NCBI GenBank assembly: GCA_944327625.1
Contig: CALVHL010000009.1
Location: forward strand, 1 to 64,000
Direction: 5' to 3'
Source: an uncultured Clostridia bacterium
Lineage (GTDB): Bacteria; Bacillota; Clostridia; Christensenellales; Borkfalkiaceae
DNA length: 64,000 nt
Positions 1 through 64,000 of this stretch are shown here, in pieces; within the stretch, counting starts at the first letter, position 1, and each line of letters begins with the position of its first letter. The position numbers and the translations under genes are program-made. The notes under the pieces are model-generated. The model did no database searches. It saw nothing but the letters and a program-made list of their open reading frames with translations, and was not told the DNA's origin.

Positions 1-30
1 CTTTGTGTTAAATTTCTTTTCTCTTGACAT
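1..30 (-). CDS. first ten codons of a probable IS3-type OrfA transposase
   Basis: On the minus strand an ATG at 30-28 opens a frame reading MSREKKFNTK up to the window edge. Lys-rich N-termini beginning MSRxxK are common for the helix-turn-helix OrfA of IS3-family transposases. Only ten codons are visible, so the call rests on its place just inside a probable IS end. Confidence 0.4.
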   Translation of the reverse strand, partial: MSREKKFNTK

Positions 31-76
31 AAAAATATGCACCTCCAAAAGTGTCCAACTTTTGGGGTGCATATCA
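1..76 (-). mobile_element. terminal end of an IS3-family (IS150-like) insertion sequence, rest lies left of the window
   Basis: Read on the minus strand, the element appears to begin at position 76 with TGATATGCACCCC and continues through an imperfect inverted structure (31-76), reaching the start of an ORF at position 30. Terminal TG, the AAAAGTTGGACA motif and an ORF start about 45 nt inside the end fit ends of IS150-group elements in Clostridia as I remember them. The reading frame of the neighbouring zinc-ribbon gene loses its family pattern exactly here. The other end and the target duplication are outside the window, so the exact boundary is an inference. Confidence 0.55.
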
Positions 77-209
77 CTTTCGGGCTGCCTAATCTGCCGA
101 AAAACGCCTTGTCCTCGTCGTCGGTCAGGGTTATTCCCGCGTTGGAGGCGAACACCTTAATTCCGCAGCCCTCGACCATTTCGTTTCCGCAGCGCAGACA
201 TTTTCTCAT
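77..209 (-). pseudogene. zinc-ribbon small protein truncated by the IS
   Basis: The frame starts with ATG at 209-207 behind GAGGT at about 219-223 and encodes about 45 residues beginning MRKCLRCGNEMVEGCGIKV. This matches a short clostridial zinc-ribbon family whose members carry one CxxC at the N-terminus and a second CxxC near the C-terminus after a GRIGxPKV-like stretch. Here the sequence keeps GRLGSPKV, then runs into the IS end, and the second CxxC is missing. The gene follows kdgK by 11 nt and was probably cotranscribed with it. It is judged non-functional for lack of half its zinc site. Confidence 0.55.
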
Positions 210-220
210 CTGGTTTTACC

Positions 221-1249
221 TCATCTCTTTATCTCGTAATTCTGGTTCATCAGGCTGACAATGCTCTCCTCGTCGTCGGTAATGTTGAAGTCGCCGTGCA
301 TGGTGTGCTTGATGACCGACGAAGCGACGGCAAAGTTGACTATGTCCTCGGCCTTCATTCCGCGCATTATGGCGTAGATCATGCCGCTCGCGAATGCGTC
401 GCCGCCGCCCACTCTGTCGAGAATGGTGAACCTGAAAGTATTGCTCTCGTAGGTCTCGCCGTCGTACCACATAAAGGCTTTCAGGCTGTTCTCGCTGCCG
501 CTGTGTACGTAGCGCACGTGCCTGCCTATCGCCTTGAAGTGATATTTTGCGTTGAGCGCGCGGAAAACCCTGTCCTGCTCCTTGTAGGTGGGGTTCATCG
601 ACAGCCCCTCTTTAAGGTCCTTGCCGTCGGGGCCGGGCAGATTGATGGGCTCTATGCCGAAAAGCACGTCGACGTAGGGCAGGTATTGCGTAATGCAGTC
701 CTTGGCGTCCTGCCAGCTCCACAGCGCCGAGCGGTAGTTACAGTCGAACGAGACGGTTATTCCCAGCTCTTTCGCGGCTTTGAGGGCGTACATCATCAGG
801 TCTTTGCAGTTCTGCGAGAGCGCGGGCGTAATGCCGCTGAGGTGCAGCCACGTAAAGCCTTTAAGTTTTTCCTTGAAGTCTATCGTCGAGAAGTCGTAGA
901 GCGCAAAGGCAGAGTCCTTTCTGTCGTAAGTCACCTTGCTCGCCCTCACGCCGAAGCCTTCTTCGAGGAAGTAAATGCCCATTCTGCCCTTGCCGTAAAC
1001 GCAGGGAGAGCAGTGGACGTCGTTGCTCCTCAGATACCTTATCGCCGCTTTGCCTATCGACGAGTCGGGCACTACCGTAAAGTAGGAGCTGTCTATTCCG
1101 AGGTTTGCAAGCGATGCGGCTACGTTTGCCTCCGCGCCGCCGTAGGTCACTTTGAATTCGTCCGTCATCCTTATCTTCTCGTTGTTAGGCGGCGACAGGC
1201 GGAGCAGAAGTTCGCCCATGGTTATAAATCTTTGGTCTGTACAGTTCAT
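221..1249 (-). CDS. kdgK: 2-dehydro-3-deoxygluconokinase, PfkB family
   Basis: A 342-residue sugar kinase of the ribokinase/PfkB fold that would phosphorylate 2-keto-3-deoxygluconate (KDG) with ATP in the cytoplasm, a step in hexuronate and pectin catabolism. Visible motifs are the N-terminal substrate region with YGGAEANVAASLANLG (PfkB signature 1 area), FDCNYRSALWS in the middle, typical of KDG kinases, and the PfkB signature 2 DRVGGGDAFASG at residues 278-289 with the catalytic Asp. A longer frame opens at 1294, but the ATG at 1249 has AGGGGG 7 nt upstream and is preferred. Other KDG pathway genes are not in the window, so the exact sugar substrate is inferred from family resemblance. Confidence 0.8.
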   Translation of the reverse strand: MNCTDQRFITMGELLLRLSPPNNEKIRMTDEFKVTYGGAEANVAASLANLGIDSSYFTVVPDSSIGKAAIRYLRSNDVHCSPCVYGKGRMGIYFLEEGFGVRASKVTYDRKDSAFALYDFSTIDFKEKLKGFTWLHLSGITPALSQNCKDLMMYALKAAKELGITVSFDCNYRSALWSWQDAKDCITQYLPYVDVLFGIEPINLPGPDGKDLKEGLSMNPTYKEQDRVFRALNAKYHFKAIGRHVRYVHSGSENSLKAFMWYDGETYESNTFRFTILDRVGGGDAFASGMIYAIMRGMKAEDIVNFAVASSVIKHTMHGDFNITDDEESIVSLMNQNYEIKR

Positions 1250-1292
1250 AAAATCCCCCTTCTTTTCATTCCGAAAAGCTTTCTGTAAAGAC

Positions 1293-1321
1293 ATTATATC
1301 ATTTTAAAACTATTTTGTACA
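1293..1321 (-). promoter_or_regulatory. promoter of kdgK
   Basis: On the minus strand TGTACA (1321-1316) and TATAAT (1298-1293) are separated by 17 nt. The predicted start lies about 40 nt before the kdgK ATG. Confidence 0.55.
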
Positions 1322-1349
1322 TACCTAAATTCAATTTTCTCGCGGGCAA

Positions 1350-1384
1350 AATAAAGCTCCCCGACGAAAAAATCGTCGGGGAGC
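1350..1384 (-). terminator. intrinsic terminator of the lipoprotein gene
   Basis: A hairpin with arms GCTCCCCGACG and CGTCGGGGAGC (1356-1384) is followed on the minus strand by TTTATTTT. It sits 27 nt after the stop codon of the lipoprotein gene. Confidence 0.85.
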
Positions 1385-1410
1385 GACAGTTTTATTTAAC
1401 TTGCGTTTGG

Positions 1411-2529
1411 TTACGCGCCCAGATCTTCAAGGGTGAGCGAGCTGAGGTTATACTGCATGGTGCCGAGGCTGAACGCCGCAGGGCTTATGACGCGCAGCAA
1501 CACGCTCCTCGCCGCGTTGACGTCGTCGTTCTCGACGGTCGAATACCAATAGGTATCGCTCTGTCCGGACATGGACGAATTGAGCGAGAGGGTGACGGAG
1601 GTATAGCGGTATCCGCGCGCCTCCTCGTCCTCGCTTTCGGAATTGCCCTCGACGAAGATGTAGGGATATGCCGCGTCGAGCGCGTCGATTATTGTCTTCT
1701 GTCCTTCGTTCTCGTCGTCGAGTTCATAGTCGCCCGTGCATACTGCCTGTACGCTGTGCAGACCGCCGTCCTCGGGCGCGAATACGTTGAAGGTATAGGA
1801 AGTGCCGTTGGTCTTGGTGAGCGCCCTCGCCGCCGCGCGGAGCTGGAAGTTCTCGAACAGCGAATAGTCCTCCTTGCTCGAAATATCCGTGCTCTGCGTG
1901 CTTTTCTCGCCCTCGTCGGGCTCGGTTATCACCGTCGCCTCGGTGCAGTCGCGGTTATAGTAGGTCGTGAACTGAGATTTTACCTCGCTGTACATGCTGT
2001 CGACGCTGATCGCCCTGTAACTTGCGGGCGTGGTGCTCTCCACGTCGTGGAAGGAGTAGACGGGGCGCAGGTTGTCGCCCGACATGCGGAACTTTACGAC
2101 CGTCTTTACGCTGTCGGTAAAATTATACTGCTTGCCCGTCGACGTCAGCGTGAACGTGCCGGAAACCGAAAGCTCGGTCTCGAATACGTAGACCGCGTCC
2201 TTTGCGTCGGTGCGGTAAGCTTCGGGGATATCGGCAGAATTCCAGTCGTATTCCGCCTGCATATAGAACCTGGTCGTGTACGTGCCGCCGTCGTTATAGT
2301 CGAGCGAATACGTGGGGTTTGTGCCCTGCTCGAAGGAGACGTCGTAGGTCGCAACTTCGGCGTGTTTCTGCCAATAGTCGGCATAGTCCCGCTCGACGTC
2401 GTTATAGGTCCTTATGTTCCAGTTCGCCGCCGTCGTTATTCTCGACGAACGGGTGCTGCCGCAACCGCCAAGGGTTATCAGGCTGCCTGCCGCAAGCGCT
2501 ACGGCAACAATCTTGGTCAATCTTTTCAT
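1411..2529 (-). CDS. lipoprotein of unknown function
   Basis: A 372-residue secreted lipoprotein. The N-terminus has a basic MKR start, a hydrophobic stretch and a lipobox LGGC, with the lipidated Cys at about residue 23. The mature part is rich in Tyr, Thr, Ser and acidic residues and looks like a beta-rich extracellular domain with no motif I recognise. It stands alone between its own promoter and terminator. There is no Shine-Dalgarno sequence: TATAAT ends only 7 nt before the ATG, so the mRNA is probably leaderless. The function is unknown. Confidence 0.75.
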   Translation of the reverse strand: MKRLTKIVAVALAAGSLITLGGCGSTRSSRITTAANWNIRTYNDVERDYADYWQKHAEVATYDVSFEQGTNPTYSLDYNDGGTYTTRFYMQAEYDWNSADIPEAYRTDAKDAVYVFETELSVSGTFTLTSTGKQYNFTDSVKTVVKFRMSGDNLRPVYSFHDVESTTPASYRAISVDSMYSEVKSQFTTYYNRDCTEATVITEPDEGEKSTQSTDISSKEDYSLFENFQLRAAARALTKTNGTSYTFNVFAPEDGGLHSVQAVCTGDYELDDENEGQKTIIDALDAAYPYIFVEGNSESEDEEARGYRYTSVTLSLNSSMSGQSDTYWYSTVENDDVNAARSVLLRVISPAAFSLGTMQYNLSSLTLEDLGA

Positions 2530-2536
2530 ACTCGCT

Positions 2537-2565
2537 ATTATAGCATATAATTTTACGAAAGTAAA
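2537..2565 (-). promoter_or_regulatory. promoter placed directly before the lipoprotein ATG
   Basis: On the minus strand TTTACT (2565-2560), a 17-nt spacer and an extended -10 TGC-TATAAT (2542-2537). Only 7 nt (2536-2530) separate the -10 from the ATG at 2529, so transcription would begin at or next to the start codon. Confidence 0.65.
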
Positions 2566-2606
2566 AACTTTTTATGCGGCAAATATGGAAAAAATGCCGC
2601 GCGGTA

Positions 2607-2615
2607 TGATATAAT
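2607..2615 (+). promoter_or_regulatory. extended -10 promoter of addBA
   Basis: TGA-TATAAT at 2607-2615 with no clear -35. The addB ATG lies 27 nt downstream, behind a weak AAGGCGG. The promoter is divergent from, and close to, the lipoprotein promoter at 2537-2565. Confidence 0.5.
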
Positions 2616-2642
2616 GGAGGCATATCATACAAGGCGGTCAAC

Positions 2643-5600
2643 ATGGTAAAAGCTTATATCGCCCCGACGCTGTCGGCGGCGCTTACAGAATTCAAAAAAA
2701 TAGTCGCCTCCTCGGGCATCGACGGGCGGAGCGCGGTCGTCTTTTGCGAGGACAGGCTGTCGCTCGTCGCCGAACGCGCCCTGTGCGAGGCTGCGGGCGG
2801 CTCTTTCTCCGTCTCGGTCTACACGCTGTCAAGGTTTCTTGCCGCCGAGCGCGGCAGGGCGGAAAACCTATTGACGAGCCAGGGCTCGGCAATGGCTCTC
2901 CGATACATAATCGACGAGAACGCGGCAAAGCTCAATCTCTTTAAAAAGCTGTCGGCGACGAGCGCGGCTCAGCAGATCTACGACACCATCGCCCTGCTCT
3001 ATTCCTCGGGCATATCGTCGGAGGACGTCGCCTCGGCGGAGGCGGGCGGCGAACTTTTGCGCCGCAAGCTCTCCGACCTCGCCCTGCTCTATTCCGAATA
3101 CGAGCGCTATCTTGCCGAAAACGACCTCGTCGACAGAAACGCATATCTCCGCCGCCTGCCCGAGGTCATCGCGTCGTCGCCCAAAATAAAGGGCGCAAAG
3201 GTGATAATTCTCGGCTTTCAGGCGTTCACTTCGTCCGTCAGGGAGTGCGTCCGCGCGTGTATAGGCGCGGCGGAGAGCGTCGACGGACTGTTCGTCGGCG
3301 GCGAGGGCGCGTTCTACTTCAATCAGGCGTGGGCTTCCTTCGTAGGCATAGCCGCCGAATGTAAAAAGCCCGCGTCGATAGTCAATCTGCCCTCGGACAG
3401 GATTGGCGCTGCCGAACATCTGCGGCGCAACCTTTTCGACACCTACGCCTTTCACCGCGCGGAGGTAATGCCCACCGAGGACGTGACGGTCACCGTCGCC
3501 GCGGACGAGCGGGAGGAGTGCGAATATATCGCCTCCCGCATAGTCGGGCTGGTCTCGGGCGGCGGGGTGCGCTACCGCGAAATTTCGGTAATGCTGCCCG
3601 ACATACCGACCTATCAGCCCGCGTTGGAGAGGGCGTTCCGCTCCTACGGCATACCGCTGTACGCCGACAGGCGCTATCCGCTCTCCTCGCACCCCGCGTG
3701 CGCCTTTCTTCTCTCTTATCTCGCCTGCCTTGCCGACGGCTGCCGCCTGCAAAGCGTGGCGGAGGTGGTCTCCTCGCCGGTATTTCTTGCGGCTTGCGGC
3801 GAAGACGCGCGGCGGGACAAGGACAACTTCATCAACTATCTGCTCCGCGCGGCAAGCGGCCGCGGCGGGGTAAAGCGCCAGATAAACACAAAACTCTGCG
3901 AGGCGGCGGGGCTGGACGCGCAGGCTGTCGACAGGGTGCGCTCGCGCTTCCTCGGCGGGCTGTCGCGCCTTGCGGCGGGCAGGGGTACGGCGGTGCTCGA
4001 CGCGCTCGTCGCGCTCGCTGACGACTTTGCGCTCGCCGATACACTCGCGCTCGCGGCGGAGGACGAGGCGCTTGAAGCCTTCCCCTCCGTGGCGGCAATG
4101 AACGGCAGGGCGTACGAGGCGATAATGACCGTCATAGGCGAAGCCCGCAGGCTTTCGGGGCAGAATATGCCGCAGCGAAAGCTCATTTCGGTTTTAAAGA
4201 GCGGGTTTGCGGCGGCGGAAATTTCGCTCATTCCGCCCAAGCAGGACGCGGTGTTCGTCGGCGATCTTTCCAAGACGGTCAACACGGGCAGCAAGTACGT
4301 TTTCGTGGCGGGGCTCACCGACGCAGTACCCGCTTCGTCGCAGGATACTGCCATACTAACCGACGCCGAACTGCGCTCGCTCGAGGGCATAAACCTCGCC
4401 GTTTCGCCCAAGATAAGCGAGGTAAACGATCGCCTGCGCGAGATAACCGCGCTCAATCTCTGCGCCTTTTCGCGCGGGCTGTACCTCATAACGCCCTTAA
4501 AGAGCGGCGGCGAGGAGCGCGCGCCCAGCGAGGTCGTCGACTATGCCTGTCGGCTGTTCTCGCGCGGCGGGGGCAATCTCTCGCCCGTGCCCGCCGACTT
4601 CGGCGACGGCAACTTCACGCAGAGCCCGCAGTATTTCTCCCGCCCGCTCCCCGCGCTCAGGCGGCTTGCATTCTACTTGGGCGGCGAAAGCCGTTCGGCA
4701 TCCTCGGCGAGGGATATTCCCATAGATAAGTATTCGGCGGTCAGCCGCGCCCTCTCGGACTATGCCGAAAAGTCGGGCGACGGGTATATTTCCGCCGCGC
4801 TCGGCTCGGTGCTCGGCGAAAAGTCGGCAAAGCGCCCGCTGACCGACGGCAGGGGGCTGTACGGCTCGTCGTTGTCGCCCACCGCGCTCGAAAATTATTT
4901 CGCCTGCCCCTACAAGTGCTTCATGTCGCAGGGGCTGAGGCTTGCCGAACGCGCCGAGGGCGAACTGCGCCCGCTCGACAGCGGCAATTTCATTCACGAG
5001 GTATTGCAGAGTTCGGCAAACGCGCTCAATACCTTTTCAAGCGAGGACGAGTGTGCGGAATACGCCGAGAAGATAGCCCGCGACCTCATAGCAAAGCCCG
5101 AATATTCGGCGCTCGGCGGCGATAAGCGCGGGCAATATACTGCGGCGGCGCTCATAGCCGAGGCGCGGCGCGTCACCGTCGGGGCATACCGCCAGCTCGC
5201 CAACTCGCTGTTCAAGGTCGACGGGGCGGAGCGCGATTTCCGCATACCGCTCGGTCAGACGGTGCTGCGCGGCAGGATAGACAGGGTGGACACCTGCGGC
5301 GACCTCGTCAGAATAATAGACTATAAGACTGGCTCGACGGACGACAGCGCAAGCGCGTATTATATGGGGCTTAAAACCCAGCTTCCGCTCTATCTCCGCG
5401 CGGCGGCGGAGGGCAAGCGCGCGGTCGGCGCGTACTACTTCCCCGCCAAAGTCGAATACGGCGCGGAGAGCTCGCTCAACTTCTGCCTGCAGGGCTTTAT
5501 GGACAGCAGCGAAGAAGTCGTCAGAAGCTCCGACACGGCGGTTAAGGAAAAGGAGCGGAGCGCGTTCGTCAACGCCTACCTCAACGGCAGAAAGATAGAC

Positions 5601-5846
5601 AAGGCTATGGACAGGGAGGAATTTTCCGACTTCCTCGACTATTCGGTAATGGTAGTCGGCGGCGGCGCGGAGGAGATGTACGGCGGCAATATTTCGCCCT
5701 CCCCCGCCGAGGGAGTGTGCAAGTACTGCAAGTTCGGCGGCTGTTGCGGCTTCGACCTCAGAAAGCAGGGCGAACGCCCGACCGTCAAGGTCGATTGCAG
5801 GGGAGTTGCCGAGGTTGCGCGCAGGCAAAAGGAGGGTAAGAAATGA
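2643..5846 (+). CDS. addB: ATP-dependent helicase/nuclease subunit AddB
   Basis: A 1067-residue partner of AddA in the AddAB complex, which resects double-strand breaks to load RecA. The C-terminal nuclease domain is clear: GRIDRVD and IIDYKTG (residues about 876-897) form the PD-(D/E)XK core. The iron-sulfur cluster ligands are split between CPYKC (about 757-761) and CKYCKFGGCC near residue 1026. The N-terminal half is helicase-like. Oddity: AddB proteins of Bacillus type begin with a Walker A loop (GxxGxGKT), but here the N-terminus has no GKT/GKS. It resembles the RexB situation, where ATP hydrolysis rests on the AddA partner. Its last four bases overlap addA. Confidence 0.92.
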   Translation: MVKAYIAPTLSAALTEFKKIVASSGIDGRSAVVFCEDRLSLVAERALCEAAGGSFSVSVYTLSRFLAAERGRAENLLTSQGSAMALRYIIDENAAKLNLFKKLSATSAAQQIYDTIALLYSSGISSEDVASAEAGGELLRRKLSDLALLYSEYERYLAENDLVDRNAYLRRLPEVIASSPKIKGAKVIILGFQAFTSSVRECVRACIGAAESVDGLFVGGEGAFYFNQAWASFVGIAAECKKPASIVNLPSDRIGAAEHLRRNLFDTYAFHRAEVMPTEDVTVTVAADEREECEYIASRIVGLVSGGGVRYREISVMLPDIPTYQPALERAFRSYGIPLYADRRYPLSSHPACAFLLSYLACLADGCRLQSVAEVVSSPVFLAACGEDARRDKDNFINYLLRAASGRGGVKRQINTKLCEAAGLDAQAVDRVRSRFLGGLSRLAAGRGTAVLDALVALADDFALADTLALAAEDEALEAFPSVAAMNGRAYEAIMTVIGEARRLSGQNMPQRKLISVLKSGFAAAEISLIPPKQDAVFVGDLSKTVNTGSKYVFVAGLTDAVPASSQDTAILTDAELRSLEGINLAVSPKISEVNDRLREITALNLCAFSRGLYLITPLKSGGEERAPSEVVDYACRLFSRGGGNLSPVPADFGDGNFTQSPQYFSRPLPALRRLAFYLGGESRSASSARDIPIDKYSAVSRALSDYAEKSGDGYISAALGSVLGEKSAKRPLTDGRGLYGSSLSPTALENYFACPYKCFMSQGLRLAERAEGELRPLDSGNFIHEVLQSSANALNTFSSEDECAEYAEKIARDLIAKPEYSALGGDKRGQYTAAALIAEARRVTVGAYRQLANSLFKVDGAERDFRIPLGQTVLRGRIDRVDTCGDLVRIIDYKTGSTDDSASAYYMGLKTQLPLYLRAAAEGKRAVGAYYFPAKVEYGAESSLNFCLQGFMDSSEEVVRSSDTAVKEKERSAFVNAYLNGRKIDKAMDREEFSDFLDYSVMVVGGGAEEMYGGNISPSPAEGVCKYCKFGGCCGFDLRKQGERPTVKVDCRGVAEVARRQKEGKK

Positions 5847-8800
5847 AAAGAACGCCCGAACAGCTCCGCGCGATAAAGGCGCGCGGCAAGGTAATGGTAT
5901 CCGCGTCTGCGGGCGCGGGTAAGACCTCGGTAATGATAGAGCGGCTTGCCGACATAATAGCCGAGGGCGCGACTCTCGACGAAATACTCGCCGTCACGTT
6001 CACCAAGAAGGCGGCGGCGCAGATGAAGACCAAACTGAGGGGGGAGCTCATCGCCCGCCTCAAAGACTGCGACGGGGTTGTCGCCGAGCGCATTAAAAAG
6101 CAGCTCTCGGCGCTCGGTCAGGCGGACATAAGCACCATTCATTCCTTCTGTGCGCGGCTCATCCGCACCTATTTCTACGTTCTCGACGTCGACGCGGGGT
6201 TTGAAATACTCGCCGACGGCTACGAAACGCAGCAATTCAAGCAGAACGCCGTCGACCAGCTCTTTGACAGGCTCTACGACGGCGACGACGAGGACCTCGT
6301 CTACGCCCTCGAAAGGCTGCGCAGCAAGCGCTCCGACGACGGGCTCAAAAAGATGATCATCTCCGCGCTCGACGACGCGCGCATACTTCCCGACTATGCC
6401 GAAAAACTTGCGGTCGCGGCGGATGAGACCTTTTCGGAGCAGGGGTTTGCCGCCGTCTGCGGCGAATACCTTAAATGGCGGGCGCAGAGGTGCAACGCCC
6501 TGCTCGCCGAAACCAAAAAATTTGCCGACGGATTTGCCCCGCCCATAAACGCCGACAAGTACGGGGTACTGCTCGACGAGGCTTGCGACGCGCTGCAAAG
6601 CGTGGCGGCTTCAAAGGACGTGTTCTCGCCGCTTCCCCCGCTCGTCAGAACCAAAAAGCCCAACGTCAAACCCGAAGTCGCCGAGGCGGACGAGGCTTTC
6701 AAGGCGTTCATTGCGAGGATAAAGGGCATATATTCCAAGCTCAACGGCGACATTGCGGACGAGGCGACCGAGCGCTCGCGCTACTTTGAGAGCGGGCGGC
6801 TGGCGCGGGCTTTTGCCCGCCTCGTGCTGCTGTTCGACGCGGAATATGCCGCGATCAAGCGCGACGAGGGCAAGCTCGACTATGCTGACCTCGAACAGCT
6901 CACCTACCGCCTGCTTAAATACGGCGACGGGGACATACGCAACCAGATACGGTGCAAATATAAATACGTATTCGTCGACGAATATCAGGACGTCAACCCC
7001 ATTCAGGCGGCGATATGCGACATGACGGGCGGCGGCGACGTGTTCGCCGTGGGCGACGTCAAGCAGGCAATATACGGCTTCCGCGGCAGTAAGGCGCGGA
7101 TATTCACCGACAAGTGCGAGGCGGCGCGGGCGACGGGCGACTATATCGTCCTGCCCGACAATTTCAGAAGCAGCCGCGCGGTGATAGACTTCGTCAATGC
7201 GCTCTTTCCGACGGTCATGACTTCGCCGCTCTCGGACATAGACTATTCCGACGGCCACGCCATGCGCGGCGGAAGCCGCTATCCCGAGGAGGCTTACGGC
7301 AGGGCGGCTGTCAGGCAGTTCGACAAGACAAAGGAGCAGAAGGAGCAGGCGGACGGCGTATATTCGGTAATCGGCCGTTCGGGTGCGGCAAAGACGGCGC
7401 ACTCGGGTGCGCTCGCCGTGCTCGCCGCCGTCAAGGAAGAACTCAAAAAGAACTGGTACGACGCCGACGCGGGCTGTGAAAAGCCCGTTCAGGCGGGGGA
7501 TATATGCGTGCTAACGCGCAAGCGCTCCAACGCGGCGGTGCAGGCGGTAATGCGCACGCTCGGCAATGCGGGCTACGGCGTCACGGGCGTCGCCGAACAG
7601 AACGTGCTCGAAATTTCCGAGGTGCGGCAGGTGTGCGACGTGCTCGAATTTCTCGACAACTCGTTGCAGGACATTCCGCTTGCCTCGGCAATGCTCTCGC
7701 CGCTCGGCGACTTCACCGAGGACGAGCTCGCCGAAATAAAGATAAAATCGGGCTACGTCGGGCGGGGCGTGACTTTCAGGCAGCTCGCCGCCGACTATTG
7801 CAGGCGGCGGAGGGACGCGCTCGCCGCAAAGCTTGCGGCGTTCTTTGCCGAGGCGGAGAGGCTTAGAAAGCTCTCCGACTACGTCGGCGCGGCGACGCTC
7901 ATCGACGAGCTTCTGACCGTCGGCGGGTTCGTCGGCAAGTTCGCCTCAAAGGAAAAGCTTGCAGGGCTGAGGCGGTTGCAGAGCGAGGCGTATACCCCGC
8001 GCGGCGAACTGTCGCTCGCGGCGTTTATAATAAAGCTCAAAGCCGGCGGCTATAAGGTGACCGCGCCCGTGCCGCAGTCGGCGGACAGCATAACCGTCAT
8101 GACCATGCACGCCTCCAAAGGGCTGGAATTTCCCGTCGTGATAGTCACCGATATTTCAGAAAGTTTCGAGGGCGACGGCGGCTCTGACGAAATGCCCTTC
8201 GACGAGGACTTCGGCTTCGCGCCGAGGTATTACGACACCGATCAGCGCGTGTATAAGAACACAATGCTCCGCCGCGTCATCTCCTTGCGGGAGAGGCGGG
8301 AGGAGCTCAACAACGAGATAAATCTCTTTTACGTCGCCTGCACCCGCGCAAAGTATTCTTTGCAGATACTCTCGGGCGGGGCGGAGTACGACGCGCTGTC
8401 CGCGCTCAACGCCGACTGCTATGCAAAACTGTTCGACGCGGCAAAGTTTAACCCCGCAATATTGCCCGTCGAACGCCTTTCGGACGAGGGCGGCGGCGAG
8501 AGCGTGCGCATAGACGAGGCGCGCGCCGACGATAAATTCTACGGCTGGCTGACGGCGCAGTTTGACGCGCGTTACCCCTACGAGAGCGGCGCGGATCTGC
8601 CCGTCAAGAGCTCGGCTTCCCGCCTCATCCGCTTCGACGCCGAGGACGACGTCTCGCCGAGACTTTTCGAGGGCGAACAGCCGCGCGGCGCGACGGGCAT
8701 AGAGCGCGGCATAGCCTATCACCGCTTCCTCGAACTGTACGACTTCTCCCGCAGGCAGGGCGCCGAAAAGTGCATTGAAGAATGGGTAGAGGGCGGGCTT

Positions 8801-9238
8801 ATGACCGAGGCGCAGAGCGCCCTTCTCGACGGCGCACAGCTTGAAAGAATACTCGCCATGCCCGCCCTGCAGTTCGGCGGCGAAGTGCGGCTCTATAAGG
8901 AGCGGGAATTTATCTGCCGTCTGTCGTCGGAGGGCTACCGCGCGCTCGAACGGGGCGAAAAGGCCGACTTCGGCGTGGGCGAGGAGGACGGCAACGGCGT
9001 AATCGTGCAGGGCGCGGTCGACCTGCTCGCGCTCGGCTATGATGGCGGCAAAGTCGTCCGCGCGGACATAATCGACTATAAATTCTCCTCCCGCGGCGAC
9101 GAGTATTTATTAAAGGAATACGCGCCCCAGCTCCGCCTTTACAGACAGGTCGTGCGCACCGTATTCGGGCTGAGCGACGAGGCGGTGACCACGCGCGTAG
9201 TCAATATCTTCGCCGTGCGCGAAATAGGCATAGACTGA
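5843..9238 (+). CDS. addA: ATP-dependent helicase/nuclease subunit AddA
   Basis: A 1131-residue UvrD/Rep-type (SF1) helicase with a C-terminal nuclease. Motifs run in order: Walker A SASAGAGKTS (residues 19-28), motif Ia near AVTFTKKAA, TIHSFCARL, Walker B FVDEYQD (about 376-382), AVGDVKQAIYGFRGS (motif III), PDNFRSS (IV), MTMHASKGLEF (V) and YVACTRAK (VI). The C-terminus keeps the nuclease motif DIIDYKFSS (about 1074) and a following YAPQLRLYR. The ATG overlaps the addB stop as ATGA and has GGAGGG 6 nt upstream, showing translational coupling. It is complete for the family. Confidence 0.95.
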   Translation: MKRTPEQLRAIKARGKVMVSASAGAGKTSVMIERLADIIAEGATLDEILAVTFTKKAAAQMKTKLRGELIARLKDCDGVVAERIKKQLSALGQADISTIHSFCARLIRTYFYVLDVDAGFEILADGYETQQFKQNAVDQLFDRLYDGDDEDLVYALERLRSKRSDDGLKKMIISALDDARILPDYAEKLAVAADETFSEQGFAAVCGEYLKWRAQRCNALLAETKKFADGFAPPINADKYGVLLDEACDALQSVAASKDVFSPLPPLVRTKKPNVKPEVAEADEAFKAFIARIKGIYSKLNGDIADEATERSRYFESGRLARAFARLVLLFDAEYAAIKRDEGKLDYADLEQLTYRLLKYGDGDIRNQIRCKYKYVFVDEYQDVNPIQAAICDMTGGGDVFAVGDVKQAIYGFRGSKARIFTDKCEAARATGDYIVLPDNFRSSRAVIDFVNALFPTVMTSPLSDIDYSDGHAMRGGSRYPEEAYGRAAVRQFDKTKEQKEQADGVYSVIGRSGAAKTAHSGALAVLAAVKEELKKNWYDADAGCEKPVQAGDICVLTRKRSNAAVQAVMRTLGNAGYGVTGVAEQNVLEISEVRQVCDVLEFLDNSLQDIPLASAMLSPLGDFTEDELAEIKIKSGYVGRGVTFRQLAADYCRRRRDALAAKLAAFFAEAERLRKLSDYVGAATLIDELLTVGGFVGKFASKEKLAGLRRLQSEAYTPRGELSLAAFIIKLKAGGYKVTAPVPQSADSITVMTMHASKGLEFPVVIVTDISESFEGDGGSDEMPFDEDFGFAPRYYDTDQRVYKNTMLRRVISLRERREELNNEINLFYVACTRAKYSLQILSGGAEYDALSALNADCYAKLFDAAKFNPAILPVERLSDEGGGESVRIDEARADDKFYGWLTAQFDARYPYESGADLPVKSSASRLIRFDAEDDVSPRLFEGEQPRGATGIERGIAYHRFLELYDFSRRQGAEKCIEEWVEGGLMTEAQSALLDGAQLERILAMPALQFGGEVRLYKEREFICRLSSEGYRALERGEKADFGVGEEDGNGVIVQGAVDLLALGYDGGKVVRADIIDYKFSSRGDEYLLKEYAPQLRLYRQVVRTVFGLSDEAVTTRVVNIFAVREIGID

Positions 9239-9311
9239 TACCGCCGAAAGTTTTAAAATACGGCAAAAGCCGCCATATATTTTGCGGCTTATGCGGATAT
9301 AATCAGTCTGT

Positions 9312-9923
9312 ATGGACGAACTTGTAAACTTTTTCGACGGTATTTTCGCCGCATTCGACGGCGTATCTTTCGGGCTGGTCGCGCTCGTCGACCTCGCCGC
9401 GTTCGGCGGGGTGTGCGCGCTCTCGCTGATCTGTTCGCTCGCCTCGGCGCGACTGCGCTCGGCGGACAAACGCCCCTTTCTGCACCTTGTAAACGCCTTT
9501 GCCGCGCTGACTTTCGCGCTGTTCTGCATTAACTATGACCTCACTCATTCGGCAATGGTCGCGGCGGCTTTATGGCTTGTCGGCTATCTCGTGTACGGCG
9601 CGCTGTGCGCGCTGACGGTAAAACGCGCCGGAAAGCCCCTGCCCGCACCCGTCAGGGTGAGCGAGGAGAGGAAGTTCGTGCCCGAATATGCCCCGCCGAA
9701 AGCCCCGCCCGCGCAGAGCACCGTGCGCCTCGAACACGCCATGTCGATAGCCGACAAACTGCTCTCAAAGAACCTCGGCAGGGGCGACAGGCAGGAGCTT
9801 GAAAAGATTAAGACCGCGCTCACCCTTTTAAAGGTGCGCGGCACGCTCACCGCCGACGACGGCGAGGCGCTCAACGAGATGTTCAACGCCCTTCTTAAAC
9901 TCATGGCAAAATACGACCTTTAA
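9312..9923 (+). CDS. small membrane protein of unknown function
   Basis: A 203-residue protein not recognised. The N-terminal half has about three hydrophobic helices (residues 18-42, 57-75 and 80-100). A proline-rich linker (about 115-137) leads to a soluble, helical, charged C-terminal part (about 140-203). No Shine-Dalgarno sequence is seen. TATAAT at 9298-9303 ends 8 nt before the ATG, again suggesting a leaderless or nearly leaderless start, although no convincing -35 is present. It follows addA by 73 nt, with a small hairpin between them, and ends in a strong terminator. Confidence 0.6.
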   Translation: MDELVNFFDGIFAAFDGVSFGLVALVDLAAFGGVCALSLICSLASARLRSADKRPFLHLVNAFAALTFALFCINYDLTHSAMVAAALWLVGYLVYGALCALTVKRAGKPLPAPVRVSEERKFVPEYAPPKAPPAQSTVRLEHAMSIADKLLSKNLGRGDRQELEKIKTALTLLKVRGTLTADDGEALNEMFNALLKLMAKYDL

Positions 9924-9939
9924 AAGGCGGGTATTTAGG

Positions 9940-9985
9940 GAGGCGGGCGCGGCGCAAAAAAGCCGCGCCCGCCTCTCCGTCTTTT
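9940..9985 (+). terminator. intrinsic terminator
   Basis: A 14-bp stem GAGGCGGGCGCGGC / GCCGCGCCCGCCTC (9940-9953 and 9962-9975) with a T-rich tail to 9985. It ends the addBA-membrane protein unit. Confidence 0.85.
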
Positions 9986-10083
9986 TGCGGGGCTGCGTCC
10001 TTTTCAGCCCGCCCGCAGCTTTTCGCCGCGCCAATAAATTTCGGCTTACGCCGCGCGGTGAACGCCGCGGAAGCGGTCGGAAA

Positions 10084-10515
10084 TCAGCCGCACACCGCGC
10101 CTATGAACATATCCCTTGCGGCAATCTCGGCAAGCGATCTGCCGCGCACGATGACTATGTCGCCCAGCACCAGCCGCGAAAATTCGTAGCGCTTGCCGCC
10201 TATCTTCGCGCTCTCCAATTCAATGCCCTTTGCCGAGACGTCTTCGAGGTATCCCAAAAATTCGCCCGCTTCCGTAAACGCCGCCCTGCCCAGCCTGAGC
10301 ACGGCGCACGGGACGGGCTTTTTTGCCGTCCGCGAATAGGTCAGCTTTCTCCCGAAGGTCGCGCCGTCCGCAGGCACGAACGCTTCGCGCTGGTTGTCGT
10401 CGGCGATTATCAGCCCCGAAATATCCGTGCCCTCGTAGGTCACCGCAAGTATGACGCCATCCGCGCCGCCGTCGGCGCGTTCTATCCTGCTGCCGTAAAG
10501 TCTGCTTATTTTCAT
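10084..10515 (-). CDS. PRC-barrel-like protein of unknown function
   Basis: A 143-residue soluble protein. The pattern of short beta strands with EFLGYLEDVS and GIELESAKIGGKRYEFSRL suggests PRC-barrel-like domains, of the kind found in sporulation and RNA-processing adaptors, but the match is by eye only. The ATG at 10515 has GGAGAAAG 7 nt upstream on the minus strand. It is divergent from nadB across a 177-nt spacer. The function is unknown. Confidence 0.55.
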   Translation of the reverse strand: MKISRLYGSRIERADGGADGVILAVTYEGTDISGLIIADDNQREAFVPADGATFGRKLTYSRTAKKPVPCAVLRLGRAAFTEAGEFLGYLEDVSAKGIELESAKIGGKRYEFSRLVLGDIVIVRGRSLAEIAARDMFIGAVCG

Positions 10516-10622
10516 AATTTCTTTCTCCTTACGCTTTAACTTATTTGCCGCCCCGTCCGTAAAGTACGAAAAATTTTGACTTTTGCTGTCGATTGTTCAC
10601 ATACTTGCCTTTTTACAGCAAA

Positions 10623-10664
10623 CTTGACAGTTGACTTGACAGGTGTAAACTTTTGCTGTATACT
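10623..10664 (+). promoter_or_regulatory. nad operon promoter with candidate NiaR operator
   Basis: TTGACA (10636-10641), a 17-nt spacer and TATACT (10659-10664) form a near-consensus promoter. CTTGACAG occurs twice in direct orientation (10623-10630 and 10635-10642), followed by GTGTAAA. The reverse complement, TTTACACCTGTCAAG, resembles operators described for the niacin-responsive repressor NiaR in Firmicutes. One copy covers the -35, so bound repressor would block RNA polymerase. niaR itself is the third gene of the operon, so autoregulation is expected. Confidence 0.65.
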
Positions 10665-10692
10665 GCTTACAATCAAAGTTAAAGGCGGCATT

Positions 10693-12033
10693 ATGTATTC
10701 ACTTAAAGAAAGATATGACGTAATAATCGTCGGCACGGGCGTCGCGGGGCTAAACTGCGCGCTCAATCTGCCGCGCGACAAGCGCGTGCTCGTCTTATGC
10801 AAGAGCAAGATTACCGACTGTGACAGCTATCTGGCGCAGGGCGGAATATGCAGGCTGAGAAACGAGGGCGATTACGACAGCTACTATGAAGACACCATGC
10901 GCGCGGGGCATTACGAGAATAATCCTGCCGCGGTGGAGAGCATGATTAAGGGCTCGCAGGAGGTAATAGCCGACCTCGTCTCGCTGGGCGTCGAATTTGC
11001 CCGCGAGGAGGACGGTTCGTTCGCCTATACCAAGGAGGGGGGACACTCCTTCCCGAGGATATGCTATCACGAGGACAGCACGGGCAAGGAGATAACCACC
11101 ACCCTGCTTTCGGCAGTGAGAAAGCTTGACAACGTCGAGCTTGCCGAGCGGGTTACCATGCTCGACCTCATCGCCGACGGCAACGAATGCTTCGGCATAG
11201 TCGTGCTCGACAACGCGAGCGGCGAAGTGCATAAGATCTTCGGCGACTATACCGTGCTCGCGACGGGCGGGCTGGGCGGCGCTTTCGGCAATACTACCAA
11301 TTTCGGCATATTGAAGGGCGACGCGCTCGCCGTCTGCATAGATCGCGGCGTGGCTGTCGACAGAATTAACTATATTCAGGTGCATCCCACCTCGCTCTAT
11401 TCCAAAAAGCGCGGCCGCCGTTTCCTCATTTCGGAGTCGGTTCGCGGCGAGGGCGCATACCTTCTCGACAAGAACTTCAACCGCTTCACGGACGAGCTCA
11501 AACCGCGCGACGTCGTAAAGGACGCGGTATTCGCGCAGATGAAGAAGGACGGCACCAAGCACGTCTGGCTGGATATGCGGCACATTCCCGCAGAGAAGAT
11601 AGCGTCGCACTTCCCCGCCATCGTTCAGCGCTGCAAGGAGGAGGGGTATGACGTATTTACGGAGTGCATACCCGTCGTTCCCGCCATACACTATTTCATG
11701 GGCGGCATAAGGAGCGACCTCAAGGGCAGAACGACTATGTCGCGGCTGTACGCCGTCGGCGAAACGTGCTGCAACGGCGTTCACGGCAAGAACAGGCTGG
11801 CCTCCAACTCCCTGCTCGAAAGTCTGCTGTTCGCCAAGCGCGCGGCGCAGGACATAACGAGCGTATATTCCCCCGCCGAAAGCGAGGGGGAGAGCGCGGC
11901 GGTCGCGTCGCTCGACATGGATAAGTACAAAAACCCCAAGAAGTTGCTCGCAAAGTACAGGACGCAGGTAAGAAAGGCGGTAAAGGCGGCGTCCGAGGGC
12001 AAGGATATAAATATAAACTATAAGGAGAACTAA
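10693..12033 (+). CDS. nadB: L-aspartate oxidase
   Basis: A 446-residue flavoprotein that oxidises L-aspartate to iminoaspartate, the first step of de novo NAD synthesis. The FAD-binding GTGVAG is at residues 14-19. Family motifs are DSYLAQGGI near the N-terminus, VHPTSL, LISESVRGEGA, HYFMGGI and NRLASNSLLE. A longer frame opens at 10576, but it would run through the promoter. The ATG at 10693 follows AAAGGCGG. It is first in an operon with nadC and niaR. nadA (quinolinate synthase) is not in the operon or the window. Confidence 0.9.
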   Translation: MYSLKERYDVIIVGTGVAGLNCALNLPRDKRVLVLCKSKITDCDSYLAQGGICRLRNEGDYDSYYEDTMRAGHYENNPAAVESMIKGSQEVIADLVSLGVEFAREEDGSFAYTKEGGHSFPRICYHEDSTGKEITTTLLSAVRKLDNVELAERVTMLDLIADGNECFGIVVLDNASGEVHKIFGDYTVLATGGLGGAFGNTTNFGILKGDALAVCIDRGVAVDRINYIQVHPTSLYSKKRGRRFLISESVRGEGAYLLDKNFNRFTDELKPRDVVKDAVFAQMKKDGTKHVWLDMRHIPAEKIASHFPAIVQRCKEEGYDVFTECIPVVPAIHYFMGGIRSDLKGRTTMSRLYAVGETCCNGVHGKNRLASNSLLESLLFAKRAAQDITSVYSPAESEGESAAVASLDMDKYKNPKKLLAKYRTQVRKAVKAASEGKDININYKEN

Positions 12034-12036
12034 GTT

Positions 12037-12900
12037 ATGAACAACCTCACCGAAAAGATGATAATGGACAGGCTCATTCAGCAGGCGTTAGAGGAGGACA
12101 TCGGCAACGAGGACGTCACCACCAACGCCGTTATGCCCGAATACAAGAAGGGCATGGTCAAGCTCATTGCCAAGCAGGACGGCATCATCTGCGGACTCAA
12201 CGTGTTCGAGAGGGCGTTCAAACTGCTCGACGAGGGCACGACGGTCGCAAAGTTCGTCAAGGACGGCGACGAAATAAAGAAAGGTCAGCGCCTCGCCGTC
12301 GTTTCGGGCGACATTCGCGTACTGCTCTCGGGCGAGCGCGTCGCGCTTAACTACCTGCAGCGCATGAGCGGCATTGCAACCTACACGAGGAGCGTCGTAA
12401 AACTGCTCGAAGGCTGCAAAACCCGACTGCTCGACACCCGCAAGACCGCGCCCAATATGCGCGTGTTTGAAAAGTATGCCGTAAGGGTGGGCGGCGGCAA
12501 CAATCACCGCTACAACCTCTCGGACGGAGTGCTGCTCAAAGACAACCACATCGGCGCGGCGGGCGGCGTTAAAAAGGCGGTTGAAATGGCAAGGGCTTAC
12601 GCGCCGTTCGTAAGGAAGATCGAGGTAGAGGTAGAAAACCTCGATATGTGCAGGGAAGCGCTCGAAGCGGGCGCTGACATAATAATGCTCGACAATATGT
12701 CCGTCGAGGATATGAAGGCGGCGGTTAAGATGATAGACGGCAGGGCGATCACCGAATGCAGCGGCAACGTCACGCTCGAAAATATAGCAAATATCAGGGA
12801 AACGGGCGTGGACTTCGTGTCCAGCGGCGCGCTTACCCATTCCGCGCCCATACTCGACCTGTCGCTCAAAGAGCTTCATCCCGAGGAGGACGACAAGTGA
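12037..12900 (+). CDS. nadC: nicotinate-nucleotide pyrophosphorylase (quinolinate phosphoribosyltransferase)
   Basis: A 287-residue enzyme converting quinolinate and PRPP to nicotinate mononucleotide, CO2 and PPi. Typical segments are LEEDIGNEDVTT at the N-terminus, SGERVALNYLQRMSGIAT, LLDTRKTAPNMR (phosphate-binding Arg/Lys), GGGNNHRYNLSDGVLLKDNH and the C-terminal barrel with DIIMLDN. It lies 3 nt after nadB with AAGGAG upstream, so the two are cotranscribed. Its last codons overlap the GTG of niaR. Confidence 0.94.
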   Translation: MNNLTEKMIMDRLIQQALEEDIGNEDVTTNAVMPEYKKGMVKLIAKQDGIICGLNVFERAFKLLDEGTTVAKFVKDGDEIKKGQRLAVVSGDIRVLLSGERVALNYLQRMSGIATYTRSVVKLLEGCKTRLLDTRKTAPNMRVFEKYAVRVGGGNNHRYNLSDGVLLKDNHIGAAGGVKKAVEMARAYAPFVRKIEVEVENLDMCREALEAGADIIMLDNMSVEDMKAAVKMIDGRAITECSGNVTLENIANIRETGVDFVSSGALTHSAPILDLSLKELHPEEDDK

Positions 12901-13406
12901 AAGCCACACAGCGGCGTCAACTTATCATAGAGAGCATAGCTTCGTCGGCGACGGCGGTATCTGCGGGCGCGCTCGCCGAAAAGTTCGGCGTGTCTCGCCA
13001 GGTGATAGTGCAGGACATAGCCCTGCTCCGCGCAAACGGGTACGAGGTCATCTCGACGAGCCGCGGCTATCTTTTAGACGGCGGCGGGCTGAGGAGCAGG
13101 GTATTCAAGTGCCGTCATCCGCTTGAAAAACTCGTCGACGAGAGCGAGATCATAATCTCGCGCGGCGGCAGGATAGACGACGTGTTCGTCAGCCACAGGG
13201 TGTACGGCAAGATCTCGGCGAAATTGGGGCTTTCTACCATGACTCACGCCGAGGAGCTCTACCGTTCGCTCAAATCGGGCGCGTCCAAGCCGCTTATGAG
13301 CGTGACCGACGGCTATCACTATCACACGGTCAGCGCCGACAGCGAGCAGGCGCTCGACGACATAGCCGAGGCGCTCCGCGAGGCGGGCTATCTCATAGAG
13401 ATATAA
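12897..13406 (+). CDS. niaR: niacin-responsive transcriptional repressor NiaR
   Basis: A 169-residue repressor of NAD synthesis genes. The N-terminal winged helix (about residues 5-60; ALAEKFGVSRQVIVQDIALLRANG) is followed by the 3H ligand-binding domain with His residues in CRHPLEKL, SHRVYG and DGYHYH, which bind nicotinic acid through a metal. The start is GTG at 12897, overlapping the nadC stop as GTGA, with GAGGAGG inside nadC. A longer upstream frame is rejected because it would overlap most of the end of nadC. Likely target: the CTTGACAG repeats at 10623-10642. Confidence 0.88.
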   Translation: MKATQRRQLIIESIASSATAVSAGALAEKFGVSRQVIVQDIALLRANGYEVISTSRGYLLDGGGLRSRVFKCRHPLEKLVDESEIIISRGGRIDDVFVSHRVYGKISAKLGLSTMTHAEELYRSLKSGASKPLMSVTDGYHYHTVSADSEQALDDIAEALREAGYLIEI

Positions 13407-13424
13407 TTTTTTACGGAATTCAAG

Positions 13425-14267
13425 ATGAAAAGATTGGAAAAACAGACGCTCACGGGTGAGCGCGCGCTCTTTCAGGGCAGGGATCTCGAAATATTCGACT
13501 GCACTTTTGCCGACGGCGAATCGCCCCTCAAAGAGAGCGCCAATATCGCGCTCTATGGCTGTACTTTCGACTGGAAATACCCCGTATGGTATTCCGACGA
13601 CGTGCGCATAAGCGACAGCCGCCTGACCATAAACGCGCGGGCGGGCCTGTGGTATACCCGCGACTTATCGCTTAAAAACTGCCTCATCGAAGCGCCCAAG
13701 ACGTTCCGAAGGAGCAGGGATATCACCCTTTCAGACTGCCGAATGCCCAACGCGGAGGAGACGCTCTGGGCGTGCCGCGGCGTGCATATCGACGGGGTTA
13801 AGGCAAAGGGCAACTATTTTGCAATGAACTGTGCGGACGTGACCTGCGACAGGCTCGAACTCGACGGCGACTATTGCTTCGACGGCGCCGAAAACGTCGT
13901 CATAACCTACTCGCGCCTCATCTCCAAGGACGCGTTCTGGAACAGCCGCAACGTCGTCGTCAGGGACAGCTTCATAAGCGGCGAATACCTCGGCTGGAAC
14001 GCCGAAAACCTGACTTTCATAAACTGCACCCTCGAAAGTCTGCAGGGGCTGTGCTACGTCAGAAATCTCAAACTTGTCAACTGCACCCTCAAAAATACGA
14101 CGCTCGCGTTCGAGTATTCGACGGTGGAGGCGGACATAGTCGGCACGGTCGACAGCATAAAAAATCCCTCTGCGGGCAGGATAATCGCGGAGGGCTTCGG
14201 CGAAATAATAATGGAGGCGGACAAGGTCGACGTGTCCGCGACGGAGATAATATCTCGTGGAAAATAA
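13425..14267 (+). CDS. DUF3737 right-handed beta-helix protein
   Basis: A 280-residue protein of the DUF3737 family, built from short repeats of about 20 residues with Cys/Asp turns (DLEIFDCTF, NIALYGCTF, NLTFINCTL) that predict a single-stranded right-handed beta-helix of the pectate-lyase fold. There is no signal peptide, so it should be cytoplasmic. The biochemical function of the family is not known to me. It lies 18 nt after niaR without a clear Shine-Dalgarno sequence and overlaps malY by 11 nt, which places it inside the nad operon. Confidence 0.8.
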   Translation: MKRLEKQTLTGERALFQGRDLEIFDCTFADGESPLKESANIALYGCTFDWKYPVWYSDDVRISDSRLTINARAGLWYTRDLSLKNCLIEAPKTFRRSRDITLSDCRMPNAEETLWACRGVHIDGVKAKGNYFAMNCADVTCDRLELDGDYCFDGAENVVITYSRLISKDAFWNSRNVVVRDSFISGEYLGWNAENLTFINCTLESLQGLCYVRNLKLVNCTLKNTTLAFEYSTVEADIVGTVDSIKNPSAGRIIAEGFGEIIMEADKVDVSATEIISRGK

Positions 14268-15432
14268 ATTCGGTTTGGACAGGCTCACCGACAGGTCGGG
14301 CACGAACTCGCTCAAATGGGACGTGGCGGAGGGCGAACTCCCGATGTGGATAGCCGATATGGATTTCGAGTGCGCGCCCTGCATTAAAGAGGCGGTATTG
14401 CGCCGCGCCGAACACGGCATTTACGGCTATAACGTAGTGCCCGGGGAATGGGCGCAGGCGTACGTCGATTTCTGGCAGAGCCGTTACGGCTGGAAGATGA
14501 ACGGCGGGTTTCTGACCTTCACGACGGGTATAATCCCCGCCATATCGTCGCTCGTCAAGCGCCTTTCCAACGTCGGCGACAGCGTCGCGCTCTTTACGCC
14601 CGTCTACGACATATTCTTTCACAGCATAGAGAACGCGGGCAGGCACACGCTCGAAGTGCCGCTCGTCTATCGCGGCGGCGGGTATGAAATAGACTTTGCC
14701 GTCCTCGAAGAAAAGCTCTCGCGGCCGCTTACCACGCTCTTTATTCTCTGCAATCCGCACAACCCCTGCGGCAACGTGTGGACGGAGGAGGAGCTTTCTC
14801 GCATAGCCGCACTCTGCAAGAAATACGGCGTCATAGTCATCTCGGACGAAATACACTTTTCGTTCGTCGACGGCGGCGCAAAATATACGCCCTTCGCGTC
14901 GGTCAGCCCCGAGGCGGCGGAAATAAGCGTCACCTGCCTCTCGGTAAGCAAGGCTTTCAATATCGCGGGTATGCAGTCGGCGGCAATCTATGCCGAAAAC
15001 GCCGTAATCTGCAACAAGGCGGTGCGCGGCGTAAATTCCGACGAGGTGGCAGAACCCAACTGTTTCGCCGTTGCGGCTACGGTCGCCGCGCTCAATCGGG
15101 GCGGCGAATGGCTGGACGAAGTTGCCCGCTATATCGCCGCAAATAAGGCGTTCGCCCGCGGATATATCGCCGCGAATATCCCCGCGCTCGTCTGCGCCCG
15201 CCAGAACTGCACCTATCTTCTCTGGCTGGACTGTTCGTCTTTCTGCTCGGACAGCGACGAGCTTACGGAATTTATCCGCCGTTCGACGGGGCTCATAGTG
15301 TCGTCGGGCGCACAGTATCGCGGCAACGGCGCACTTTTCATTAGGCTGAACGTCGCCTGCCCCCGCGCCCGCCTTCAAGACGGGCTGGAAAGGCTTAAAA
15401 GGGCAATTGAGGCGTACATATCCCGCAACTAA
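14257..15432 (+). CDS. MalY/PatB-type PLP-dependent aminotransferase / cystathionine beta-lyase
   Basis: A 391-residue class I/II fold-type I PLP enzyme. MalY/PatB members cleave C-S bonds of cystathionine or cysteine conjugates. Motifs are WIADMDFECAP near the N-terminus, GIIPAISSLVK, CNPHNPCGNVWTEEEL, VIVISDEIHFSF (cofactor Asp) and SVSKAFNIAG with the PLP lysine at about residue 232. The start is GTG at 14257 inside the end of the DUF3737 gene, with GGAG 12 nt upstream. The substrate cannot be told from sequence. It is the last gene before the shared terminator at 15572-15610. Confidence 0.85.
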   Translation: MENKFGLDRLTDRSGTNSLKWDVAEGELPMWIADMDFECAPCIKEAVLRRAEHGIYGYNVVPGEWAQAYVDFWQSRYGWKMNGGFLTFTTGIIPAISSLVKRLSNVGDSVALFTPVYDIFFHSIENAGRHTLEVPLVYRGGGYEIDFAVLEEKLSRPLTTLFILCNPHNPCGNVWTEEELSRIAALCKKYGVIVISDEIHFSFVDGGAKYTPFASVSPEAAEISVTCLSVSKAFNIAGMQSAAIYAENAVICNKAVRGVNSDEVAEPNCFAVAATVAALNRGGEWLDEVARYIAANKAFARGYIAANIPALVCARQNCTYLLWLDCSSFCSDSDELTEFIRRSTGLIVSSGAQYRGNGALFIRLNVACPRARLQDGLERLKRAIEAYISRN

Positions 15433-15465
15433 CGCATATTTAATATATTTCGGGCGGCGCGGCGC

Positions 15466-15560
15466 ATTGCCCCGCATATATTCCTCGACGAAATCAATTG
15501 CCCCGCATATATGCCGCAGATAATGTTGCGAAAAAATCAATTGCCCCGCATATATATACG
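15466..15560. repeat. three copies of a dispersed ATTGCCCCGCATATATGC repeat
   Basis: Copies at 15466-15480 (partial), 15495-15524 (full) and 15538-15560 share ATTGCCCCGCATATATGC, with GCCGCAGATAA following in the full copy. Spacing is irregular. The same unit recurs at 24937-24965, 40117-40330, 49338-49532 and 62091-62113, always between genes. The 15433-15571 gap holds nothing else. Confidence 0.75.
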
Positions 15561-15571
15561 GTTCAATAATA

Positions 15572-15610
15572 AGCGGCGGCGCAGTACCTCAAAGGTGCTG
15601 CGCCGCCGCT
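15572..15610. terminator. bidirectional intrinsic terminator between malY and the AlbA_2 gene
   Basis: Arms AGCGGCGGCGCAG (15572-15584) and CTGCGCCGCCGCT (15598-15610) with an inner ACCT/AGGT pairing. GTTTTCTATC follows on the plus strand and a TTATTATTG stretch on the minus strand, so both converging genes can use it. Confidence 0.75.
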
Positions 15611-15615
15611 GTTTT

Positions 15616-16989
15616 CTATCTTCTCAGGCTGTATTTATGCCCGTCGAAGGAGACGAGCCCGTTCTTCTTCATCCTGTCGAGAATGTGCTTTACGTTCTCG
15701 GAGGGCAGGTTGACCATTGAGGCAAGTTCGCCCGCGCTCGCCGTCCGCCGTTCGGTAAGGCAGTCGACGATGAGCGAATATTGTAGCGGTCTGACGGGCG
15801 CCGCCCTGCGCCTTTCGTCTTGCTCGCTCTCGGCGTTTTCGCCGCAGAAGTAGAGAACGAGGCGTATTTCGTCGGGATCGAAACTCTCCTCGAATACGGG
15901 CGTCGCCCAGCCCTTTCTGCGCCACAGCGAATATATGGCGGGTATGCCGCTGCCCGAGCCGTTGCCGATGCCCAGCTTTGCGAACAGATTTTTCGTCGCC
16001 TCGTTGCGGGGCGCGGAAACGCCGCCCCTTTTCGCCTCGTCAATGTCCGTGCGGAAGCGGCCGCCGTTGATGAATTCCATTCGGTCGCCCTCTTTTATGA
16101 CCGTCACGCCCCGCCCGTCGGAATAATCGGCGTTCGCTACTGCGTTGAACAGCGCCTCGCACAGCGCGTTATAAACCGCCATTCCGTCGGCGTAAGCCGC
16201 CATGCGCTCGCATACGGCGAAATAGAAGGAGTAGAGGTTGCAGCTCTCGGCGCTGTCGGGCGCAATTCCGCCCTCGCCGTCGCGGTATTCAAGGCTGAAA
16301 GCGGGGTAGTATCGCCCTATCATCTCCCGCCTGCCGAATGTGAGAAGCGCCGCGCAGGTGGGGTGCAGGCGGGTATCTCTGCCCTTTTTCGCCGCGCCTA
16401 TGCGTTTGAGAAAGCTTATGTCCGAACCCTCGCTCTGTCGCCCTTCAAGCGTTTCCAGCCTTATCCTGAAATCTCTTACGCAGTCGAAGTCGAGTGCGGA
16501 CAGTCCGCTCTTGATAACCCTCGCGTCGCCCGCCGTCGAGCGCGCGTCTTTGAGCATTGCCGTGACAAGGTTGGGCTTGCAGATATAGTCGCCCTCGCCG
16601 TTCCTTAAATACGTGCCCGTGTACGGGTTGTCGCCGATATACACGGGGCGGTCGAAGCGGGAGGCGCGCGGCACGGTTATGACGACTATGCGTTTGCCCT
16701 CATAGTCGACCTTTTTTACGTCCTTTGCCGTAAGCACTACGGCGCTCACCCGCCGCTTGTCGCGCACGGTCCGCCAGAAAGTATCGACAAGCTTATCCCT
16801 GTTGGGCAGGTCAATCGCCGAAAGCGAGTGGTCCTTTTTCTCCTCGACGCCCAGCAGAATAACGCCGCCCATGGTGTTGGCGAAGGAAGAATAGGTCTCC
16901 CACAGGCTCTTGGGGAAGCCGCCCAGCGCCTTTTTGGCCTCTATGCGGTTATTTTCGGTGTATTCGTCGATTTTAAGATAGTCAATCAT
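15616..16989 (-). CDS. AlbA_2-domain ATP-binding transcriptional regulator
   Basis: A 457-residue protein of the Schlafen/AlbA_2 type. Residues about 8-130 form the AlbA_2 domain (NRIEAKKAL, SFANTMGGVILLGVEE). A central RecG-C/HATPase_c_4 region follows with NALCEALFNAVANADY and the Gly-rich LGIGNGSGSGIPAI. A C-terminal winged helix covers about the last 65 residues (ASAGELASMVNLPSENVKHILDRM). Such proteins act as DNA-binding regulators or stress factors; the target is unknown. The ATG at 16989 has GAGGAG 8 nt upstream; a 5-codon longer start is possible. It has its own extended -10 promoter and lies downstream of the small-peptide operon on the same strand. Confidence 0.8.
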   Translation of the reverse strand: MIDYLKIDEYTENNRIEAKKALGGFPKSLWETYSSFANTMGGVILLGVEEKKDHSLSAIDLPNRDKLVDTFWRTVRDKRRVSAVVLTAKDVKKVDYEGKRIVVITVPRASRFDRPVYIGDNPYTGTYLRNGEGDYICKPNLVTAMLKDARSTAGDARVIKSGLSALDFDCVRDFRIRLETLEGRQSEGSDISFLKRIGAAKKGRDTRLHPTCAALLTFGRREMIGRYYPAFSLEYRDGEGGIAPDSAESCNLYSFYFAVCERMAAYADGMAVYNALCEALFNAVANADYSDGRGVTVIKEGDRMEFINGGRFRTDIDEAKRGGVSAPRNEATKNLFAKLGIGNGSGSGIPAIYSLWRRKGWATPVFEESFDPDEIRLVLYFCGENAESEQDERRRAAPVRPLQYSLIVDCLTERRTASAGELASMVNLPSENVKHILDRMKKNGLVSFDGHKYSLRR

Positions 16990-17008
16990 CGGCAAGCTCC
17001 TCACGGCG

Positions 17009-17017
17009 ATTATATCA
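17009..17017 (-). promoter_or_regulatory. extended -10 promoter of the AlbA_2 gene
   Basis: On the minus strand TGA-TATAAT (17017-17009), 19 nt before the ATG at 16989. No clear -35. Confidence 0.45.
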
Positions 17018-17164
17018 CTTTCCCCTTAAAAAGGCAACAGTCCGCCCCGTATTAGTCGTAATTTACTTAATTCACCTGCGTCCGCAGAAATACGCGGTCA
17101 TTCTGACCGTCCGTCCGCGCCCGCAATACGCAGTCAGCCCGCCCGAACGCGATGCGACGGGCGG

Positions 17165-17203
17165 AAAAATAAAGTGCGCCGCGGCGTTAGCCCGCCGCGG
17201 CGC
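17165..17203 (-). terminator. intrinsic terminator of the small-peptide operon
   Basis: A perfect 11-bp stem GCGCCGCGGCG / CGCCGCGGCGC (17176-17203) is followed on the minus strand by ACTTTATTTTT. It lies 28 nt beyond the last small peptide gene. Confidence 0.85.
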
Positions 17204-17231
17204 AAGAATTTGTCATAAGTGTTTTTTGTTT

Positions 17232-17330
17232 TTATCTGCCCATGTTGAACAATACGTATGCGAGGGGTGATACGCCGATCGCATTCTTATCGCTGTCCAT
17301 TGCGGATAAGTTTTCGTAGAAATCTGTCAT
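17232..17330 (-). CDS. small peptide 3 of a three-peptide operon (32 residues), paralogue of peptide 1
   Basis: A 32-residue peptide starting MTDFYENL and ending IGVSPLAYVLFNMGR. It has an excellent Shine-Dalgarno sequence, GGGAGGT, 6 nt before the ATG at 17330. Aligned without gaps to peptide 1 of the same operon (17565-17663), 12 of 32 positions are identical: Met1, Tyr5, Glu6, Leu8, the block Gly19-Val-Ser-Pro-Leu23, Tyr25, Val26 and the terminal Arg32. It has no signal peptide, no membrane segment and no cysteine. It is followed by a strong terminator. The family is not recognised; the function is unknown. Confidence 0.75.
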   Translation of the reverse strand: MTDFYENLSAMDSDKNAIGVSPLAYVLFNMGR

Positions 17331-17410
17331 AACAGCACCTCCCTTTTAAATATTGAATGTTTTTTGCGGCAGTGCGCACCCGCGGTGCGCCGTATTGACG
17401 CGTCCTTAAA

Positions 17411-17515
17411 TCAGATGTTCTCCGACCAGTTGGAAAGGCGGTTCTTGGAAGAGCCCTGCGCCGACCATGTAGCCATATTCATGGAGAAGAGAAAATTTTT
17501 AATTATATTATTCAT
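17411..17515 (-). CDS. small peptide 2 of a three-peptide operon (34 residues)
   Basis: A 34-residue peptide starting MNNIIKNFLFSMNMATW and ending LSNWSENI, with two Trp and many Ser/Asn residues. The Shine-Dalgarno sequence GCGAGGT lies 10 nt before the ATG at 17515. It is not similar to the two flanking peptides. Between it and peptide 3 there is a hairpin GCGCACC/GGTGCGC (17374-17390) without a T tail, which may set the relative amounts of the cistrons. There is no maturation enzyme nearby. The function is unknown. Confidence 0.65.
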   Translation of the reverse strand: MNNIIKNFLFSMNMATWSAQGSSKNRLSNWSENI

Positions 17516-17564
17516 AATATCTATTACCTCGCTTTAAAGTATTTATATATCTGTCGTCAGCTTT

Positions 17565-17663
17565 TTATCTTGCACAGTCAAGGACGACGTAAGAAAGGGG
17601 GCTCACCCCGTAGAATTCGTTTCTTTCTTCAAGACTTGCAAGCCTTTCATAAATCATTTCCAT
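17565..17663 (-). CDS. small peptide 1 of a three-peptide operon (32 residues), paralogue of peptide 3
   Basis: A 32-residue peptide, MEMIYERLASLEERNE at the start and YGVSPLSYVVLDCAR at the end. AGGAGGT lies 10 nt before the ATG at 17663. The same frame extends 38 codons upstream to 17777, but no upstream ATG has a ribosome site and the frame enters the promoter, so the short form is preferred. The N-terminal half predicts a charged helix; the C-terminal half is the GVSPLxYV block shared with peptide 3. It contains one Cys (residue 30). The function is unknown. Confidence 0.75.
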   Translation of the reverse strand: MEMIYERLASLEERNEFYGVSPLSYVVLDCAR

Positions 17664-17767
17664 ATTATCTGTTACCTCCTGTGGGTATATCCGCGTCAGG
17701 TCGTATCCCCTGCCGCATCGTATGCTTACGCATTGAAATACGAACATCTCCGTCCGTTTTCGTTTGT

Positions 17768-17796
17768 AGTATATCATCTGAAAAAATGTTAGTCAA
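17768..17796 (-). promoter_or_regulatory. promoter of the small-peptide operon
   Basis: On the minus strand TTGACT (17796-17791), exactly 17 nt, and TATACT (17773-17768). The predicted start is near 17761, leaving a leader of about 100 nt before peptide 1. Confidence 0.75.
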
Positions 17797-18000
17797 TGAC
17801 AAACCGCAAATTTTTTTAAATGTAGAAAATGTTTGATTATAACATAAATATATGATAAAGCCGATTATTTATGTTAATTTAAAGTGTTAAAATTAAAATT
17901 TTGTTGTAAACTTTCATAATTCCCAAAATTTAACATAACTGAACACTTTTAATTTCCCGTATAATATAACCGCTAAAATGTAACCTCAAACGCCGCGTAT
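17797..18000. promoter_or_regulatory. AT-rich intergenic region with nested inverted repeats upstream of the peptide operon
   Basis: About 200 nt of markedly AT-rich DNA in a GC-rich chromosome, with no gene. AACATAAATA (17841-17850) and TATTTATGTT (17866-17875) form a perfect 10-bp inverted repeat with a 15-nt gap. A second imperfect pair is TTAAAGTGTT (17879-17888) with AACACTTTTAA (17942-17952). A TATAAT at about 17960 faces the plus strand but no plus-strand gene follows. The arrangement looks like a regulator-binding upstream region for the small-peptide promoter. Confidence 0.45.
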
Positions 18001-18039
18001 AAAAAAAGTCCGCAGGCGGGCGCAAGCCTGCCTGCGGAC
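18001..18039 (-). terminator. intrinsic terminator of the M23 peptidase gene
   Basis: Stem GTCCGCAGGC / GCCTGCGGAC with inner GGC/GCC pairs (18008-18039), followed on the minus strand by seven T (18007-18001). Confidence 0.85.
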
Positions 18040-18064
18040 AGCGATATGGGGGGGGGAGGAATGA

Positions 18065-18730
18065 TCATTTTGAAGAAATTTCGAGATAATCCTCGGGGTT
18101 TGCAAGTTCCCCGTCGTCATATATTGCAAAGTGAAGGTGAGGGCCGAGCGCGAATTCCGCGCCGTTCGCCTCGGCGATCGTGCCTATAACTTCGCCGCGC
18201 GCAATGCTCTGTCCTGCTTCCAGCCCTTCTGCGGCATCGATGTAGGAATAGACCGTCTTTATGCCGTTATCGTGGGCTATCGTCACCGTCGTGCCGTTGA
18301 GACGGTCGCCCTCGACAATGCTCTCTATCGTGCCGTCGAGACAGGAAACTACCTCGGTGCCTGCGTCTGCGGCGAAATCAAGCCCGCTGTGGAAGTGATA
18401 GTGTCCGAGCGTCGCGTCCTTGCAGAAGACGTAACCCGTCACTATCTCTACTTCGGAAACGGGCAGGGCGAAGGTGTCGTCCGTCGCGGTGGGGGTATCG
18501 TCCTCGTCGTCATCGTCGGGCGTCTGGTTCTGACCGTCGTCCTCGTCGTCCTCGTCGTCGGGCTGCTCGATGTCCTCGTTGCCCTTGTCGACCGACTGGA
18601 AGCCCCTGCCCCAGTCGTTGGCGGCAAATACGCAGGTCACGGTCACCGCCGCAATCACCAGAATGCACGCCGCCAGGATAAGCGACCTTGCGATAAGCTT
18701 TCTCTTTGTCATCCTTTTTTGTTCGTTCAT
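18065..18730 (-). CDS. membrane-anchored M23 family peptidase, SpoIIQ-like
   Basis: A 221-residue protein with an N-terminal membrane anchor (about residues 13-35), a very acidic Asp/Glu linker (about 50-85) and a C-terminal LytM/M23 domain. Zinc ligands are visible in HFHSGLDFAADAGTEV and GPHLHFAIYDDGEL. This architecture fits SpoIIQ, the forespore partner of SpoIIIAH in the engulfment channel, or a cell-wall endopeptidase. The ATG at 18730 has AAGGAG 10 nt upstream. On the minus strand GTATA (18816-18812) and GGCAATAAT (about 18800-18792) vaguely resemble a sigma-F/G promoter, which would support the sporulation reading, but this is weak. No other sporulation gene is adjacent. Confidence 0.7.
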   Translation of the reverse strand: MNEQKRMTKRKLIARSLILAACILVIAAVTVTCVFAANDWGRGFQSVDKGNEDIEQPDDEDDEDDGQNQTPDDDDEDDTPTATDDTFALPVSEVEIVTGYVFCKDATLGHYHFHSGLDFAADAGTEVVSCLDGTIESIVEGDRLNGTTVTIAHDNGIKTVYSYIDAAEGLEAGQSIARGEVIGTIAEANGAEFALGPHLHFAIYDDGELANPEDYLEISSK

Positions 18731-18850
18731 TGTTCAAAACTCCTTGTTTTACTTTTTTTGTGCGATTGCGGAAGTTTGTCCGCAAGAAGATTATTGCCAA
18801 AGCCGCCGCGGTTATACGCGTCGAATAAAAAAATAAGAATTCCCGAAAAA

Positions 18851-19285
18851 TCAGTAGCCCCCGAAGATGATCGGCGAGGCGACTATCGTCCTGTCCTCCC
18901 TGACGCAGATATGCAGGTTGACCGTCCGACCGTACAGCCTTACCGAATAGGGCAGGTCTGCGGAACAGTAATAGTTGACGCTGTCAGACAGTTCTTCGGT
19001 GAACAGTACCTCGCCGTTTACCGAAGAAAGATAGCTTTCGACGTCAAATTCTTCAAAAGTCGCGCTCTCGCCGCAGACGTCTCTGAGCGTCAGCCGCACG
19101 AGCGGCGCGCTCTTTGCGTCGGCCGTCACCGTGCGACAGTCGGAGGAGGTGTGCCCCGTAAAGAATGTGTATTCCGTCGCCCCGTCGAAGGTCAGTCGGT
19201 CGGGGAGCGCGCAGAGCGCTGCCGCCAGAATGAGCGCCAGCCCCGTAAGTATTGAGGTAAGTATTGCCGCGCCGCGCACGAACAT
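18851..19285 (-). CDS. conserved exported protein of unknown function
   Basis: A 144-residue protein with an N-terminal hydrophobic segment (about residues 7-27), probably an uncleaved anchor, and a beta-rich external domain ending SPIIFGGY. GGGAGGG lies 8 nt before the ATG at 19285. It is upstream of the M23 gene on the same strand with 120 nt between. I do not recognise the domain, though the C-terminal IVASPIIFG pattern looks conserved in Clostridia from memory. Confidence 0.55.
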   Translation of the reverse strand: MFVRGAAILTSILTGLALILAAALCALPDRLTFDGATEYTFFTGHTSSDCRTVTADAKSAPLVRLTLRDVCGESATFEEFDVESYLSSVNGEVLFTEELSDSVNYYCSADLPYSVRLYGRTVNLHICVREDRTIVASPIIFGGY

Positions 19286-19374
19286 GGAAATAACCCTCCC
19301 GCAAAGTTTACGGAAGGGTTATTGCCTGCGACGGCGGGCTTTATTCGCTTTTGCCGTAAATTTTTCGGGGCGCG

Positions 19375-19400
19375 AAAAAAGCGGAGGATAAATCCTCCGC
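19375..19400 (-). terminator. intrinsic terminator of corA-fmdB
   Basis: Stem GCGGAGGAT / ATCCTCCGC with a 2-nt loop (19381-19400), followed on the minus strand by TTTTTT (19380-19375). Confidence 0.8.
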
Positions 19401-19472
19401 ATAAAAATTTCCGCGTTTATTTAGTTTGCGCCGCCGCACTTTTTCAGGCTTTCCGGGGCGGTCAGGCACAGT

Positions 19473-19670
19473 TTATCTGCAACCGCCGCAGGTCTTGCAG
19501 TTGCCGCTGCACTTCTTTACGGGCTTGCCCGTCGCCGAAAACATTGCGCCGCTGTAACATCTTTCGGCTTTGGCGCCGCAATGCGGGCAGAGCACTTCGT
19601 CGTCGTGTTTTTTGACCAATTCTTCAAACTCCCTGCCGCAGGCGGGGCATCTGTACTGTAAGACGGGCAT
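19473..19670 (-). CDS. FmdB family zinc-ribbon protein
   Basis: A 65-residue zinc-ribbon protein. The FmdB/CxxC-CxxC pattern is clear: YRCPACGREFEELV and VLCPHCG. A Cys-rich tail CSGNCKTCGGC is added at the C-terminus and could bind a further metal. The ATG at 19670 directly follows the corA stop (TAG-ATG), so it is translationally coupled to the magnesium transporter. The role is unknown; it is probably a small metal-binding regulatory protein. Confidence 0.75.
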   Translation of the reverse strand: MPVLQYRCPACGREFEELVKKHDDEVLCPHCGAKAERCYSGAMFSATGKPVKKCSGNCKTCGGCR

Positions 19671-20648
19671 CTATTTTCTGTTCCTCTTGTTGCGTTTTTT
19701 CGGCCTTCTGTTGAGCACGTTGGACTTGACGAGAAATACGCCCGCTACGGCGGTCAGCGCAAGCGTCACGCCGACGACCAGCCAGAACCACACCAATCCG
19801 TCCATCCCTTGGAAGGGAACGGGCATATTCATTCCCCAGAAGCCGGCTATCATCGTCGGTATGGCAAGCAGAATGGTTATGACCGTCAGTTTTTTCATCG
19901 TGTCGTTGGCGTTGTTGGAGATGACCGAACCGTAAGCGTCCATCGAGACCGAAAGAGTATCCTTGTAAATTTTACACATTTCGGCTGCCTGCCCCGACTC
20001 TATCGCCATATCGTCGTAGAGGTCCTGATAGTCCTCGCGCGTGGCGACCGCCTCGACCTTAGCCAGTTTTTCGTGCACTTTGGAGTTAGAGTTGAGCGAC
20101 GTCGAGAAGTAGACGAGCGAATTTTCAAGCTCTAAAAGCTGTAAAATGTCCTGATTGCGCAGCGTCTTGGCAAGTTCCGCCTGCACGCGCTGGCTCTTTC
20201 TGTCGATCTGTTTGAGGCAGTAGAGGAAGCGCTTGGCATTGCCGAGCATAAAGCTTAAAATAAAGTGCACGGGCTTGTCGCAGAACACCTTAACCCTGCC
20301 CGTTATGAAGTCTTTGAGCACGGGGTTGCCTTTGAGGCAGACGGTGATGACGCAGTTCTTGTTGTAGATTATAGCGAGGGGGAGAGTGGAGTAGGTATCG
20401 CCCGAATCTCTCTCCTCGATGACGGGACAGTCGACGACGAACAGCGAGCAGCCTTCGTCGAATTCGGTACGCGCTCTTTCTTCCTCGTCGAGCGCGGCTT
20501 TAATCATGTCCTCGGGCACGCCGGTATCGCGCGAAACGCTCTCGACCTCGCCGTCGGTGGGGCTTACCATATCCACCCAGCAAAGTCGCCTGAAATCGTC
20601 CAGACGGCTGAGCGCGGAGCCGCTGTCGGAAACAAAGTAATTGACCAT
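19671..20648 (-). CDS. corA: CorA-type magnesium/divalent cation channel
   Basis: A 325-residue CorA homologue. The large N-terminal cytoplasmic alpha/beta domain is followed by the long coiled stalk helix and two C-terminal transmembrane helices (about residues 262-282 and 294-315). Between them lies the selectivity loop GMNMP (signature GMN). A basic tail (RRPKKRNKRNRK) ends the protein. GAGGTG lies 5 nt before the ATG at 20648. It forms pentamers and admits Mg2+ or Co2+. It is coupled to fmdB. Confidence 0.9.
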   Translation of the reverse strand: MVNYFVSDSGSALSRLDDFRRLCWVDMVSPTDGEVESVSRDTGVPEDMIKAALDEEERARTEFDEGCSLFVVDCPVIEERDSGDTYSTLPLAIIYNKNCVITVCLKGNPVLKDFITGRVKVFCDKPVHFILSFMLGNAKRFLYCLKQIDRKSQRVQAELAKTLRNQDILQLLELENSLVYFSTSLNSNSKVHEKLAKVEAVATREDYQDLYDDMAIESGQAAEMCKIYKDTLSVSMDAYGSVISNNANDTMKKLTVITILLAIPTMIAGFWGMNMPVPFQGMDGLVWFWLVVGVTLALTAVAGVFLVKSNVLNRRPKKRNKRNRK

Positions 20649-20904
20649 AATTCACCTCTTATTCGATGCGCGTAAAACCTCTCCGCACCGAACGGCGAAT
20701 ATTCGCAGGTCAGGCGGAAAGGGTGTAGAAGTTGCCTTTAAAACTTGGGTTAGCGTCCATAATATCCCTTTCAAAAAAATTTTCTATAATATTATTATAT
20801 CCCACATTTACGGCATTTGCAACCCATTGCGGGCATAAATTAAGCGAAAAAAATGCGCCTCGCGGCTTGCGGCGCGCTTATCGCTCGTTGCAGTTTTGCA
20901 GAAA
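20649..20904. other. intergenic region between corA and the M1 peptidase terminator
   Basis: About 255 nt without a gene. It holds an AT-rich stretch at about 20770-20812 with several TATAAT-like minus-strand sequences that probably contain the corA promoter. Nothing else was recognised. Confidence 0.4.
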
Positions 20905-20944
20905 ATAAAAGCCGCGCCCCCGCCTTTTTGCGGGGCGCGGCTTT
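20905..20944 (-). terminator. intrinsic terminator of the M1 peptidase gene
   Basis: Arms AAAGCCGCGCCCC and GGGGCGCGGCTTT (20908-20944), followed on the minus strand by a TTTTATTTTC tail. Confidence 0.8.
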
Positions 20945-20953
20945 GAAATACCG

Positions 20954-22411
20954 TCAGATTATGGTCTTGCCGCTTAAAAATCCGTCAATCATTCCCTCGA
21001 CGTCGTACTTTTCGTCGAGCGCGGCTATGAGGTGTTCCTCGCCCGCGAGGGTGAATTTGCAGCGCTCGAAATAATTTCTCAGCGCACCGAAAAATCTGTC
21101 GTCACCCATGGCGGAGCGCAGCGCGTCGAACATTATCAGCGCCTTGTTGTAGGCAATGTTGGCGTATTCATAGTCGCCCGCGAATTGGTCGAGCGACCTC
21201 GTCATGGTCGTGTCCGCCTCGCCGAAAATCTGGCTGTAAACCGAATAGTACGCCCTGTATGCCCGCGTCGCCGCGTCGAGCATCGCCGTCCGCGTGAAGC
21301 CGTAGACGGGGTTGCTCTCGAAGAAGCAGAGCGTCGAATATTCGGCAAGCCCCTCGTCCTGCCACGCGGCGCGTACCTGATCGCTGCCGACCATTGCATA
21401 CCACCATTGGTGCGCCGTTTCGTGTACTGTCGTATATACCGCGTCGGACGTATCAAGGTCGTCGTCAATCATTACGAGCGCGGGGTATTCCATTCCGCTC
21501 ACCGAAAGCGAGGTCATGGCGACGGACAGGGTGGGATAGGCGTATTCCCCGAATTTCTCCGAAAAGTATTCAAGGCTCGCCGCGGCAACTTCCCCGACCT
21601 TTGCGGGTGCCTGGTCGCCCGTATAGTATACGGTTATCGTCGTGTCGCCCGTCCTGACGCTCTCGGTCGAAAAGCCGTCCGAAAGCACCGCCGCAAAATC
21701 GCGCGCGTTTTCGAGCGAATAGCTTACGATAATCTTGCCTTCCGCCGCCGTGCGGCTCGTCTCTTTGCCGCTCGTCGCAGCAATATAGTTTTCGGGCAAG
21801 GTGAAGGTCACCTTATAGTCGGCGCACTCCGACACGAACGGATCGCCCGTCGGATAGTACGGCGTCTGCACGAACCCTTCGCCCGTGTACGCGCAGAGCA
21901 CGGGGTAGAAATTGCCGAGGTTGACGCAGTTTTCCTCCGTCACGCCCGTGCGGTGGTTTACTTTTGCGAGAGTGAGGGTATAAGAGATAGTGACGCTCGC
22001 GCGTTCGTCGGGGAATACGCTCGCGGGCAGGGCGACGCTTAAAATATTTTCGTCCTCGCCGCACACCTCCCACGCCGAACAGCCCTCTACGGAGGTTATC
22101 TCCATTCCGCCGTAGTTCGTTCCGTCATAGTACGCCGCCGACTGGCTCTCGCGGCTGACGGGCGAGTAGGTCGCCCCTTCGCGGTAGGCGTTGCCCCACA
22201 GGTTGAATTTAAGGTCGCTTATCTCGCTCCCCGTGTCGTTGAAATAGTCGAAAGTCACCGTTCCCGTAAGCGTGCGTTCCTCGGCGGAATATGTCGCGCT
22301 GATGTCGTAGGAACAGAGTTTTTCTTCTTCGCCGCCGCAGGCTGCGGTCGGCAGTGTGAAAAGCGCCGCAAGCGCGGCAAGCAAGAGAGAGGTTGTCTTT
22401 TTCATATTCAT
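20954..22411 (-). CDS. M1-family metallopeptidase lipoprotein
   Basis: A 485-residue lipoprotein with a lipobox ending in TAAC near residue 24. The gluzincin motif is complete: HETAH at residues 330-334 followed by Glu353 (HExxH-18-E), with QWW directly after as in M1 aminopeptidases. The GAMEN exopeptidase motif is replaced by SGMEYPALV, so aminopeptidase activity is likely but not certain. It should act at the outer face of the membrane. The start is uncertain: ATG 22411 and ATG 22405 are both plausible, with GGAGG 15 nt upstream. A longer frame to 22498 would run through the divergent promoter region and is rejected. Confidence 0.8.
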   Translation of the reverse strand: MNMKKTTSLLLAALAALFTLPTAACGGEEEKLCSYDISATYSAEERTLTGTVTFDYFNDTGSEISDLKFNLWGNAYREGATYSPVSRESQSAAYYDGTNYGGMEITSVEGCSAWEVCGEDENILSVALPASVFPDERASVTISYTLTLAKVNHRTGVTEENCVNLGNFYPVLCAYTGEGFVQTPYYPTGDPFVSECADYKVTFTLPENYIAATSGKETSRTAAEGKIIVSYSLENARDFAAVLSDGFSTESVRTGDTTITVYYTGDQAPAKVGEVAAASLEYFSEKFGEYAYPTLSVAMTSLSVSGMEYPALVMIDDDLDTSDAVYTTVHETAHQWWYAMVGSDQVRAAWQDEGLAEYSTLCFFESNPVYGFTRTAMLDAATRAYRAYYSVYSQIFGEADTTMTRSLDQFAGDYEYANIAYNKALIMFDALRSAMGDDRFFGALRNYFERCKFTLAGEEHLIAALDEKYDVEGMIDGFLSGKTII

Positions 22412-22479
22412 AAGGTATGCGCCTGTCCTCCGCCATAGAACAAGTAACCTTTTTGCGCGGCGCAAAATAGTATGGGAGT

Positions 22480-23142
22480 ATGAAAATCTGCGTATCAACG
22501 AGGAACAGACTGCCCTCCGACGCGCGTCTGCCCGAATGCGACATCGCCGTATTCAATTTTTCCGCGCTCGGCGAGGTCGACTATGAGAGCGAACTTTCGG
22601 GCAGGAGCAACCGCTTTGAAGAGTTGGCAAGGCTGTCCGCAGCTTCGGGGTGCGGCGTATTGTGCGGCTGCCATACGGACAGCCGCGGGCTCAAACGCCG
22701 TTCGGTGGCGGCGGCGGACAAGGGCAGACTGCTCGGCATAACCGATATGCGCAGGGTGCTCGACGGCGATTTCGTCAGGGCGGGTTCGGGGCTGGGCGTA
22801 TACCGCCTCGGCGGTTATTCGGTCGGGCTGATAATCGACAGCGATCTGTATTTCGCGGACGACATGGCGGCGCTTTCGGCGTGCGGGTGCAATCTCGTCG
22901 TCGCCATCTTGCGCGAGGTTGCGGACGAAATGCCGCCGCTCATAATAAGAAGCTATGCCTATCTCTACGGCGTTCCCGTCGTAATGGCGGCGCAGGGCGC
23001 GGCGTATTTTGCCGACGTGACGGGGGTAATCGCCTCGTCAAATCAGTCGCTCTGCACATTCGAGACGGCGTCCCGTCCCGCCTGTCGGCTGGTGACCGAG
23101 CGGCGCAGGGGGCTTGCCGAGCGGGAGGCGGGCGACTATTGA
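22480..23142 (+). CDS. nitrilase-superfamily-like protein lacking the catalytic triad
   Basis: A 220-residue protein with the carbon-nitrogen hydrolase layout: an N-terminal DIAVFNFSALGEV, a middle GKGR-type loop, GVYRLGGYSVGLIIDSDLY where nitrilases have GlaICyDlrFPE, and NLVVAIL. The catalytic Cys position is Asp (residue 120), and the Lys of the usual yRKxHL is absent (LGITDM). It is therefore probably a non-catalytic homologue. No good Shine-Dalgarno sequence; TAGTAT (22468-22473) ends 6 nt before the ATG, so the mRNA may be leaderless. It is divergent from the M1 peptidase. Confidence 0.55.
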   Translation: MKICVSTRNRLPSDARLPECDIAVFNFSALGEVDYESELSGRSNRFEELARLSAASGCGVLCGCHTDSRGLKRRSVAAADKGRLLGITDMRRVLDGDFVRAGSGLGVYRLGGYSVGLIIDSDLYFADDMAALSACGCNLVVAILREVADEMPPLIIRSYAYLYGVPVVMAAQGAAYFADVTGVIASSNQSLCTFETASRPACRLVTERRRGLAEREAGDY

Positions 23143-23171
23143 AAAAATTTTTCCGCATTGCCGCAAACGGG

Positions 23172-23200
23172 TTGTCTTTTGCTCGGCGGTATAGTATAAT
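23172..23200 (+). promoter_or_regulatory. promoter of the yicC operon
   Basis: TTGTCT (23172-23177), 17 nt, TATAAT (23195-23200). The yicC ATG lies 34 nt downstream with GGAG before it. Confidence 0.75.
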
Positions 23201-23234
23201 GTATAAGCAATAATATCGTTCGGAGCAATTTGCT

Positions 23235-24110
23235 ATGTACAGCATGACAGGTTACGGCAGAGGCGAATACAGACAGGGCGGGCTTGAACTCACCGCCGAA
23301 ATCAAGACGGTCAACAACCGCTATCTCGACATATCCGTCAAATGCCCGCGCGTATTCGTCGCCTCGGAGGAGGTGGTGCGCGGCATAGTCAGGGACAAGT
23401 TGACGAGAGGTCATGCGGACGTATTCATCACCTTTACCGACAAGCGCGAAAAGGCGCGCAGCCTCTATCTCGACGTCGGCGCGGCAAAGGCGTACGTTGA
23501 GGCGGCGGCAAAGATAAAGGAGCTCTTTCCCCAGCTTGCCGACGACGTGACGGTGTCGTCGCTCATGCGGCAGACCGACATTGTAAGGCAGGAGGAAGCG
23601 TCCGGCGCGGACGAGGAAATGCTGCGCGCGCTCGAAACGGCGCTCAAAGCCGCGCTCGAAAATCTCGACCTCATGCGAGATAGAGAGGGCAAAAAGCTCG
23701 CCGAAGATATGCTCGGCAGGGTTGATACGATTGAACGCATAGTCGGCGAAGTGGTGCTCCGCGCGCCGCTCGTCGCCGAGGACTATAAAAAGAGGCTGGA
23801 AGAAAAGGTAAGGGGCTATCTCGACGGGGTAAATCCCGACGAGGGCAGGCTGCTCACCGAGGTCGCCGTGTTTGCCGACAAGAGCAACATCGACGAAGAA
23901 CTCACCCGCCTCAAATCGCACATAGCGCAGTTCAGGGAGATATGCAATCTCCGTCTGGTCGGCAGAAAGCTCGACTTCCTCGTGCAGGAATTCAACCGCG
24001 AGGCAAATACGATGTGTTCCAAGTCCAACGACATAGTCATCACGAGGCTGGGGCTGGAACTCAAAAACGAAATAGAAAAAATAAGGGAACAGGTACAGAA
24101 TATTGAATAA
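23235..24110 (+). CDS. yicC: YicC family endoribonuclease
   Basis: A 291-residue member of the YicC/YloC family, known in other bacteria as an RNA endonuclease. The N-terminal signature MYSMTGYGRGE is intact, as is TVNNRYLDISVK. The C-terminal conserved KSHIAQFREI and LDFLVQEFNREANTMCSK are present. GGAG lies 9 nt before the ATG. It begins the operon yicC-gmk-rpoZ and overlaps gmk by 8 nt. Confidence 0.92.
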   Translation: MYSMTGYGRGEYRQGGLELTAEIKTVNNRYLDISVKCPRVFVASEEVVRGIVRDKLTRGHADVFITFTDKREKARSLYLDVGAAKAYVEAAAKIKELFPQLADDVTVSSLMRQTDIVRQEEASGADEEMLRALETALKAALENLDLMRDREGKKLAEDMLGRVDTIERIVGEVVLRAPLVAEDYKKRLEEKVRGYLDGVNPDEGRLLTEVAVFADKSNIDEELTRLKSHIAQFREICNLRLVGRKLDFLVQEFNREANTMCSKSNDIVITRLGLELKNEIEKIREQVQNIE

Positions 24111-24666
24111 AGGTACGCTTCTCGTCCTGTCGGGACCTTCGGGCGTAGGCAAGGGAACGATCGTCGGCGAGATTTTGAAGCGCAGAAAAGCTGCGCTTTC
24201 GGTGTCGTGCACAACTCGCGCGCCGAGAGAGGGCGAAGTCGACGGCGTAAGCTACTTTTTCCTCACCAGAGACAAATTTGAAAAAATGATAGAGGAGGAC
24301 GGGTTCCTCGAATATTCCCGCCACTTCGACAACCTCTACGGCACGCCGAGAAAGTTCGTCGAAGACAAGCTTTCGGAGGGCGACGTCATACTCGAAATAG
24401 ACGTCGACGGCGCGCTCAACGTCAAGAAAGCCTATCCGCAGGCGGTGCTCGTTATGATAGCCCCGCCCGACAGAGCGGCGCTCCGCGCAAGGCTCGAATG
24501 GCGCGGAACGGAGGACGAGCAAGTAATCGCCCGCAGAATGGAGAGGGCGGACTATGAACTGTCGAAAAGCCCGCTCTATGACTATGTAATAGTAAACGAC
24601 GACCTCGGCAAAGCCGTGGGGCAAGTCATCCAGATACTCGAAAAAGGAGATATAATAAATGATTAA
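24103..24666 (+). CDS. gmk: guanylate kinase
   Basis: A 187-residue kinase phosphorylating GMP to GDP. The P-loop GPSGVGKGT is at residues 11-19, then SCTTRAPREGEVDGVSYFF (GMP site) and LEIDVDGALNVK. The start is TTG at 24103, overlapping the end of yicC, with AAGGGAACAGG upstream. No ATG is available near the N-terminus. The order yicC-gmk-rpoZ is the usual one in Firmicutes. Confidence 0.94.
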   Translation: MNKGTLLVLSGPSGVGKGTIVGEILKRRKAALSVSCTTRAPREGEVDGVSYFFLTRDKFEKMIEEDGFLEYSRHFDNLYGTPRKFVEDKLSEGDVILEIDVDGALNVKKAYPQAVLVMIAPPDRAALRARLEWRGTEDEQVIARRMERADYELSKSPLYDYVIVNDDLGKAVGQVIQILEKGDIIND

Positions 24667-24880
24667 CGTACCCGCAGTAGATTCACTCATCGAAAAACTC
24701 GGTCACGACGGTCAGCCCGCTTCGCGCTACGAACTGTGCGTAGTCGTCGCCAAGCGCGCGCGTCAGCTCATAGAGCAGAACAGCGTCAACAACGTCAACG
24801 AAAATCCCGGCAAGCTCAAAGAAATTGCCCTTGCCTGCGATGAGATCGAAGAAGGCAAAATCAAATCGGTCAAGGACTGA
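24659..24880 (+). CDS. rpoZ: RNA polymerase omega subunit
   Basis: A 73-residue omega subunit, which assists beta-prime folding and RNA polymerase assembly. Typical features are SRYELCVVVAKRARQL and the C-terminal IALACDEIEEGKI. The ATG overlaps the gmk stop region, with AAAAGGAG upstream. Length is normal. Confidence 0.9.
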   Translation: MINVPAVDSLIEKLGHDGQPASRYELCVVVAKRARQLIEQNSVNNVNENPGKLKEIALACDEIEEGKIKSVKD

Positions 24881-24890
24881 AAAAAGGTGG

Positions 24891-24914
24891 ATATTACGGC
24901 TTGCGCCGTAATAT
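24891..24914 (+). terminator. hairpin after rpoZ, weak terminator
   Basis: A perfect stem ATATTACGGC / GCCGTAATAT with loop TTGC (24891-24914). The tail TTCATATTAC is only partly T-rich, so it may end or only attenuate transcription before priA. Confidence 0.45.
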
Positions 24915-24936
24915 TTCATATTACAGCAAAATTGGC

Positions 24937-24971
24937 GTTAGTTGCGGCATATATGCGGGGCAATTGCCCGC
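24937..24971. repeat. dispersed repeat copy in reverse orientation plus a GGGCAATTGCCC palindrome
   Basis: GTTAGTTGCGGCATATATGC (24937-24956) and the following GGGGCAATTG to 24966 are the reverse complement of the unit found at 15495-15524. A perfect 12-nt palindrome GGGCAATTGCCC overlaps its end. It sits between rpoZ and priA. Confidence 0.7.
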
Positions 24972-25025
24972 TTGCGGCATAAAAACAAGCGCGTTTTGCC
25001 CGAAACTGTACGGAAGTTTGAAGCT

Positions 25026-27194
25026 ATGTACGCTCGCGTTATAGTAGATATAGCCCACTCTCAGACGGACAGGGTTTTTGAATATTCCTGCCCCGACGAT
25101 ATGGCGGTGGGTTGCAGGGTAAAGGTGCCGTTCGGCGGCAGAATTGTGGAGGGGTTCGTCATCGGTCTTTGCGATACCCCCTCTTTTGCCGCGGAAAAAA
25201 TCAAGCCTGTAAGCGAGGTCTACGACGAACAGCCCGCGCTCGTTCCCGAATGTTTTTCTCTGATGGAGGGCATAGCGCGGCGTTACCGCGTTCCCCGCGC
25301 GGCTTCGCTCCGCCTCTTTCTGCCCTCCGAAATGCGCCTCGGCAAGGTCAGCGAGGTATATAGAAAATATTTAAGGTTTACGGGCGCGGAGGGGGAAATC
25401 CGCGCTTCGGCAAAGAAGCAACTCGCCGCGCTGGACGAACTTAAAGGCGGCGACAAGCCCTATACGGCAATGTGCGAAAGGCACTCCCGCAGCGCGATAA
25501 ACGCGCTCGTCGGGAAGGGGCTTGCCGAGGTGTATAAGGTGCGGCGCAACCGCACCCCCATTCCCGCGGACGGCGGCGAGGAGGCGGCAAAGACGCTCAC
25601 GCCCGCGCAGACCGCCGCGGTGGAATATATCGAAAAGTCGGACAAGCGCGTTCAGCTCATTCACGGCGTGACGGGCAGCGGCAAGACCGAAATCTACCTG
25701 ACGCTCATCGCGCGTCAGCTCGCGGCGGGCAGGTCGGCGATATTCCTCGTGCCCGAAATCTCGCTCACCCCGCAGATGCTCGGCCAGTTGCGCCGCAGGT
25801 TCGGCGCGCAGGCGGCAATACTGCACAGCGGGCTGTCGGCGGGCGAACGGTTCGACGAGTGGTGGAGACTGCGCTCGGGCGAGGCAAAAATAGCCATCGG
25901 CGCGCGTTCGGCGATATTCGCCCCGCTGGAAAACATAGGCGTGATAATAATCGACGAGGAGCACGACTCGTCGTACAATTCCGAGACCGCGCCCCGCTAT
26001 TCGACGGCGGATATTGCCAAGATGAGGGCGGAATATAACGGCTGTAAGCTCATTTTAGGCAGCGCGACGCCCTCGGTCGAGAGCTATATCGAGGCCTCGG
26101 AGGGCAGGTACGGGCTGGTCACGCTGACCGAACGCATAAACGGCAAGCCCATGCCCGAAATACTCATAGCCGATATGCGCAGGGAAGTAAGGCGCGGCAA
26201 CCCCTCAAATCTCTCGGCAATGCTCCGCGCCGAGCTCGACGAGGCGCTGTCGACGGGCAATCAGGCGATAATATTCCTCAACCGCAGGGGCTATTCGCAG
26301 ACGGTTATATGCACGGACTGCGGGTATGTCGCAAAGTGCGAAAACTGCGACGTGTCCCTCACCTACCACAGCGAGGAAAACTGCCTCAAATGCCACTATT
26401 GCGGCGCGAAATACCGTATGCCGTCCGCCTGCCCCGAATGCGGCGGCAGACATCTAAGGTACAGCGGCACGGGTACGCAGAGGGTGGTGGCGGAGCTTAA
26501 AGAGCTCTACCCCTCGGCGCGCATACTCCGAATGGACAACGACACCGTGACGGGCAAGGACGGACACTATAAAATACTTAAAAGTTTTGCCGACCGCGAG
26601 GCGGATATACTCGTCGGAACGCAGATGATAGCCAAGGGGCACGACTTCCCGTCGGTCACGCTCGTCGGCATACTCGACGCGGATATGAGCCTGCACTTTT
26701 CGGACTATCGCAGCGGCGAGCGCACTTTCCAGCTCATCACGCAGGTGGCGGGCAGAAGCGGCAGGGCGGGCGCCAAGGGCAGGGTGGTATTGCAGACCTA
26801 CTCGCCCGAAAACTATATCCTGCGCTATGCCGTCGCCTACGACTATCGCGGGTTCTTTGAAAACGAAGTCAAGATGAGAAAGGCGGCGCTGTTCCCGCCC
26901 TACTCGCTTATATGCAGGGTAATGGTCGTCGCCGAGCGCGACGACGAGGCAATCGAGGCGCTAAGGGAGGCATATACCGCCGTCGAAAAGCTCCGCGCCG
27001 CTTCCCCGCAGGAGTTCATCTTCCTCAACAAGATGCACTCCCCGATAAAGAAAATACAGGGCAAGGTGCGCTATCAGGTGCTCATGCGCCTGAGAACCAA
27101 GGCCTTGCTTTCGGATATTTACGACATAGCCGTCGCCGCGTCCAAGCCGTCGGTGCTCGTCTACGTCGAAGAAAACCCCGCAAACCTCTCCTGA
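25026..27194 (+). CDS. priA: primosomal replication restart helicase PriA
   Basis: A 722-residue SF2 helicase that reloads the replisome at stalled forks. The N-terminal DNA-binding domain begins YARVIVDIAHSQTDRVFEYS. Walker A is GVTGSGKTEIY, Walker B DEEHD. Eight cysteines of the two zinc fingers lie in CTDCGYVAKCENC and CLKCHYCG...CPECGG. The helicase C-terminal motifs LVGTQMIAKGHDFPSVTLV and QVAGRSGRAG follow. The start at 25026 is chosen for GGAAG 9 nt upstream and because the longer frame from 24942 would translate the repeat. Confidence 0.94.
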   Translation: MYARVIVDIAHSQTDRVFEYSCPDDMAVGCRVKVPFGGRIVEGFVIGLCDTPSFAAEKIKPVSEVYDEQPALVPECFSLMEGIARRYRVPRAASLRLFLPSEMRLGKVSEVYRKYLRFTGAEGEIRASAKKQLAALDELKGGDKPYTAMCERHSRSAINALVGKGLAEVYKVRRNRTPIPADGGEEAAKTLTPAQTAAVEYIEKSDKRVQLIHGVTGSGKTEIYLTLIARQLAAGRSAIFLVPEISLTPQMLGQLRRRFGAQAAILHSGLSAGERFDEWWRLRSGEAKIAIGARSAIFAPLENIGVIIIDEEHDSSYNSETAPRYSTADIAKMRAEYNGCKLILGSATPSVESYIEASEGRYGLVTLTERINGKPMPEILIADMRREVRRGNPSNLSAMLRAELDEALSTGNQAIIFLNRRGYSQTVICTDCGYVAKCENCDVSLTYHSEENCLKCHYCGAKYRMPSACPECGGRHLRYSGTGTQRVVAELKELYPSARILRMDNDTVTGKDGHYKILKSFADREADILVGTQMIAKGHDFPSVTLVGILDADMSLHFSDYRSGERTFQLITQVAGRSGRAGAKGRVVLQTYSPENYILRYAVAYDYRGFFENEVKMRKAALFPPYSLICRVMVVAERDDEAIEALREAYTAVEKLRAASPQEFIFLNKMHSPIKKIQGKVRYQVLMRLRTKALLSDIYDIAVAASKPSVLVYVEENPANLS

Positions 27195-27246
27195 CGGAGT
27201 GCGGGCGCAAAACAAACACATTGCCTGCGGGCAGGAGGTATAATCA

Positions 27247-27714
27247 ATGGCATTGAGATATGTCGTTCAGGTCGGGGACGAAGTTCTCCGCAAAAAGAGC
27301 GAGGAGGTAAGAAAGTTCGATAAGGAGCTTTTCGCGCTTCTCGACGATATGAAGGAGACCGTCCGCGCCGAAAACGGTGCGGGGCTTGCCGCGCCGCAGG
27401 TGGGCGTAAGCCTGCGCGTCGTCGTCATCGACCTCGAAGAAGGGTATTTCGAGATGATTAACCCCAAAATACTCTCGGTCAAGGGCGAACAGACGGGCGG
27501 CGAAGGCTGTCTTTCGGTCAAGGGCAAGCAGGGCATAGTCACCCGCCCCAACAAGGTCAAGGCGGAATACCGCGACAGGCACGGCAGAAAGCACACCGTA
27601 ACGGGCGAGGGGCTGTTCGCGCGCTGTATGTGCCACGAATTCGATCACCTCGACGGCATACTCTATATCGACAGGGCGAGCGAGGTATTCGACGAGCCCA
27701 AGGACGGCGAATAA
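27247..27714 (+). CDS. def: peptide deformylase
   Basis: A 155-residue metalloenzyme removing the formyl group from nascent proteins. All three motifs are present: GAGLAAPQ, EGCLS (metal Cys) and HEFDHLDG (HExxH). AGGAGG lies 7 nt before the ATG. It is followed 1 nt later by fmt, the enzyme that adds the formyl group. Confidence 0.95.
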   Translation: MALRYVVQVGDEVLRKKSEEVRKFDKELFALLDDMKETVRAENGAGLAAPQVGVSLRVVVIDLEEGYFEMINPKILSVKGEQTGGEGCLSVKGKQGIVTRPNKVKAEYRDRHGRKHTVTGEGLFARCMCHEFDHLDGILYIDRASEVFDEPKDGE

Positions 27715-27715
27715 G

Positions 27716-28633
27716 ATGAAGATAGTTTACGCGGGTTCGCCGCAGTACGCCGTCGCGCCGCTCAAAGCGCTGATTGCGGCGGGCAGAGAGATAGTCGCCG
27801 TCGTAACCCAGCCCGACAGACCTGTCGGCAGGAAGCGTCAGCTGACGCCCACGCCCGTCAAGAGCTATGCGCTCTCGCTGGGCATACCCGTCATCGACTG
27901 CCCTAAGATACGCGATCGCGCCGACGAGGTGCGCGCGCTCGGCGCAGACCTGATGATAACCTGCGCCTACGGGCAGATACTGACGCAGGAGATTTTGGAC
28001 GCGTTTCCGCGCGGGGTGTATAATCTCCACGCCTCGCTGTTGCCTCAGTTCAGGGGCGCAAGCCCCATTCAGTCGGCAATACTTGCGGGCTGCGAATATA
28101 CGGGCGTGACCGTGATGAAGACCGAACTCTCGCTCGACAGCGGCGGGATACTGCTCGTCAGACGCACTTCGGCGGTCGGCAAGACGGCGGGCGAACTGTC
28201 AGACGAGCTGAGCGCTCTTTCGGCAGACGCGGCGGTCGAAGCCGTCGAAATTCTGGAGAGAGGGGACGAGAACCTGCTCATTCAGGACGAGGCGCGCGCC
28301 ACCTATTGCAAAAAGATTTCCAAGGCGGACGCGGCGATAGATTTTGCCTCGTCGGACGGGGCGCAGGTCGCGCGGCTGATAAACGCCATGAGCCCTTCCC
28401 CCGCGGCGTACTGTACGCTTGCGGGCAATACCGTAAACCTTCTCAAAGCCTCCCCCTGCGAGGGCGAAGGCGAGGCGGGCGAGGTGCTTTCCGCCGACAA
28501 GGGCGGCATAGTCATCGCCTGCAAATCGGGCGCGGTCAAGGTCACACTCATTCAGTTTGCGGGCGGCAGGGCGATAGCCGCCGCCGACGCGGTTAACGGC
28601 AGAAAGATAAAGGCGGGCGACCGCTTTGACTAA
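27716..28633 (+). CDS. fmt: methionyl-tRNA formyltransferase
   Basis: A 305-residue enzyme that formylates initiator Met-tRNA with 10-formyl-THF. The catalytic area NLHASLLPQFRGASPIQ contains the conserved Asn and His, and the C-terminal OB-like domain has ARLINAMSPSPAAY. It lies 1 nt after def. Its stop overlaps the TTG start of rsmB. Confidence 0.94.
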   Translation: MKIVYAGSPQYAVAPLKALIAAGREIVAVVTQPDRPVGRKRQLTPTPVKSYALSLGIPVIDCPKIRDRADEVRALGADLMITCAYGQILTQEILDAFPRGVYNLHASLLPQFRGASPIQSAILAGCEYTGVTVMKTELSLDSGGILLVRRTSAVGKTAGELSDELSALSADAAVEAVEILERGDENLLIQDEARATYCKKISKADAAIDFASSDGAQVARLINAMSPSPAAYCTLAGNTVNLLKASPCEGEGEAGEVLSADKGGIVIACKSGAVKVTLIQFAGGRAIAAADAVNGRKIKAGDRFD

Positions 28634-29846
28634 CCCGCTCACAGACCCCTATCTGGTACTCACCAAGGTATATTCGGGGGGCAAATACCTGAAACAGGCA
28701 ATCGCCGAAACGCCTGTCGAGTTCATAAATAAGCCCCGCACCGTAAAGATATGCTACGGCGTGGTCGAAAAGGACATATATCTGACGAGCATTATTTCGC
28801 ACAACGCCAAGAGTAACCCCAAGGCGGCGGTAAGGCTCATTCTCAAAATTGCGCTGTATATGCTCGAATTTATGGGCAAGCACGACTATATGGTCGTGGA
28901 CAGTGCGGTAGAACTTGCCAAAAAGCTGGGCAAGGGCGGCGCGGCGGGCTTTATCAACGGCTTTCTGCGCGGGTACGAGCTGCCGCCCCTTCCCGAACGC
29001 GCGGACGAGGCGCTTTCTATAAAGTGTTCCGCCCCGCTTTGGCTGGTAAAAAAGCTTAAAAGGAGCTATAAGGCGGAGGCGGAGGACATACTTTCCGCCC
29101 GCTCGCAGGGGCTGTGCGTTCGCTTCGTGAAAAACGCCGAAAAATACCTTTCGTCGCCGCATATTCCCACGCCTTTCAGGGATGTATATATCTTCCCCAA
29201 CTTCGTCAGGGACGAGGGGTTTTTTGCGGGCGACTATACCTTTCAGTCGGTCGGCTCTGTCGCAATCTGCGACGCGATAAAGCCGTGCGGCAGGCTGTAC
29301 GACGCCTGCGCCGCGCCGGGCGGCAAGAGCGTATTGCTCTCCTCGAAGTGCGGCGAAGTCGTCGCGGGCGAACTGCACCCGCACAGACGGCAGCTAATAG
29401 AGGAATACGTAAAGAGAATGGGCGTGCAGAACGTCCGCTCGGAGGTCGGCGACGCGACGGTATTCAACCCCGCCTACGAGGGCGCGTTCGACGCGGTGCT
29501 GTGCGATTGCCCCTGCTCCGGCACGGGCGTAATCAACGAAAACCCCGACATAATGCTCAACCGCAGGGAGGAGGACGTAGCCTCGCTCGTTGCAACGCAG
29601 AGGGCGATACTCGACAACTGCTCGCGCTATGTGGCGACGGGCGGCAGGCTGTACTATTCGACCTGCTCGGTACTTCCCGAGGAGAACGACAGCGCGGCGG
29701 TCGGCTTCCTCGAAAGACATCCCGAATATGAGCTGGAAATTCCAAGCTCCCCGCTCGCGCACAGGACGACGAGGTACGGCCTGCAATTCCTGCCGCACAT
29801 CTCGCAGGGCGCGGGCTTCTACGTCACGTCATTCGTCAGAAAATGA
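28626..29846 (+). CDS. rsmB: 16S rRNA cytosine-C5 methyltransferase RsmB-like
   Basis: A 406-residue SAM-dependent methyltransferase. The N-terminal NusB-like helical domain (about 1-130) is followed by a Rossmann methyltransferase with DACAAPGGKS, the CDCPCSGTGVI motif with the catalytic Cys pair, and YSTCSVLPEEN with the release Cys. The start is TTG at 28626, overlapping the fmt stop. The frame ends in ATGA shared with rlmN. Target C967 is assumed from RsmB. Confidence 0.88.
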   Translation: MTNPLTDPYLVLTKVYSGGKYLKQAIAETPVEFINKPRTVKICYGVVEKDIYLTSIISHNAKSNPKAAVRLILKIALYMLEFMGKHDYMVVDSAVELAKKLGKGGAAGFINGFLRGYELPPLPERADEALSIKCSAPLWLVKKLKRSYKAEAEDILSARSQGLCVRFVKNAEKYLSSPHIPTPFRDVYIFPNFVRDEGFFAGDYTFQSVGSVAICDAIKPCGRLYDACAAPGGKSVLLSSKCGEVVAGELHPHRRQLIEEYVKRMGVQNVRSEVGDATVFNPAYEGAFDAVLCDCPCSGTGVINENPDIMLNRREEDVASLVATQRAILDNCSRYVATGGRLYYSTCSVLPEENDSAAVGFLERHPEYELEIPSSPLAHRTTRYGLQFLPHISQGAGFYVTSFVRK

Positions 29847-30886
29847 AAGAGATTTTACAGGATTTAAACTTCAACGAAATAGAAGAACTCATGCTCTCCC
29901 TCGGCGAAAAGAAGTTCAGAGCAAAGCAGATCTTCGAGGGAATAAACAAGGGCAGGCGCATATCCGAAATGAGCGGTCTGCCCGCCTCGCTCAAAGCTTC
30001 GCTTATCGAGCGCTTCGAGGACTGCCCGATAGAGATAATAAAGACGCTGACGGGCGCGGACGGCACGGAAAAATATCTTTTCCGCCTCGCCGACGGCAAC
30101 GTAATCGAGGGCGTTTTAATGAAATACAAGTACGGCAATACGCAGTGCGTCTCGACGCAGGTCGGCTGCCGAATGGGCTGTAAGTTCTGCGCCAGCACGC
30201 TCGGCGGCAGGGTGCGCGACCTCACCTCGGGCGAGATACTCTCGCAAGTGCTCGTCGTCAACGCCCTTCATTCGGAGGGCAACAGGCGGGGCGTTACCAA
30301 TATCGTGCTCATGGGCAGCGGAGAGCCGCTCGACAACTACGACAACGTCGTAAAATTTCTGCGGTGCGTGACGGCGGAAAACTGCATAAACATCTCGGCG
30401 CGGAACATTTCGCTCTCCACCTGCGGGCTGGTCGAAAGAATGTACGACCTCGCCGACGAGGGCATACCCGTAAACCTTACGGTGTCGCTGCACAACACCA
30501 CAGACGAGGAGCGGGCGCGTACCATGCCCATAGCCAATAAGTACAAGATTAAGGACATACTCGCCGCCTGCGCCAACTATTTCGACAAGACGGGCAGACG
30601 GTATATCTTTGAATATTCGCTCATCGAGGGCGAAAACTGCGACAAGCGCCACGCTGACGAGCTCATCGCGCTCCTCAAAGGCAGACCGTGCCACGTCAAC
30701 CTCATAAGGCTCAACGAGGTCAAGGAGCGGCACCTGAAAGCGCTCGGCGAAAAGCAGGCTTACCGCTTTTTGGGGCTGCTCGAAAAGGGCGGGCTGTCGG
30801 CGACGCTCAGGCGGCAGATAGGCTCTGACATAGGCGGCGCGTGCGGTCAGCTCCGCGCGGGCTATCTCGACGGCGACGGCGAATAA
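29843..30886 (+). CDS. rlmN: 23S rRNA / tRNA adenine-C2 methyltransferase, radical SAM
   Basis: A 347-residue radical SAM enzyme methylating A2503 of 23S rRNA and A37 of some tRNAs. The cluster motif CRMGCKFCAST is intact, and the two methyl-transfer cysteines are present, the C-terminal one in GGACGQLR. In the usual Firmicute order prpC-prkC-rsgA would follow; here rpe comes next. Confidence 0.94.
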   Translation: MKEILQDLNFNEIEELMLSLGEKKFRAKQIFEGINKGRRISEMSGLPASLKASLIERFEDCPIEIIKTLTGADGTEKYLFRLADGNVIEGVLMKYKYGNTQCVSTQVGCRMGCKFCASTLGGRVRDLTSGEILSQVLVVNALHSEGNRRGVTNIVLMGSGEPLDNYDNVVKFLRCVTAENCINISARNISLSTCGLVERMYDLADEGIPVNLTVSLHNTTDEERARTMPIANKYKIKDILAACANYFDKTGRRYIFEYSLIEGENCDKRHADELIALLKGRPCHVNLIRLNEVKERHLKALGEKQAYRFLGLLEKGGLSATLRRQIGSDIGGACGQLRAGYLDGDGE

Positions 30887-30938
30887 CCCGGCCGAACGGA
30901 AAACATTGTACATTCAACACTTTCAAAGGAGAAATATC

Positions 30939-31601
30939 ATGGCAAAAGTAGCCCCTTCAATACTCTCTGCGGACTTTTCGGCAATGGGCGAGGCAATTAA
31001 AAAGTTAGAGCTCGCGGGAGCGGATCTCGTGCACTGCGACGTAATGGACGGCTCTTTCGTCGCCCCCATAACCTTCGGCGGGCAGATGGTTAAAAATATC
31101 CGTCCGCTCACAAAGCTGCCCCTCGACGTGCACCTCATGATAGAGCACCCCAAGACGCAGATAAAGTTCTTCGCCGAGGCGGGCGCGGACATAATAACCG
31201 TGCACTATGAGGCTTGCGCGAAGATTTCGCCCGACTACCTCAGAGAGACGCTTGAACTCATCATATCCTACGGCGTAAAGTGCGGCGCGGTGGTCAACCC
31301 CGATACCGACGTCGAAAAGATTTTCGACGTGTTCCCGCTGTGCGACATGGTGCTCATAATGTCGGTATTCCCCGGCTACGGCGGGCAGAAATTCATCCCC
31401 TCCGCGCTCGAAAACGTCAGAAAGGCGCGGGAATATGCCTTAACTATCGGCAAACCCGATATAGATATTGAGATTGACGGCGGCGTGAATATCGCCAATG
31501 CCGCGGCTATCAGAGAGGCGGGCGCAAACGTGCTCGTCGCCGGTTCTGCCGTGTTCGGCGCGGCGGATATGTCTGCGGCGGTTGCCGCCATAAAGGGCTG
31601 A
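30939..31601 (+). CDS. rpe: ribulose-phosphate 3-epimerase
   Basis: A 220-residue TIM-barrel enzyme interconverting ribulose 5-phosphate and xylulose 5-phosphate. Motifs are APSILSADFS, HCDVMDGSFV (metal ligands), DVHLMIEHP, IMSVFPGYGGQKFI and EIDGGVN. AAAGGAG lies 7 nt before the ATG at 30939; the longer frame from 30906 is rejected. Confidence 0.95.
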   Translation: MAKVAPSILSADFSAMGEAIKKLELAGADLVHCDVMDGSFVAPITFGGQMVKNIRPLTKLPLDVHLMIEHPKTQIKFFAEAGADIITVHYEACAKISPDYLRETLELIISYGVKCGAVVNPDTDVEKIFDVFPLCDMVLIMSVFPGYGGQKFIPSALENVRKAREYALTIGKPDIDIEIDGGVNIANAAAIREAGANVLVAGSAVFGAADMSAAVAAIKG

Positions 31602-31603
31602 AA

Positions 31604-32215
31604 ATGAAGAAGGGCATACTGCTTCTCAACGGCGATCCCTACTCAGGCGAGATTGACGACGCGGGCGCAATCGTCGTCTGTTCGGACGGCGCTTACGAGT
31701 GGGCGCATACAAAGGTGCATATCGACAAGAACGTCGGCGACTTCGACAGTCTGCCGTATATGCCTACGCCCCCGCCCGAGGAGATATATCCCAGCGAAAA
31801 GGACTTCACCGACGGCGAGCTCGCGCTCCATAAGCTCATCGACTGCGGGGCGGACTATATCGAGATATACGGCGGCGACGGCGGCAGGGAGGACCACTTT
31901 TTCGGCAATATTCACCTGCTTCTTGCCGCAAAGAAGCGCGGTGCGGAGGCGGTTATGATAACGCCGCGTTCGCGCATATTCGTCGGCAGCGGCAAGGTCA
32001 GACTGGACGGACTTAAAGGCAGGACGCTCTCGGTGTTGCCATTCGGCGGCAGCGCGCATATAATGGGTAGTGCAGGGCTCAAATACGCCTATCCCCAAAG
32101 GCTGGACTACGGCAGGTGCATAGGGCTTTCCAACATAGCCGAAAGCCAGACCGCCCATATCGAGGTGAGGGAGGGCGACTTTGTCCTGATAATAATCAAC
32201 AGGGGTAAAGTATGA
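31604..32215 (+). CDS. thiN: thiamine pyrophosphokinase
   Basis: A 203-residue enzyme transferring pyrophosphate from ATP to thiamine. Family motifs are VGDFDSLP (metal site), KDFTDGELAL (KDxTD) and GGDGGREDHFFGNIHLL. It begins 2 nt after rpe, as in many Firmicutes. No thiamine riboswitch precedes it. Confidence 0.9.
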   Translation: MKKGILLLNGDPYSGEIDDAGAIVVCSDGAYEWAHTKVHIDKNVGDFDSLPYMPTPPPEEIYPSEKDFTDGELALHKLIDCGADYIEIYGGDGGREDHFFGNIHLLLAAKKRGAEAVMITPRSRIFVGSGKVRLDGLKGRTLSVLPFGGSAHIMGSAGLKYAYPQRLDYGRCIGLSNIAESQTAHIEVREGDFVLIIINRGKV

Positions 32216-32222
32216 CCGTAAT

Positions 32223-33170
32223 ATGTGTAAAACCGCCCAGACCGATAAGAAAAATTTTAAGGCTGATCGTGCGCAGATAGCCTGCGCCGATATGCACTGC
32301 GACACGCTGACCGCCTGCTTCGGCAGCGGTCGGGGGCTGGACGACTTCGACGGGCAGGTGAACACCAAAAGACAGCTTGTAAGCCGCATAGCCGTGCAGT
32401 GCTACGCGATATTTACAGAGGGTAAAAATTCCGCCGCGGACTTTGAAAGTTACGCGGCTTTTTTCTTCTCCGAACTCGGCAGGGTGAACGCGCTCGCGCC
32501 CGCCGCCTGTCTTTCGGACATAGCCCGCGCCCGTGCGGAGGGCAGGGTTGCCGCCGTGCTTACCGTCGAAAATCTCGGCTTTCTCGGCGGCGATGTTTCG
32601 GGTATTGCCCGCCTTGCCGAGCGCGGGGTTAAGATGGCTTCGCTCGCGTGGAATAACCCCAACGCCTTCACCGACGGCGAGAACCTCACGCGGCGCGGAG
32701 AGCGGGCGGCGGAGGAGCTTGAAGCGCACCGCATAATCGTCGACCTCTCGCACCTTGCCGACGGGGCGACCGCGAGAATGCTCGATCTGTGCCGCAGACC
32801 GCCCGTCGCCAGCCATTCCAACGCCCGCGCCGTCTGCCCGCACCGCCGCAACCTGCCCGACGAACTAATAAGGCGCATAGCCGACATGGGCGGGGCGATA
32901 GGGCTCAACTTTTCGCGCACCTTTTTAGGCGACGGCGACGCCTTGCAGAACTTCTATCGCCACTTTTTTCACGTCTTGAACGTCGGCGGCGAGGACTGCG
33001 TCGCGCTCGGCAGCGACTTCGACGGCATAATCGCCTGCAAAGAAATACCCGACTGCACGGCAATACCCCGCATATTAGCGGGGCTGTCGGGGCGCGGTGT
33101 GCCCGAAAGAATTGTCGAAAAGTTCGCGCTCGGCAATTTTTTAAGGGTATTCGGCGAAGTCGTCGGCTGA
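32223..33170 (+). CDS. M19 family (membrane dipeptidase-type) dipeptidase
   Basis: A 315-residue amidohydrolase-fold dipeptidase. Binuclear zinc motifs are DMHCDTL near residue 24, TVENLGFLGGD, VDLSHL, ASHSNARAV and GSDFDGI. It lacks a signal peptide, so it is probably cytoplasmic and acts on dipeptides, possibly D-amino acid containing ones. The start at 32223 has only a distant AGGGG, 16 nt upstream. It is last in the priA-rpe-thiN run. Confidence 0.88.
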   Translation: MCKTAQTDKKNFKADRAQIACADMHCDTLTACFGSGRGLDDFDGQVNTKRQLVSRIAVQCYAIFTEGKNSAADFESYAAFFFSELGRVNALAPAACLSDIARARAEGRVAAVLTVENLGFLGGDVSGIARLAERGVKMASLAWNNPNAFTDGENLTRRGERAAEELEAHRIIVDLSHLADGATARMLDLCRRPPVASHSNARAVCPHRRNLPDELIRRIADMGGAIGLNFSRTFLGDGDALQNFYRHFFHVLNVGGEDCVALGSDFDGIIACKEIPDCTAIPRILAGLSGRGVPERIVEKFALGNFLRVFGEVVG

Positions 33171-33211
33171 AAATTTCACCGTACTTTCGCCTTTGCCCGC
33201 CGCGTCAATCC

Positions 33212-33240
33212 TTGCAAAAGGTGCTGCAATGTGCTAAAAT
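33212..33240 (+). promoter_or_regulatory. promoter placed directly before the LRR lipoprotein ATG
   Basis: TTGCAA (33212-33217), 17 nt, extended -10 TGC-TAAAAT (33235-33240). The ATG at 33247 is 6 nt downstream, the usual distance to the transcription start, and no Shine-Dalgarno sequence is present. Confidence 0.65.
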
Positions 33241-33246
33241 ATGCCT

Positions 33247-34041
33247 ATGATGAAGAAACTCGCAAGCGGCGCGCTCGCCGCCATACTCGCCATAGCCGCG
33301 CTCGGCACGTTTTCGGGCTGCGGCGAGGCTCAGGTCAACTATACGCTGTCCGAGGACGGCACTTACTACATAGTCAGCGGCGTAAGCGGCAACAAGTCGG
33401 CGCTTAAAAGCTTTATCGTGCCCGAGACCTATTCGGAGGAGGGCGGCGAAGAACTGCCTGTAAAGGAGATAGGCTACGAAGCGTTCATGAGTTGCAGCCG
33501 CCTTTCGGAGGTGGTGCTGCACGACGGCATAGTCAAGATAGGCGACAGGGCGTTCATGTACTGTTCATTCAGGGAGATAACCATTCCCGACAGCGTCACC
33601 TATATCGGGTTCGGCGCGTTCGGAATGTGCCGCGCGCTCACCGAAATAACCGTTCCCGAAAGCGTCACCGCGCTCGGCCCGCTGTCGTTCGCCTATTGCA
33701 GCGCGCTCAAAAAGGCGTACGTCAGGGCGCAGATCGACACGCTGTACGCGCAGGTATTCGCCAACAGCATGGCTTCGGCGGGCGGCAACTACTACACCAA
33801 TACCAGCCTTACAGAGGTCTATCTGCCCGCCACGCTCCGCAAGATACATTACAGCGCGTTCGACGGCAACGCCATAACCGACATCTACTTCGCGGGCACG
33901 GAGGAGCAGTGGGACGAACTGTATTTCTACAAGCTCGTCGAGGTCGAGGACGGCGAGGAGGGCGAGACCGAGGAAGTGCGCGTCGAAAAGGACGACGTGA
34001 TGACCGATACCGTCACAGTCCACTTCGAGGTCGAGTTCTGA
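33247..34041 (+). CDS. BspA-type leucine-rich-repeat lipoprotein
   Basis: A 264-residue lipoprotein (322-type lipobox FSGC near residue 27). It carries about five LRR_5 repeats of BspA type (IGYEAFMSC, IGDRAFMYC, IGFGAFGMC, LGPLSFAYC, IHYSAFDG), each followed by a short beta strand. The C-terminus is acidic. Such proteins bind host or matrix components in several gut anaerobes; the ligand here is unknown. ATG 33241, 33247 and 33250 are in frame; 33247 is preferred because it lies where the transcript should start. Confidence 0.75.
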   Translation: MMKKLASGALAAILAIAALGTFSGCGEAQVNYTLSEDGTYYIVSGVSGNKSALKSFIVPETYSEEGGEELPVKEIGYEAFMSCSRLSEVVLHDGIVKIGDRAFMYCSFREITIPDSVTYIGFGAFGMCRALTEITVPESVTALGPLSFAYCSALKKAYVRAQIDTLYAQVFANSMASAGGNYYTNTSLTEVYLPATLRKIHYSAFDGNAITDIYFAGTEEQWDELYFYKLVEVEDGEEGETEEVRVEKDDVMTDTVTVHFEVEF

Positions 34042-34109
34042 CAACGCTGCCCTAAGCCGCATTGCGATAATGCGACCGTAAGTCCGGCTGCGACAAATTA
34101 AAAATATTT

Positions 34110-34149
34110 CTGCCCGCGAGGCGAATTTTCCGCCCGCGGGCAGTTTTTT
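34110..34149 (+). terminator. intrinsic terminator of the LRR lipoprotein gene
   Basis: Arms CTGCCCGCG and CGCGGGCAG with an inner GGCG/CGCC pairing (34110-34143), then TTTTTT. Confidence 0.85.
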
Positions 34150-34155
34150 CGGGTT

Positions 34156-34192
34156 GCGCCCCGCCGCATAGTCGGCGGGGCGCGATTTTTTA
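34156..34192 (+). terminator. second tandem intrinsic terminator
   Basis: Perfect stem GCGCCCCGCCG / CGGCGGGGCGC (34156-34183) followed by GATTTTTTA. It lies 7 nt after the first terminator. The stretch from 34193 to 34299 holds one hairpin, TTCCGCCC/GGGCGGAA (34213-34232), and A-rich DNA, but no gene. Confidence 0.85.
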
Positions 34193-34299
34193 TATTCTGA
34201 CGATTTTCACCCTTCCGCCCTTACGGGCGGAAAGCCCCCGCCGCGCGGCAATGCGCAAAAAAATTTTCCAAAAAAAGCAAAAAATTTTTCAAAAAACTA

Positions 34300-34327
34300 T
34301 TGCAAAACCAAAAATCGGTGTTATACT
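34300..34327 (+). promoter_or_regulatory. promoter of the orphan unit at 34.3-34.9 kb
   Basis: TTGCAA (34300-34305), 16 nt, TATACT (34322-34327), in an A-rich context. A leader of about 85 nt follows, with a GAAATT/AATTTC palindrome. Confidence 0.6.
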
Positions 34328-34417
34328 AAAAAAGTCGTTTGTCAGAAATTGGAAATTTCCGACGCGATAAAAATCGTCAAAATCTGTCTGCGCGATGGCG
34401 GGACAAAGGAGGATAAA

Positions 34418-34765
34418 ATGGCTGCCAACAAGAATAAACACGTTATTCTGCATCCTGACGGACTGTCCGTCCGTGCGTTGTCGGGCAAACTCGCCCTGCT
34501 CGGGGCATTCTCGCCCGTCGACAACGGAAACCGTATTTTATCCGCCTCGGCACGCCTTTTGTCGTCCGCAGCGTCGGTTTACGGGTTGCAGATTACAGCT
34601 TCATCTGAAAATAAAAGTTCCCGTTACGATTTTCATAAGGGTATTTTCGGCTTTTTTGCCGCCTTGCGGTGCAGTTTTTCGCCCCGATTGCGGCAGCGCC
34701 CGCGGAATGTTCCGCGGCAGACGCTCTGCGGCGCACTGTCTTCGGCGCCCGTCCTGCCGAAATAA
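34418..34765 (+). CDS. hypothetical protein, or ORF on a structured RNA
   Basis: A 115-residue frame beginning MAANKNKHVILHPDGLSVR. AAAGGAGG lies 5 nt before the ATG, an excellent ribosome site, and a promoter and terminator frame the unit. The first 60 codons look like coding DNA of this genome; the second half is Arg/Pro/Cys-rich and odd, and contains a perfect stem-loop CCGCGGAA/TTCCGCGG near 34700. It may be a short protein with a non-coding tail, or a relic. Not recognised. Confidence 0.35.
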   Translation: MAANKNKHVILHPDGLSVRALSGKLALLGAFSPVDNGNRILSASARLLSSAASVYGLQITASSENKSSRYDFHKGIFGFFAALRCSFSPRLRQRPRNVPRQTLCGALSSAPVLPK

Positions 34766-34829
34766 CTTCCGTTCGCCGTCGGCGCATAGCTGTTTGGCAA
34801 TGCCCGCCGCGAGCGACACAGAAATTCGT

Positions 34830-34867
34830 AAAAGAACTTGTAAATTTTACAGGTTCTTTTTTTGTTC
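34830..34867 (+). terminator. intrinsic terminator of the orphan unit
   Basis: Stem of AAGAAC-TTGTAA with TTACA-GGTTCTT (about 34832-34859), then a run of T to 34863. It fits a transcript of about 530 nt from 34334. Confidence 0.8.
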
Positions 34868-34899
34868 CCCAAAAGGGGCAGAATTTGGTTTAAATTAAC

Positions 34900-34935
34900 C
34901 CCTGCGCCGCCGACGAACGGCTCGGCGGCGCAGGG
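34900..34935 (+). other. strong hairpin without T tail before the VirD4-like cassette
   Basis: A 14-bp stem CCCTGCGCCGCCGA / TCGGCGGCGCAGGG (34900-34913, 34922-34935). No T run follows. It lies 80 nt before the first cassette gene and could be a leader structure or an mRNA-stabilising element. Confidence 0.5.
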
Positions 34936-35015
34936 TATGGCAATCTGCGCGGCGACAGTCCGCGCACAACCGTTCACTCAGCAAGACAAAAAAATTCAGA
35001 CGGAGGTGGGAGAAT

Positions 35016-36596
35016 ATGAACGGATATCTGAGGCTTAAATTGATAAAGGCGTATTTCACGGCAGACGCGGTTCTGCCCGAACAGGCCGACAGACAGCGCA
35101 TTTTCGGTGCGCTCTGCTCGGCATACCTCGGCGACGGGGACGAGGTTGAACTTAAAGAGCTGCTCATGTCCGAAAAACTCGGCGAGATAGACACGCTCGG
35201 CAACTATTATCTCTACAACCGTCTGCGCACCCTGCGCGATATTGACAACTCGTTCGGCAGGACGGACGAGCGGTATGACGAGCTCATTCAGCTCAAGGGC
35301 GCGGTGTTGGAGGAGATACACTCGACGGGCTACCAGAACGAGGGCGGCTCTGCCGAGGACATCATAGCTTCGATAGGCGAATTCTGCGGCAGGGGCTACG
35401 TCTTTGCCATCGGCTTATACGGCTTTATGCTGTGCGAGGGACTGTGCGTCGCCGCCGACAGGGAGGAGGGCAGGCGCATACTTGACCGCGCCGCCCGCTG
35501 GAACTGCGTTGACGCCGCCCTGCTCGCCATGCACTACTTCCCCGAAAAGGCAAAGTGCTATGCCGATATGCTCGCCGCCTGCCTCGAAGAAACGCCCAAC
35601 TACGGCGCGGTGGGCGAGGTTGCGGCAAAGTACGGCGTTACGCCCTCGCCCGACGAGCAGTCGCGCCTGCTCGCAAAGGTGTTCCGCCGCGGCGAGGCCA
35701 ACCCCGCCCAGTGCAATTTCAGGATAGCCCGCATACTCAAATGCCGCGCGCTCGGTCAGGCGGACAAGAAGACGGTATTGCTCTCGGGCAGCGCCGAATA
35801 TATCGCCGCCGTCGCCGCGCTCCCCTTAAATATCGGCGATTTCAGGGAGACGAGCGTTAAAGTGCCCGAATTGCCCTTCGAGCGCGAGGAGGAGATGAGG
35901 GCGGTGAGAATTGCGCTCTCCAACTGCGCCATTTCCTCGTCCGCGCTCTACCGTCCGCTGTGCGTGTGCAGCGACGAGCACTATGTGCTCTCTGCCTGCA
36001 TGGACGTCATTCGCGGCGCGTTCGCCTCGGCGAACGTCGCGGAGATAAACGCTTCGTCGTTCGGCGCTTCGGCGTTTGCCGCCCGCAGGGACAACGTAGT
36101 CCTGCGCAGCCTGCGCGAGCGGGAGCGCAACGTCGCCGTGTTCGTGTTCGAGGGCGAGACGGAATGCGGCAAGAGCGAGGGCGCGCTCGGCTTTATAGTG
36201 CCCGAACGCAGACGCGCCTACAAGCTGGAGGAGGGCATAAGCCTCGACCTTTCCGACCTGTTCGTCGTCGTGCTGTGCGACAGGCATAACCTGCCCGCCT
36301 TTGCCGAATGTTGCAACGTCGTCATCTTCGGCGAGCTGACTTTCGGCGAAAAGCGCAATATCGTCCGCGCCGCCATAGATCGCAACGCCGCGCTGTTCGG
36401 GCTGCGTTCGGTGCAGATCGACGAGGACGCGCTCTCCAGCTGTTGCGGCATGGACATTGACCTTGCCGTCGGCGCGATAGGCAGAATATTCCAGACTTTT
36501 GAGCGCGGAACGGACGAAACGATAACCGCGCAACGCCTTTCCAAGGCGCTTTCGGCAAACGCGAGAAGCCACGCGATGCTCGGCTTCGGAGGATAA
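35016..36596 (+). CDS. Sel1-like repeat plus degenerate AAA+-like protein
   Basis: A 526-residue soluble protein, not a named family to me. Residues about 115-230 contain helical repeats resembling Sel1/TPR (REEGRRILDRAARWNCVDAA). Residues about 310-525 follow the strand order of a Lon/ClpX-type AAA+ module, with a sensor-1-like VVVLCDRHNL and a Lon-like lid entry FGELTFGEKRNIVRAAI. The Walker A loop is missing (RPLCVCSDEHY instead of GxxGxGKT) and the Walker B acidic pair is lost (VAVFVFEG). It is probably a non-hydrolysing scaffold. GGAGGTGGGAG precedes the ATG. It is first in a four-gene cassette. Confidence 0.55.
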   Translation: MNGYLRLKLIKAYFTADAVLPEQADRQRIFGALCSAYLGDGDEVELKELLMSEKLGEIDTLGNYYLYNRLRTLRDIDNSFGRTDERYDELIQLKGAVLEEIHSTGYQNEGGSAEDIIASIGEFCGRGYVFAIGLYGFMLCEGLCVAADREEGRRILDRAARWNCVDAALLAMHYFPEKAKCYADMLAACLEETPNYGAVGEVAAKYGVTPSPDEQSRLLAKVFRRGEANPAQCNFRIARILKCRALGQADKKTVLLSGSAEYIAAVAALPLNIGDFRETSVKVPELPFEREEEMRAVRIALSNCAISSSALYRPLCVCSDEHYVLSACMDVIRGAFASANVAEINASSFGASAFAARRDNVVLRSLRERERNVAVFVFEGETECGKSEGALGFIVPERRRAYKLEEGISLDLSDLFVVVLCDRHNLPAFAECCNVVIFGELTFGEKRNIVRAAIDRNAALFGLRSVQIDEDALSSCCGMDIDLAVGAIGRIFQTFERGTDETITAQRLSKALSANARSHAMLGFGG

Positions 36597-36600
36597 AATC

Positions 36601-38289
36601 ATGTTGATAGACGACCGCTTTTTTGAAGGATACGAAAATTCCAGACTTATAACCTACGACAAGTTGGAGGAGAACGGCATACCCTCGGTGGCGTATTCCG
36701 ACCTCGGCTCTTTCAGCGGCGAGGGCGTGCTCAAATCCAGCCGCTACGTCGACGGCAAGCTCGTGCAGACCTACACGCCGCAGGGCAATCACGTCTGCGT
36801 AATAGCCGGCACGCGCCTCGGCAAGACCACCTCTTACGTCATACCCACCGTGCTGTCGTTCGCCAGACAGCAGGTCAAAAAGCCCATGCTCATTTCCGAT
36901 CCCAAGGGCGAAATTTACCGCTGCTGCGCACAGACGCTCGAAGACGAGGGGTACAGAATAATACTTCTCAACTTCCGCGACTATATGCACAGCGAGCGGT
37001 GGAACCCGCTCACGCCCATATTCAGGGCATACCGCGCCATCGACGAGGTGGAAAACGAGGTTGAGATAGTCGGCGAGGGCGAGGACGCGCGCTATACTTT
37101 CAGGGGCAGGGTGTACGAGGACGACACCAGGCTCGCCCGCGCGGTCGAGGGCATACGTTTTATGCGCAGGGAGACGGTGAGGAATATGATAGACAACCTC
37201 ACCTCGATGTTCATAACGACAAGAAAGGACGCCGATCCCTATTGGGAGGACAGCGCACGCGACGTGTGCAGGGCGTTTATCTGGGCAATGCTCGAAGACA
37301 GCGACCTGACCGAGGACAACCCCAACCGCATAACCGAGGACACTTTCTCGTTCAATACCATACTCTCGGTCATAGCCACTTTCTCCGACGACGACAGCGC
37401 GCTGTATGACGACGGCGGCTATTTCACCTCCCGCGGGAGCGATTCGCTCGCCTACCGCCTTGCCAAGAATAACCTCATCGAAAACGGCAAGCCGACGAGA
37501 AAGTGCATATTAAGCTGTCTCTTTACCAAGCTTTCGGTCTTTTCCGAGAGTTCGGTGAGGATGATAACCGCCTGCAACTCGTTCGAGATGAGCGAACTTG
37601 CGGGCGACCGCCCCGTGGCGGTGTTCATAAATTTCAGGGACGAACTGCGCTCCGGCTTCGAGCTCATAAGCCTGTTCGTGCAGGACGCATACAGGGTGCT
37701 CATCGAGCGCGCCAACTCCATGCCCGACGGTAAGCTCGCCGTGCCGTTCTACTTTATTCTGGACGAGTTCGGCAATTTCGCAAAGCTCACCGACTTCGAG
37801 ACGACCATTTCGGCGTGCGCGGGCAGAAATATCTTCTTCTGCCTGATAATTCAGTCCTACGCCCAGCTCAACAACGTCTACGGCGCGGACGTTGCCGAGA
37901 TAATACGCGACAACCTCAACGTGCACGTCTTTTTCGGCAGCAATAACCCCAGCACTCTCGAAGAATTTTCGCGCGAATGTGGCGAAAGGCGCAGGATATC
38001 CCCGCTTACCGCGCTGTCGGGGCAGGGTAAGAATATTCAGGGCGTTCAGCTGGAGACCGTTCCGCTCGTCACCAAGAGCCGACTTTCCCGCCTCGAAGAA
38101 GGCGAGGCGGTCGTCACCGAGGCGAACAGCGGCTACGTGCTCTTTTCCAAGCTCGTAAGGTATTTCAGGTGCGAAGAATTCGGCGCTCTGCCCAGGCGCT
38201 CCGCCGCCGGATACGAGTGCGCTGTCGATCCCTGCGACGAAAAATACGTCTACAGGTATAAGCGCGTCAGGGAAAAGCGGAGCTGGTAA
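36601..38289 (+). CDS. soluble VirD4/TraG-like ATPase (type IV coupling protein family)
   Basis: A 562-residue P-loop ATPase of the VirD4/TraG/HerA-FtsK group. Walker A is GTRLGKTT (residues 70-77), followed by the family motif ISDPKGE (D100). Walker B is LDEFGN (about 387-391), and the sensor region IIQSYAQLNNVYG...VFFGSNNPSTLEEFS is typical of coupling proteins. It differs from conjugative VirD4 in having no N-terminal transmembrane helices. It starts 4 nt after the AAA+-like gene behind GGAGG. No relaxase, VirB4 or other conjugation gene is in the window, so a DNA-translocation or processing role outside conjugation is likely. Confidence 0.75.
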   Translation: MLIDDRFFEGYENSRLITYDKLEENGIPSVAYSDLGSFSGEGVLKSSRYVDGKLVQTYTPQGNHVCVIAGTRLGKTTSYVIPTVLSFARQQVKKPMLISDPKGEIYRCCAQTLEDEGYRIILLNFRDYMHSERWNPLTPIFRAYRAIDEVENEVEIVGEGEDARYTFRGRVYEDDTRLARAVEGIRFMRRETVRNMIDNLTSMFITTRKDADPYWEDSARDVCRAFIWAMLEDSDLTEDNPNRITEDTFSFNTILSVIATFSDDDSALYDDGGYFTSRGSDSLAYRLAKNNLIENGKPTRKCILSCLFTKLSVFSESSVRMITACNSFEMSELAGDRPVAVFINFRDELRSGFELISLFVQDAYRVLIERANSMPDGKLAVPFYFILDEFGNFAKLTDFETTISACAGRNIFFCLIIQSYAQLNNVYGADVAEIIRDNLNVHVFFGSNNPSTLEEFSRECGERRRISPLTALSGQGKNIQGVQLETVPLVTKSRLSRLEEGEAVVTEANSGYVLFSKLVRYFRCEEFGALPRRSAAGYECAVDPCDEKYVYRYKRVREKRSW

Positions 38290-38301
38290 AGGAGGGTTGT
38301 T

Positions 38302-39462
38302 ATGGACGAAAAACTGGCAAAAATCAGACAATACGCCCGCGCAAAGGGCACTTTTACCGCGCCGCAGCTTCAGCTCGATACGTGCATGGGCTATATTACC
38401 GTCGCCCACGCCCTCGAAGCGCTCCTGCGGGAGGGCTCGGTCTCCTTCGACGGCAAGCGCTATACGTGGATCAGGCCCGACATGAGCGGGCGGGAGAGGG
38501 AGCTGCGCATTCAGATGCTGGAGGACAGCATAGCTAAAATCGACGAGCAAAACCGCAGGCTCGCCGAGCAGTTCGGGGCGGAATTCGGCGACGACGGCGA
38601 CAGTTCGGACGACGATGACGACGACACGGACGATGAAACCGACGACGAGCTCTTTGCGGACGACGAAGACGACGAGCTGGAGCAATTCATCGCCGAAATG
38701 AATTTGTCCGCCGAAGACGATGACGACGAGGATGACGACGAGGAGGAGCGGGCGGCAATCGAGAGGTTGCGCAGGGCGACCGCGGCTCTGCACGGCATAC
38801 GGCAGGGCGCGGCGGCGGAGCGGCTTCAACGCTATGTCGAAAATACCCTCCCCTCAATGCACGACTACCGCGCGTCGGACGGTTCTTTTTCCTTTGTCTC
38901 GGCGATAATATTCCCCGACGGCAGCAGGTTCAGGGCAAAGGTCGAAAATATCGACGGCGCTCTGTACATATCGGACAACGGCAGCGCTTGCAACTATATT
39001 TATTCCCGCTTTGCACCCGTCGCGCTCGAAAGGCAGCTGCCCTATCTCGGCGGCAGGGATGACGCGCTGCTGCGCGGCAATGAGATATTGCTGCCCCTTA
39101 ACCTCGACGACGGGCTTGCGGGCGGCGCGGCGGAGCTGATATCGGTCATACTGCGCCTCGTCGAGGACGGCGAGCTCGGCAATAAGCTGCTCACCGACGA
39201 ACAGTGCGCGCTGATCGACGAAATTCTCGCCGAAAGGCGGGCAAAGCTTATCGTAAAGTTCGCCTACCGCGCGTTCGTCGAGGGCGTCGACGCGACGGAA
39301 TTTGCCGACGACGAGCGCATTTCGGAGGCGGAGGCGGAAAAAATCGCCTCGTACCTCGTCGAGCGGCGGATAATAAGGAACAATATCGGCTACTATTGCA
39401 AGAGCTATTCGGTAAACGACGCAATGTTTTGTCACTTCAAATATCTTGCGGTCAGGGGCTGA
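38302..39462 (+). CDS. winged-helix protein with long Asp/Glu-rich linker
   Basis: A 386-residue protein not recognised as a whole. Residues about 5-53 look like a winged helix ending in a beta hairpin (FDGKRYTWIRP). A coiled coil follows (about 58-92). Residues about 95-150 are almost all Asp and Glu, possibly a DNA mimic or a metal/protein-binding tail. The C-terminal part has a DUF1828-like segment (FRAKVENIDGALYISDNGSA) and a helical end. AAAGGAGGG precedes the ATG, 12 nt after the VirD4-like gene. Confidence 0.5.
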   Translation: MDEKLAKIRQYARAKGTFTAPQLQLDTCMGYITVAHALEALLREGSVSFDGKRYTWIRPDMSGRERELRIQMLEDSIAKIDEQNRRLAEQFGAEFGDDGDSSDDDDDDTDDETDDELFADDEDDELEQFIAEMNLSAEDDDDEDDDEEERAAIERLRRATAALHGIRQGAAAERLQRYVENTLPSMHDYRASDGSFSFVSAIIFPDGSRFRAKVENIDGALYISDNGSACNYIYSRFAPVALERQLPYLGGRDDALLRGNEILLPLNLDDGLAGGAAELISVILRLVEDGELGNKLLTDEQCALIDEILAERRAKLIVKFAYRAFVEGVDATEFADDERISEAEAEKIASYLVERRIIRNNIGYYCKSYSVNDAMFCHFKYLAVRG

Positions 39463-39495
39463 CGCCCTCTCGGACATTTCCGCAAAGGAGGCACT

Positions 39496-40116
39496 ATGAT
39501 ATATTTTACAGCCGATCTTCATCTCGGGCATAAGAGCGTCATAAGCTCGTGCAACCGCCCCTTTTCGTCGGTCGAGGAGATGGACGAGGCGCTCATATCC
39601 AACTGGAACGCCCGCGTCAGGGGTTCGGACACGGTGTATATTCTCGGCGACCTCGTCTGGAAGTGCGACGACGCGGCAAAGCTCATCTCCTCGTTGAAGG
39701 GCAAAAAGGTGCTCATTCTCGGCAACCACGACGGCAAGCTCGTTGAGGACAGGGCGGCGCTCGCCTGCTTTCAGTCGGTGGAGCGGTATTCGGAATGCGT
39801 CATCTGTTCGCGCAACTTCACGCTCTGCCACTATCCCATGACGGAGTGGAAGAACAGCCGCAAGACGACCTCGCGCAGGCTGGGTTTTCACGTGTTCGGG
39901 CATATTCACAACCGGACGGACGTCGCGCTGTACGGGCACCTTTTCCGCACCGCCAACGCGCTCAATGCGGGCACGGACATAAACGGCTTCATGCCCGTCA
40001 CCCTCGACGAGCTCATTGCCAACAACAGCGCTTTCAGGCACGACCTGCTCCGAGGCACGCCCGCCGACGACGAACTGACGGAGAGCGAGCGCAACTTAAA
40101 GCGGCTTTTCGGGTAA
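39496..40116 (+). CDS. calcineurin-like metallophosphoesterase
   Basis: A 206-residue metallophosphoesterase with all metal motifs: DLHLGH (residues 7-12), GDLVW, GNHDGK, CHYP and GHIHNR. Close relatives include YfcE-like and phage-associated phosphoesterases acting on nucleotides or nucleic acid ends. AAAGGAGG lies 5 nt before the ATG. It is the last gene of the VirD4-like cassette, 33 nt after the winged-helix gene. Confidence 0.8.
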   Translation: MIYFTADLHLGHKSVISSCNRPFSSVEEMDEALISNWNARVRGSDTVYILGDLVWKCDDAAKLISSLKGKKVLILGNHDGKLVEDRAALACFQSVERYSECVICSRNFTLCHYPMTEWKNSRKTTSRRLGFHVFGHIHNRTDVALYGHLFRTANALNAGTDINGFMPVTLDELIANNSAFRHDLLRGTPADDELTESERNLKRLFG

Positions 40117-40330
40117 TTGCCCCGACAATATGCGGCAATCAACGCGCATTTTAAGGGCGGTTCAATGCGAAATTTAAAAACGGGAGCAATGCGGGCGGAA
40201 AAACTCCGTTGCCCCCGCAATATGCGGCAATCAACGCGTATTTTAAGGGCGGTTTAATGCGAAATTTAAAAACGGGGAGCAATAAGGGCGGAAAAACTCT
40301 GTTGCCCCGACAATATGCCGCAGATAACGC
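40117..40330. repeat. 92-93 bp tandem repeat containing the dispersed TTGCCCC unit
   Basis: Unit 1 (40117-40209, 93 bp) and unit 2 (40210-40301, 92 bp) are almost identical. A third copy begins at 40302 and is cut after about 28 bp. Each begins TTGCCCC...CAATATGC, the dispersed repeat motif. The rest of the unit (AAGGGCGGTT.AATGCGAAAT and an A-rich part) is not found at the other loci. No ORF is present. Confidence 0.85.
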
Positions 40331-40342
40331 AATATTCATAAA

Positions 40343-40384
40343 TAAAAAGGGCGGGGCGCAGACAATTTCTGCGCCCCGCCTTTA
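40343..40384 (-). terminator. intrinsic terminator of plsC-gltS
   Basis: Arms GGCGGGGCGCAG and CTGCGCCCCGCC (about 40349-40380), followed on the minus strand by CTTTTTATTT. Confidence 0.8.
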
Positions 40385-40409
40385 ATGCTTTATGCGGGTT
40401 GAATTTTTA

Positions 40410-41900
40410 TCAGTCCTGCGGCTCGCCGTCAGTCGGGCTGTCGCCGTCAGTCTGCGCTTCGATCTCGGCCGCTCCGTCCGCGCCCGCCTTTGCCTTTCTC
40501 AGCTTTCTGAAAATCTGTCTGCGGTACAGCAGTACGTTGAGCGCAATGAAGAAGGCTATTATCACGAAGAAGGTTATAAGACATTCGGTAAAGCCCAGGC
40601 AGGCATAGGTCGCAAGGAACATCAGCGGGAAGCCGAATACTATCGCGGGCAGACTCTGATATACGAGGTTCTCGCTCGCGGGGGAGCGGTAAGAGCCGTC
40701 TATCTCGCGGAGGAGTATTATGCCCGTGCTCGCCGTGCCCGTAAGCATGCCGAACATTGCAAGGAACTGCTCGTTGACGTACCCGGGGAACAGCGTCTTG
40801 GAGGTATAGTAGACGTAGAGGAAGGTGACTATCGCGCCGACCACGGCAAGTATTAAAAGCACCGCCCAGTGGTCCTTTAAAAGTGGCAGCTGAATTGCCG
40901 CCACGCCCGAAACTATCATCAAATCGAATGCAAAGCCGCCTATTCTGTTCATCATGAAGTTGTTGACGATCTGTTGCTTTATAATCTTCTTGTCCTGCAT
41001 CTTGTTGAGTATTGCCTTGACGGGCACGGTCAAAAGCGTTCCGATGAGGAAGTTGAAGCCGAAAAGCGTCGTCGAGAGCGAGGGCAGCAGCGCCGCAAGC
41101 CCCGCCATAATCAGATAGGATACGGCATATATAGCAAGCACTATGGCAAACTGTACGGTGAACTTGTCCATAGACGAGACGACGGGTATTTCGTTTTCGT
41201 CCTCATAGTCGGCAAGCGAGGACTTTTTCTCCTCCTTGACAATCGTAAGTTTGCCCTTTCTGCGCATTACGTTCATATATATTACGCCGACTATGCAGGC
41301 GACGAGGAAGCCGAGCGCGGCAATGGTAAGCCCGAAGTTTGCGCCGCCTTCCAGCCCGTATTCGGTATATATAGTGCCGTAGTTGAGCGCCTGCCCCGTG
41401 CCCTGACCGAAGCCGAACGCAAGCAGTATGCCCGTCGCGTCGATGAGCCCCGAAACGTGCAGGGCGCTCGCCGCAATCATGGTGATCGCAATGCCGACTA
41501 TCGCCTGAATGAGATAGCCGTTGACCGTGATAACGCCCGAATCGAACACTTCGCCCGCGCGCTTTTTGGTGAATTTCTTTTTGGAACTCCTCATTCCCAT
41601 TGCTATAAAGCCGATGCCCAGACAGTGGTATGTGATTAGTTCAAGTATCTCCATTCCGCTGTATGCGTCCTCGCTCGCCGAGGGGGAGAAGATTTCAAAG
41701 TTGAAAAGATAATCTCCCGCCGCGAAGTATGTAATGGTGGAGATGATGAGCAGTATTATGCCGCCCAGCACCGATGAGGGTATGAGTGATTTTTCAAGCG
41801 CGGGTATGAAGTATTTGAGTATGCTGGCAATCAGCAGGTTGACAAGCAGTACCGCGATTATAAGCATAAACGACCAGACGCTAAATGCCGAGAAAACCAT
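40410..41900 (-). CDS. GltS-like sodium/glutamate symporter
   Basis: A 496-residue membrane protein with about 11-12 hydrophobic helices in two inverted halves. Family-type re-entrant sequences FGFGQGTGQALNYG and GMLTGTASTGIILLREID are present, as in GltS transporters. The acidic C-terminal tail is cytoplasmic. The ATG at 41900 has AAAGGAG 8 nt upstream on the minus strand and lies within the end of the acyltransferase gene (20-nt overlap). Glutamate as substrate is inferred from the family. Confidence 0.8.
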   Translation of the reverse strand: MVFSAFSVWSFMLIIAVLLVNLLIASILKYFIPALEKSLIPSSVLGGIILLIISTITYFAAGDYLFNFEIFSPSASEDAYSGMEILELITYHCLGIGFIAMGMRSSKKKFTKKRAGEVFDSGVITVNGYLIQAIVGIAITMIAASALHVSGLIDATGILLAFGFGQGTGQALNYGTIYTEYGLEGGANFGLTIAALGFLVACIVGVIYMNVMRRKGKLTIVKEEKKSSLADYEDENEIPVVSSMDKFTVQFAIVLAIYAVSYLIMAGLAALLPSLSTTLFGFNFLIGTLLTVPVKAILNKMQDKKIIKQQIVNNFMMNRIGGFAFDLMIVSGVAAIQLPLLKDHWAVLLILAVVGAIVTFLYVYYTSKTLFPGYVNEQFLAMFGMLTGTASTGIILLREIDGSYRSPASENLVYQSLPAIVFGFPLMFLATYACLGFTECLITFFVIIAFFIALNVLLYRRQIFRKLRKAKAGADGAAEIEAQTDGDSPTDGEPQD

Positions 41901-43062
41901 CGCCGTTCTCCTTTTTATTTTTATAGTTATAGTAGATGTTTACATATTTAAGCGCGCAGAAAGTTCTGCCCGCTACGAGCTGATAGGTCTTTCCGCCGCA
42001 GTAGAAGTCAAGTCTGGCGCGCCCGCAGACGGTCATTGCCGTCACGTCGCGGTAGGGGAATACGTATCCGCCCGTCTCCAGCCTGTCGGAAAAGAGCTTC
42101 GTCTCGCCGTCCTCGCTTAAAATTATCTTTTTGCCCTTCTCCCTGTCAAGCACCCTCAGCGTCGCCTTTTCGGTGAATATAGCCGGCGCATTTTCGTCGG
42201 GAACGATGCCGTTCACCCACTCGTTTTGCAACTTCGTCCATTCGCTTATCGTGCGCACGGGGAAGTTTTCGTCAAACCTCATTCTGTCGTCTACACCCGC
42301 AGATATGCCGCAACTAACGCACTTTATTCCGTTATTTTTGCTGACGATAGTGCCGACTTTGCCGCACGAGGGGCAGATATAGACCGCCCTTTCCATGAAC
42401 TCGGCGCGGCGGTCGCTCTTTACGGGTGCGGGCACGCTCTCGTCGACGTACAGCGCCTCGCAGATGAGCGCATACAGCTGGTCGTCGGAGAGGTCTTTAT
42501 AATCTTCGTATTCTATGACGCGCGTAATTTCGCCCGTCACCCTGCCCCGCCTCGGCTTGTCGGCATATCTGGGTATTACGCCGTACCCGCCGCGCACGGT
42601 GAATACCGCGACGGGCAGCCTAAGAAGCTTTACAAGCTTGGCGACCGACGGCTTTATGTGCACGGTCTCGCCCGTGAAGGTGCGGTTGCCCTCGGGCGAC
42701 AGCGCGATCGAACAGCCCTCTCTGACTATCCTCACGCAGGTCTTGACCGCCGAGAAGTCGCTTTCGGACTTCTTGAACGGTATGGGCGCCTGGGTGTGCT
42801 CGATTATGCGCGTGACAAACCCCATGGTGAACAGGTCTTCGCTTGCTATCGTGTAGGGCTGTCTTTTTAGCGACAGGTATAAAAGGTGCTGGTCGAGGGG
42901 AGTCTGGTGGTTGAATATGTACAGATATTGCCTGCCGCCGTCGTCGAATTTCTTGCCGCGGTAGCGGTAGACTATTTTTACGTATATCCCCACCAGCAGG
43001 CAGGAGAGTTTATAGTAGAAGGCGTGTCTCGCCTTTTTCCAAGTAGTTTTTTTGCCTTTCAT
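41881..43062 (-). CDS. PlsC-type acyltransferase with zinc-ribbon and C-terminal PH-like domain
   Basis: A 393-residue protein. Residues 40-190 are a 1-acylglycerol-3-phosphate acyltransferase domain with the catalytic HxxxxD (His52, Asp57) and SPEGNRT (Glu124). Two extra parts follow: a zinc ribbon with Cys230, 233, 248 and 251, and a beta-rich C-terminal domain (about 300-393) resembling a PH/GRAM-like fold. A hydrophobic segment near residue 20-35 may anchor it. The start at 43062 follows AAGGAACGGG; a longer frame from 43119 would cover the -10 region. It is coupled to gltS. Confidence 0.8.
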   Translation of the reverse strand: MKGKKTTWKKARHAFYYKLSCLLVGIYVKIVYRYRGKKFDDGGRQYLYIFNHQTPLDQHLLYLSLKRQPYTIASEDLFTMGFVTRIIEHTQAPIPFKKSESDFSAVKTCVRIVREGCSIALSPEGNRTFTGETVHIKPSVAKLVKLLRLPVAVFTVRGGYGVIPRYADKPRRGRVTGEITRVIEYEDYKDLSDDQLYALICEALYVDESVPAPVKSDRRAEFMERAVYICPSCGKVGTIVSKNNGIKCVSCGISAGVDDRMRFDENFPVRTISEWTKLQNEWVNGIVPDENAPAIFTEKATLRVLDREKGKKIILSEDGETKLFSDRLETGGYVFPYRDVTAMTVCGRARLDFYCGGKTYQLVAGRTFCALKYVNIYYNYKNKKENGDGFLGI

Positions 43063-43090
43063 CCGTAACCCGTTCCTTTCTATGCTTTTT

Positions 43091-43119
43091 ATAATAACTT
43101 TTTTCGGGCGCTTATTCAA
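43091..43119 (-). promoter_or_regulatory. promoter of plsC-gltS
   Basis: On the minus strand TTGAAT (43119-43114), 17 nt, TATTAT (43096-43091), 28 nt before the ATG at 43062. Confidence 0.65.
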
Positions 43120-43133
43120 GTCTTTTTAAGTAA

Positions 43134-43156
43134 TTTTCACACAATTTTGTGCAAAA
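43134..43156. promoter_or_regulatory. imperfect 23-bp palindrome upstream of plsC, possible operator
   Basis: TTTTCACACAA and TTTTGTGCAAAA (43134-43156) form a near-perfect palindrome just upstream of the plsC -35. The surrounding gap 43157-43244 holds nothing else that I recognise. Confidence 0.4.
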
Positions 43157-43244
43157 TGTATGTAAAATTTACTCGCATCCCCGTTTTCGCCGCCGTAAAG
43201 GGGCAACAGCCGCCGCAAATATTGCCTTTAAGAGAAAAAAATAA

Positions 43245-43274
43245 TTGACAAAAGACGGCGCTTCAACTTATAAT
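43245..43274 (+). promoter_or_regulatory. promoter of the polyamine operon leader RNA
   Basis: Consensus TTGACA (43245-43250), 18 nt, TATAAT (43269-43274). Transcription should start near 43281, about 370 nt before the speA start. Confidence 0.8.
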
Positions 43275-43280
43275 AGGATA

Positions 43281-43640
43281 CGGATAACTTCTATTGTATA
43301 GAGTCTTCCGAAAGCAACTATTTCCGGACCACTTCGTCTATGAAGTCAAGGCCATACGGACAGCCGGGTCCACTGCCGAGAACGGCGGTTTTCCGCTTTA
43401 TTGATTGAGTTAAAAGCTCAAATTTTATAAGTTGGTTACTTTATAACCGAAATGCGTAGACGCGCAAACTTGTGAAACGGTCAATAAGAGTAGTAAAATT
43501 GTTTGCAATATAGACTCTGTATGCCAAGCTATCTACACGGAATACGTAATGCGGTCGGAATTTACTCCGACGGCAGACGTTCTCTTTTTCGTCACGATGA
43601 TAATAGCGCAAGTTGTGTGTCACAGCTTGCGCTTTTTTGT
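43281..43640 (+). ncRNA. structured leader RNA of the polyamine operon, candidate riboswitch of unknown class
   Basis: A ~360-nt untranslated leader between a consensus promoter and the speA start. A closing stem pairs 43297-43306 with 43512-43521 (10 bp, one G-U). Inside are GGACC/GGTCC (43326-43330 with 43367-43371) enclosing the hairpin ACTTC/GAAGT (43331-43346), GCCG-AGAA-CGGC (43375-43386) and GGTTA/TAACC (43434-43448). Then come the hairpin GTCGGA/TCCGAC (43554-43571) and a terminator. Segment 43465-43474 can pair with 43607-43615, the 5' arm of the terminator, so a terminator/antiterminator switch is possible. It does not match the lysine, ykkC/guanidine, SAM or T-box patterns I know. 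Ligand unknown; a polyamine or its precursor is the natural guess. Confidence 0.6.
43605..43638 (+). terminator. leader terminator upstream of speA
   Basis: Stem AGCGCAAG / CTTGCGCT with inner TGTG/CACA (43605-43633), then TTTTTT. It stands between promoter and coding region, with the speA ribosome site directly after it, so it must be conditionally read through. Confidence 0.85.
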
Positions 43641-43652
43641 GAGGTGGAGCAG

Positions 43653-45110
43653 TTGGAAAACAAAAGAAAATCAGATCAGAACAGGGCGCCCATATACGAG
43701 GCGCTTCAGATGTTCAGGGAGATGAGGGTTGTGCCCTTCGACGTCCCCGGACATAAGCGCGGCAGGGGCAATCCCGAACTGACGGCATTCCTCGGCGAAC
43801 AGTGCGTGTCCATAGACGTCAACTCCATGAAGCCGCTGGACAACCTCTGTCACCCCGTCTCGGTCATAAGAGAGGCGGAGGAGCTCGCCGCCGAGGCATT
43901 CGGCGCGGCGCACGCCTTCCTCATGGTCGGCGGCACGACGAGCTCGGTTCAGAGCATGATACTCTCGGTCTGCAAGCGCGGCGACAAGATTATTCTCCCC
44001 CGCAACGTCCACAGAAGCGTCATAAACGCGCTCGTGCTCTGCGGCGCAATACCCGTGTACGTCAATCCCGAAGTCGACGTCAAGCTGGGCATATCGCTCG
44101 GAATGAAGCGCGAGCAGGTCGCCAAGGCGATTGCCACCCACCCCGACGCCGTCGCCGTGCTCGTCAATAACCCCACCTATTACGGTATTTGCAGCGACTT
44201 GACGGCGATAGTCGACATGGCTCACCGCGCGGGAATGTACTGCCTCGCCGACGAAGCGCACGGCACCCATTTCTATTTCGGCGAAAATATGCCCGTATCC
44301 GCAATGGCGGCGGGCGCGGATATGTCCGCCGTCTCCATGCACAAGAGCGGCGGAAGCCTCACCCAGTCCAGCCTGCTCCTCACCGGCCCCAATATAAACA
44401 GCGGCTACGTCCGCCAGATAATAAACCTCACCCAGACCACCTCGGGCAGCTATCTACTCATGTCCAGCCTCGACATAAGCAGGCGCAACCTCGCATTGAA
44501 GGGCAAGGAAGTGTTCAGAAAGGTCATCGACATGGCGGACTATGCGAGGGAGGAGATTAACGCCGTCGGCGGCTACTATGCGTTCGGCAAGGAGCTCATA
44601 AACGGCGACAGCATATTCGACTTCGACAGCACCAAACTCAGCGTCCACACCCGCGACATAGGGCTTGCGGGCATAGAGGTCTACGACCTCCTGCGCGACG
44701 AGTACGACATACAGATAGAATTCGGCGACATCGGCAATATCCTCGCGTATCTGTCGATAGGCGACAGAATGCAGGAGCTCGAGCGGCTGGTCTCCGCCCT
44801 CGCCGAGATAAGGCGAAGATACCAGAAGGACAGCTACGGCCTGCTCAGTCAGGAATATCTCGCACCCGAGGTCGTCATCAGCCCGCAGCAGGCGTTCTAC
44901 GCCAAGAAAAAGAGCGTACCGCTTAAAGAGAGCGTCGGCAGCGTGTGCAGCGAATTCATAATGTGCTACCCTCCCGGAATACCCATTCTCGCCCCCGGCG
45001 AAAGGGTGACGGAGGAGATAATTCAGTATATCGAATACGCCAAGGCAAAGGGCTGTTCAATGACCGGCCCCGAAGATCCCGAAATAAAGAATATAAACAT
45101 ACTCGCATAA
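43653..45110 (+). CDS. speA: arginine decarboxylase-type Orn/Lys/Arg decarboxylase
   Basis: A 485-residue fold-type I PLP decarboxylase of the group of Bacillus SpeA, short form without the N-terminal wing domain. Motifs are VPFDVPGHKRG, LDNLCHP, FLMVGGTTSSVQSM, LPRNVHRS, ADEAHGTHF and the PLP lysine in SMHKSGGSLTQSS (about residue 231). The presence of agmatinase downstream favours arginine as substrate. The start is TTG at 43653 behind GAGGTGGAG; the longer frame to 43503 would translate the terminator and is rejected. It is the first gene of the operon. Confidence 0.88.
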   Translation: MENKRKSDQNRAPIYEALQMFREMRVVPFDVPGHKRGRGNPELTAFLGEQCVSIDVNSMKPLDNLCHPVSVIREAEELAAEAFGAAHAFLMVGGTTSSVQSMILSVCKRGDKIILPRNVHRSVINALVLCGAIPVYVNPEVDVKLGISLGMKREQVAKAIATHPDAVAVLVNNPTYYGICSDLTAIVDMAHRAGMYCLADEAHGTHFYFGENMPVSAMAAGADMSAVSMHKSGGSLTQSSLLLTGPNINSGYVRQIINLTQTTSGSYLLMSSLDISRRNLALKGKEVFRKVIDMADYAREEINAVGGYYAFGKELINGDSIFDFDSTKLSVHTRDIGLAGIEVYDLLRDEYDIQIEFGDIGNILAYLSIGDRMQELERLVSALAEIRRRYQKDSYGLLSQEYLAPEVVISPQQAFYAKKKSVPLKESVGSVCSEFIMCYPPGIPILAPGERVTEEIIQYIEYAKAKGCSMTGPEDPEIKNINILA

Positions 45111-45122
45111 GGAGGGAGGGCG

Positions 45123-45974
45123 ATGGAACTCTGGTTCAGCGAATTTCACGCACCCGACGTCAAGCACAGCATAAGGGTAGACCGTCATCTCTACTCGCAA
45201 AAGAGCAGCTATCAGCAGATAGACGTCTTTGACACGCCCGAATTCGGCCGAGTGCTCGCGCTCGACGGCAACGTCATGCTCACCGAGCGCGACGAATTCA
45301 TCTACGACGAGATGATAACGCACGTGCCCATGTCCGTGCACCCCGACATCAAGGATATTCTCGTCATAGGCGCGGGCGACGGCGGGGTGGTCAAGGAACT
45401 CACCCGCTACGAGACCATAGAGAAGATAGACCTCGTCGAGATGGATCCGCAGGTTCTGCAGGTCTGCCGCACCTATCTTCCCGAAAACGCCAAAAAGCTC
45501 GACGACGCGCGCGTGCATATCTATTTCGACAACGCGCTGCGCTTTTTAAGGCGCTGTCACGCCGACTATGACCTCATAATCGTCGACAGCACCGATCCCT
45601 TCGGTCCGCTCGAGGGCTATTTCACCCGCGAATTTTACGGAATATGCTATAACGCCCTGCGCGACGACGGCATTATGGTAAATCAGCAGGGCAGCCCGTT
45701 CTACAAGCACGACGCGGACGCAATGCGCCGCAGTCACCACAGGATAGTTTCGACCTTCCCCATAAGCCGCGTATATCAGGCGCATATCCCCACTTACGCC
45801 GCGGGCTATTGGCTGTTCGGCTTCGCCTCCAAGAAATATCATCCCGTCGACGACTTTCAGGCGGCGCGGTGGGAGGCGCTGGGGCTTAAAACCAACTATT
45901 ACACGACGAGACTGCATATAGGTTCGTTCTATCTGCCCGCATTCCTCGAAAGAATGTTGAAGGAGGTAGAGTAA
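45123..45974 (+). CDS. speE: spermidine synthase (polyamine aminopropyltransferase)
   Basis: A 283-residue aminopropyltransferase: LVIGAGDGGVVKELTRY (decarboxylated-SAM site), LVEMDPQVLQ, and VDSTDPFGPLEGYFTREFY (putrescine site with catalytic Asp). It would make spermidine from putrescine and decarboxylated SAM. The needed SAM decarboxylase (speD) is not in the operon. GGAGGG lies 5 nt before the ATG. Its stop overlaps the speB start. Confidence 0.92.
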   Translation: MELWFSEFHAPDVKHSIRVDRHLYSQKSSYQQIDVFDTPEFGRVLALDGNVMLTERDEFIYDEMITHVPMSVHPDIKDILVIGAGDGGVVKELTRYETIEKIDLVEMDPQVLQVCRTYLPENAKKLDDARVHIYFDNALRFLRRCHADYDLIIVDSTDPFGPLEGYFTREFYGICYNALRDDGIMVNQQGSPFYKHDADAMRRSHHRIVSTFPISRVYQAHIPTYAAGYWLFGFASKKYHPVDDFQAARWEALGLKTNYYTTRLHIGSFYLPAFLERMLKEVE

Positions 45975-46831
45975 TGCTTAAACCCAACGTGCAGACCTTT
46001 ATCGCCTGCGACGCCGACTATAAGGACGCGAAGATAGTGCTGTACGGCGCACCGTACGACTGCACGACGAGCTTCCGCCCCGGCGCGCGCTTCGGCCCCG
46101 CCGCCATTCGCGGCGAGAGCTTCGGCATAGAGACTTACAGCCCTTATCAGGACAGGGACCTCGCCGACTGCCTCATCTTCGACAGCGGCGACATGGAATT
46201 GTGTTTCGGCGACAGCACGCTCGCCCTGCGCGACATTTCAAAGCGGGCGGAGCGCATACTGCGCGACGGCAAACTGCCCTTTCTGATCGGCGGCGAACAC
46301 CTCGTAACTTTCGGCGCGGTGCGGGAGGTATATAAAAAATATCCCGACCTGCATATAATCCACTTCGACGCTCACGCAGATTTAAGGCAGGACTATCTGG
46401 GCGCAAAGCTCTCCCACGCCTGCGTGATGAGGCGCTGTCACGACCTCGTCGGCGACGGCAGAATACACCAGTTCTGCATAAGGAGCGGCGACAGGACGGA
46501 GTTCGAGTTTGCCAAGAGCCACACGGATATGCACCCGTTCGACTTCTCGGGGCTGGACGAGACGGTTGCCGCGCTCAAAGAAAGCCGCGCGCCCGTCTAT
46601 ATAACCGTCGACCTCGACTGCCTCGATCCCTCGTGTTTCCCCGGGACGGGTACGCCCGAAGCGGGCGGGGTGAACTTTAAGGAGCTTCTCGCCGCGCTCG
46701 TAAAGGTCTGCGCCCTCAACGTAGTCGGCGCGGACATAAACGAACTTGCGCCCACGCTCGACTCAAGCGGCGCTTCGACGGCAATGGCGTGTAAGGTGAC
46801 GAGGGAATTCCTCCTCGCGCTGTACAGATAA
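45974..46831 (+). CDS. speB: agmatinase
   Basis: A 285-residue ureohydrolase converting agmatine to putrescine and urea. The Mn ligands are visible in GGEHLVT, HFDAHADLRQDY and DLDCLDPS. The ATG shares one base with the speE stop (TAATG). With speA it gives putrescine from arginine. Confidence 0.93.
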   Translation: MLKPNVQTFIACDADYKDAKIVLYGAPYDCTTSFRPGARFGPAAIRGESFGIETYSPYQDRDLADCLIFDSGDMELCFGDSTLALRDISKRAERILRDGKLPFLIGGEHLVTFGAVREVYKKYPDLHIIHFDAHADLRQDYLGAKLSHACVMRRCHDLVGDGRIHQFCIRSGDRTEFEFAKSHTDMHPFDFSGLDETVAALKESRAPVYITVDLDCLDPSCFPGTGTPEAGGVNFKELLAALVKVCALNVVGADINELAPTLDSSGASTAMACKVTREFLLALYR

Positions 46832-46852
46832 AATAACTTTACGGAGATAAAT

Positions 46853-48112
46853 ATGAGCAAGGTTTTGATTATAGGTTGCGGCGGCGTAGCTTCCGTCGCC
46901 ATAAGAAAGTGCTGTCAGGTCAGCGAAGTATTCACCGATATCTGCATTGCAAGCAGAACCAAGGAAAAGTGCGATAAACTCGCCGAAAGTCTCAAAGGCA
47001 GGACGGCGACCAAGATAACCACCGCAAAGGTGGACGCGGACAAGGTTGAGGAGGTAATCGCGCTCATAAAGAGCTATAAGCCCGACCTCGTGATGAATAT
47101 CGCCCTGCCCTATCAGGATCTGACCATCATGGACGCCTGCCTCGCCTGCGGCGTCAATTATATGGATACCGCCAATTACGAGCCCGAGGACACCGACGAT
47201 CCCGAATGGAGAAAGGACTACGAAAAGCGCTGCAAGGAAAAGGGCTTTTCGGCATACTTCGACTATTCGTGGCAGTGGGCGTACAGGGAGAAGTTTGAAA
47301 AGGCGGGGCTCATCGCCCTGCTCGGCTGCGGCTTCGATCCGGGCGTAACTCAGGCTTACTGCGCCTACGCGAAGAAGCACGAGTTCGACACCATAGACAC
47401 CATAGACATTCTCGACTGCAACGGCGGCGACCACGGCTATCCCTTTGCCACCAACTTCAATCCCGAGGTAAATTTAAGGGAAGTTTCCGCCCCCGGCAGC
47501 TATTGGGAGGACGGCAAGTGGGTGGAAATACCCGCTATGAGCATAAAGAGGGAGTACGACTTCGATCAGGTCGGCATGAAGGATATGTATCTTCTCCACC
47601 ACGAGGAGATAGAATCGATTGCCGAAAATATCCCCGAAGCAAAGCGCATCCGCTTCTTCATGACCTTCGGACAGAGCTATCTCACCCACATGAGATGCCT
47701 TGAAAACGTAGGTATGCTGTCGACCACGCCCGTAATGTTCGAGGGCAGGGAAATAGTGCCCATAAAGTTCCTCAAAGCGCTGCTGCCCGATCCTGCAAGC
47801 CTCGGCCCGCGCACGCACGGCAAGACCAATATCGGCTGCATATTCACGGGCAAAAAGGACGGCAAGCAAAAGAGCTATTATATCTACAACGTCTGCGACC
47901 ATCAGGAATGTTACAAAGAGGTCGAAAGTCAGGCGATAAGCTATACTACGGGCGTACCCGCAATGTGCGGCGCGCTCATGCTGCTCACGGGCAAGTGGAC
48001 AAAGACGGGCGTTCATACCGTTGAGGAATTCGATCCCGATCCCTTCCTCGACGCGCTCGACAAGTACGGTCTGCCCAGAAGCGAAAATCATAACCCCGTT
48101 CTGGTGGACTGA
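46853..48112 (+). CDS. carboxynorspermidine/carboxyspermidine dehydrogenase
   Basis: A 419-residue saccharopine-dehydrogenase-type enzyme (CASDH, also called LYS1-like). The Rossmann motif GCGGVA is at residues 8-13; SRTKEKC, GCGFDPGVTQAY and DCNGGDHGYPFATNF are typical of the family. It condenses aspartate semialdehyde with putrescine or diaminopropane to carboxy(nor)spermidine using NADPH. ACGGAG precedes the ATG. Its stop overlaps the nspC start. Confidence 0.9.
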   Translation: MSKVLIIGCGGVASVAIRKCCQVSEVFTDICIASRTKEKCDKLAESLKGRTATKITTAKVDADKVEEVIALIKSYKPDLVMNIALPYQDLTIMDACLACGVNYMDTANYEPEDTDDPEWRKDYEKRCKEKGFSAYFDYSWQWAYREKFEKAGLIALLGCGFDPGVTQAYCAYAKKHEFDTIDTIDILDCNGGDHGYPFATNFNPEVNLREVSAPGSYWEDGKWVEIPAMSIKREYDFDQVGMKDMYLLHHEEIESIAENIPEAKRIRFFMTFGQSYLTHMRCLENVGMLSTTPVMFEGREIVPIKFLKALLPDPASLGPRTHGKTNIGCIFTGKKDGKQKSYYIYNVCDHQECYKEVESQAISYTTGVPAMCGALMLLTGKWTKTGVHTVEEFDPDPFLDALDKYGLPRSENHNPVLVD

Positions 48113-49332
48113 TGGACGGTCTGCCCATAACCTCGCCCGTATTCGCCGCGCTCGGCGGCAAGTCGCCCGAAGTACTGTTTTCGGCATTGAATACGCCCTG
48201 CTATATAATCGACGAGGGCGCGTTAGAGCGCAATATTACGGTGCTTCGCGGCGTTGCGGAGCGCACGGGCGCAAAGATATTGCTCGCCCAGAAGGCGTTT
48301 TCCAACTTCGCCACGTACCCGCTCATCGCCCGCTATCTCGACGGAACGGAGGCGAGCGGACTGTTTGAAGCCCGCCTCGGTGCGGAGGAAATGCCCCAAA
48401 GGGAAGTACACGTATTCTGCGCGGCTTACAGAGATGACGAGTTTGACGAGCTCTTGAAATACGCCGACCACATAGTGTTCAATTCCCCCGCCCAGCTTCA
48501 ACGTTTCGGCAAACGCGCCAAAGCGTGCGGCAAGAGCGTGGGGCTCAGGATAAATCCCCGCTGTTCTACGCAGGAGGAACACGCCATCTACGATCCCTGC
48601 GCCGACGGCAGCCGCCTCGGCACTACCCGCGCGGTGTGGGAAAGGGATATGACGGACGAGCTCATCGCTCTCCTCGACGGGCTGCATTTCCATACGCTGT
48701 GCGAGCAGAATTCAGACGCGCTCGAAAGGACTTTCGCCGCGTTTGAAGCTCAGTTTGCGGACGTCCTCCCTAAAATGAAGTGGCTGAATATGGGCGGCGG
48801 GCATCACATAACCCGCCCCGATTATGACATAGCGCGGCTTGAAAAGGTTATCCTGCGCGCGGCTGAAAAGTGGGGCGTACAGGTCTATCTCGAACCGGGC
48901 GAAGCCGTCGCTCTCAACGCGGGCTTCGTCGCCACGCGCGTTTTAGACGTCGTCGAAAACGAGGGCGTGACTACGGCAGTGCTCGACGTCAGCGCCGCCT
49001 GCCACCTGCCCGACGTCATCGAAATGCCCTACACGCCGCCCCTGCTCGACGAGGGCGAGGGCAGAACCTGCGTCTGCCGCCTTGCCGGGCCTACCTGCCT
49101 TGCGGGCGACATAATCGGCGAATACCGCCTCAGCCGCCTGCCCGCGACGGGCGATCTGCTGATCTTCGGCGATATGGCAATCTATACTACCTGCAAGAAC
49201 AACACATTCAACGGCATGCCCCTGCCCGATATCTGGCTGAGAAAGAAGGGCGGCAAGCTTGAACGCATCGCATCTTTCGGGTATTCCGATTTCAAGATGC
49301 GCCTCGGCAACGACGGCGCTCCCCGCGACTGA
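48112..49332 (+). CDS. nspC: carboxynorspermidine/carboxyspermidine decarboxylase
   Basis: A 406-residue fold-type III PLP enzyme (CASDC). It begins with TPCYIIDEGALERN, has the PLP lysine in LLAQKAFSN (about residue 63), LRINPRCSTQEEHAIYDPCADGSRLG, HFHTLCEQN, the phosphate site MGGGHHIT and the C-terminal active-site GPTCLAGD. It decarboxylates carboxyspermidine to spermidine. The ATG overlaps the stop of the dehydrogenase (TGATG). It is the last gene of the operon. Confidence 0.92.
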   Translation: MDGLPITSPVFAALGGKSPEVLFSALNTPCYIIDEGALERNITVLRGVAERTGAKILLAQKAFSNFATYPLIARYLDGTEASGLFEARLGAEEMPQREVHVFCAAYRDDEFDELLKYADHIVFNSPAQLQRFGKRAKACGKSVGLRINPRCSTQEEHAIYDPCADGSRLGTTRAVWERDMTDELIALLDGLHFHTLCEQNSDALERTFAAFEAQFADVLPKMKWLNMGGGHHITRPDYDIARLEKVILRAAEKWGVQVYLEPGEAVALNAGFVATRVLDVVENEGVTTAVLDVSAACHLPDVIEMPYTPPLLDEGEGRTCVCRLAGPTCLAGDIIGEYRLSRLPATGDLLIFGDMAIYTTCKNNTFNGMPLPDIWLRKKGGKLERIASFGYSDFKMRLGNDGAPRD

Positions 49333-49337
49333 AAGGG

Positions 49338-49532
49338 CAATTAACCCCCGAATATGCCGCAATCAACGGGAAAAACGCAATTGCCCCCGCAATATGCGGC
49401 AACCAATTCAATAAAATATAATTGCCCCCCGCAGTATGTACCGATTAACGGGCAAAATTCAATTGCTCCCTCAATATACGGCAACCAATTCAAAAAATTA
49501 TAATTGCCCCGCATATATGCCGCGGATAACGG
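49338..49532. repeat. five degenerate copies of the dispersed TTGCCCC repeat after nspC
   Basis: Copies at about 49338-49369, 49379-49415, 49430-49452, 49470-49498 and 49502-49532 share AATTGCCCC.CGCAATATGC and a following CAAC/TAACG. Spacers of 8-20 nt are AT-rich and unequal. There is no gene between 49333 and 49699. Confidence 0.75.
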
Positions 49533-49561
49533 CTTTCGCGCGGGCATAAGCCTGAGATAAT

Positions 49562-49602
49562 AAGGTGCAGCGGACGGCTCTGCCGTCCGCTGCACCTTTA
49601 AA
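49562..49602 (+). terminator. intrinsic terminator of the polyamine operon
   Basis: A 17-bp stem AAGGTGCAGCGGACGGC / GCCGTCCGCTGCACCTT with loop TCT (49562-49598), followed by TAAAAT. It is very stable although the T tail is short. Confidence 0.75.
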
Positions 49603-49637
49603 ATGCCCTCTTTAAATGTTCTCAAAACAAATTACGC

Positions 49638-49684
49638 TAAAAAAGCAAACTCGCCCCGACGGACAGTCGGGGCGAGTTTGCTTT
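49638..49684 (-). terminator. intrinsic terminator of rubrerythrin
   Basis: A 19-bp stem AAAGCAAACTCGCCCCGAC with its complement (49642-49684), followed on the minus strand by further T. Confidence 0.85.
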
Positions 49685-49699
49685 AAATTATACTCAATC

Positions 49700-50245
49700 T
49701 CAATAGTTTTCCTTATGCACTTCAAAGTATGCCTGAGGGTGGTTGCAGACGGGGCAGACGTCGGGCGCTTTGGTGCCTACGACTATGTGACCGCAGTTGC
49801 GGCACTCCCATACCGTCACGCCGCTCTTTTCAAATACGGCTTTGGTCTCGACATTGTTTAAAAGTGCGCGGTATCGCTCCTCGTGCGTCTTTTCTATTGC
49901 CGCAACGCCGCGGAACTGCGCCGCAAGCTCGGTAAAGCCTTCTTCCTCGGCTTCGCGAGCCATTCTCTCGTACATATCCGTCCATTCGGCATTCTCGCCC
50001 TCGGCGGCGTGAAGCAGGTTTTCAGACGTATCGCCCAGCTCGCCCAGCGCCTTGAACCACAGTTTTGCGTGTTCCTTTTCGTTCTCGGCGGTCTTCAAGA
50101 ACAGCTCTGCAATCTGCTCGTAGCCCGCCTTTTTTGCCACGGACGCGAAATAGGTGTACTTATTTCTCGCCTGCGATTCGCCCGCAAACGCCTCCCAGAG
50201 GTTCTTTTCGGTCTTGGTGCCCGCGTAAGGGTTTTTCTTGCTCAT
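49700..50245 (-). CDS. rbr: rubrerythrin
   Basis: A 181-residue peroxide-reducing protein. The N-terminal four-helix bundle has the diiron ligands in [26 protein letters not shown] and EKTHEERY. The C-terminal rubredoxin domain has WECRNCGH and CPVCNHP. AAAGGAG lies 8 nt before the ATG. It supports an anaerobic life style. Confidence 0.95.
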
Positions 50246-50305
50246 TGTATTTACTCCTTTAAAAAAATTATTTTTCTTATATTTTCCCGACGCGTATTTG
50301 CGCCG

Positions 50306-51688
50306 TCATTTTTGTTCTTTCAGCCCGTCCGCGCGGGGCTTTTTTATGCGCACTGTCACGCGCGTTCCCTCGCCTTTTGCGCTTGCGATATCGATTTCTG
50401 CGTTCATCAGCAGCTTAAATCTCTCGCGTGAGTTGCGTATGCCGTAAGAATTTTCCTTTATGTCGCTCTCGTCGAAGCCCGCGCCGTTGTCGCTTATCTC
50501 CAACCAGATCTCCTCGCCGTGTTCGCTCGTCGAAATCTCTATAAAGCCGTCCTCTTTGGCGTTGACCTTGCTGTACTTTATGGCGTTCTCGACGAACGGT
50601 TGAAGGGAGAGTACGGGCACGGAAAAGTCGGTTATGTCTATGTCGTATATGACGTTGAATTTTTTGTCGTAACGCGCGTTTTCCAGCTCGATATAATTTT
50701 CGATATTGTCAAGTTCGCGCTCGAAGGGAATTAGGTCGGTATCCGCCGCCTCGACGTTGGAGCGCAGGTGCCGCGAAAAGAGGTTCATCGCGTGGTCGCC
50801 CTCGTCAAGGTTCTTGTGATAGAGCGATTTTATCGCCGTAAGCGAATTGAATATGAAGTGCGGCTTAATCTGCTCCCTCAGAACTTCCGATTTGAGCGTA
50901 TTGAGTTGCAGTTTATATTCGCTCGCTTTGAGCGCCGCCCGCGTCGTGCGGATGATGTAGTAGAAGTATATGATGAGAAAGACGAGCACTATTATGAACA
51001 TATACACGAGCGAATATCCCGCCGTGCTGACGTTTATAAGCCTGTTTCTCTCCATTACGTACACCGTCTGCGCCCCGTAGACCGAATAGGTAATAAACGA
51101 GGTCATATAGAAGGTGAAGTCGTCCTTTTTCCGCTTGCAGATTATGACGCTCATCGCCGCGAATACGCCCAGCGTAAGCGCAATATAGATGATATAGGGT
51201 ATATAGCTGAGGTTGCGCTCCTGCATGAGAACGTAAAATAGAAAGGCCGTGAGCGAGATTATGAACAGCGCGAGCACGACGGGCGGCTTCATTTTGAGCG
51301 CGTACAGATAATTGAAGAAATAGTAGACCGAACCTACGAGGCAGACGAACGACATAAAGCTGAATATGTCGGCGACGTCGGGCAGGAAGTGCAGCCCGAG
51401 CGTCTGAAAGGTGTTTATGGCGTCGGTGGAGCTAAGGTAGTAGAAGAACAGCATCGCCGCTATTATCACCGTGTGCACCGTCGAGCCTGCAAGCTTCATG
51501 CTCGCCACTATCTCTATGAATACTATGAGCAGCAAAAGGGCGAGCGCGACCATGCTCATCAGGTTTACCACCGTAAGGAAAACCTGCGAGACCTGGTTAT
51601 TGAGCGCGTCGCATACGAGCGCGACGATTGTGCCGGAAATGAGCAGCAGCACGTCCAATACCGCCGCCGCAATTCTCTTTTGCCTCAT
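50306..51688 (-). CDS. LytS/YesM-type sensor histidine kinase, orphan
   Basis: A 460-residue membrane kinase with seven to eight hydrophobic helices (about residues 8-250), then a linker helix and a His_kinase domain: phospho-His in [13 protein letters not shown]-box [11 protein letters not shown], and DNGAGFD of the ATPase. No response regulator is next to it. On the minus strand TATAAT lies 6 nt before the ATG with a TTGACG -35 at 17 nt, and there is no Shine-Dalgarno sequence, so the mRNA is probably leaderless. Confidence 0.85.
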
Positions 51689-51694
51689 ACTTTG

Positions 51695-51723
51695 ATTATA
51701 CCAAATCGCGCGCCCGCCGTCAA
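51695..51723 (-). promoter_or_regulatory. promoter placed directly before the histidine kinase ATG
   Basis: On the minus strand TTGACG (51723-51718), 17 nt, TATAAT (51700-51695), then 6 nt and ATG (51688). The transcription start is expected at the A of the ATG. Confidence 0.7.
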
Positions 51724-51951
51724 TGCCTTTTAATTATTTCCCCGCTCGCCCGTCCGCGCCCGCAGCTTTCCCGCCCGCGCTCTGCCGCGCCGTTGCCGCT
51801 TTTTGCCAAAGCCCGCCCGTCTGCCTGCCCTGCGGACAAAAAATATTTTACGAAGTGTTTAAAAGCCGCAAAATTGTCTTATAAATCTATCGTAAGCAAA
51901 ATTGTAAAGCGCCGCGAAAGAGAGAGGCGGCGCACAGAGGAGGTTAAAACT

Positions 51952-54525
51952 ATGGATAGTAACCGCTTTACCAAAAACAGTATTCAGGCTATTACCCGTG
52001 CGGAGAGCCTCGCCTCCGAATACGGCAACAATCAGATAGAGTGCGTGCACCTTTTATATTCCCTGCTCGACGCGGACGGGCTCATTTCCCGCATTCTCGC
52101 AAGGGCGGGCGTGGACGCGCAGGGGCTTGCCTCGGCATGCAAGGACGAGATAGTCTCCCTGCCCAAGGTCTACGGTTCGGGCGCGGGCAACGTCTATATT
52201 TCGGGCGAGCTCAACAAGGTATTTTCGGCGGCCGAAAAACTTGCCGAAAGCATGCACGACGACTATATTTCCGTCGAGCACCTGTTCCTCAGCCTTATAG
52301 ACAGCGAAGACAGGCGCGTCCGTTCGCTTTTCAAGCGTTTCAACGTCGAAAAGAGCGCCTTTCTTGCGCAGCTCAAAAAGGTCAGGGGCAATACTTCCGT
52401 CAGGACGGATAACCCCGAGGACACCTACGAGGCGCTCGAAAAATACGGCTCCGACCTCACCGCGGCGGCGAGAAAGCACAAGCTCGAACCCGTCATCGGC
52501 AGGGACGAGGAGATAAGGAACGTAATAAGGATACTTTCGAGAAAGACCAAGAACAACCCCGTGCTCATAGGCGAGCCGGGCGTCGGCAAGACGGCGATAG
52601 CCGAGGGACTTGCCCAGCGCATAGTCAAGGGCGACGTACCCGAAGGGCTCAAAGACAAGACGCTCTTTTCGCTCGACATGGGCGCGCTCATCGCGGGCGC
52701 CAAGTACAGGGGCGAGTTCGAGGAAAGGCTTAAAGCCGTGCTCGAAGAAGTCAGAAAATCCGAGGGCGGCATACTGCTGTTCATTGACGAACTGCACACC
52801 GTCGTCGGCGCGGGCAAGAGCGACGGCGCAATGGACGCGGGCAATCTCTTGAAGCCCATGCTGGCGCGCGGCGAACTGCACTGCATAGGCGCGACGACGC
52901 TCGACGAGTACAGAAAATATATCGAAAAGGACGCGGCGCTCGCCCGTCGTTTCCAGCCCGTAACCGTCAACGAGCCGACCGTCGAGGATACCATTTCCAT
53001 TCTCCGCGGGCTCAAAGAGCGGTTTGAAATATTCCACGGCGTGCGCATACACGACAACGCGCTCGTCGCGGCGGCAACGCTTTCCAACAGGTATATCACC
53101 GACCGTTTCCTGCCCGACAAGGCAATCGACCTCGTCGACGAGGCGGCGGCGATGCTGAGGACGGAGATAGACAGCATGCCCTCCGACCTCGACGCGCTCA
53201 ACCGCAAGATCGTGCAGATGGAGATAGAGGAAAAGGCGCTTGCCAAGGAAAAGGATAACCTTTCGGAGGCGCGGCTCGAAGCGCTGAGAAAGGAGCTTGC
53301 AGAATTGAAAGAACGCTTCCGCGAACTCAAAACCAAGTGGGACGACGAAAAGCGCGACATAGACAGCGAAAAACAGCTCAAAGAGAAGATCGACGAAATG
53401 CGCGGCGAGATAGACAGCGCAACCTCCAACGGCGACTTTGAACGCGCGGCGAGGCTGAGGTACGGCGAAATGCCCAAGCTCGAAGAACAGCTCAAAAACC
53501 TCAAATCGCGCACGAGCGGCGACATCTTGCAGGACGAAGTCACCGAAGAACAGATAAACAAGATAGTTTCGCGCTGGACGGGCATACCCGTCGCCCGCCT
53601 CAAAGAGGGCGAAAGGCAGAAAATACTGCACCTCGGCGAACAGCTCCACCGCCGCGTAATCGGTCAGGAGGAGGCAGTCACCAAGGTTTCGGAGGCAATA
53701 CTCCGTTCGCGCGCGGGCATATCCGATCCCGCCCGCCCCATCGGTTCGTTCCTGTTCCTCGGCCCGACGGGCGTCGGCAAGACCGAACTTGCCAAATCGC
53801 TTGCCGAAAACCTCTTTGACGACGAGAAGAACATCATAAGAATAGATATGTCGGAGTACATGGAAAAGTTCTCGGTATCCCGCCTCATAGGCGCGCCTCC
53901 GGGATATGTCGGTTACGACGAGGGCGGCGCTCTCACCGAGGCGGTAAGAAGAAAGCCCTATTCGATAGTGCTGTTCGACGAAATCGAAAAGGCGCACCCC
54001 GACGTGTTCAACGTGCTGTTGCAGATTCTCGACGACGGCAGGCTGACCGATTCGCAGGGGCGCACGGTCGACTTCAAGAATACGATAATCATTCTTACCT
54101 CGAATATCGGCTCTCAGGACATAACCGAGGGCATAGAGGGCGGCGAAATAACCCCCGCCGCGCGGGAGCGCGTCAACGCCCTGCTCAAACAGTACTTCCG
54201 CCCCGAATTCCTCAACAGGCTGGACGAAATAATAATGTTCCGTCCGCTCACCGCCGAAAATATCGTCGGCATAGTCGACATACTTTTGAGGAAGCTCGGC
54301 GACAGGCTGAGCGGCGAAAATCTCAGGCTGGAAGTGACGGAGGCGGCAAAGCGCTGCATAGCCGAAAACGGCTGCGACAATATCTACGGTGCAAGACCTT
54401 TAAAGAGATATATCCAGTCGCACGTCGAAACGCCGATAGCGCGGTTCATAATCGAAAAGAACCCTCAGGCGGAGACGGTCATCACCCTCGACTGCAACGA
54501 GGACGGACTGTTCATACGCACATAA
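51952..54525 (+). CDS. clpB: ClpB-type AAA+ chaperone (disaggregase)
   Basis: An 857-residue HSP100 protein. The N-terminal Clp_N double repeat (about 1-145) is followed by AAA+ 1 with GEPGVGKTA and LLFIDELHT, a long coiled middle domain (about residues 400-525, rich in Glu/Lys), and AAA+ 2 with GPTGVGKTE and [13 protein letters not shown]. The middle domain and the lack of a ClpP-binding IGF loop favour ClpB over ClpC. It works with DnaK. The start at 51952 has GAGGAGG 8 nt upstream; the longer frame from 51793 is rejected. A leader hairpin CGCCGC/GCGGCG lies near 51910-51932. No CIRCE or CtsR box was found. Confidence 0.92.
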
Positions 54526-54554
54526 AACCAAAGTATCAGCCCAAGACGGCGCGT

Positions 54555-54592
54555 ATTGCCGCCCTGCCCGCGCGGGCAGGGCGGCAATTTTT
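54555..54592 (+). terminator. intrinsic terminator of clpB
   Basis: A perfect palindrome with arms ATTGCCGCCCTGCCCG and its complement (54555-54588), followed by TTTTT. Confidence 0.9.
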
Positions 54593-54612
54593 GCCTTTTA
54601 TCCTAAATGTCG

Positions 54613-54641
54613 TTGTAATGCCGCGCGGTTTGGTGTATAAT
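54613..54641 (+). promoter_or_regulatory. promoter of yfbR
   Basis: TTGTAA (54613-54618), 17 nt, TATAAT (54636-54641), 29 nt before the ATG at 54671. Confidence 0.7.
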
Positions 54642-54670
54642 GGTTCAAACGGCTTTCAAGGGGAACAGAT

Positions 54671-55258
54671 ATGGCTTATAATTTCTACGCCTTCATCGAC
54701 AGAATGAAGTACATCAAGCGCTGGTCGCTCATGCGCTCGGTGCGGGAGGAGAACATAATGGAGCACTCCCAGCAGGTGACTATGCTCGCCCACGCGCTGG
54801 CGGTCATAAGCAATAACATATTCGGCGGCAACGTCGACGTCGGCAAGTGCGTACTGTACGCGCTCTACCACGAATCGAGCGAGGTAATGACGGGCGATCT
54901 GCCCACGCCCATAAAGTATTTCAACAACTCCATCCGCGGCGCATATAAGAGCCTTGAAGACAAAGCCTGCGATACGCTGCTCGCCATGCTGCCCGAGGAA
55001 ATGCAGGGCGAACTGACGGTCAGCCTCAAACCCGACACCTCCTCCAAGGAGTACGTGCTCTGCAAGGCGGCGGACAGGCTGTCGGCGTATATCAAGTGCC
55101 TCGAAGAACTGCGGTGCGGCAACAGCGAATTTGAAAAGGCGAAAAAGAGCATAGAGGAGGACCTCCGCGCCCGCAATCTGCCCGAGGTCGACTACTTCTT
55201 TGAAAACTTCATCCCCAGCTTTCTTTTGACGCTGGACGAGCTGGACGGCGGCATCTGA
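54671..55258 (+). CDS. YfbR-like HD-domain 5'-deoxynucleotidase
   Basis: A 195-residue HD-superfamily hydrolase. The metal site is seen in RWSLMR, MEHSQQVTMLAHAL (first His) and ALYHESSEVMTGDLPTP (His-Glu pair), with a later Asp in KAADRLSAYIKC. E. coli YfbR dephosphorylates deoxynucleoside 5'-monophosphates. AAGGGGA precedes the ATG. It stands as a single gene with its own promoter. Confidence 0.85.
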   Translation: MAYNFYAFIDRMKYIKRWSLMRSVREENIMEHSQQVTMLAHALAVISNNIFGGNVDVGKCVLYALYHESSEVMTGDLPTPIKYFNNSIRGAYKSLEDKACDTLLAMLPEEMQGELTVSLKPDTSSKEYVLCKAADRLSAYIKCLEELRCGNSEFEKAKKSIEEDLRARNLPEVDYFFENFIPSFLLTLDELDGGI

Positions 55259-55296
55259 AACGCCTCTGTTTTTTGTAATACTCCTCATTCAAGCAC

Positions 55297-55331
55297 AAAA
55301 AAGTGCCCGCGCGGGTTTTTCCCGCGCGGGC
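55297..55331 (-). terminator. intrinsic terminator, also between convergent genes
   Basis: Stem GCCCGCGCGGG / CCCGCGCGGGC with loop TTTTT (55305-55331), followed on the minus strand by ACTTTTTT. It ends the antiporter gene and may also serve yfbR. Confidence 0.85.
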
Positions 55332-55358
55332 ATAATCTTTTCAGGTTGAATATTTTTG

Positions 55359-56783
55359 TCAGGCAATGCTCTCGCCGCTGCCGTCTATGACGGGCGTAAC
55401 CGTCTCGTCTGCGGGCGAAGCGGGCTGCTTTTCGCCGCCTTCGGGCAGGTGAGGGGTACGGTCCTTATACAGAAGTTTCAAAAGTATGGGCGTGAGTATG
55501 GAGGAGATGAGTATGAGCAGCACGGTCATAATCATGAACTGGTCGGGCAGCGCGTTCGCGCCGAGGTCCTCGCTCATGGCCGTCGTCGTTACGATGAGCG
55601 CCACTTCGCCGCGCGCCATCATTCCGACGCCTGCAATCGCGCTCTCTTTAAGGTTGTACTTGAAGCACTTTGCCGCACCGCCGCAGCCTATTATCTTGCC
55701 GATAAGTCCCATCAGCACTGCGAGGAAGGCAAATAAGATTATCTTGCCGTCCATGTCGGCGAAGGTTATGTTGCTTATGCCGATATTGGCGAAGAATACG
55801 GGCGCGAACATCGTGTAAGTGTTGACGTCGACCTTCTTGTCGGTGTATATGCTCGCCCTGTGCGCCGTCGAAAGAATAATGCCCGCGAGGAATGCGCCGG
55901 TAATGTCCGCAACGCCGAAGATCTCCTCGGCAAGCCACGAATAGAAGAAGCAGACGACTATCGAGAACACGGGCAGTCTGTGCGTGTTCGGCCATCTCTT
56001 TTCCATCCAGCGGAACACCTTGGAGACGGCGAAGCCGAGCGCGATAGCCACCACGAAGAAGGCGACTATCATTATTACCGTGCCGTAGGGGGTTGCCTTG
56101 AACGCCTCGAATGCGTTTGCGTTGGCGGTATCCGTCGCGCCGCTCTTTGCCATGCCGCTGACTATCGACAGGACTATTATGCCGATGACGTCGTCGATTA
56201 TCGCCGCCGAAACTATCGTCGTGCCCAGCTTGGTCGAAATCTTGCCCAGCTCTTTGAGTACGGAGACGGTGATTGCGACGGAGGTGGCCGTCAGTATCGC
56301 GCCGACGAATATGCAGCGGTAGATATTTTCGGGGCCGAGGCCGATGCTGCCGAAGGGCAGGCAGATGAGTACGCCCAGCGCCATGGGTACGGCAACGCCA
56401 GCGCAGGCTATTACCGTCGCGGCAAGTCCGGTCTGGCGCAGCGCCTTTATATCCGTTTCAAGCCCCGTCGAGAACATGAGGAACAGCACGCCTATCTTGG
56501 AGAAGATTTCAAGGCCGTCCGTACCCATCGAAAAATAGGTGCCGTCGACCGTGCCTTCGAGGAGAAGGAGCGGCGTATATTTGCTGCTCTCGAAGCCGAT
56601 GAGACAGAAGCCGCAGAACTCGCCGAATATCGAAGGACCGACGAGTATGCCTGCAACTATGTAACCGAGAACTTGCGGAAGCCCGAAGTGCCTGAAAATC
56701 AGGCCGAAGGTCTTGGTGAAGAACAGGATGACGGCAATGACAAGCGCAAAGCCCAGCCCGTTGTCAATCACAAAAGGTATCAT
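55359..56783 (-). CDS. CPA2-family cation:proton antiporter
   Basis: A 474-residue membrane protein with about 12-13 helices of the KefB/NapA (Na_H_Exchanger) fold. Typical pieces are the N-terminal QVLGYIVAGILVGPSIFG, LMFSTGLETD, the ion-binding SAAIIDDVIGI with the Asp pair, and MMARGEVALIVTT. There is no C-terminal TrkA domain, only a short acidic tail. The ATG at 56783 has ACGGAG 8 nt upstream. Whether Na+ or K+ is exchanged cannot be told. Confidence 0.88.
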   Translation of the reverse strand: MIPFVIDNGLGFALVIAVILFFTKTFGLIFRHFGLPQVLGYIVAGILVGPSIFGEFCGFCLIGFESSKYTPLLLLEGTVDGTYFSMGTDGLEIFSKIGVLFLMFSTGLETDIKALRQTGLAATVIACAGVAVPMALGVLICLPFGSIGLGPENIYRCIFVGAILTATSVAITVSVLKELGKISTKLGTTIVSAAIIDDVIGIIVLSIVSGMAKSGATDTANANAFEAFKATPYGTVIMIVAFFVVAIALGFAVSKVFRWMEKRWPNTHRLPVFSIVVCFFYSWLAEEIFGVADITGAFLAGIILSTAHRASIYTDKKVDVNTYTMFAPVFFANIGISNITFADMDGKIILFAFLAVLMGLIGKIIGCGGAAKCFKYNLKESAIAGVGMMARGEVALIVTTTAMSEDLGANALPDQFMIMTVLLILISSILTPILLKLLYKDRTPHLPEGGEKQPASPADETVTPVIDGSGESIA

Positions 56784-56819
56784 AAATTACACTCCGTAAA
56801 TTAAGCTCGCATTAAATAA

Positions 56820-56858
56820 GCTTACCTATTATAGCAGATGACTTTTAAAAAGGTAAGC
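56820..56858 (-). promoter_or_regulatory. antiporter promoter flanked by a GCTTACC/GGTAAGC inverted repeat
   Basis: Minus-strand extended -10 TGC-TATAAT (56833-56828). The heptamers GCTTACC (56820-56826) and GGTAAGC (56852-56858) are exact inverted copies that bracket the promoter core, the latter over the -35. Such an arrangement suits a repressor that spans the promoter. Confidence 0.55.
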
Positions 56859-56946
56859 AATAATGGGTACCTCTTTATATAATTTCATATTATGTAACCT
56901 ATAAACAGAAGAAATGTGAAATCTAAAAGAAATTTCAAAAAAGGTA

Positions 56947-56974
56947 TTGACAAATAATTTTTCTGTGCTATACT
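56947..56974 (+). promoter_or_regulatory. promoter of the ~447-nt RNA
   Basis: TTGACA (56947-56952), 16 nt, TATACT (56969-56974). The predicted start is near 56981. Confidence 0.75.
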
Positions 56975-57197
56975 TGAATTACAAAAAGAAAATAACTTAC
57001 AAAAAATGTTGGCGCGCAACATAAATACAGGAGTAAGCTATTATGAAGGACAAGTAGCGGCGAAAGCCGGACAAGGTTTGAGATTTTAAGTAAAAAATAA
57101 AAAAATCGGTTTCTAAGTGGCACATGAGCGGATAGCTTATAGCAACCGCCCGTTCACATATACCAAACTTAATAGTCTCGCAAAAGGAGGGTTAATT

Positions 57198-57248
57198 ATG
57201 TTAATGATTAAACTGTTTTGCAGAGCCAATGAAGTAAAAGTGAGGTAA
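57198..57248 (+). CDS. 16-residue micro-ORF inside the structured RNA
   Basis: AAAGGAGGG ends 6 nt before ATG 57198; the frame encodes MLMIKLFCRANEVKVR and stops at TAA 57246-57248. A second micro-ORF, MKDK (57043-57057), has GGAG 9 nt upstream. Both have better ribosome sites than many real genes here, which is unexpected for a pure structural RNA. They may be peptides, or the purine-rich segments may be structural. Confidence 0.3.
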   Translation: MLMIKLFCRANEVKVR

Positions 57249-57393
57249 ACTCCGATGTACGACATAAGAGGTGAAATCTGATTTCCAAAGACGGTTAGGT
57301 TCTGACGGAGAGGTTCTGTCGAGGTTGTAATCCAAAGTAATGAACCGTAGGAAGGCGATTTCCGCAAAGTAAAACTTAATATCATCTATACCG

Positions 57394-57427
57394 CCCTGCA
57401 TAGAATATATGCAGGGTTTACTTTTTG
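57394..57427 (+). terminator. intrinsic terminator of the ~447-nt RNA
   Basis: Stem CCCTGCAT / ATGCAGGG (57394-57401, 57409-57416) followed by TTTACTTTTTG. Confidence 0.8.
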
Positions 57428-57515
57428 CCCTGCGGCTTTGCCTCGGCGATGCTTACTTTACTGTGCGCCTGCATTTTGGTGTGTTTCGCGGCGGGTATGC
57501 CGCAAAAATCGCATC

Positions 57516-57544
57516 TTGACAGCGTGCGACATATAGTTTATAAT
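57516..57544 (+). promoter_or_regulatory. promoter of the lipoprotein gene at 57.6 kb
   Basis: Consensus TTGACA (57516-57521), 17 nt, TATAAT (57539-57544), 24 nt before the ATG at 57569. Confidence 0.8.
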
Positions 57545-57568
57545 GTATTCAGGAGGTATGAAATAATC

Positions 57569-58294
57569 ATGAAATGCAGAAGATATATCGCTGCGGCGGC
57601 TGTCGCAGTGCTTTCGTTGGGTATTGCGGTCGGCGCGGCGGGCTGTTCGGGCGGTTCGACTGCGGCAAAGGGCGTCAGGTCCGAAGAAGTCACCAAAGAG
57701 CAGTGGGATACCGCCATTGCCGAATTCGGCACGGGCGAAGCTTATGAAAATTTCAAGGCGGAAATTTCCATCTGTGTGCACGGCAGAAGATATACTGACG
57801 GCGTATTTGTAGAACTCAAATTCTATACAGACATAGTCATGGTCGTCGCCGACGGCAAGCAGTACTATTCCGAGAGCGCCTGGCAGAAGGGCAAGTACGG
57901 CAAGATAGGGCTCGACCACGTCTATGCGACCGACGAATATTACAGCGTCGCCAATACCGACGGCACGTATACCAAATATACGCTTAATGCCGCCGACGAG
58001 TGGAGCACTTCGACGGCTTACAGCGGAGTGGTAAGTTACAGCCAGGTAACGAACTACCTGTCCGATAAAAATTACGACAGCTATGTTTTCAGCGGCGACA
58101 GGGGCGGTTACGTCGAATACAACGACCGCGACGAGACGGGCGTAGTCGTCAAGTTCAAGGACGGAAAACTTGCGGCAATCTGGGGCGACGATCAGGAATT
58201 TGACGGCATATCGTCGGGCGCAGTTGTCGAGACGACGCTCAGCATAGTAATAACCTACGGTAAGCAGAAGGTCGAATTGCCGGAGCTTAACTGA
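57569..58294 (+). CDS. lipoprotein of unknown function
   Basis: A 241-residue lipoprotein: basic MKCRR start, hydrophobic stretch and lipobox GAAGC near residue 26. The mature part is Tyr/Asp/Ser-rich with many short strands (VVADGKQYYSES, YVEYNDRDETGVVVKFKDGKL), resembling a LolA/LppX-like or DUF-type extracellular beta fold. This is a resemblance only. AGGAGG lies 11 nt before the ATG at 57569; a longer frame from 57425 would cover the promoter. Single gene. Confidence 0.75.
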   Translation: MKCRRYIAAAAVAVLSLGIAVGAAGCSGGSTAAKGVRSEEVTKEQWDTAIAEFGTGEAYENFKAEISICVHGRRYTDGVFVELKFYTDIVMVVADGKQYYSESAWQKGKYGKIGLDHVYATDEYYSVANTDGTYTKYTLNAADEWSTSTAYSGVVSYSQVTNYLSDKNYDSYVFSGDRGGYVEYNDRDETGVVVKFKDGKLAAIWGDDQEFDGISSGAVVETTLSIVITYGKQKVELPELN

Positions 58295-58351
58295 CGCGCA
58301 GAAAGTGCGTTCGTCGGGGCATATATGGCACTCAATTAAAAAAATAATACG

Positions 58352-58373
58352 GGGCGGGCAATATTGCCCGCCC
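58352..58373. terminator. perfect 22-nt palindrome after the lipoprotein gene
   Basis: GGGCGGGCAAT and its complement ATTGCCCGCCC (58352-58373). On the plus strand no T run follows; on the minus strand TATTATTTTTTT follows. It may work with the hairpin at 58386-58421. Confidence 0.5.
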
Positions 58374-58385
58374 TCTCTGCGTGCA

Positions 58386-58421
58386 TAAAAACAGCCCCCC
58401 CGAGGCCTCGGGGGGCTGTTT
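58386..58421 (-). terminator. intrinsic terminator of mscS operon
   Basis: Arms AACAGCCCCCCCGAGG / CCTCGGGGGGCTGTT (58390-58420), followed on the minus strand by TTTTTATG. Confidence 0.8.
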
Positions 58422-58430
58422 ATCGCTTAA

Positions 58431-58889
58431 TTATTTGAGGTAATAGCTGTCGCCGACCTTGATGACGTCGACCTTTTCTGCGGGCTCGCCCAGGCAAACC
58501 CTCAATGCGTCCATCTCGACCTGCTTGCCGTCGAATTCGACGGGGTGCTTGATCTTCTCGACCAGCGCGATGTGGAACACCTCGTTTGTCGCATAGCGCT
58601 TGATGAGGTTGCCCTTTTTGATGTCGCCGTGGTCGGAGAGGGTGATGATATAGTACTCGTCAAGGTGCTCCTCGGCGGTTATGTCGGGGCTGATGTCGAT
58701 TATCGGCGTGCCGCTGAAAACTCCGTAGGAGGGGTGGTTTTTGTCGAAGTCGGCTTTAAGTCTGTATTCAAACGTGGCGTCGTCCAGCTTTTGCCCCATC
58801 TTCTTGAAGAAGCCCTTTATCTTGCCCTCTTTGGGCGTCTGGTTTTCATCCGTTTCGGGGTAAATGTTTTCCTTGTTTTCTTCGCTCAT
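58431..58889 (-). CDS. hypothetical soluble protein coupled to mscS
   Basis: A 152-residue protein, not recognised. The N-terminal 25 residues are acidic and disordered, then a basic amphipathic stretch (KIKGFFKKMGQKL, about residues 23-36) that could touch the membrane. A folded part follows with PIIDISPDITAEEHLDEYYIITL. AAGGAG lies 8 nt before the ATG at 58889, which overlaps the mscS stop as ATGA. It is therefore made together with the mechanosensitive channel and could be its partner. Confidence 0.6.
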   Translation of the reverse strand: MSEENKENIYPETDENQTPKEGKIKGFFKKMGQKLDDATFEYRLKADFDKNHPSYGVFSGTPIIDISPDITAEEHLDEYYIITLSDHGDIKKGNLIKRYATNEVFHIALVEKIKHPVEFDGKQVEMDALRVCLGEPAEKVDVIKVGDSYYLK

Positions 58890-59788
58890 TGAATGTTCTC
58901 CTTATCAGTTATTGTAATTTCCGTGTTCTGCGGAAGCTGTTTGAGGTTGACGTCAAGCTGATTGAAGGGTATCTCTATGCCGTTTTCGTTCATTGCGGCA
59001 AGTATCTTGCTTATCAGCCCGTAATATACCGTCCAGTAATCGCCGCGGTTGCACCACACCCTGGTGGTGAAATCGAGCGAGCTGCTGCCCGTATTGCTCA
59101 GTTCGACGAAGGGGGCGGGATCGGTGAATACCAGCTCGTTTGCGGCGCAGACTTCATTGATTATGCGCCTTACCTGCTCGACGTCCGTGCCGTATGCGAC
59201 GGAGGTGATGACTTCCACCCTCCTCGTATCCTTGGCGGAGGTGTTGACTATGACGTTGTTGGCAAGCTGTCCGTTGGGTATGACCACGCCCTTGTTGTCG
59301 GGCGTTACTATGTGCGTATAGAACAGTTTGATGTCCTCGACCGTGCCCGACTGGTCGTTGGAGGTGATATAGTCGCCTATCTTGAAGGGGCGCATGACTA
59401 TTATTATCACGCCGCCCGCAAAGTTGGAGAGCGTACCCTGCACGGCAAGCGAAATGCCGACGCCTATCGAGGCGAGCACCGCCGATATGGAGGCCGTCTC
59501 TATGCCGACGTACCCGACGAGGCAGACGAGCACGACGATTTTGAGAAGTATTCTCAGCGACTGCGAGCCCACCCTCGCAATGGTCTCGTCGACGTTCTTC
59601 TTGTGCATGCGCTTGTAAAGGCGCTTGCAGAATACGTTAATTATCTTGAACGAGATAATCATCAGCACTATGGCGATGACCAGCTTTATGCCCGTGGTCG
59701 TCAGCCATTCGTAGACGATTGAAAGCAGCGTGCCCCAGTCGAAGTTTGAAGCGCTGCTCGCCTCGTCCGCAAGCAGATTGAGTTGCAT
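58886..59788 (-). CDS. mscS: small-conductance mechanosensitive channel
   Basis: A 300-residue MscS-type channel. Three transmembrane helices (about 25-50, 75-95 and the pore helix near 105-130 with ASIGVGISLAVQGTLSNFAGGV) precede the beta domain with RPFKIGDYITSNDQSGTVEDI and VVIPNGQLANNVIVN. It opens on hypo-osmotic shock. AGAGGAT lies 9 nt before the ATG at 59788. Confidence 0.93.
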   Translation of the reverse strand: MQLNLLADEASSASNFDWGTLLSIVYEWLTTTGIKLVIAIVLMIISFKIINVFCKRLYKRMHKKNVDETIARVGSQSLRILLKIVVLVCLVGYVGIETASISAVLASIGVGISLAVQGTLSNFAGGVIIIVMRPFKIGDYITSNDQSGTVEDIKLFYTHIVTPDNKGVVIPNGQLANNVIVNTSAKDTRRVEVITSVAYGTDVEQVRRIINEVCAANELVFTDPAPFVELSNTGSSSLDFTTRVWCNRGDYWTVYYGLISKILAAMNENGIEIPFNQLDVNLKQLPQNTEITITDKENIQ

Positions 59789-59828
59789 TTTAAGTTATCC
59801 TCTTTTTTTATTTATTTTAACCGAATTT

Positions 59829-59857
59829 ATTATAACCCGTCGGCGGATTTTTTGCAA
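59829..59857 (-). promoter_or_regulatory. promoter of mscS
   Basis: On the minus strand TTGCAA (59857-59852), 17 nt, TATAAT (59834-59829), 40 nt before the ATG. Confidence 0.7.
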
Positions 59858-59867
59858 CATCAAAAAC

Positions 59868-59898
59868 AAAAAAAGCGCCGCAACTTAGGTTGCGACGC
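59868..59898 (-). terminator. intrinsic terminator of the small gene at 59.9 kb
   Basis: Stem GCGCCGCAAC / GTTGCGACGC (59875-59898, one mismatch), followed on the minus strand by seven T. Confidence 0.8.
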
Positions 59899-59915
59899 AA
59901 AATATCGTCAATAAT

Positions 59916-60146
59916 TCAGTGGGAGAACACCCATTCTATGACCTTTTCCCGCTCGATGGGGGTAATGTCCTCCTTCTGGTAGCGCGAATGAGCGCCGCCG
60001 TTGGTGTATATGAAATATTTGCCGTCAACCGATATGTACAGCGTCTCTTCATATCCGCAGGGATCGCCCGGCGCGCCGCAGGTAAATTTCTTGTCCATCG
60101 TCGCGCGCTGAGTGTCGTAAGTAACTCCGTTTACGGTCTTTTTCAT
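59916..60146 (-). CDS. small conserved hypothetical protein
   Basis: A 76-residue protein with one pair of cysteines in FTCGAPGDPCGYEETLY and a Tyr-rich strand region (ISVDGKYFIYTNGG), ending in VIEWVFSH. GGGGGAG lies 4 nt before the ATG at 60146; a 5-codon longer frame is possible. Similar short proteins are common in gut Clostridia as far as I remember. The function is unknown. Confidence 0.65.
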   Translation of the reverse strand: MKKTVNGVTYDTQRATMDKKFTCGAPGDPCGYEETLYISVDGKYFIYTNGGAHSRYQKEDITPIEREKVIEWVFSH

Positions 60147-60322
60147 AAGTCTCCCCCACAATAACCATGTTATTGCCTAAATAGTACCACCTGCGCGGCA
60201 ATCAGTCAACATTTATTCGCTCTTTGGGGCAACTGTAAGAAAAATGTAAAAATAAATACAAATAAGTTATAAAGTAACTAACGCTTCGCAAAAAATGCGA
60301 AAAATCTGTCAAGTAAAAATGC

Positions 60323-60351
60323 TTGACAAACGCTTTCGCGGACTATATAAT
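60323..60351 (+). promoter_or_regulatory. promoter of the ylxM-ffh-rpsP operon
   Basis: TTGACA (60323-60328), 17 nt, TATAAT (60346-60351), 30 nt before the GTG start of ylxM. Confidence 0.85.
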
Positions 60352-60381
60352 GGTACAGGTAAGGACAGAGGAGGCGGCAAG

Positions 60382-60771
60382 GTGAACAAACTGAGGTTTA
60401 TGCGGCTCTGGGATCTCTATGGCGGACTTCTGACGCCCACCCAGCGCGAAATCACCGATATGTATTTCAACCTCGATCTGACCGTTTCGGAGATCGCCGA
60501 ACAGAAGGGCATATCCCGCCAGGGCGTTTCGGACTGCCTTTCCCAGTGCAGGAAGGAACTTATTTCGGTAGAGGAAAAACTCGGGCTGGAAAGGCTCATT
60601 TCGGAGGGCGATCTCGAAAGCTCGTTCAGGCTTACCGATATAGTCCGCTGGGCGGCGGCGTTTGCCGAAGCGCACCCTCAGTTCGCGCAGGAAGTTGCGC
60701 AGTTAAATGAGATTATAGACAGAGATTACGGCGAAGAAGTCAAAGCCGCAATGCTCAAAAAGGAGCAGTAA
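60382..60771 (+). CDS. ylxM: YlxM family signal recognition particle-associated HTH protein
   Basis: A 129-residue helix-turn-helix protein with a sigma-70 region-4-like motif (LTPTQREITDMYFNLDLTVSEIAEQKGISRQGVSDCL). YlxM binds the SRP RNA/Ffh in Streptococcus and precedes ffh in many Firmicutes. The start is GTG at 60382 with GAGGAGG 8 nt upstream; the longer frame to 60295 would cover the promoter. Its stop overlaps the ffh ATG. Confidence 0.9.
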   Translation: MNKLRFMRLWDLYGGLLTPTQREITDMYFNLDLTVSEIAEQKGISRQGVSDCLSQCRKELISVEEKLGLERLISEGDLESSFRLTDIVRWAAAFAEAHPQFAQEVAQLNEIIDRDYGEEVKAAMLKKEQ

Positions 60772-62081
60772 TGGCGCTGTTCGCATCGCTTTCAGAGAGA
60801 TTAAATCATATATTTTCCAAACTTACGAAGCACGGCAGACTGACCGAGCTTGAAATAAAGACCGCCATGCGCGAAGTCAGGGTTGCCCTGCTCGAAGCCG
60901 ACGTCAACGTCAAGGTCGCCAAGGAGTTCTGCGCAAGCGTCTCCGAAAAGGCGGTCGGGCAGGAGATTTTAAAGAGCCTCAATCCCGCCCAGCAGGTCAT
61001 AAAGATAGTCAATGAGGAGCTCATCGCCCTCATGGGCTCTACCAATTCCAAGCTTACGGTCGCGCCCAAGCCGCCCACGGTAATAATGATGTGCGGACTT
61101 CAGGGCGCGGGCAAGACGACGCTGTGCGGCAAGCTCGCCCTGCTCCTCAAAAAGGGCGGCAAAAAGCCCCTTCTCGTCGGCTGCGACATATACCGTCCGG
61201 CGGCAATAAATCAGCTCAAGGTCGTCGCCAAAAACGTCGGCGTCGAGGTGTTTGAAAAGGGCACGCAGAACCCCGTAAAGACCGCCGAACAGGCCGTCGA
61301 CTACGCGCGTTCTATGGGCTATGACACGGTCATAATCGATACGGCGGGCAGACTTGAAATAGACGAAGCGCTCATGCAGGAGCTTGAAAAGATAAAGGCG
61401 GCGATAGAGGTACACGAAATACTGCTCGTCGTCGACAGCATGATGGGACAGGTCGCGGTCAACGTGGCAAAGACCTTCAACGAGCGGCTGGAAGTCACGG
61501 GCATAGTCTTAACCAAGCTCGACGGCGATACGCGCGGCGGCGCCTGCCTTTCGATAAAGGCGGTGACGGGCAAGCCCATAAAGTTCATAGGCGTGGGCGA
61601 AAAGCTCACCGACCTCGAATATTTCTACCCCGACAGAATGGCGTCGAGAATACTCGGCATGGGCGACGTTTTGACGCTCATCGAAAAGGCGCAGGAGGCC
61701 GTCTCCGAGGAGGAGGCGCGCAAGATGCAGAAGCGCATGCTCGAAAACACCTTCACGCTCGAAGACTTCCTCACGCAGTTCGAGAGCATGAAGAAGATGG
61801 GCGGCGCGCAGGCGCTCGTCTCGATGATGCCCGGGCTGGGCGGCAAGATAAAGGAAGGCGACATAGACGAAGGCAAGATGGAGCGCACCAAGGCGATAAT
61901 CCTCTCCATGACCAAAGAGGAGCGGACGGATCCTTCGATAATAAACTCCTCCCGCAAAAAGAGAATTGCCGCGGGCAGCGGCACGACCGTGCAGGAGATA
62001 AACACGCTCTTAAAGCAGTTCGAGCAGACGAAACTTCTCATGAAGCAGCTCAAAGGCGGCAGGAGAAGGTTGCCCTTCTGA
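60771..62081 (+). CDS. ffh: signal recognition particle protein Ffh (SRP54)
   Basis: A 436-residue SRP GTPase that targets membrane and secreted proteins. The N domain (1-90) is followed by the G domain with CGLQGAGKTT, DIYRPAAINQL, DTAGRLEID and TKLDGDTRGGA, and by a Met-rich M domain (from about 300; FESMKKMGGAQALVSMMPG). The ATG shares a base with the ylxM stop. Confidence 0.96.
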   Translation: MALFASLSERLNHIFSKLTKHGRLTELEIKTAMREVRVALLEADVNVKVAKEFCASVSEKAVGQEILKSLNPAQQVIKIVNEELIALMGSTNSKLTVAPKPPTVIMMCGLQGAGKTTLCGKLALLLKKGGKKPLLVGCDIYRPAAINQLKVVAKNVGVEVFEKGTQNPVKTAEQAVDYARSMGYDTVIIDTAGRLEIDEALMQELEKIKAAIEVHEILLVVDSMMGQVAVNVAKTFNERLEVTGIVLTKLDGDTRGGACLSIKAVTGKPIKFIGVGEKLTDLEYFYPDRMASRILGMGDVLTLIEKAQEAVSEEEARKMQKRMLENTFTLEDFLTQFESMKKMGGAQALVSMMPGLGGKIKEGDIDEGKMERTKAIILSMTKEERTDPSIINSSRKKRIAAGSGTTVQEINTLLKQFEQTKLLMKQLKGGRRRLPF

Positions 62082-62090
62082 CAAATTGAA

Positions 62091-62113
62091 CGGCACATAT
62101 ATGCCGACTAACG
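62091..62113 (+). repeat. divergent copy of the dispersed repeat between ffh and rpsP
   Basis: CGGCACATATATGCCGACTAACG (23 nt) keeps the ATATATGCCG..TAACG half of the unit but lacks TTGCCCC. It forms a small CGGCA/TGCCG hairpin. Confidence 0.45.
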
Positions 62114-62166
62114 CAAAAAAATAAAATTTTTATATATAAGCCGAGAGGCAAAAAGGAGAAATTACA

Positions 62167-62463
62167 ATGGCAGTTAAAATGAGATTGACCAGAATGGGCG
62201 ACAAGAAGTCCCCCTTCTACAGGGTAGTAGTCATCGATTCGAGAAAGGCTCAGTCGGGCGAATACATCGACAAGGTCGGCTATGTGGACACCACCAAGAA
62301 CCCCGCAGAGGCCAACATCGACGTAGAGAAGGCAAAGAGCTGGCTTTCCAAGGGTGTTCAGCCTACCGAGACGGTAAGAAACTATCTCGTTAAGGTCGGC
62401 GCAATGGAGCAGAGCACCAAGCTTTCCGCACCCAAGACCAACGACAAGAAAAAGAAGAAGTAA
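62167..62463 (+). CDS. rpsP: 30S ribosomal protein S16
   Basis: A 98-residue S16: MAVKMRLTRMGDKKSPFYRVVVIDSR is the typical start, then PxxNP-type and WLSKGVQPTETV. It has a basic Lys tail. AAAAAGGAG lies 8 nt before the ATG. Confidence 0.97.
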   Translation: MAVKMRLTRMGDKKSPFYRVVVIDSRKAQSGEYIDKVGYVDTTKNPAEANIDVEKAKSWLSKGVQPTETVRNYLVKVGAMEQSTKLSAPKTNDKKKKK

Positions 62464-62473
62464 GAAGTAAAAG

Positions 62474-62716
62474 ATGGATACGCTTCAGCTCATAAAGTAC
62501 GTCGTCGAGAGGTTCGCCGACAAGAAGGAAGTCATCGAATACCAGGTAGAGGAAAAGGAGAACGCCATAGAAGTTACCGTTCTCCTCGACTCGTCCGACA
62601 TGGGCAAGGTAATCGGCAAGCAGGGTAAGATAGCCAAGGCGCTTCGCACCATCGTGTCCGCATACACGCCCAGAGAAAGCAAGAAATATTTTATCGAGAT
62701 CAAGGAAAAGGCGTAA
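62474..62716 (+). CDS. khpA: KH-domain RNA-binding protein KhpA
   Basis: An 80-residue single KH domain with the GxxG loop GKQG in DMGKVIGKQGKIAKALRTIV. It works with KhpB/Jag in RNA-based control of cell elongation. The position between rpsP and rimM is conserved. Confidence 0.93.
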   Translation: MDTLQLIKYVVERFADKKEVIEYQVEEKENAIEVTVLLDSSDMGKVIGKQGKIAKALRTIVSAYTPRESKKYFIEIKEKA

Positions 62717-62743
62717 AAGCCTTTTCTTTCGCTATATACGGCA

Positions 62744-63253
62744 ATGGAAGATTGGTTGACAGTAGCAAAAATAGTTAAACCCCAAGGCATACGCGGGGAG
62801 GTAAAGGTCATAACGCTCACCGACTATCCCGAGGACATTCAGGCGTTCGGCAAGGTATATATCGACGGCAACTGCCACAAAGTGCTCAGGGTGCGCCCCA
62901 TGGCGGGCGACAGCGCGATAGTCGCGCTCTCGGGCATAGCCGACAGAAACGCCGCCGAACTGCTGCGCGGCAAGGAGCTTAAAGTTGCCCGCGCCGACGC
63001 CCCCGAACTGCCCGAAAATACCTATTATATAGTCGACGTGATAGGCTGCAAGGCGGTTACCGAGGAGGGCGAAAGCCTCGGCACGGTCACGGACATTACC
63101 CCCGCTCATACCGACATATACGAAGTCAACGACGACGGCGGCAAGAAATTCGCGTTCGTCGCCGCAGACGGAGTAATACTCGACATAGACATCGCGGCAA
63201 AGGTCGTGACTTTATGCGGCAAAAGGCTTTCCGAGGTCGCCGTAGACAGATGA
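62744..63253 (+). CDS. rimM: 16S rRNA processing protein RimM
   Basis: A 169-residue 30S maturation factor. The N-terminal RimM domain has KIVKPQGIRGEVKV, and the PRC-barrel C-terminus has YYIVDVIGCKAVTEEGESLGTVTDI. It binds S19 and helps 30S head assembly. It overlaps trmD by 4 nt (ATGA). Confidence 0.94.
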   Translation: MEDWLTVAKIVKPQGIRGEVKVITLTDYPEDIQAFGKVYIDGNCHKVLRVRPMAGDSAIVALSGIADRNAAELLRGKELKVARADAPELPENTYYIVDVIGCKAVTEEGESLGTVTDITPAHTDIYEVNDDGGKKFAFVAADGVILDIDIAAKVVTLCGKRLSEVAVDR

Positions 63254-63921
63254 AGATAACCGTACTGACGCTCTTTCCCGAGATGTTCGCCCCCTTGCAG
63301 CAGAGCATAATCGGCAGGGCGGTGGAGAGCGGCAAGCTCTCGATAACCGCCGTAAACATACGCGACTATGCCGAAAACAAGCACAAGAAGTGCGACGACT
63401 ATCCCTTCGGCGGAGGCGCGGGCATGGTCATGATGCCTCAGCCCGTCGGCGACTGCATAGAGGCGGTCGATCCCGACCATCGCGCACTCCGCGTGTACGT
63501 GTCGCCCAAGGGCTCGCGGCTCGACCAGGCAAAGGTTCAGAGCCTCGCCTCGCTCGACGAGCTCGTCATACTCTGCGGGCATTACGAGGGCGTCGACCAG
63601 CGCGTCATAGATATGTATATCGACGAGGAAATATCCATCGGCGACTATGTGCTGACGGGCGGCGAACTGCCCGCCATGGTCATCTGCGACAGCGTCGCGC
63701 GGTACGTCGACGGCGTCATTTCGGGCGGTTCGCTCGTCGACGAAAGCTTTTCGGACGGACTACTCGAATATCCCCAATATACCCGCCCCGCGGTGTATAA
63801 GGGCGTAAGCGTACCCGAAGTGCTGCTCTCGGGCAATCACGCCGAGATTGACAGGTGGAGACGGGAGGAGAGCCAAAAGCTTACGCTCGCCCGCCGCCCC
63901 GACCTAATCAAAAGAGACTGA
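63250..63921 (+). CDS. trmD: tRNA (guanine-N1-)-methyltransferase TrmD
   Basis: A 223-residue SPOUT enzyme methylating G37 of tRNA. Motifs are LTLFPEMF, YPFGGGAGMVMMPQPV, LCGHYEGVDQRV and SIGDYVLTGGELPAMV of the trefoil knot. The start at 63250 overlaps the rimM stop; the longer frame to 63214 lies inside rimM and is rejected. Confidence 0.96.
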   Translation: MKITVLTLFPEMFAPLQQSIIGRAVESGKLSITAVNIRDYAENKHKKCDDYPFGGGAGMVMMPQPVGDCIEAVDPDHRALRVYVSPKGSRLDQAKVQSLASLDELVILCGHYEGVDQRVIDMYIDEEISIGDYVLTGGELPAMVICDSVARYVDGVISGGSLVDESFSDGLLEYPQYTRPAVYKGVSVPEVLLSGNHAEIDRWRREESQKLTLARRPDLIKRD

Positions 63922-63926
63922 TTTTT

Positions 63927-64000
63927 ATGAAAATTCTGCAATGGTTCCCCGGCCACATGACCAAGGCGCTGAGAATGATGGAGGAAAACGTCGCGCTGTG
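63927..64000 (+). CDS. rbgA: ribosome biogenesis GTPase RbgA/YlqF, N-terminal part only
   Basis: The first 24 codons, MKILQWFPGHMTKALRMM and onwards, run off the right edge. QWFPGHMxKA is the hallmark N-terminus of YlqF/RbgA, the GTPase for late 50S assembly, and its place after trmD fits. The ATG at 63927 lies 5 nt after the trmD stop. Confidence 0.85.
   Translation, partial: MKILQWFPGHMTKALRMMEENVAL

Follow-up and report, generated by a model that had tools for sequence, protein, structure and literature searches.

A near-constant promoter-operator element precedes an exchangeable operon of leaderless micropeptides in gut Clostridia

The window analysed here, 64,000 nucleotides from an uncultured Clostridia bacterium, carries on its minus strand (17175-17796) a complete unit of promoter, three short genes and terminator. 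Comparison with related genomes shows that a near-constant promoter-operator element of 112 bp, termed R1, is placed so as to drive an exchangeable operon of leaderless micropeptides. The payload behind R1 consists of one to six leaderless micropeptides of about 16 to 48 aa, and it spans several families, at least some of which are unrelated by sequence. Both the conserved element and the genus-wide variation of the payload were overlooked in an earlier note on this stretch, which had described the operon from its letters. Named records with family A, the most widespread peptide family, are 'Candidatus Coproplasma' species and gut Clostridia metagenome-assembled genomes (MAGs; 40 loci), which suggests that the genus of the window is one of Candidatus Coproplasma-type gut Clostridia.

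The window operon and its peptides

The features of the operon and its two flanking genes are as follows.

17768..17879, minus strand: regulatory element R1 (upstream half-sites, UP-element-like A/T tract, operator and promoter), E 2.3e-18
17830..17844: operator 2, TGTTATAATCAAACA, 43 bp upstream of operator 1, start to start
17787..17801: operator 1, TGTCATTGACTAACA (genus consensus TGTTATTGACTAACA), overlapping the -35 box, from alignment and pattern search
17768..17796, minus strand: promoter TTGACT-17-TATACT, 10 of 12 consensus matches, TG before the -10 box
17565..17663, minus strand: micropeptide 1, family A, 32 aa, MEMIYERLASLEERNEFYGVSPLSYVVLDCAR, from profile match and pN/pS
17411..17515, minus strand: micropeptide 2, family H, 34 aa, MNNIIKNFLFSMNMATWSAQGSSKNRLSNWSENI, from occurrence in 4 of 93 genomes and pN/pS
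17232..17330, minus strand: micropeptide 3, divergent family A paralogue, 32 aa, MTDFYENLSAMDSDKNAIGVSPLAYVLFNMGR, profile E 1.4e-14
17175..17204, minus strand: intrinsic terminator, 12-pair stem (11 of the pairs G-C), then CTTTATTTTT
18065..18730, minus strand: M23 peptidase gene (Pfam PF01551), the upstream neighbour, which marks a conserved address
15616..17004, minus strand: SLFN_AlbA_2 plus RecG-C-like protein (Pfam), the downstream neighbour, outside the system

The three ORFs are preceded by the Shine-Dalgarno (SD) sequences AGGAGGT, GAGGT and GGGAGGTG, respectively. A count by eye over a gap-free alignment gives 12 identical positions of 32 between peptides 1 and 3, among them GVSPL.YV and the final Arg; both match the family A profile. 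Peptide 2 falls in a family of its own, with no link to family A in a profile comparison (hhalign A-H, E 0.6), and the window cargo is two family A paralogues plus one peptide from another family. The promoter, the three SD-led genes, the terminator, the paralogy of peptides 1 and 3 and the distinctness of peptide 2 are all as the earlier note had described them.

A search with peptide 1 returned matches in 31 of 201 family genomes at E<=1. Within the genus (24 genomes, E<=0.007) the matches are short ORFs with a start codon, and usually an SD, in the 23 loci read of these 24, the genome of the last, L017, being covered instead by locus L058; those in 7 genomes of other genera (E 0.24-0.72) we read as chance. 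The family A profile A1, an alignment of 41 peptides, matched 79 of the 93 genus genomes at E<=1, including seven with a best E >0.2 that are likewise read as chance matches, and family A is convincing in 72 of 93 (E below 1e-8), with up to 5 family-A-like copies per catalogued site. Convincing matches in the order sample were confined to the genus (8 of 296 genomes, the eighth, at E 0.007, lying inside a 749-aa frame). Family H is rarer than family A: at E<=1.4e-7 it matches 4 of the 93 genus genomes, and another four matches, at E 0.005-0.07, we regard as probable chance. All these related genomes are MAGs or unnamed entries, and contig-end breaks hide some of their operons.

Nei-Gojobori counting across the operons of the window and of its two nearest relatives gave pN/pS values of 0.14-0.18 for peptide 1, 0.27-0.33 for peptide 2 and 0.19-0.34 for peptide 3, or 0.25 for the trio pooled. 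Fifteen further gap-free pairs, chosen by hand, gave a pooled value of 0.20 (range 0.08-0.68), the two highest being 0.68, on 4 differences, and 0.55 (L193/L194). By these measures the micropeptides look like real genes under purifying selection. The earlier note had argued for selection on the peptides and had proposed a homologue search and a comparison of synonymous with nonsynonymous rates, both of which came out in its favour.

No named family was matched by the three window peptides, and the earlier note likewise knew none with the GVSPLxYV core: family A had nothing over the cut-off in Pfam, NCBIfam, PHROGs or PADLOC, nor did peptide 2 or 10 other payload peptides in Pfam and NCBIfam. 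Phage and plasmid sequences gave no match to family A (one member searched against each), and neither did IMG/VR with the A1 alignment as query. Echoes below threshold were JetB (E=0.008, the best, in 2 of 41 family A members) and HokA (E=0.15, in 1 of 41). No published account of such a system was found in the literature searched, as seen in listings and the openings of abstracts, and core words from some of the payload peptides did not occur there.

The 134 catalogued peptides described below have a median length of 31 and a median net charge of -3 (range -9 to +7); the window peptides carry -3, +2 and -2, and families D, F and H are cationic. Exactly one Cys is present in 88 of the 134, and 94 end in Arg or Lys. 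With a median GRAVY of -0.1 and a median of 0.9 for the best 15-residue window, the catalogued peptides have no hydrophobic membrane-spanning segment. Inspection of the window peptides by eye found no signal sequence, in keeping with the earlier note. Eight columns of family A are invariant or nearly so, two of them N-terminal (Y5, L8) and six C-terminal (G19, L23, Y25, V26, L28, C30); this is not the leader/core layout of a RiPP precursor, and the RiPP-like nature that had been suggested is accordingly disfavoured. AlphaFold placed helices at 3-18 and 22-27 of peptide 1 with a turn at GVS (mean pLDDT 75.6, pTM 0.31), and a single helix at 2-33 of peptide 2 (mean pLDDT 84.5, pTM 0.42; 3 sequences); both models are modest and the chains very short. 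Family A is thus predicted to form a short helical hairpin, and peptide 2 a single helix.

The 112-bp element and its payload

A promoter of the same layout was present in 23 of 25 loci, the remaining two being cut near contig ends. Across the genus loci the inverted repeat TGTTA-TTGAC-TAACA covers the -35 box, a second repeat, TGTTA-N5-TAACA, begins 43 bp above it, and an additional TTAACA half-site lies ~40 bp above the second; an A/T tract spans the gap between the two lower repeats. The R1 model was built from sequence only, using 22 of the 23 stretches (L039, the most divergent promoter, was excluded), and over these 22 loci the 112-bp alignment has an average column identity of 81%. R1 matched 87 of the 93 genus genomes at E<=0.01, more than the family A peptides reach, although three matches are weak enough to doubt (G206, G073 and G221). 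The core pattern TGTKATTGACTRACA occurred 79 times in 72 of the 93 genus genomes and its reversed form 0 times; comparison of places by eye put all 79 at R1 elements. Operator 1 of the window, one base off the pattern (TGTC), is outside the 79. R1 occurs once per genome, sometimes twice, and no other use of the element was found; the second loci, read in eleven genomes, likewise lead to micropeptides.

R1 was found at E<=1e-4 in 10 of 247 genomes of the order sample, all in the genus or in g9 of the same family, one of them (G009) belonging with the weak, promoter-like matches described next. Three g9 genomes pair the element with the 16-aa peptide F, and one of the three does so twice. Eight further genomes outside the genus, one in g9, have R1 matches at E 9e-6 to 8e-4 with no micropeptide operon behind them on reading, and these look like a general strong promoter.

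Nine loci (L219-L226 and L231; g3, g7, g10 and the genus), as well as L218 in g9, share an A/T tract, GGTATTGACAAAC or a sequence near it, and GTGCTATAAT. This strong-looking promoter motif precedes various genes, none of them an Rfam gene at gathering score in the nine loci, and it is possibly a general strong promoter class in this family.

A wider regulon in the window genome was considered and rejected, as TGTTA-N5-TAACA with at most one mismatch occurred at 41 places versus 32 for the control. Two perfect places there adjoin longer genes, and TTGACT-N17-TATACT is present at 3 other places, at which ORFs of >=60 aa were examined. Some ~8-30 nt after the -10 box, a 5' leader hairpin of the form AATC(A/G)GG...CC(T/C)GATT was seen, with variable stem letters.

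Twenty-seven further R1 loci were read: the 11 second loci, two in genomes with convincing family A, and the rest in 14 of the 21 genomes that lack it. SD-led ORFs of 19-42 aa lie behind R1 in 26 of the 27. The exception, L199 in G073, is a weak element match (E 0.0012) directly 5' of a short GntR-type frame and two same-strand genes. A regular expression applied to the fetched loci gave 71 sites, from which 134 distinct peptides were catalogued; a few of these ORFs, for example one of 13 aa and one of 16 aa that is all-hydrophobic, are unlikely to be genes. Three of the 71 sites are without a catalogued peptide: the minus-strand site of L127, which is false, and two whose peptides the catalogue rules missed, namely L008, with two family A peptides, and L181, whose peptide starts with GTG. 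An SD-led ORF of 15-50 aa lies within 165 nt of 65 of the 71 element sites, compared to 915 of 20000 random places and 715 of 6540 AT-rich places in the same loci.

Payload families were grouped by eye. Those below are not the only ones, and further families exist.

Family A: GVSPLSYV
Family A7: MIF..L...MATLPLVYLAL
Family B, at second loci: MIYELF...FSGAFINAFLRTM
Family D: DLKT..RFY.AL.N
Family E: MKINF.KL...LFP.FS.FLNSA
Family F, 16-22 aa: M.F..WLRY..SL
Family H: window peptide 2
Cys-rich family: MDMY..LT.TC..HC

Single hhalign comparisons of small alignments linked A with A7 (E 6e-5, probability 65%), A7 with D (E 4e-6, 88%) and A with B (E 2e-4, 46%), and weakly A with E (E 0.004, 9%); A and D were not linked directly (E 0.15). 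Family A shares an operon with D or A7 at six loci (L022, L023, L026, L028, L127 and L137). Locus L075 has a six-peptide operon in which three tandem Cys-bearing peptides like MDMY.NLT.TC..HC are followed by two of family A and one more. Across 251 family genomes the DNA pattern for peptide F hit 6 places (control 0), each directly behind the element: 4 belong to g9 and 2 to the genus.

Chromosomal address and candidate regulators

An M23 gene, or a frame antisense to it, lies upstream in 15 of the 25 loci, and a GntR/aminotransferase (MocR-type) gene lies downstream in 14 of 25. The cargo between M23 and MocR is family A at some loci, family E at L184 and L186, F with another family at L190, and F at L192. 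At L185, family E is separated from MocR by one intervening gene, and at L195 family H and another family stand beside M23, with MocR not in view. Another address, by an adenine-deaminase-like gene, holds A and/or D. From reading of translations, not from a library result, we take several neighbours to be adenine deaminase, PdxY, formate-THF ligase and LacI. Few neighbours were identified with Pfam (two proteins, then the seven given, one of which had no match), the others being named by reading.

The earlier note had looked to the AlbA_2 gene for conserved synteny. Among 25 loci the SLFN_AlbA_2 gene adjoins the operon in just 3, those of the window and of its two closest relatives, whereas a MocR-type gene is downstream in 14 of the 22 others, and the SLFN_AlbA_2 plus RecG-C-like gene is probably a local insertion. 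Among the neighbours in the clustered loci, few of them Pfam-named, we recognised no modifying or processing enzyme, in agreement with the earlier note. No exporter or immunity gene was recognised there either, in the 25 loci and 30 more, again with few neighbours Pfam-named. As a whole, the earlier interpretation keeps its claims of selection, of no signal sequence and of no known family, whereas AlbA_2 synteny is not supported and the RiPP-like suggestion is disfavoured.

In neither the 25 loci nor the second loci does the same regulator gene always accompany the element. As a frequent neighbour, the MocR-type regulator is the obvious first candidate and could be the regulator of the element; a tblastn search of the 64-kb window found no MocR-like sequence, and no MocR-type gene was seen at the 11 second loci. 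LacI boxes have a central CG, with which the box here does not agree, and no LacI was among the ORFs read in the window neighbourhood; LacI was rejected as the regulator. Comparison with the boxes of Rex, GlnR/TnrA, CRP, LexA, ArgR, LacI and ComR found spacing or sequence unfit in each case. The Rgg-type receptor model TIGR01716 matched 0 of 41 genus genomes, with a positive control in Lactococcus lactis.

Several other associations were seen. At L173, L174, L175 and L179 the element lies behind a gene that is LacI-like by eye, with family B or C peptides; at L176, L180 and L187 the same association was judged from gene length alone. The LacI-like gene ends 150-260 bp before the end of the element, and 834 before it in L173. 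An XRE-type HTH gene (cluster c42, by eye) adjoins the operon at the related loci L046 and L047, the only such cases among the 25. Elsewhere in the window (10576-13406) there is, by eye, an NAD synthesis cluster, in which genes for L-aspartate oxidase and quinolinate phosphoribosyltransferase are followed by an HTH regulator.

Possible functions and comparison with known systems

The explanation we rank first, though tentatively and at less than even confidence, is that the operon encodes switch-gated effector peptides whose payload is turned over by antagonism. A dimeric DNA-binding protein, to which the symmetry of the sites alone points, would sit on the TGTTA-N5-TAACA sites and shut off or gate the strong promoter; on its release, the micropeptides would be made in bulk. 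They would be active as translated, needing neither leader removal nor modification, through a binding partner or the membrane, and a changing opponent or partner (competitor, phage or kin) would drive the turnover of the payload. Counted in favour are the spread of family A (72 of 93 genomes) and of R1 (87 of 93), the restriction of the core pattern to R1 (79 of 79), the presence of different families at one address, and the 16-aa peptide F behind the same element. Against it, the loci read showed no recognisable exporter or immunity gene next to the operon, as known leaderless bacteriocins would have; the catalogued peptides are mostly anionic, unlike leaderless bacteriocins, family A is genus-wide and not strain-specific, selection at short range is purifying and not diversifying, and MocR, a neighbour in 14 of 25 loci, had no match in the 64-kb window and was not seen at the 11 second loci.

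Ranked second, and possible without being probable, is that the peptides are intracellular regulators, small helical hairpins that, singly or as hetero-oligomers of co-expressed paralogues, would tune or inhibit one host protein, much as known small inhibitor proteins do inside cells. The lack of a signal sequence by eye, the mostly acidic composition, the common single Cys (88 of 134) and C-terminal Arg or Lys (94 of 134), purifying selection and the predicted hairpin all suit such a role, as do the modest profile links among A, A7, D and B and the operons that combine A with D or with A7. However, chemically distinct families (the 16-aa cationic F, the Cys-rich peptides and H) stand behind the same switch, which a single conserved target would not easily tolerate; effectors are placed ahead of regulators since a constant switch with partly unrelated cargo is hard to square with a single partner. 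A pheromone circuit of the SHP/ComS type, in which a cytoplasmic receptor-regulator would bind the palindromes and an exported and re-imported peptide would induce its own operon, is unlikely. Tiny leaderless ORFs do lie behind a palindromic box over the -35, and that box is found only at the peptide locus, as an autoinducing loop would predict, but the operons often carry several dissimilar peptides, no regulator gene is constant beside them, and the count of 0 of 41 genomes for TIGR01716, with its Lactococcus lactis control positive, disfavours signalling of the Rgg type. It is quite improbable that these are toxin or abortive-infection peptides that, like type I toxins, a repressor keeps silent until phage or stress frees them: the operator over the -35, the very small products, the tandem copies and the HokA (E=0.15, 1 of 41) and JetB (E=0.008, 2 of 41) echoes recall such systems, but the echoes are too weak to count, family A is near genus-wide, and the peptides are not membrane-spanning (GRAVY median -0.1, best 15-residue window 0.9). 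We give very little credence to a functional RNA with a 5' hairpin whose peptides are incidental. Of the 68 leaders, 33 have a stem of >=6 pairs within their first 38 nt, versus 13% of shuffles; against this, pN/pS is <=0.34 in 22 of 24 comparisons, an SD precedes the ORFs, 30 leaders picked by eye from the 68 aligned without a consensus structure, with loop lengths too varied, and L190 and L215, the two micropeptide-bearing element loci scanned, had no Rfam match at gathering score.

A bolder reading, which we give less than even odds, is that the locus is a micropeptide expression site, in which a dedicated, near-constant operator-promoter and unrelated peptides swapped between species would make up a weapon or recognition system. 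No firmer is the suggestion that its cargo of anionic hairpins, a 16-aa cationic helix and Cys-rich peptides would be diversity-generating in these uncultured gut Clostridia. Exchange of peptides behind a near-frozen switch is what an arsenal or recognition locus shows, here in bacteria with genomes of ~1.5-2 Mb and built from very short genes. Genes this short tend to escape gene callers, and the 112-bp element, the TGTTATTGACTAACA pattern and SD-led short ORFs together offer a handle for finding micropeptides under selection. The locus also poses the question of which shared property would let one switch serve both an anionic hairpin and a 16-aa cationic helix.

Among known systems, type I toxins (Ldr, Ibs, Hok) are similarly small, tandem and tightly controlled, but the peptides described here have too little hydrophobicity for a membrane span. 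SHP and ComS, which act with Rgg and ComR, are likewise tiny leaderless ORFs behind a palindromic box, whereas here no Rgg-type receptor was found in 41 genomes, none was recognised adjacent, and one to six often dissimilar peptides are encoded. The PSMs of staphylococci are leaderless short helical peptides encoded in tandem under one regulated promoter with an unlinked exporter, a close parallel in layout; PSM operons have AgrA direct repeats, in contrast to the palindromic operator here, and the predicted hairpin with its conserved Pro, Cys and Arg further sets the micropeptides apart by description.

The leaderless bacteriocins (aureocin A70, garvicin KS, cereucins) also have tandem leaderless genes and several peptides per operon, with lengths of about 30-34 aa in aureocin A70 and garvicin KS, and the window operon and the catalogue are, like them, small, without a leader by eye and often tandem. 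Leaderless bacteriocin clusters carry export or immunity genes, in contrast to the loci here, where none was recognised nearby. Leaderless bacteriocins are net cationic, according to a review (PMC6131525), whereas the peptides here are mostly anionic (median -3). We keep the operon out of that group on account of this charge and of the lack of a recognised export or immunity gene. Placed neither in it nor among the PSMs on this comparison, the operon resembles in its organisation a regulated, multi-peptide operon of the leaderless bacteriocin or PSM type.
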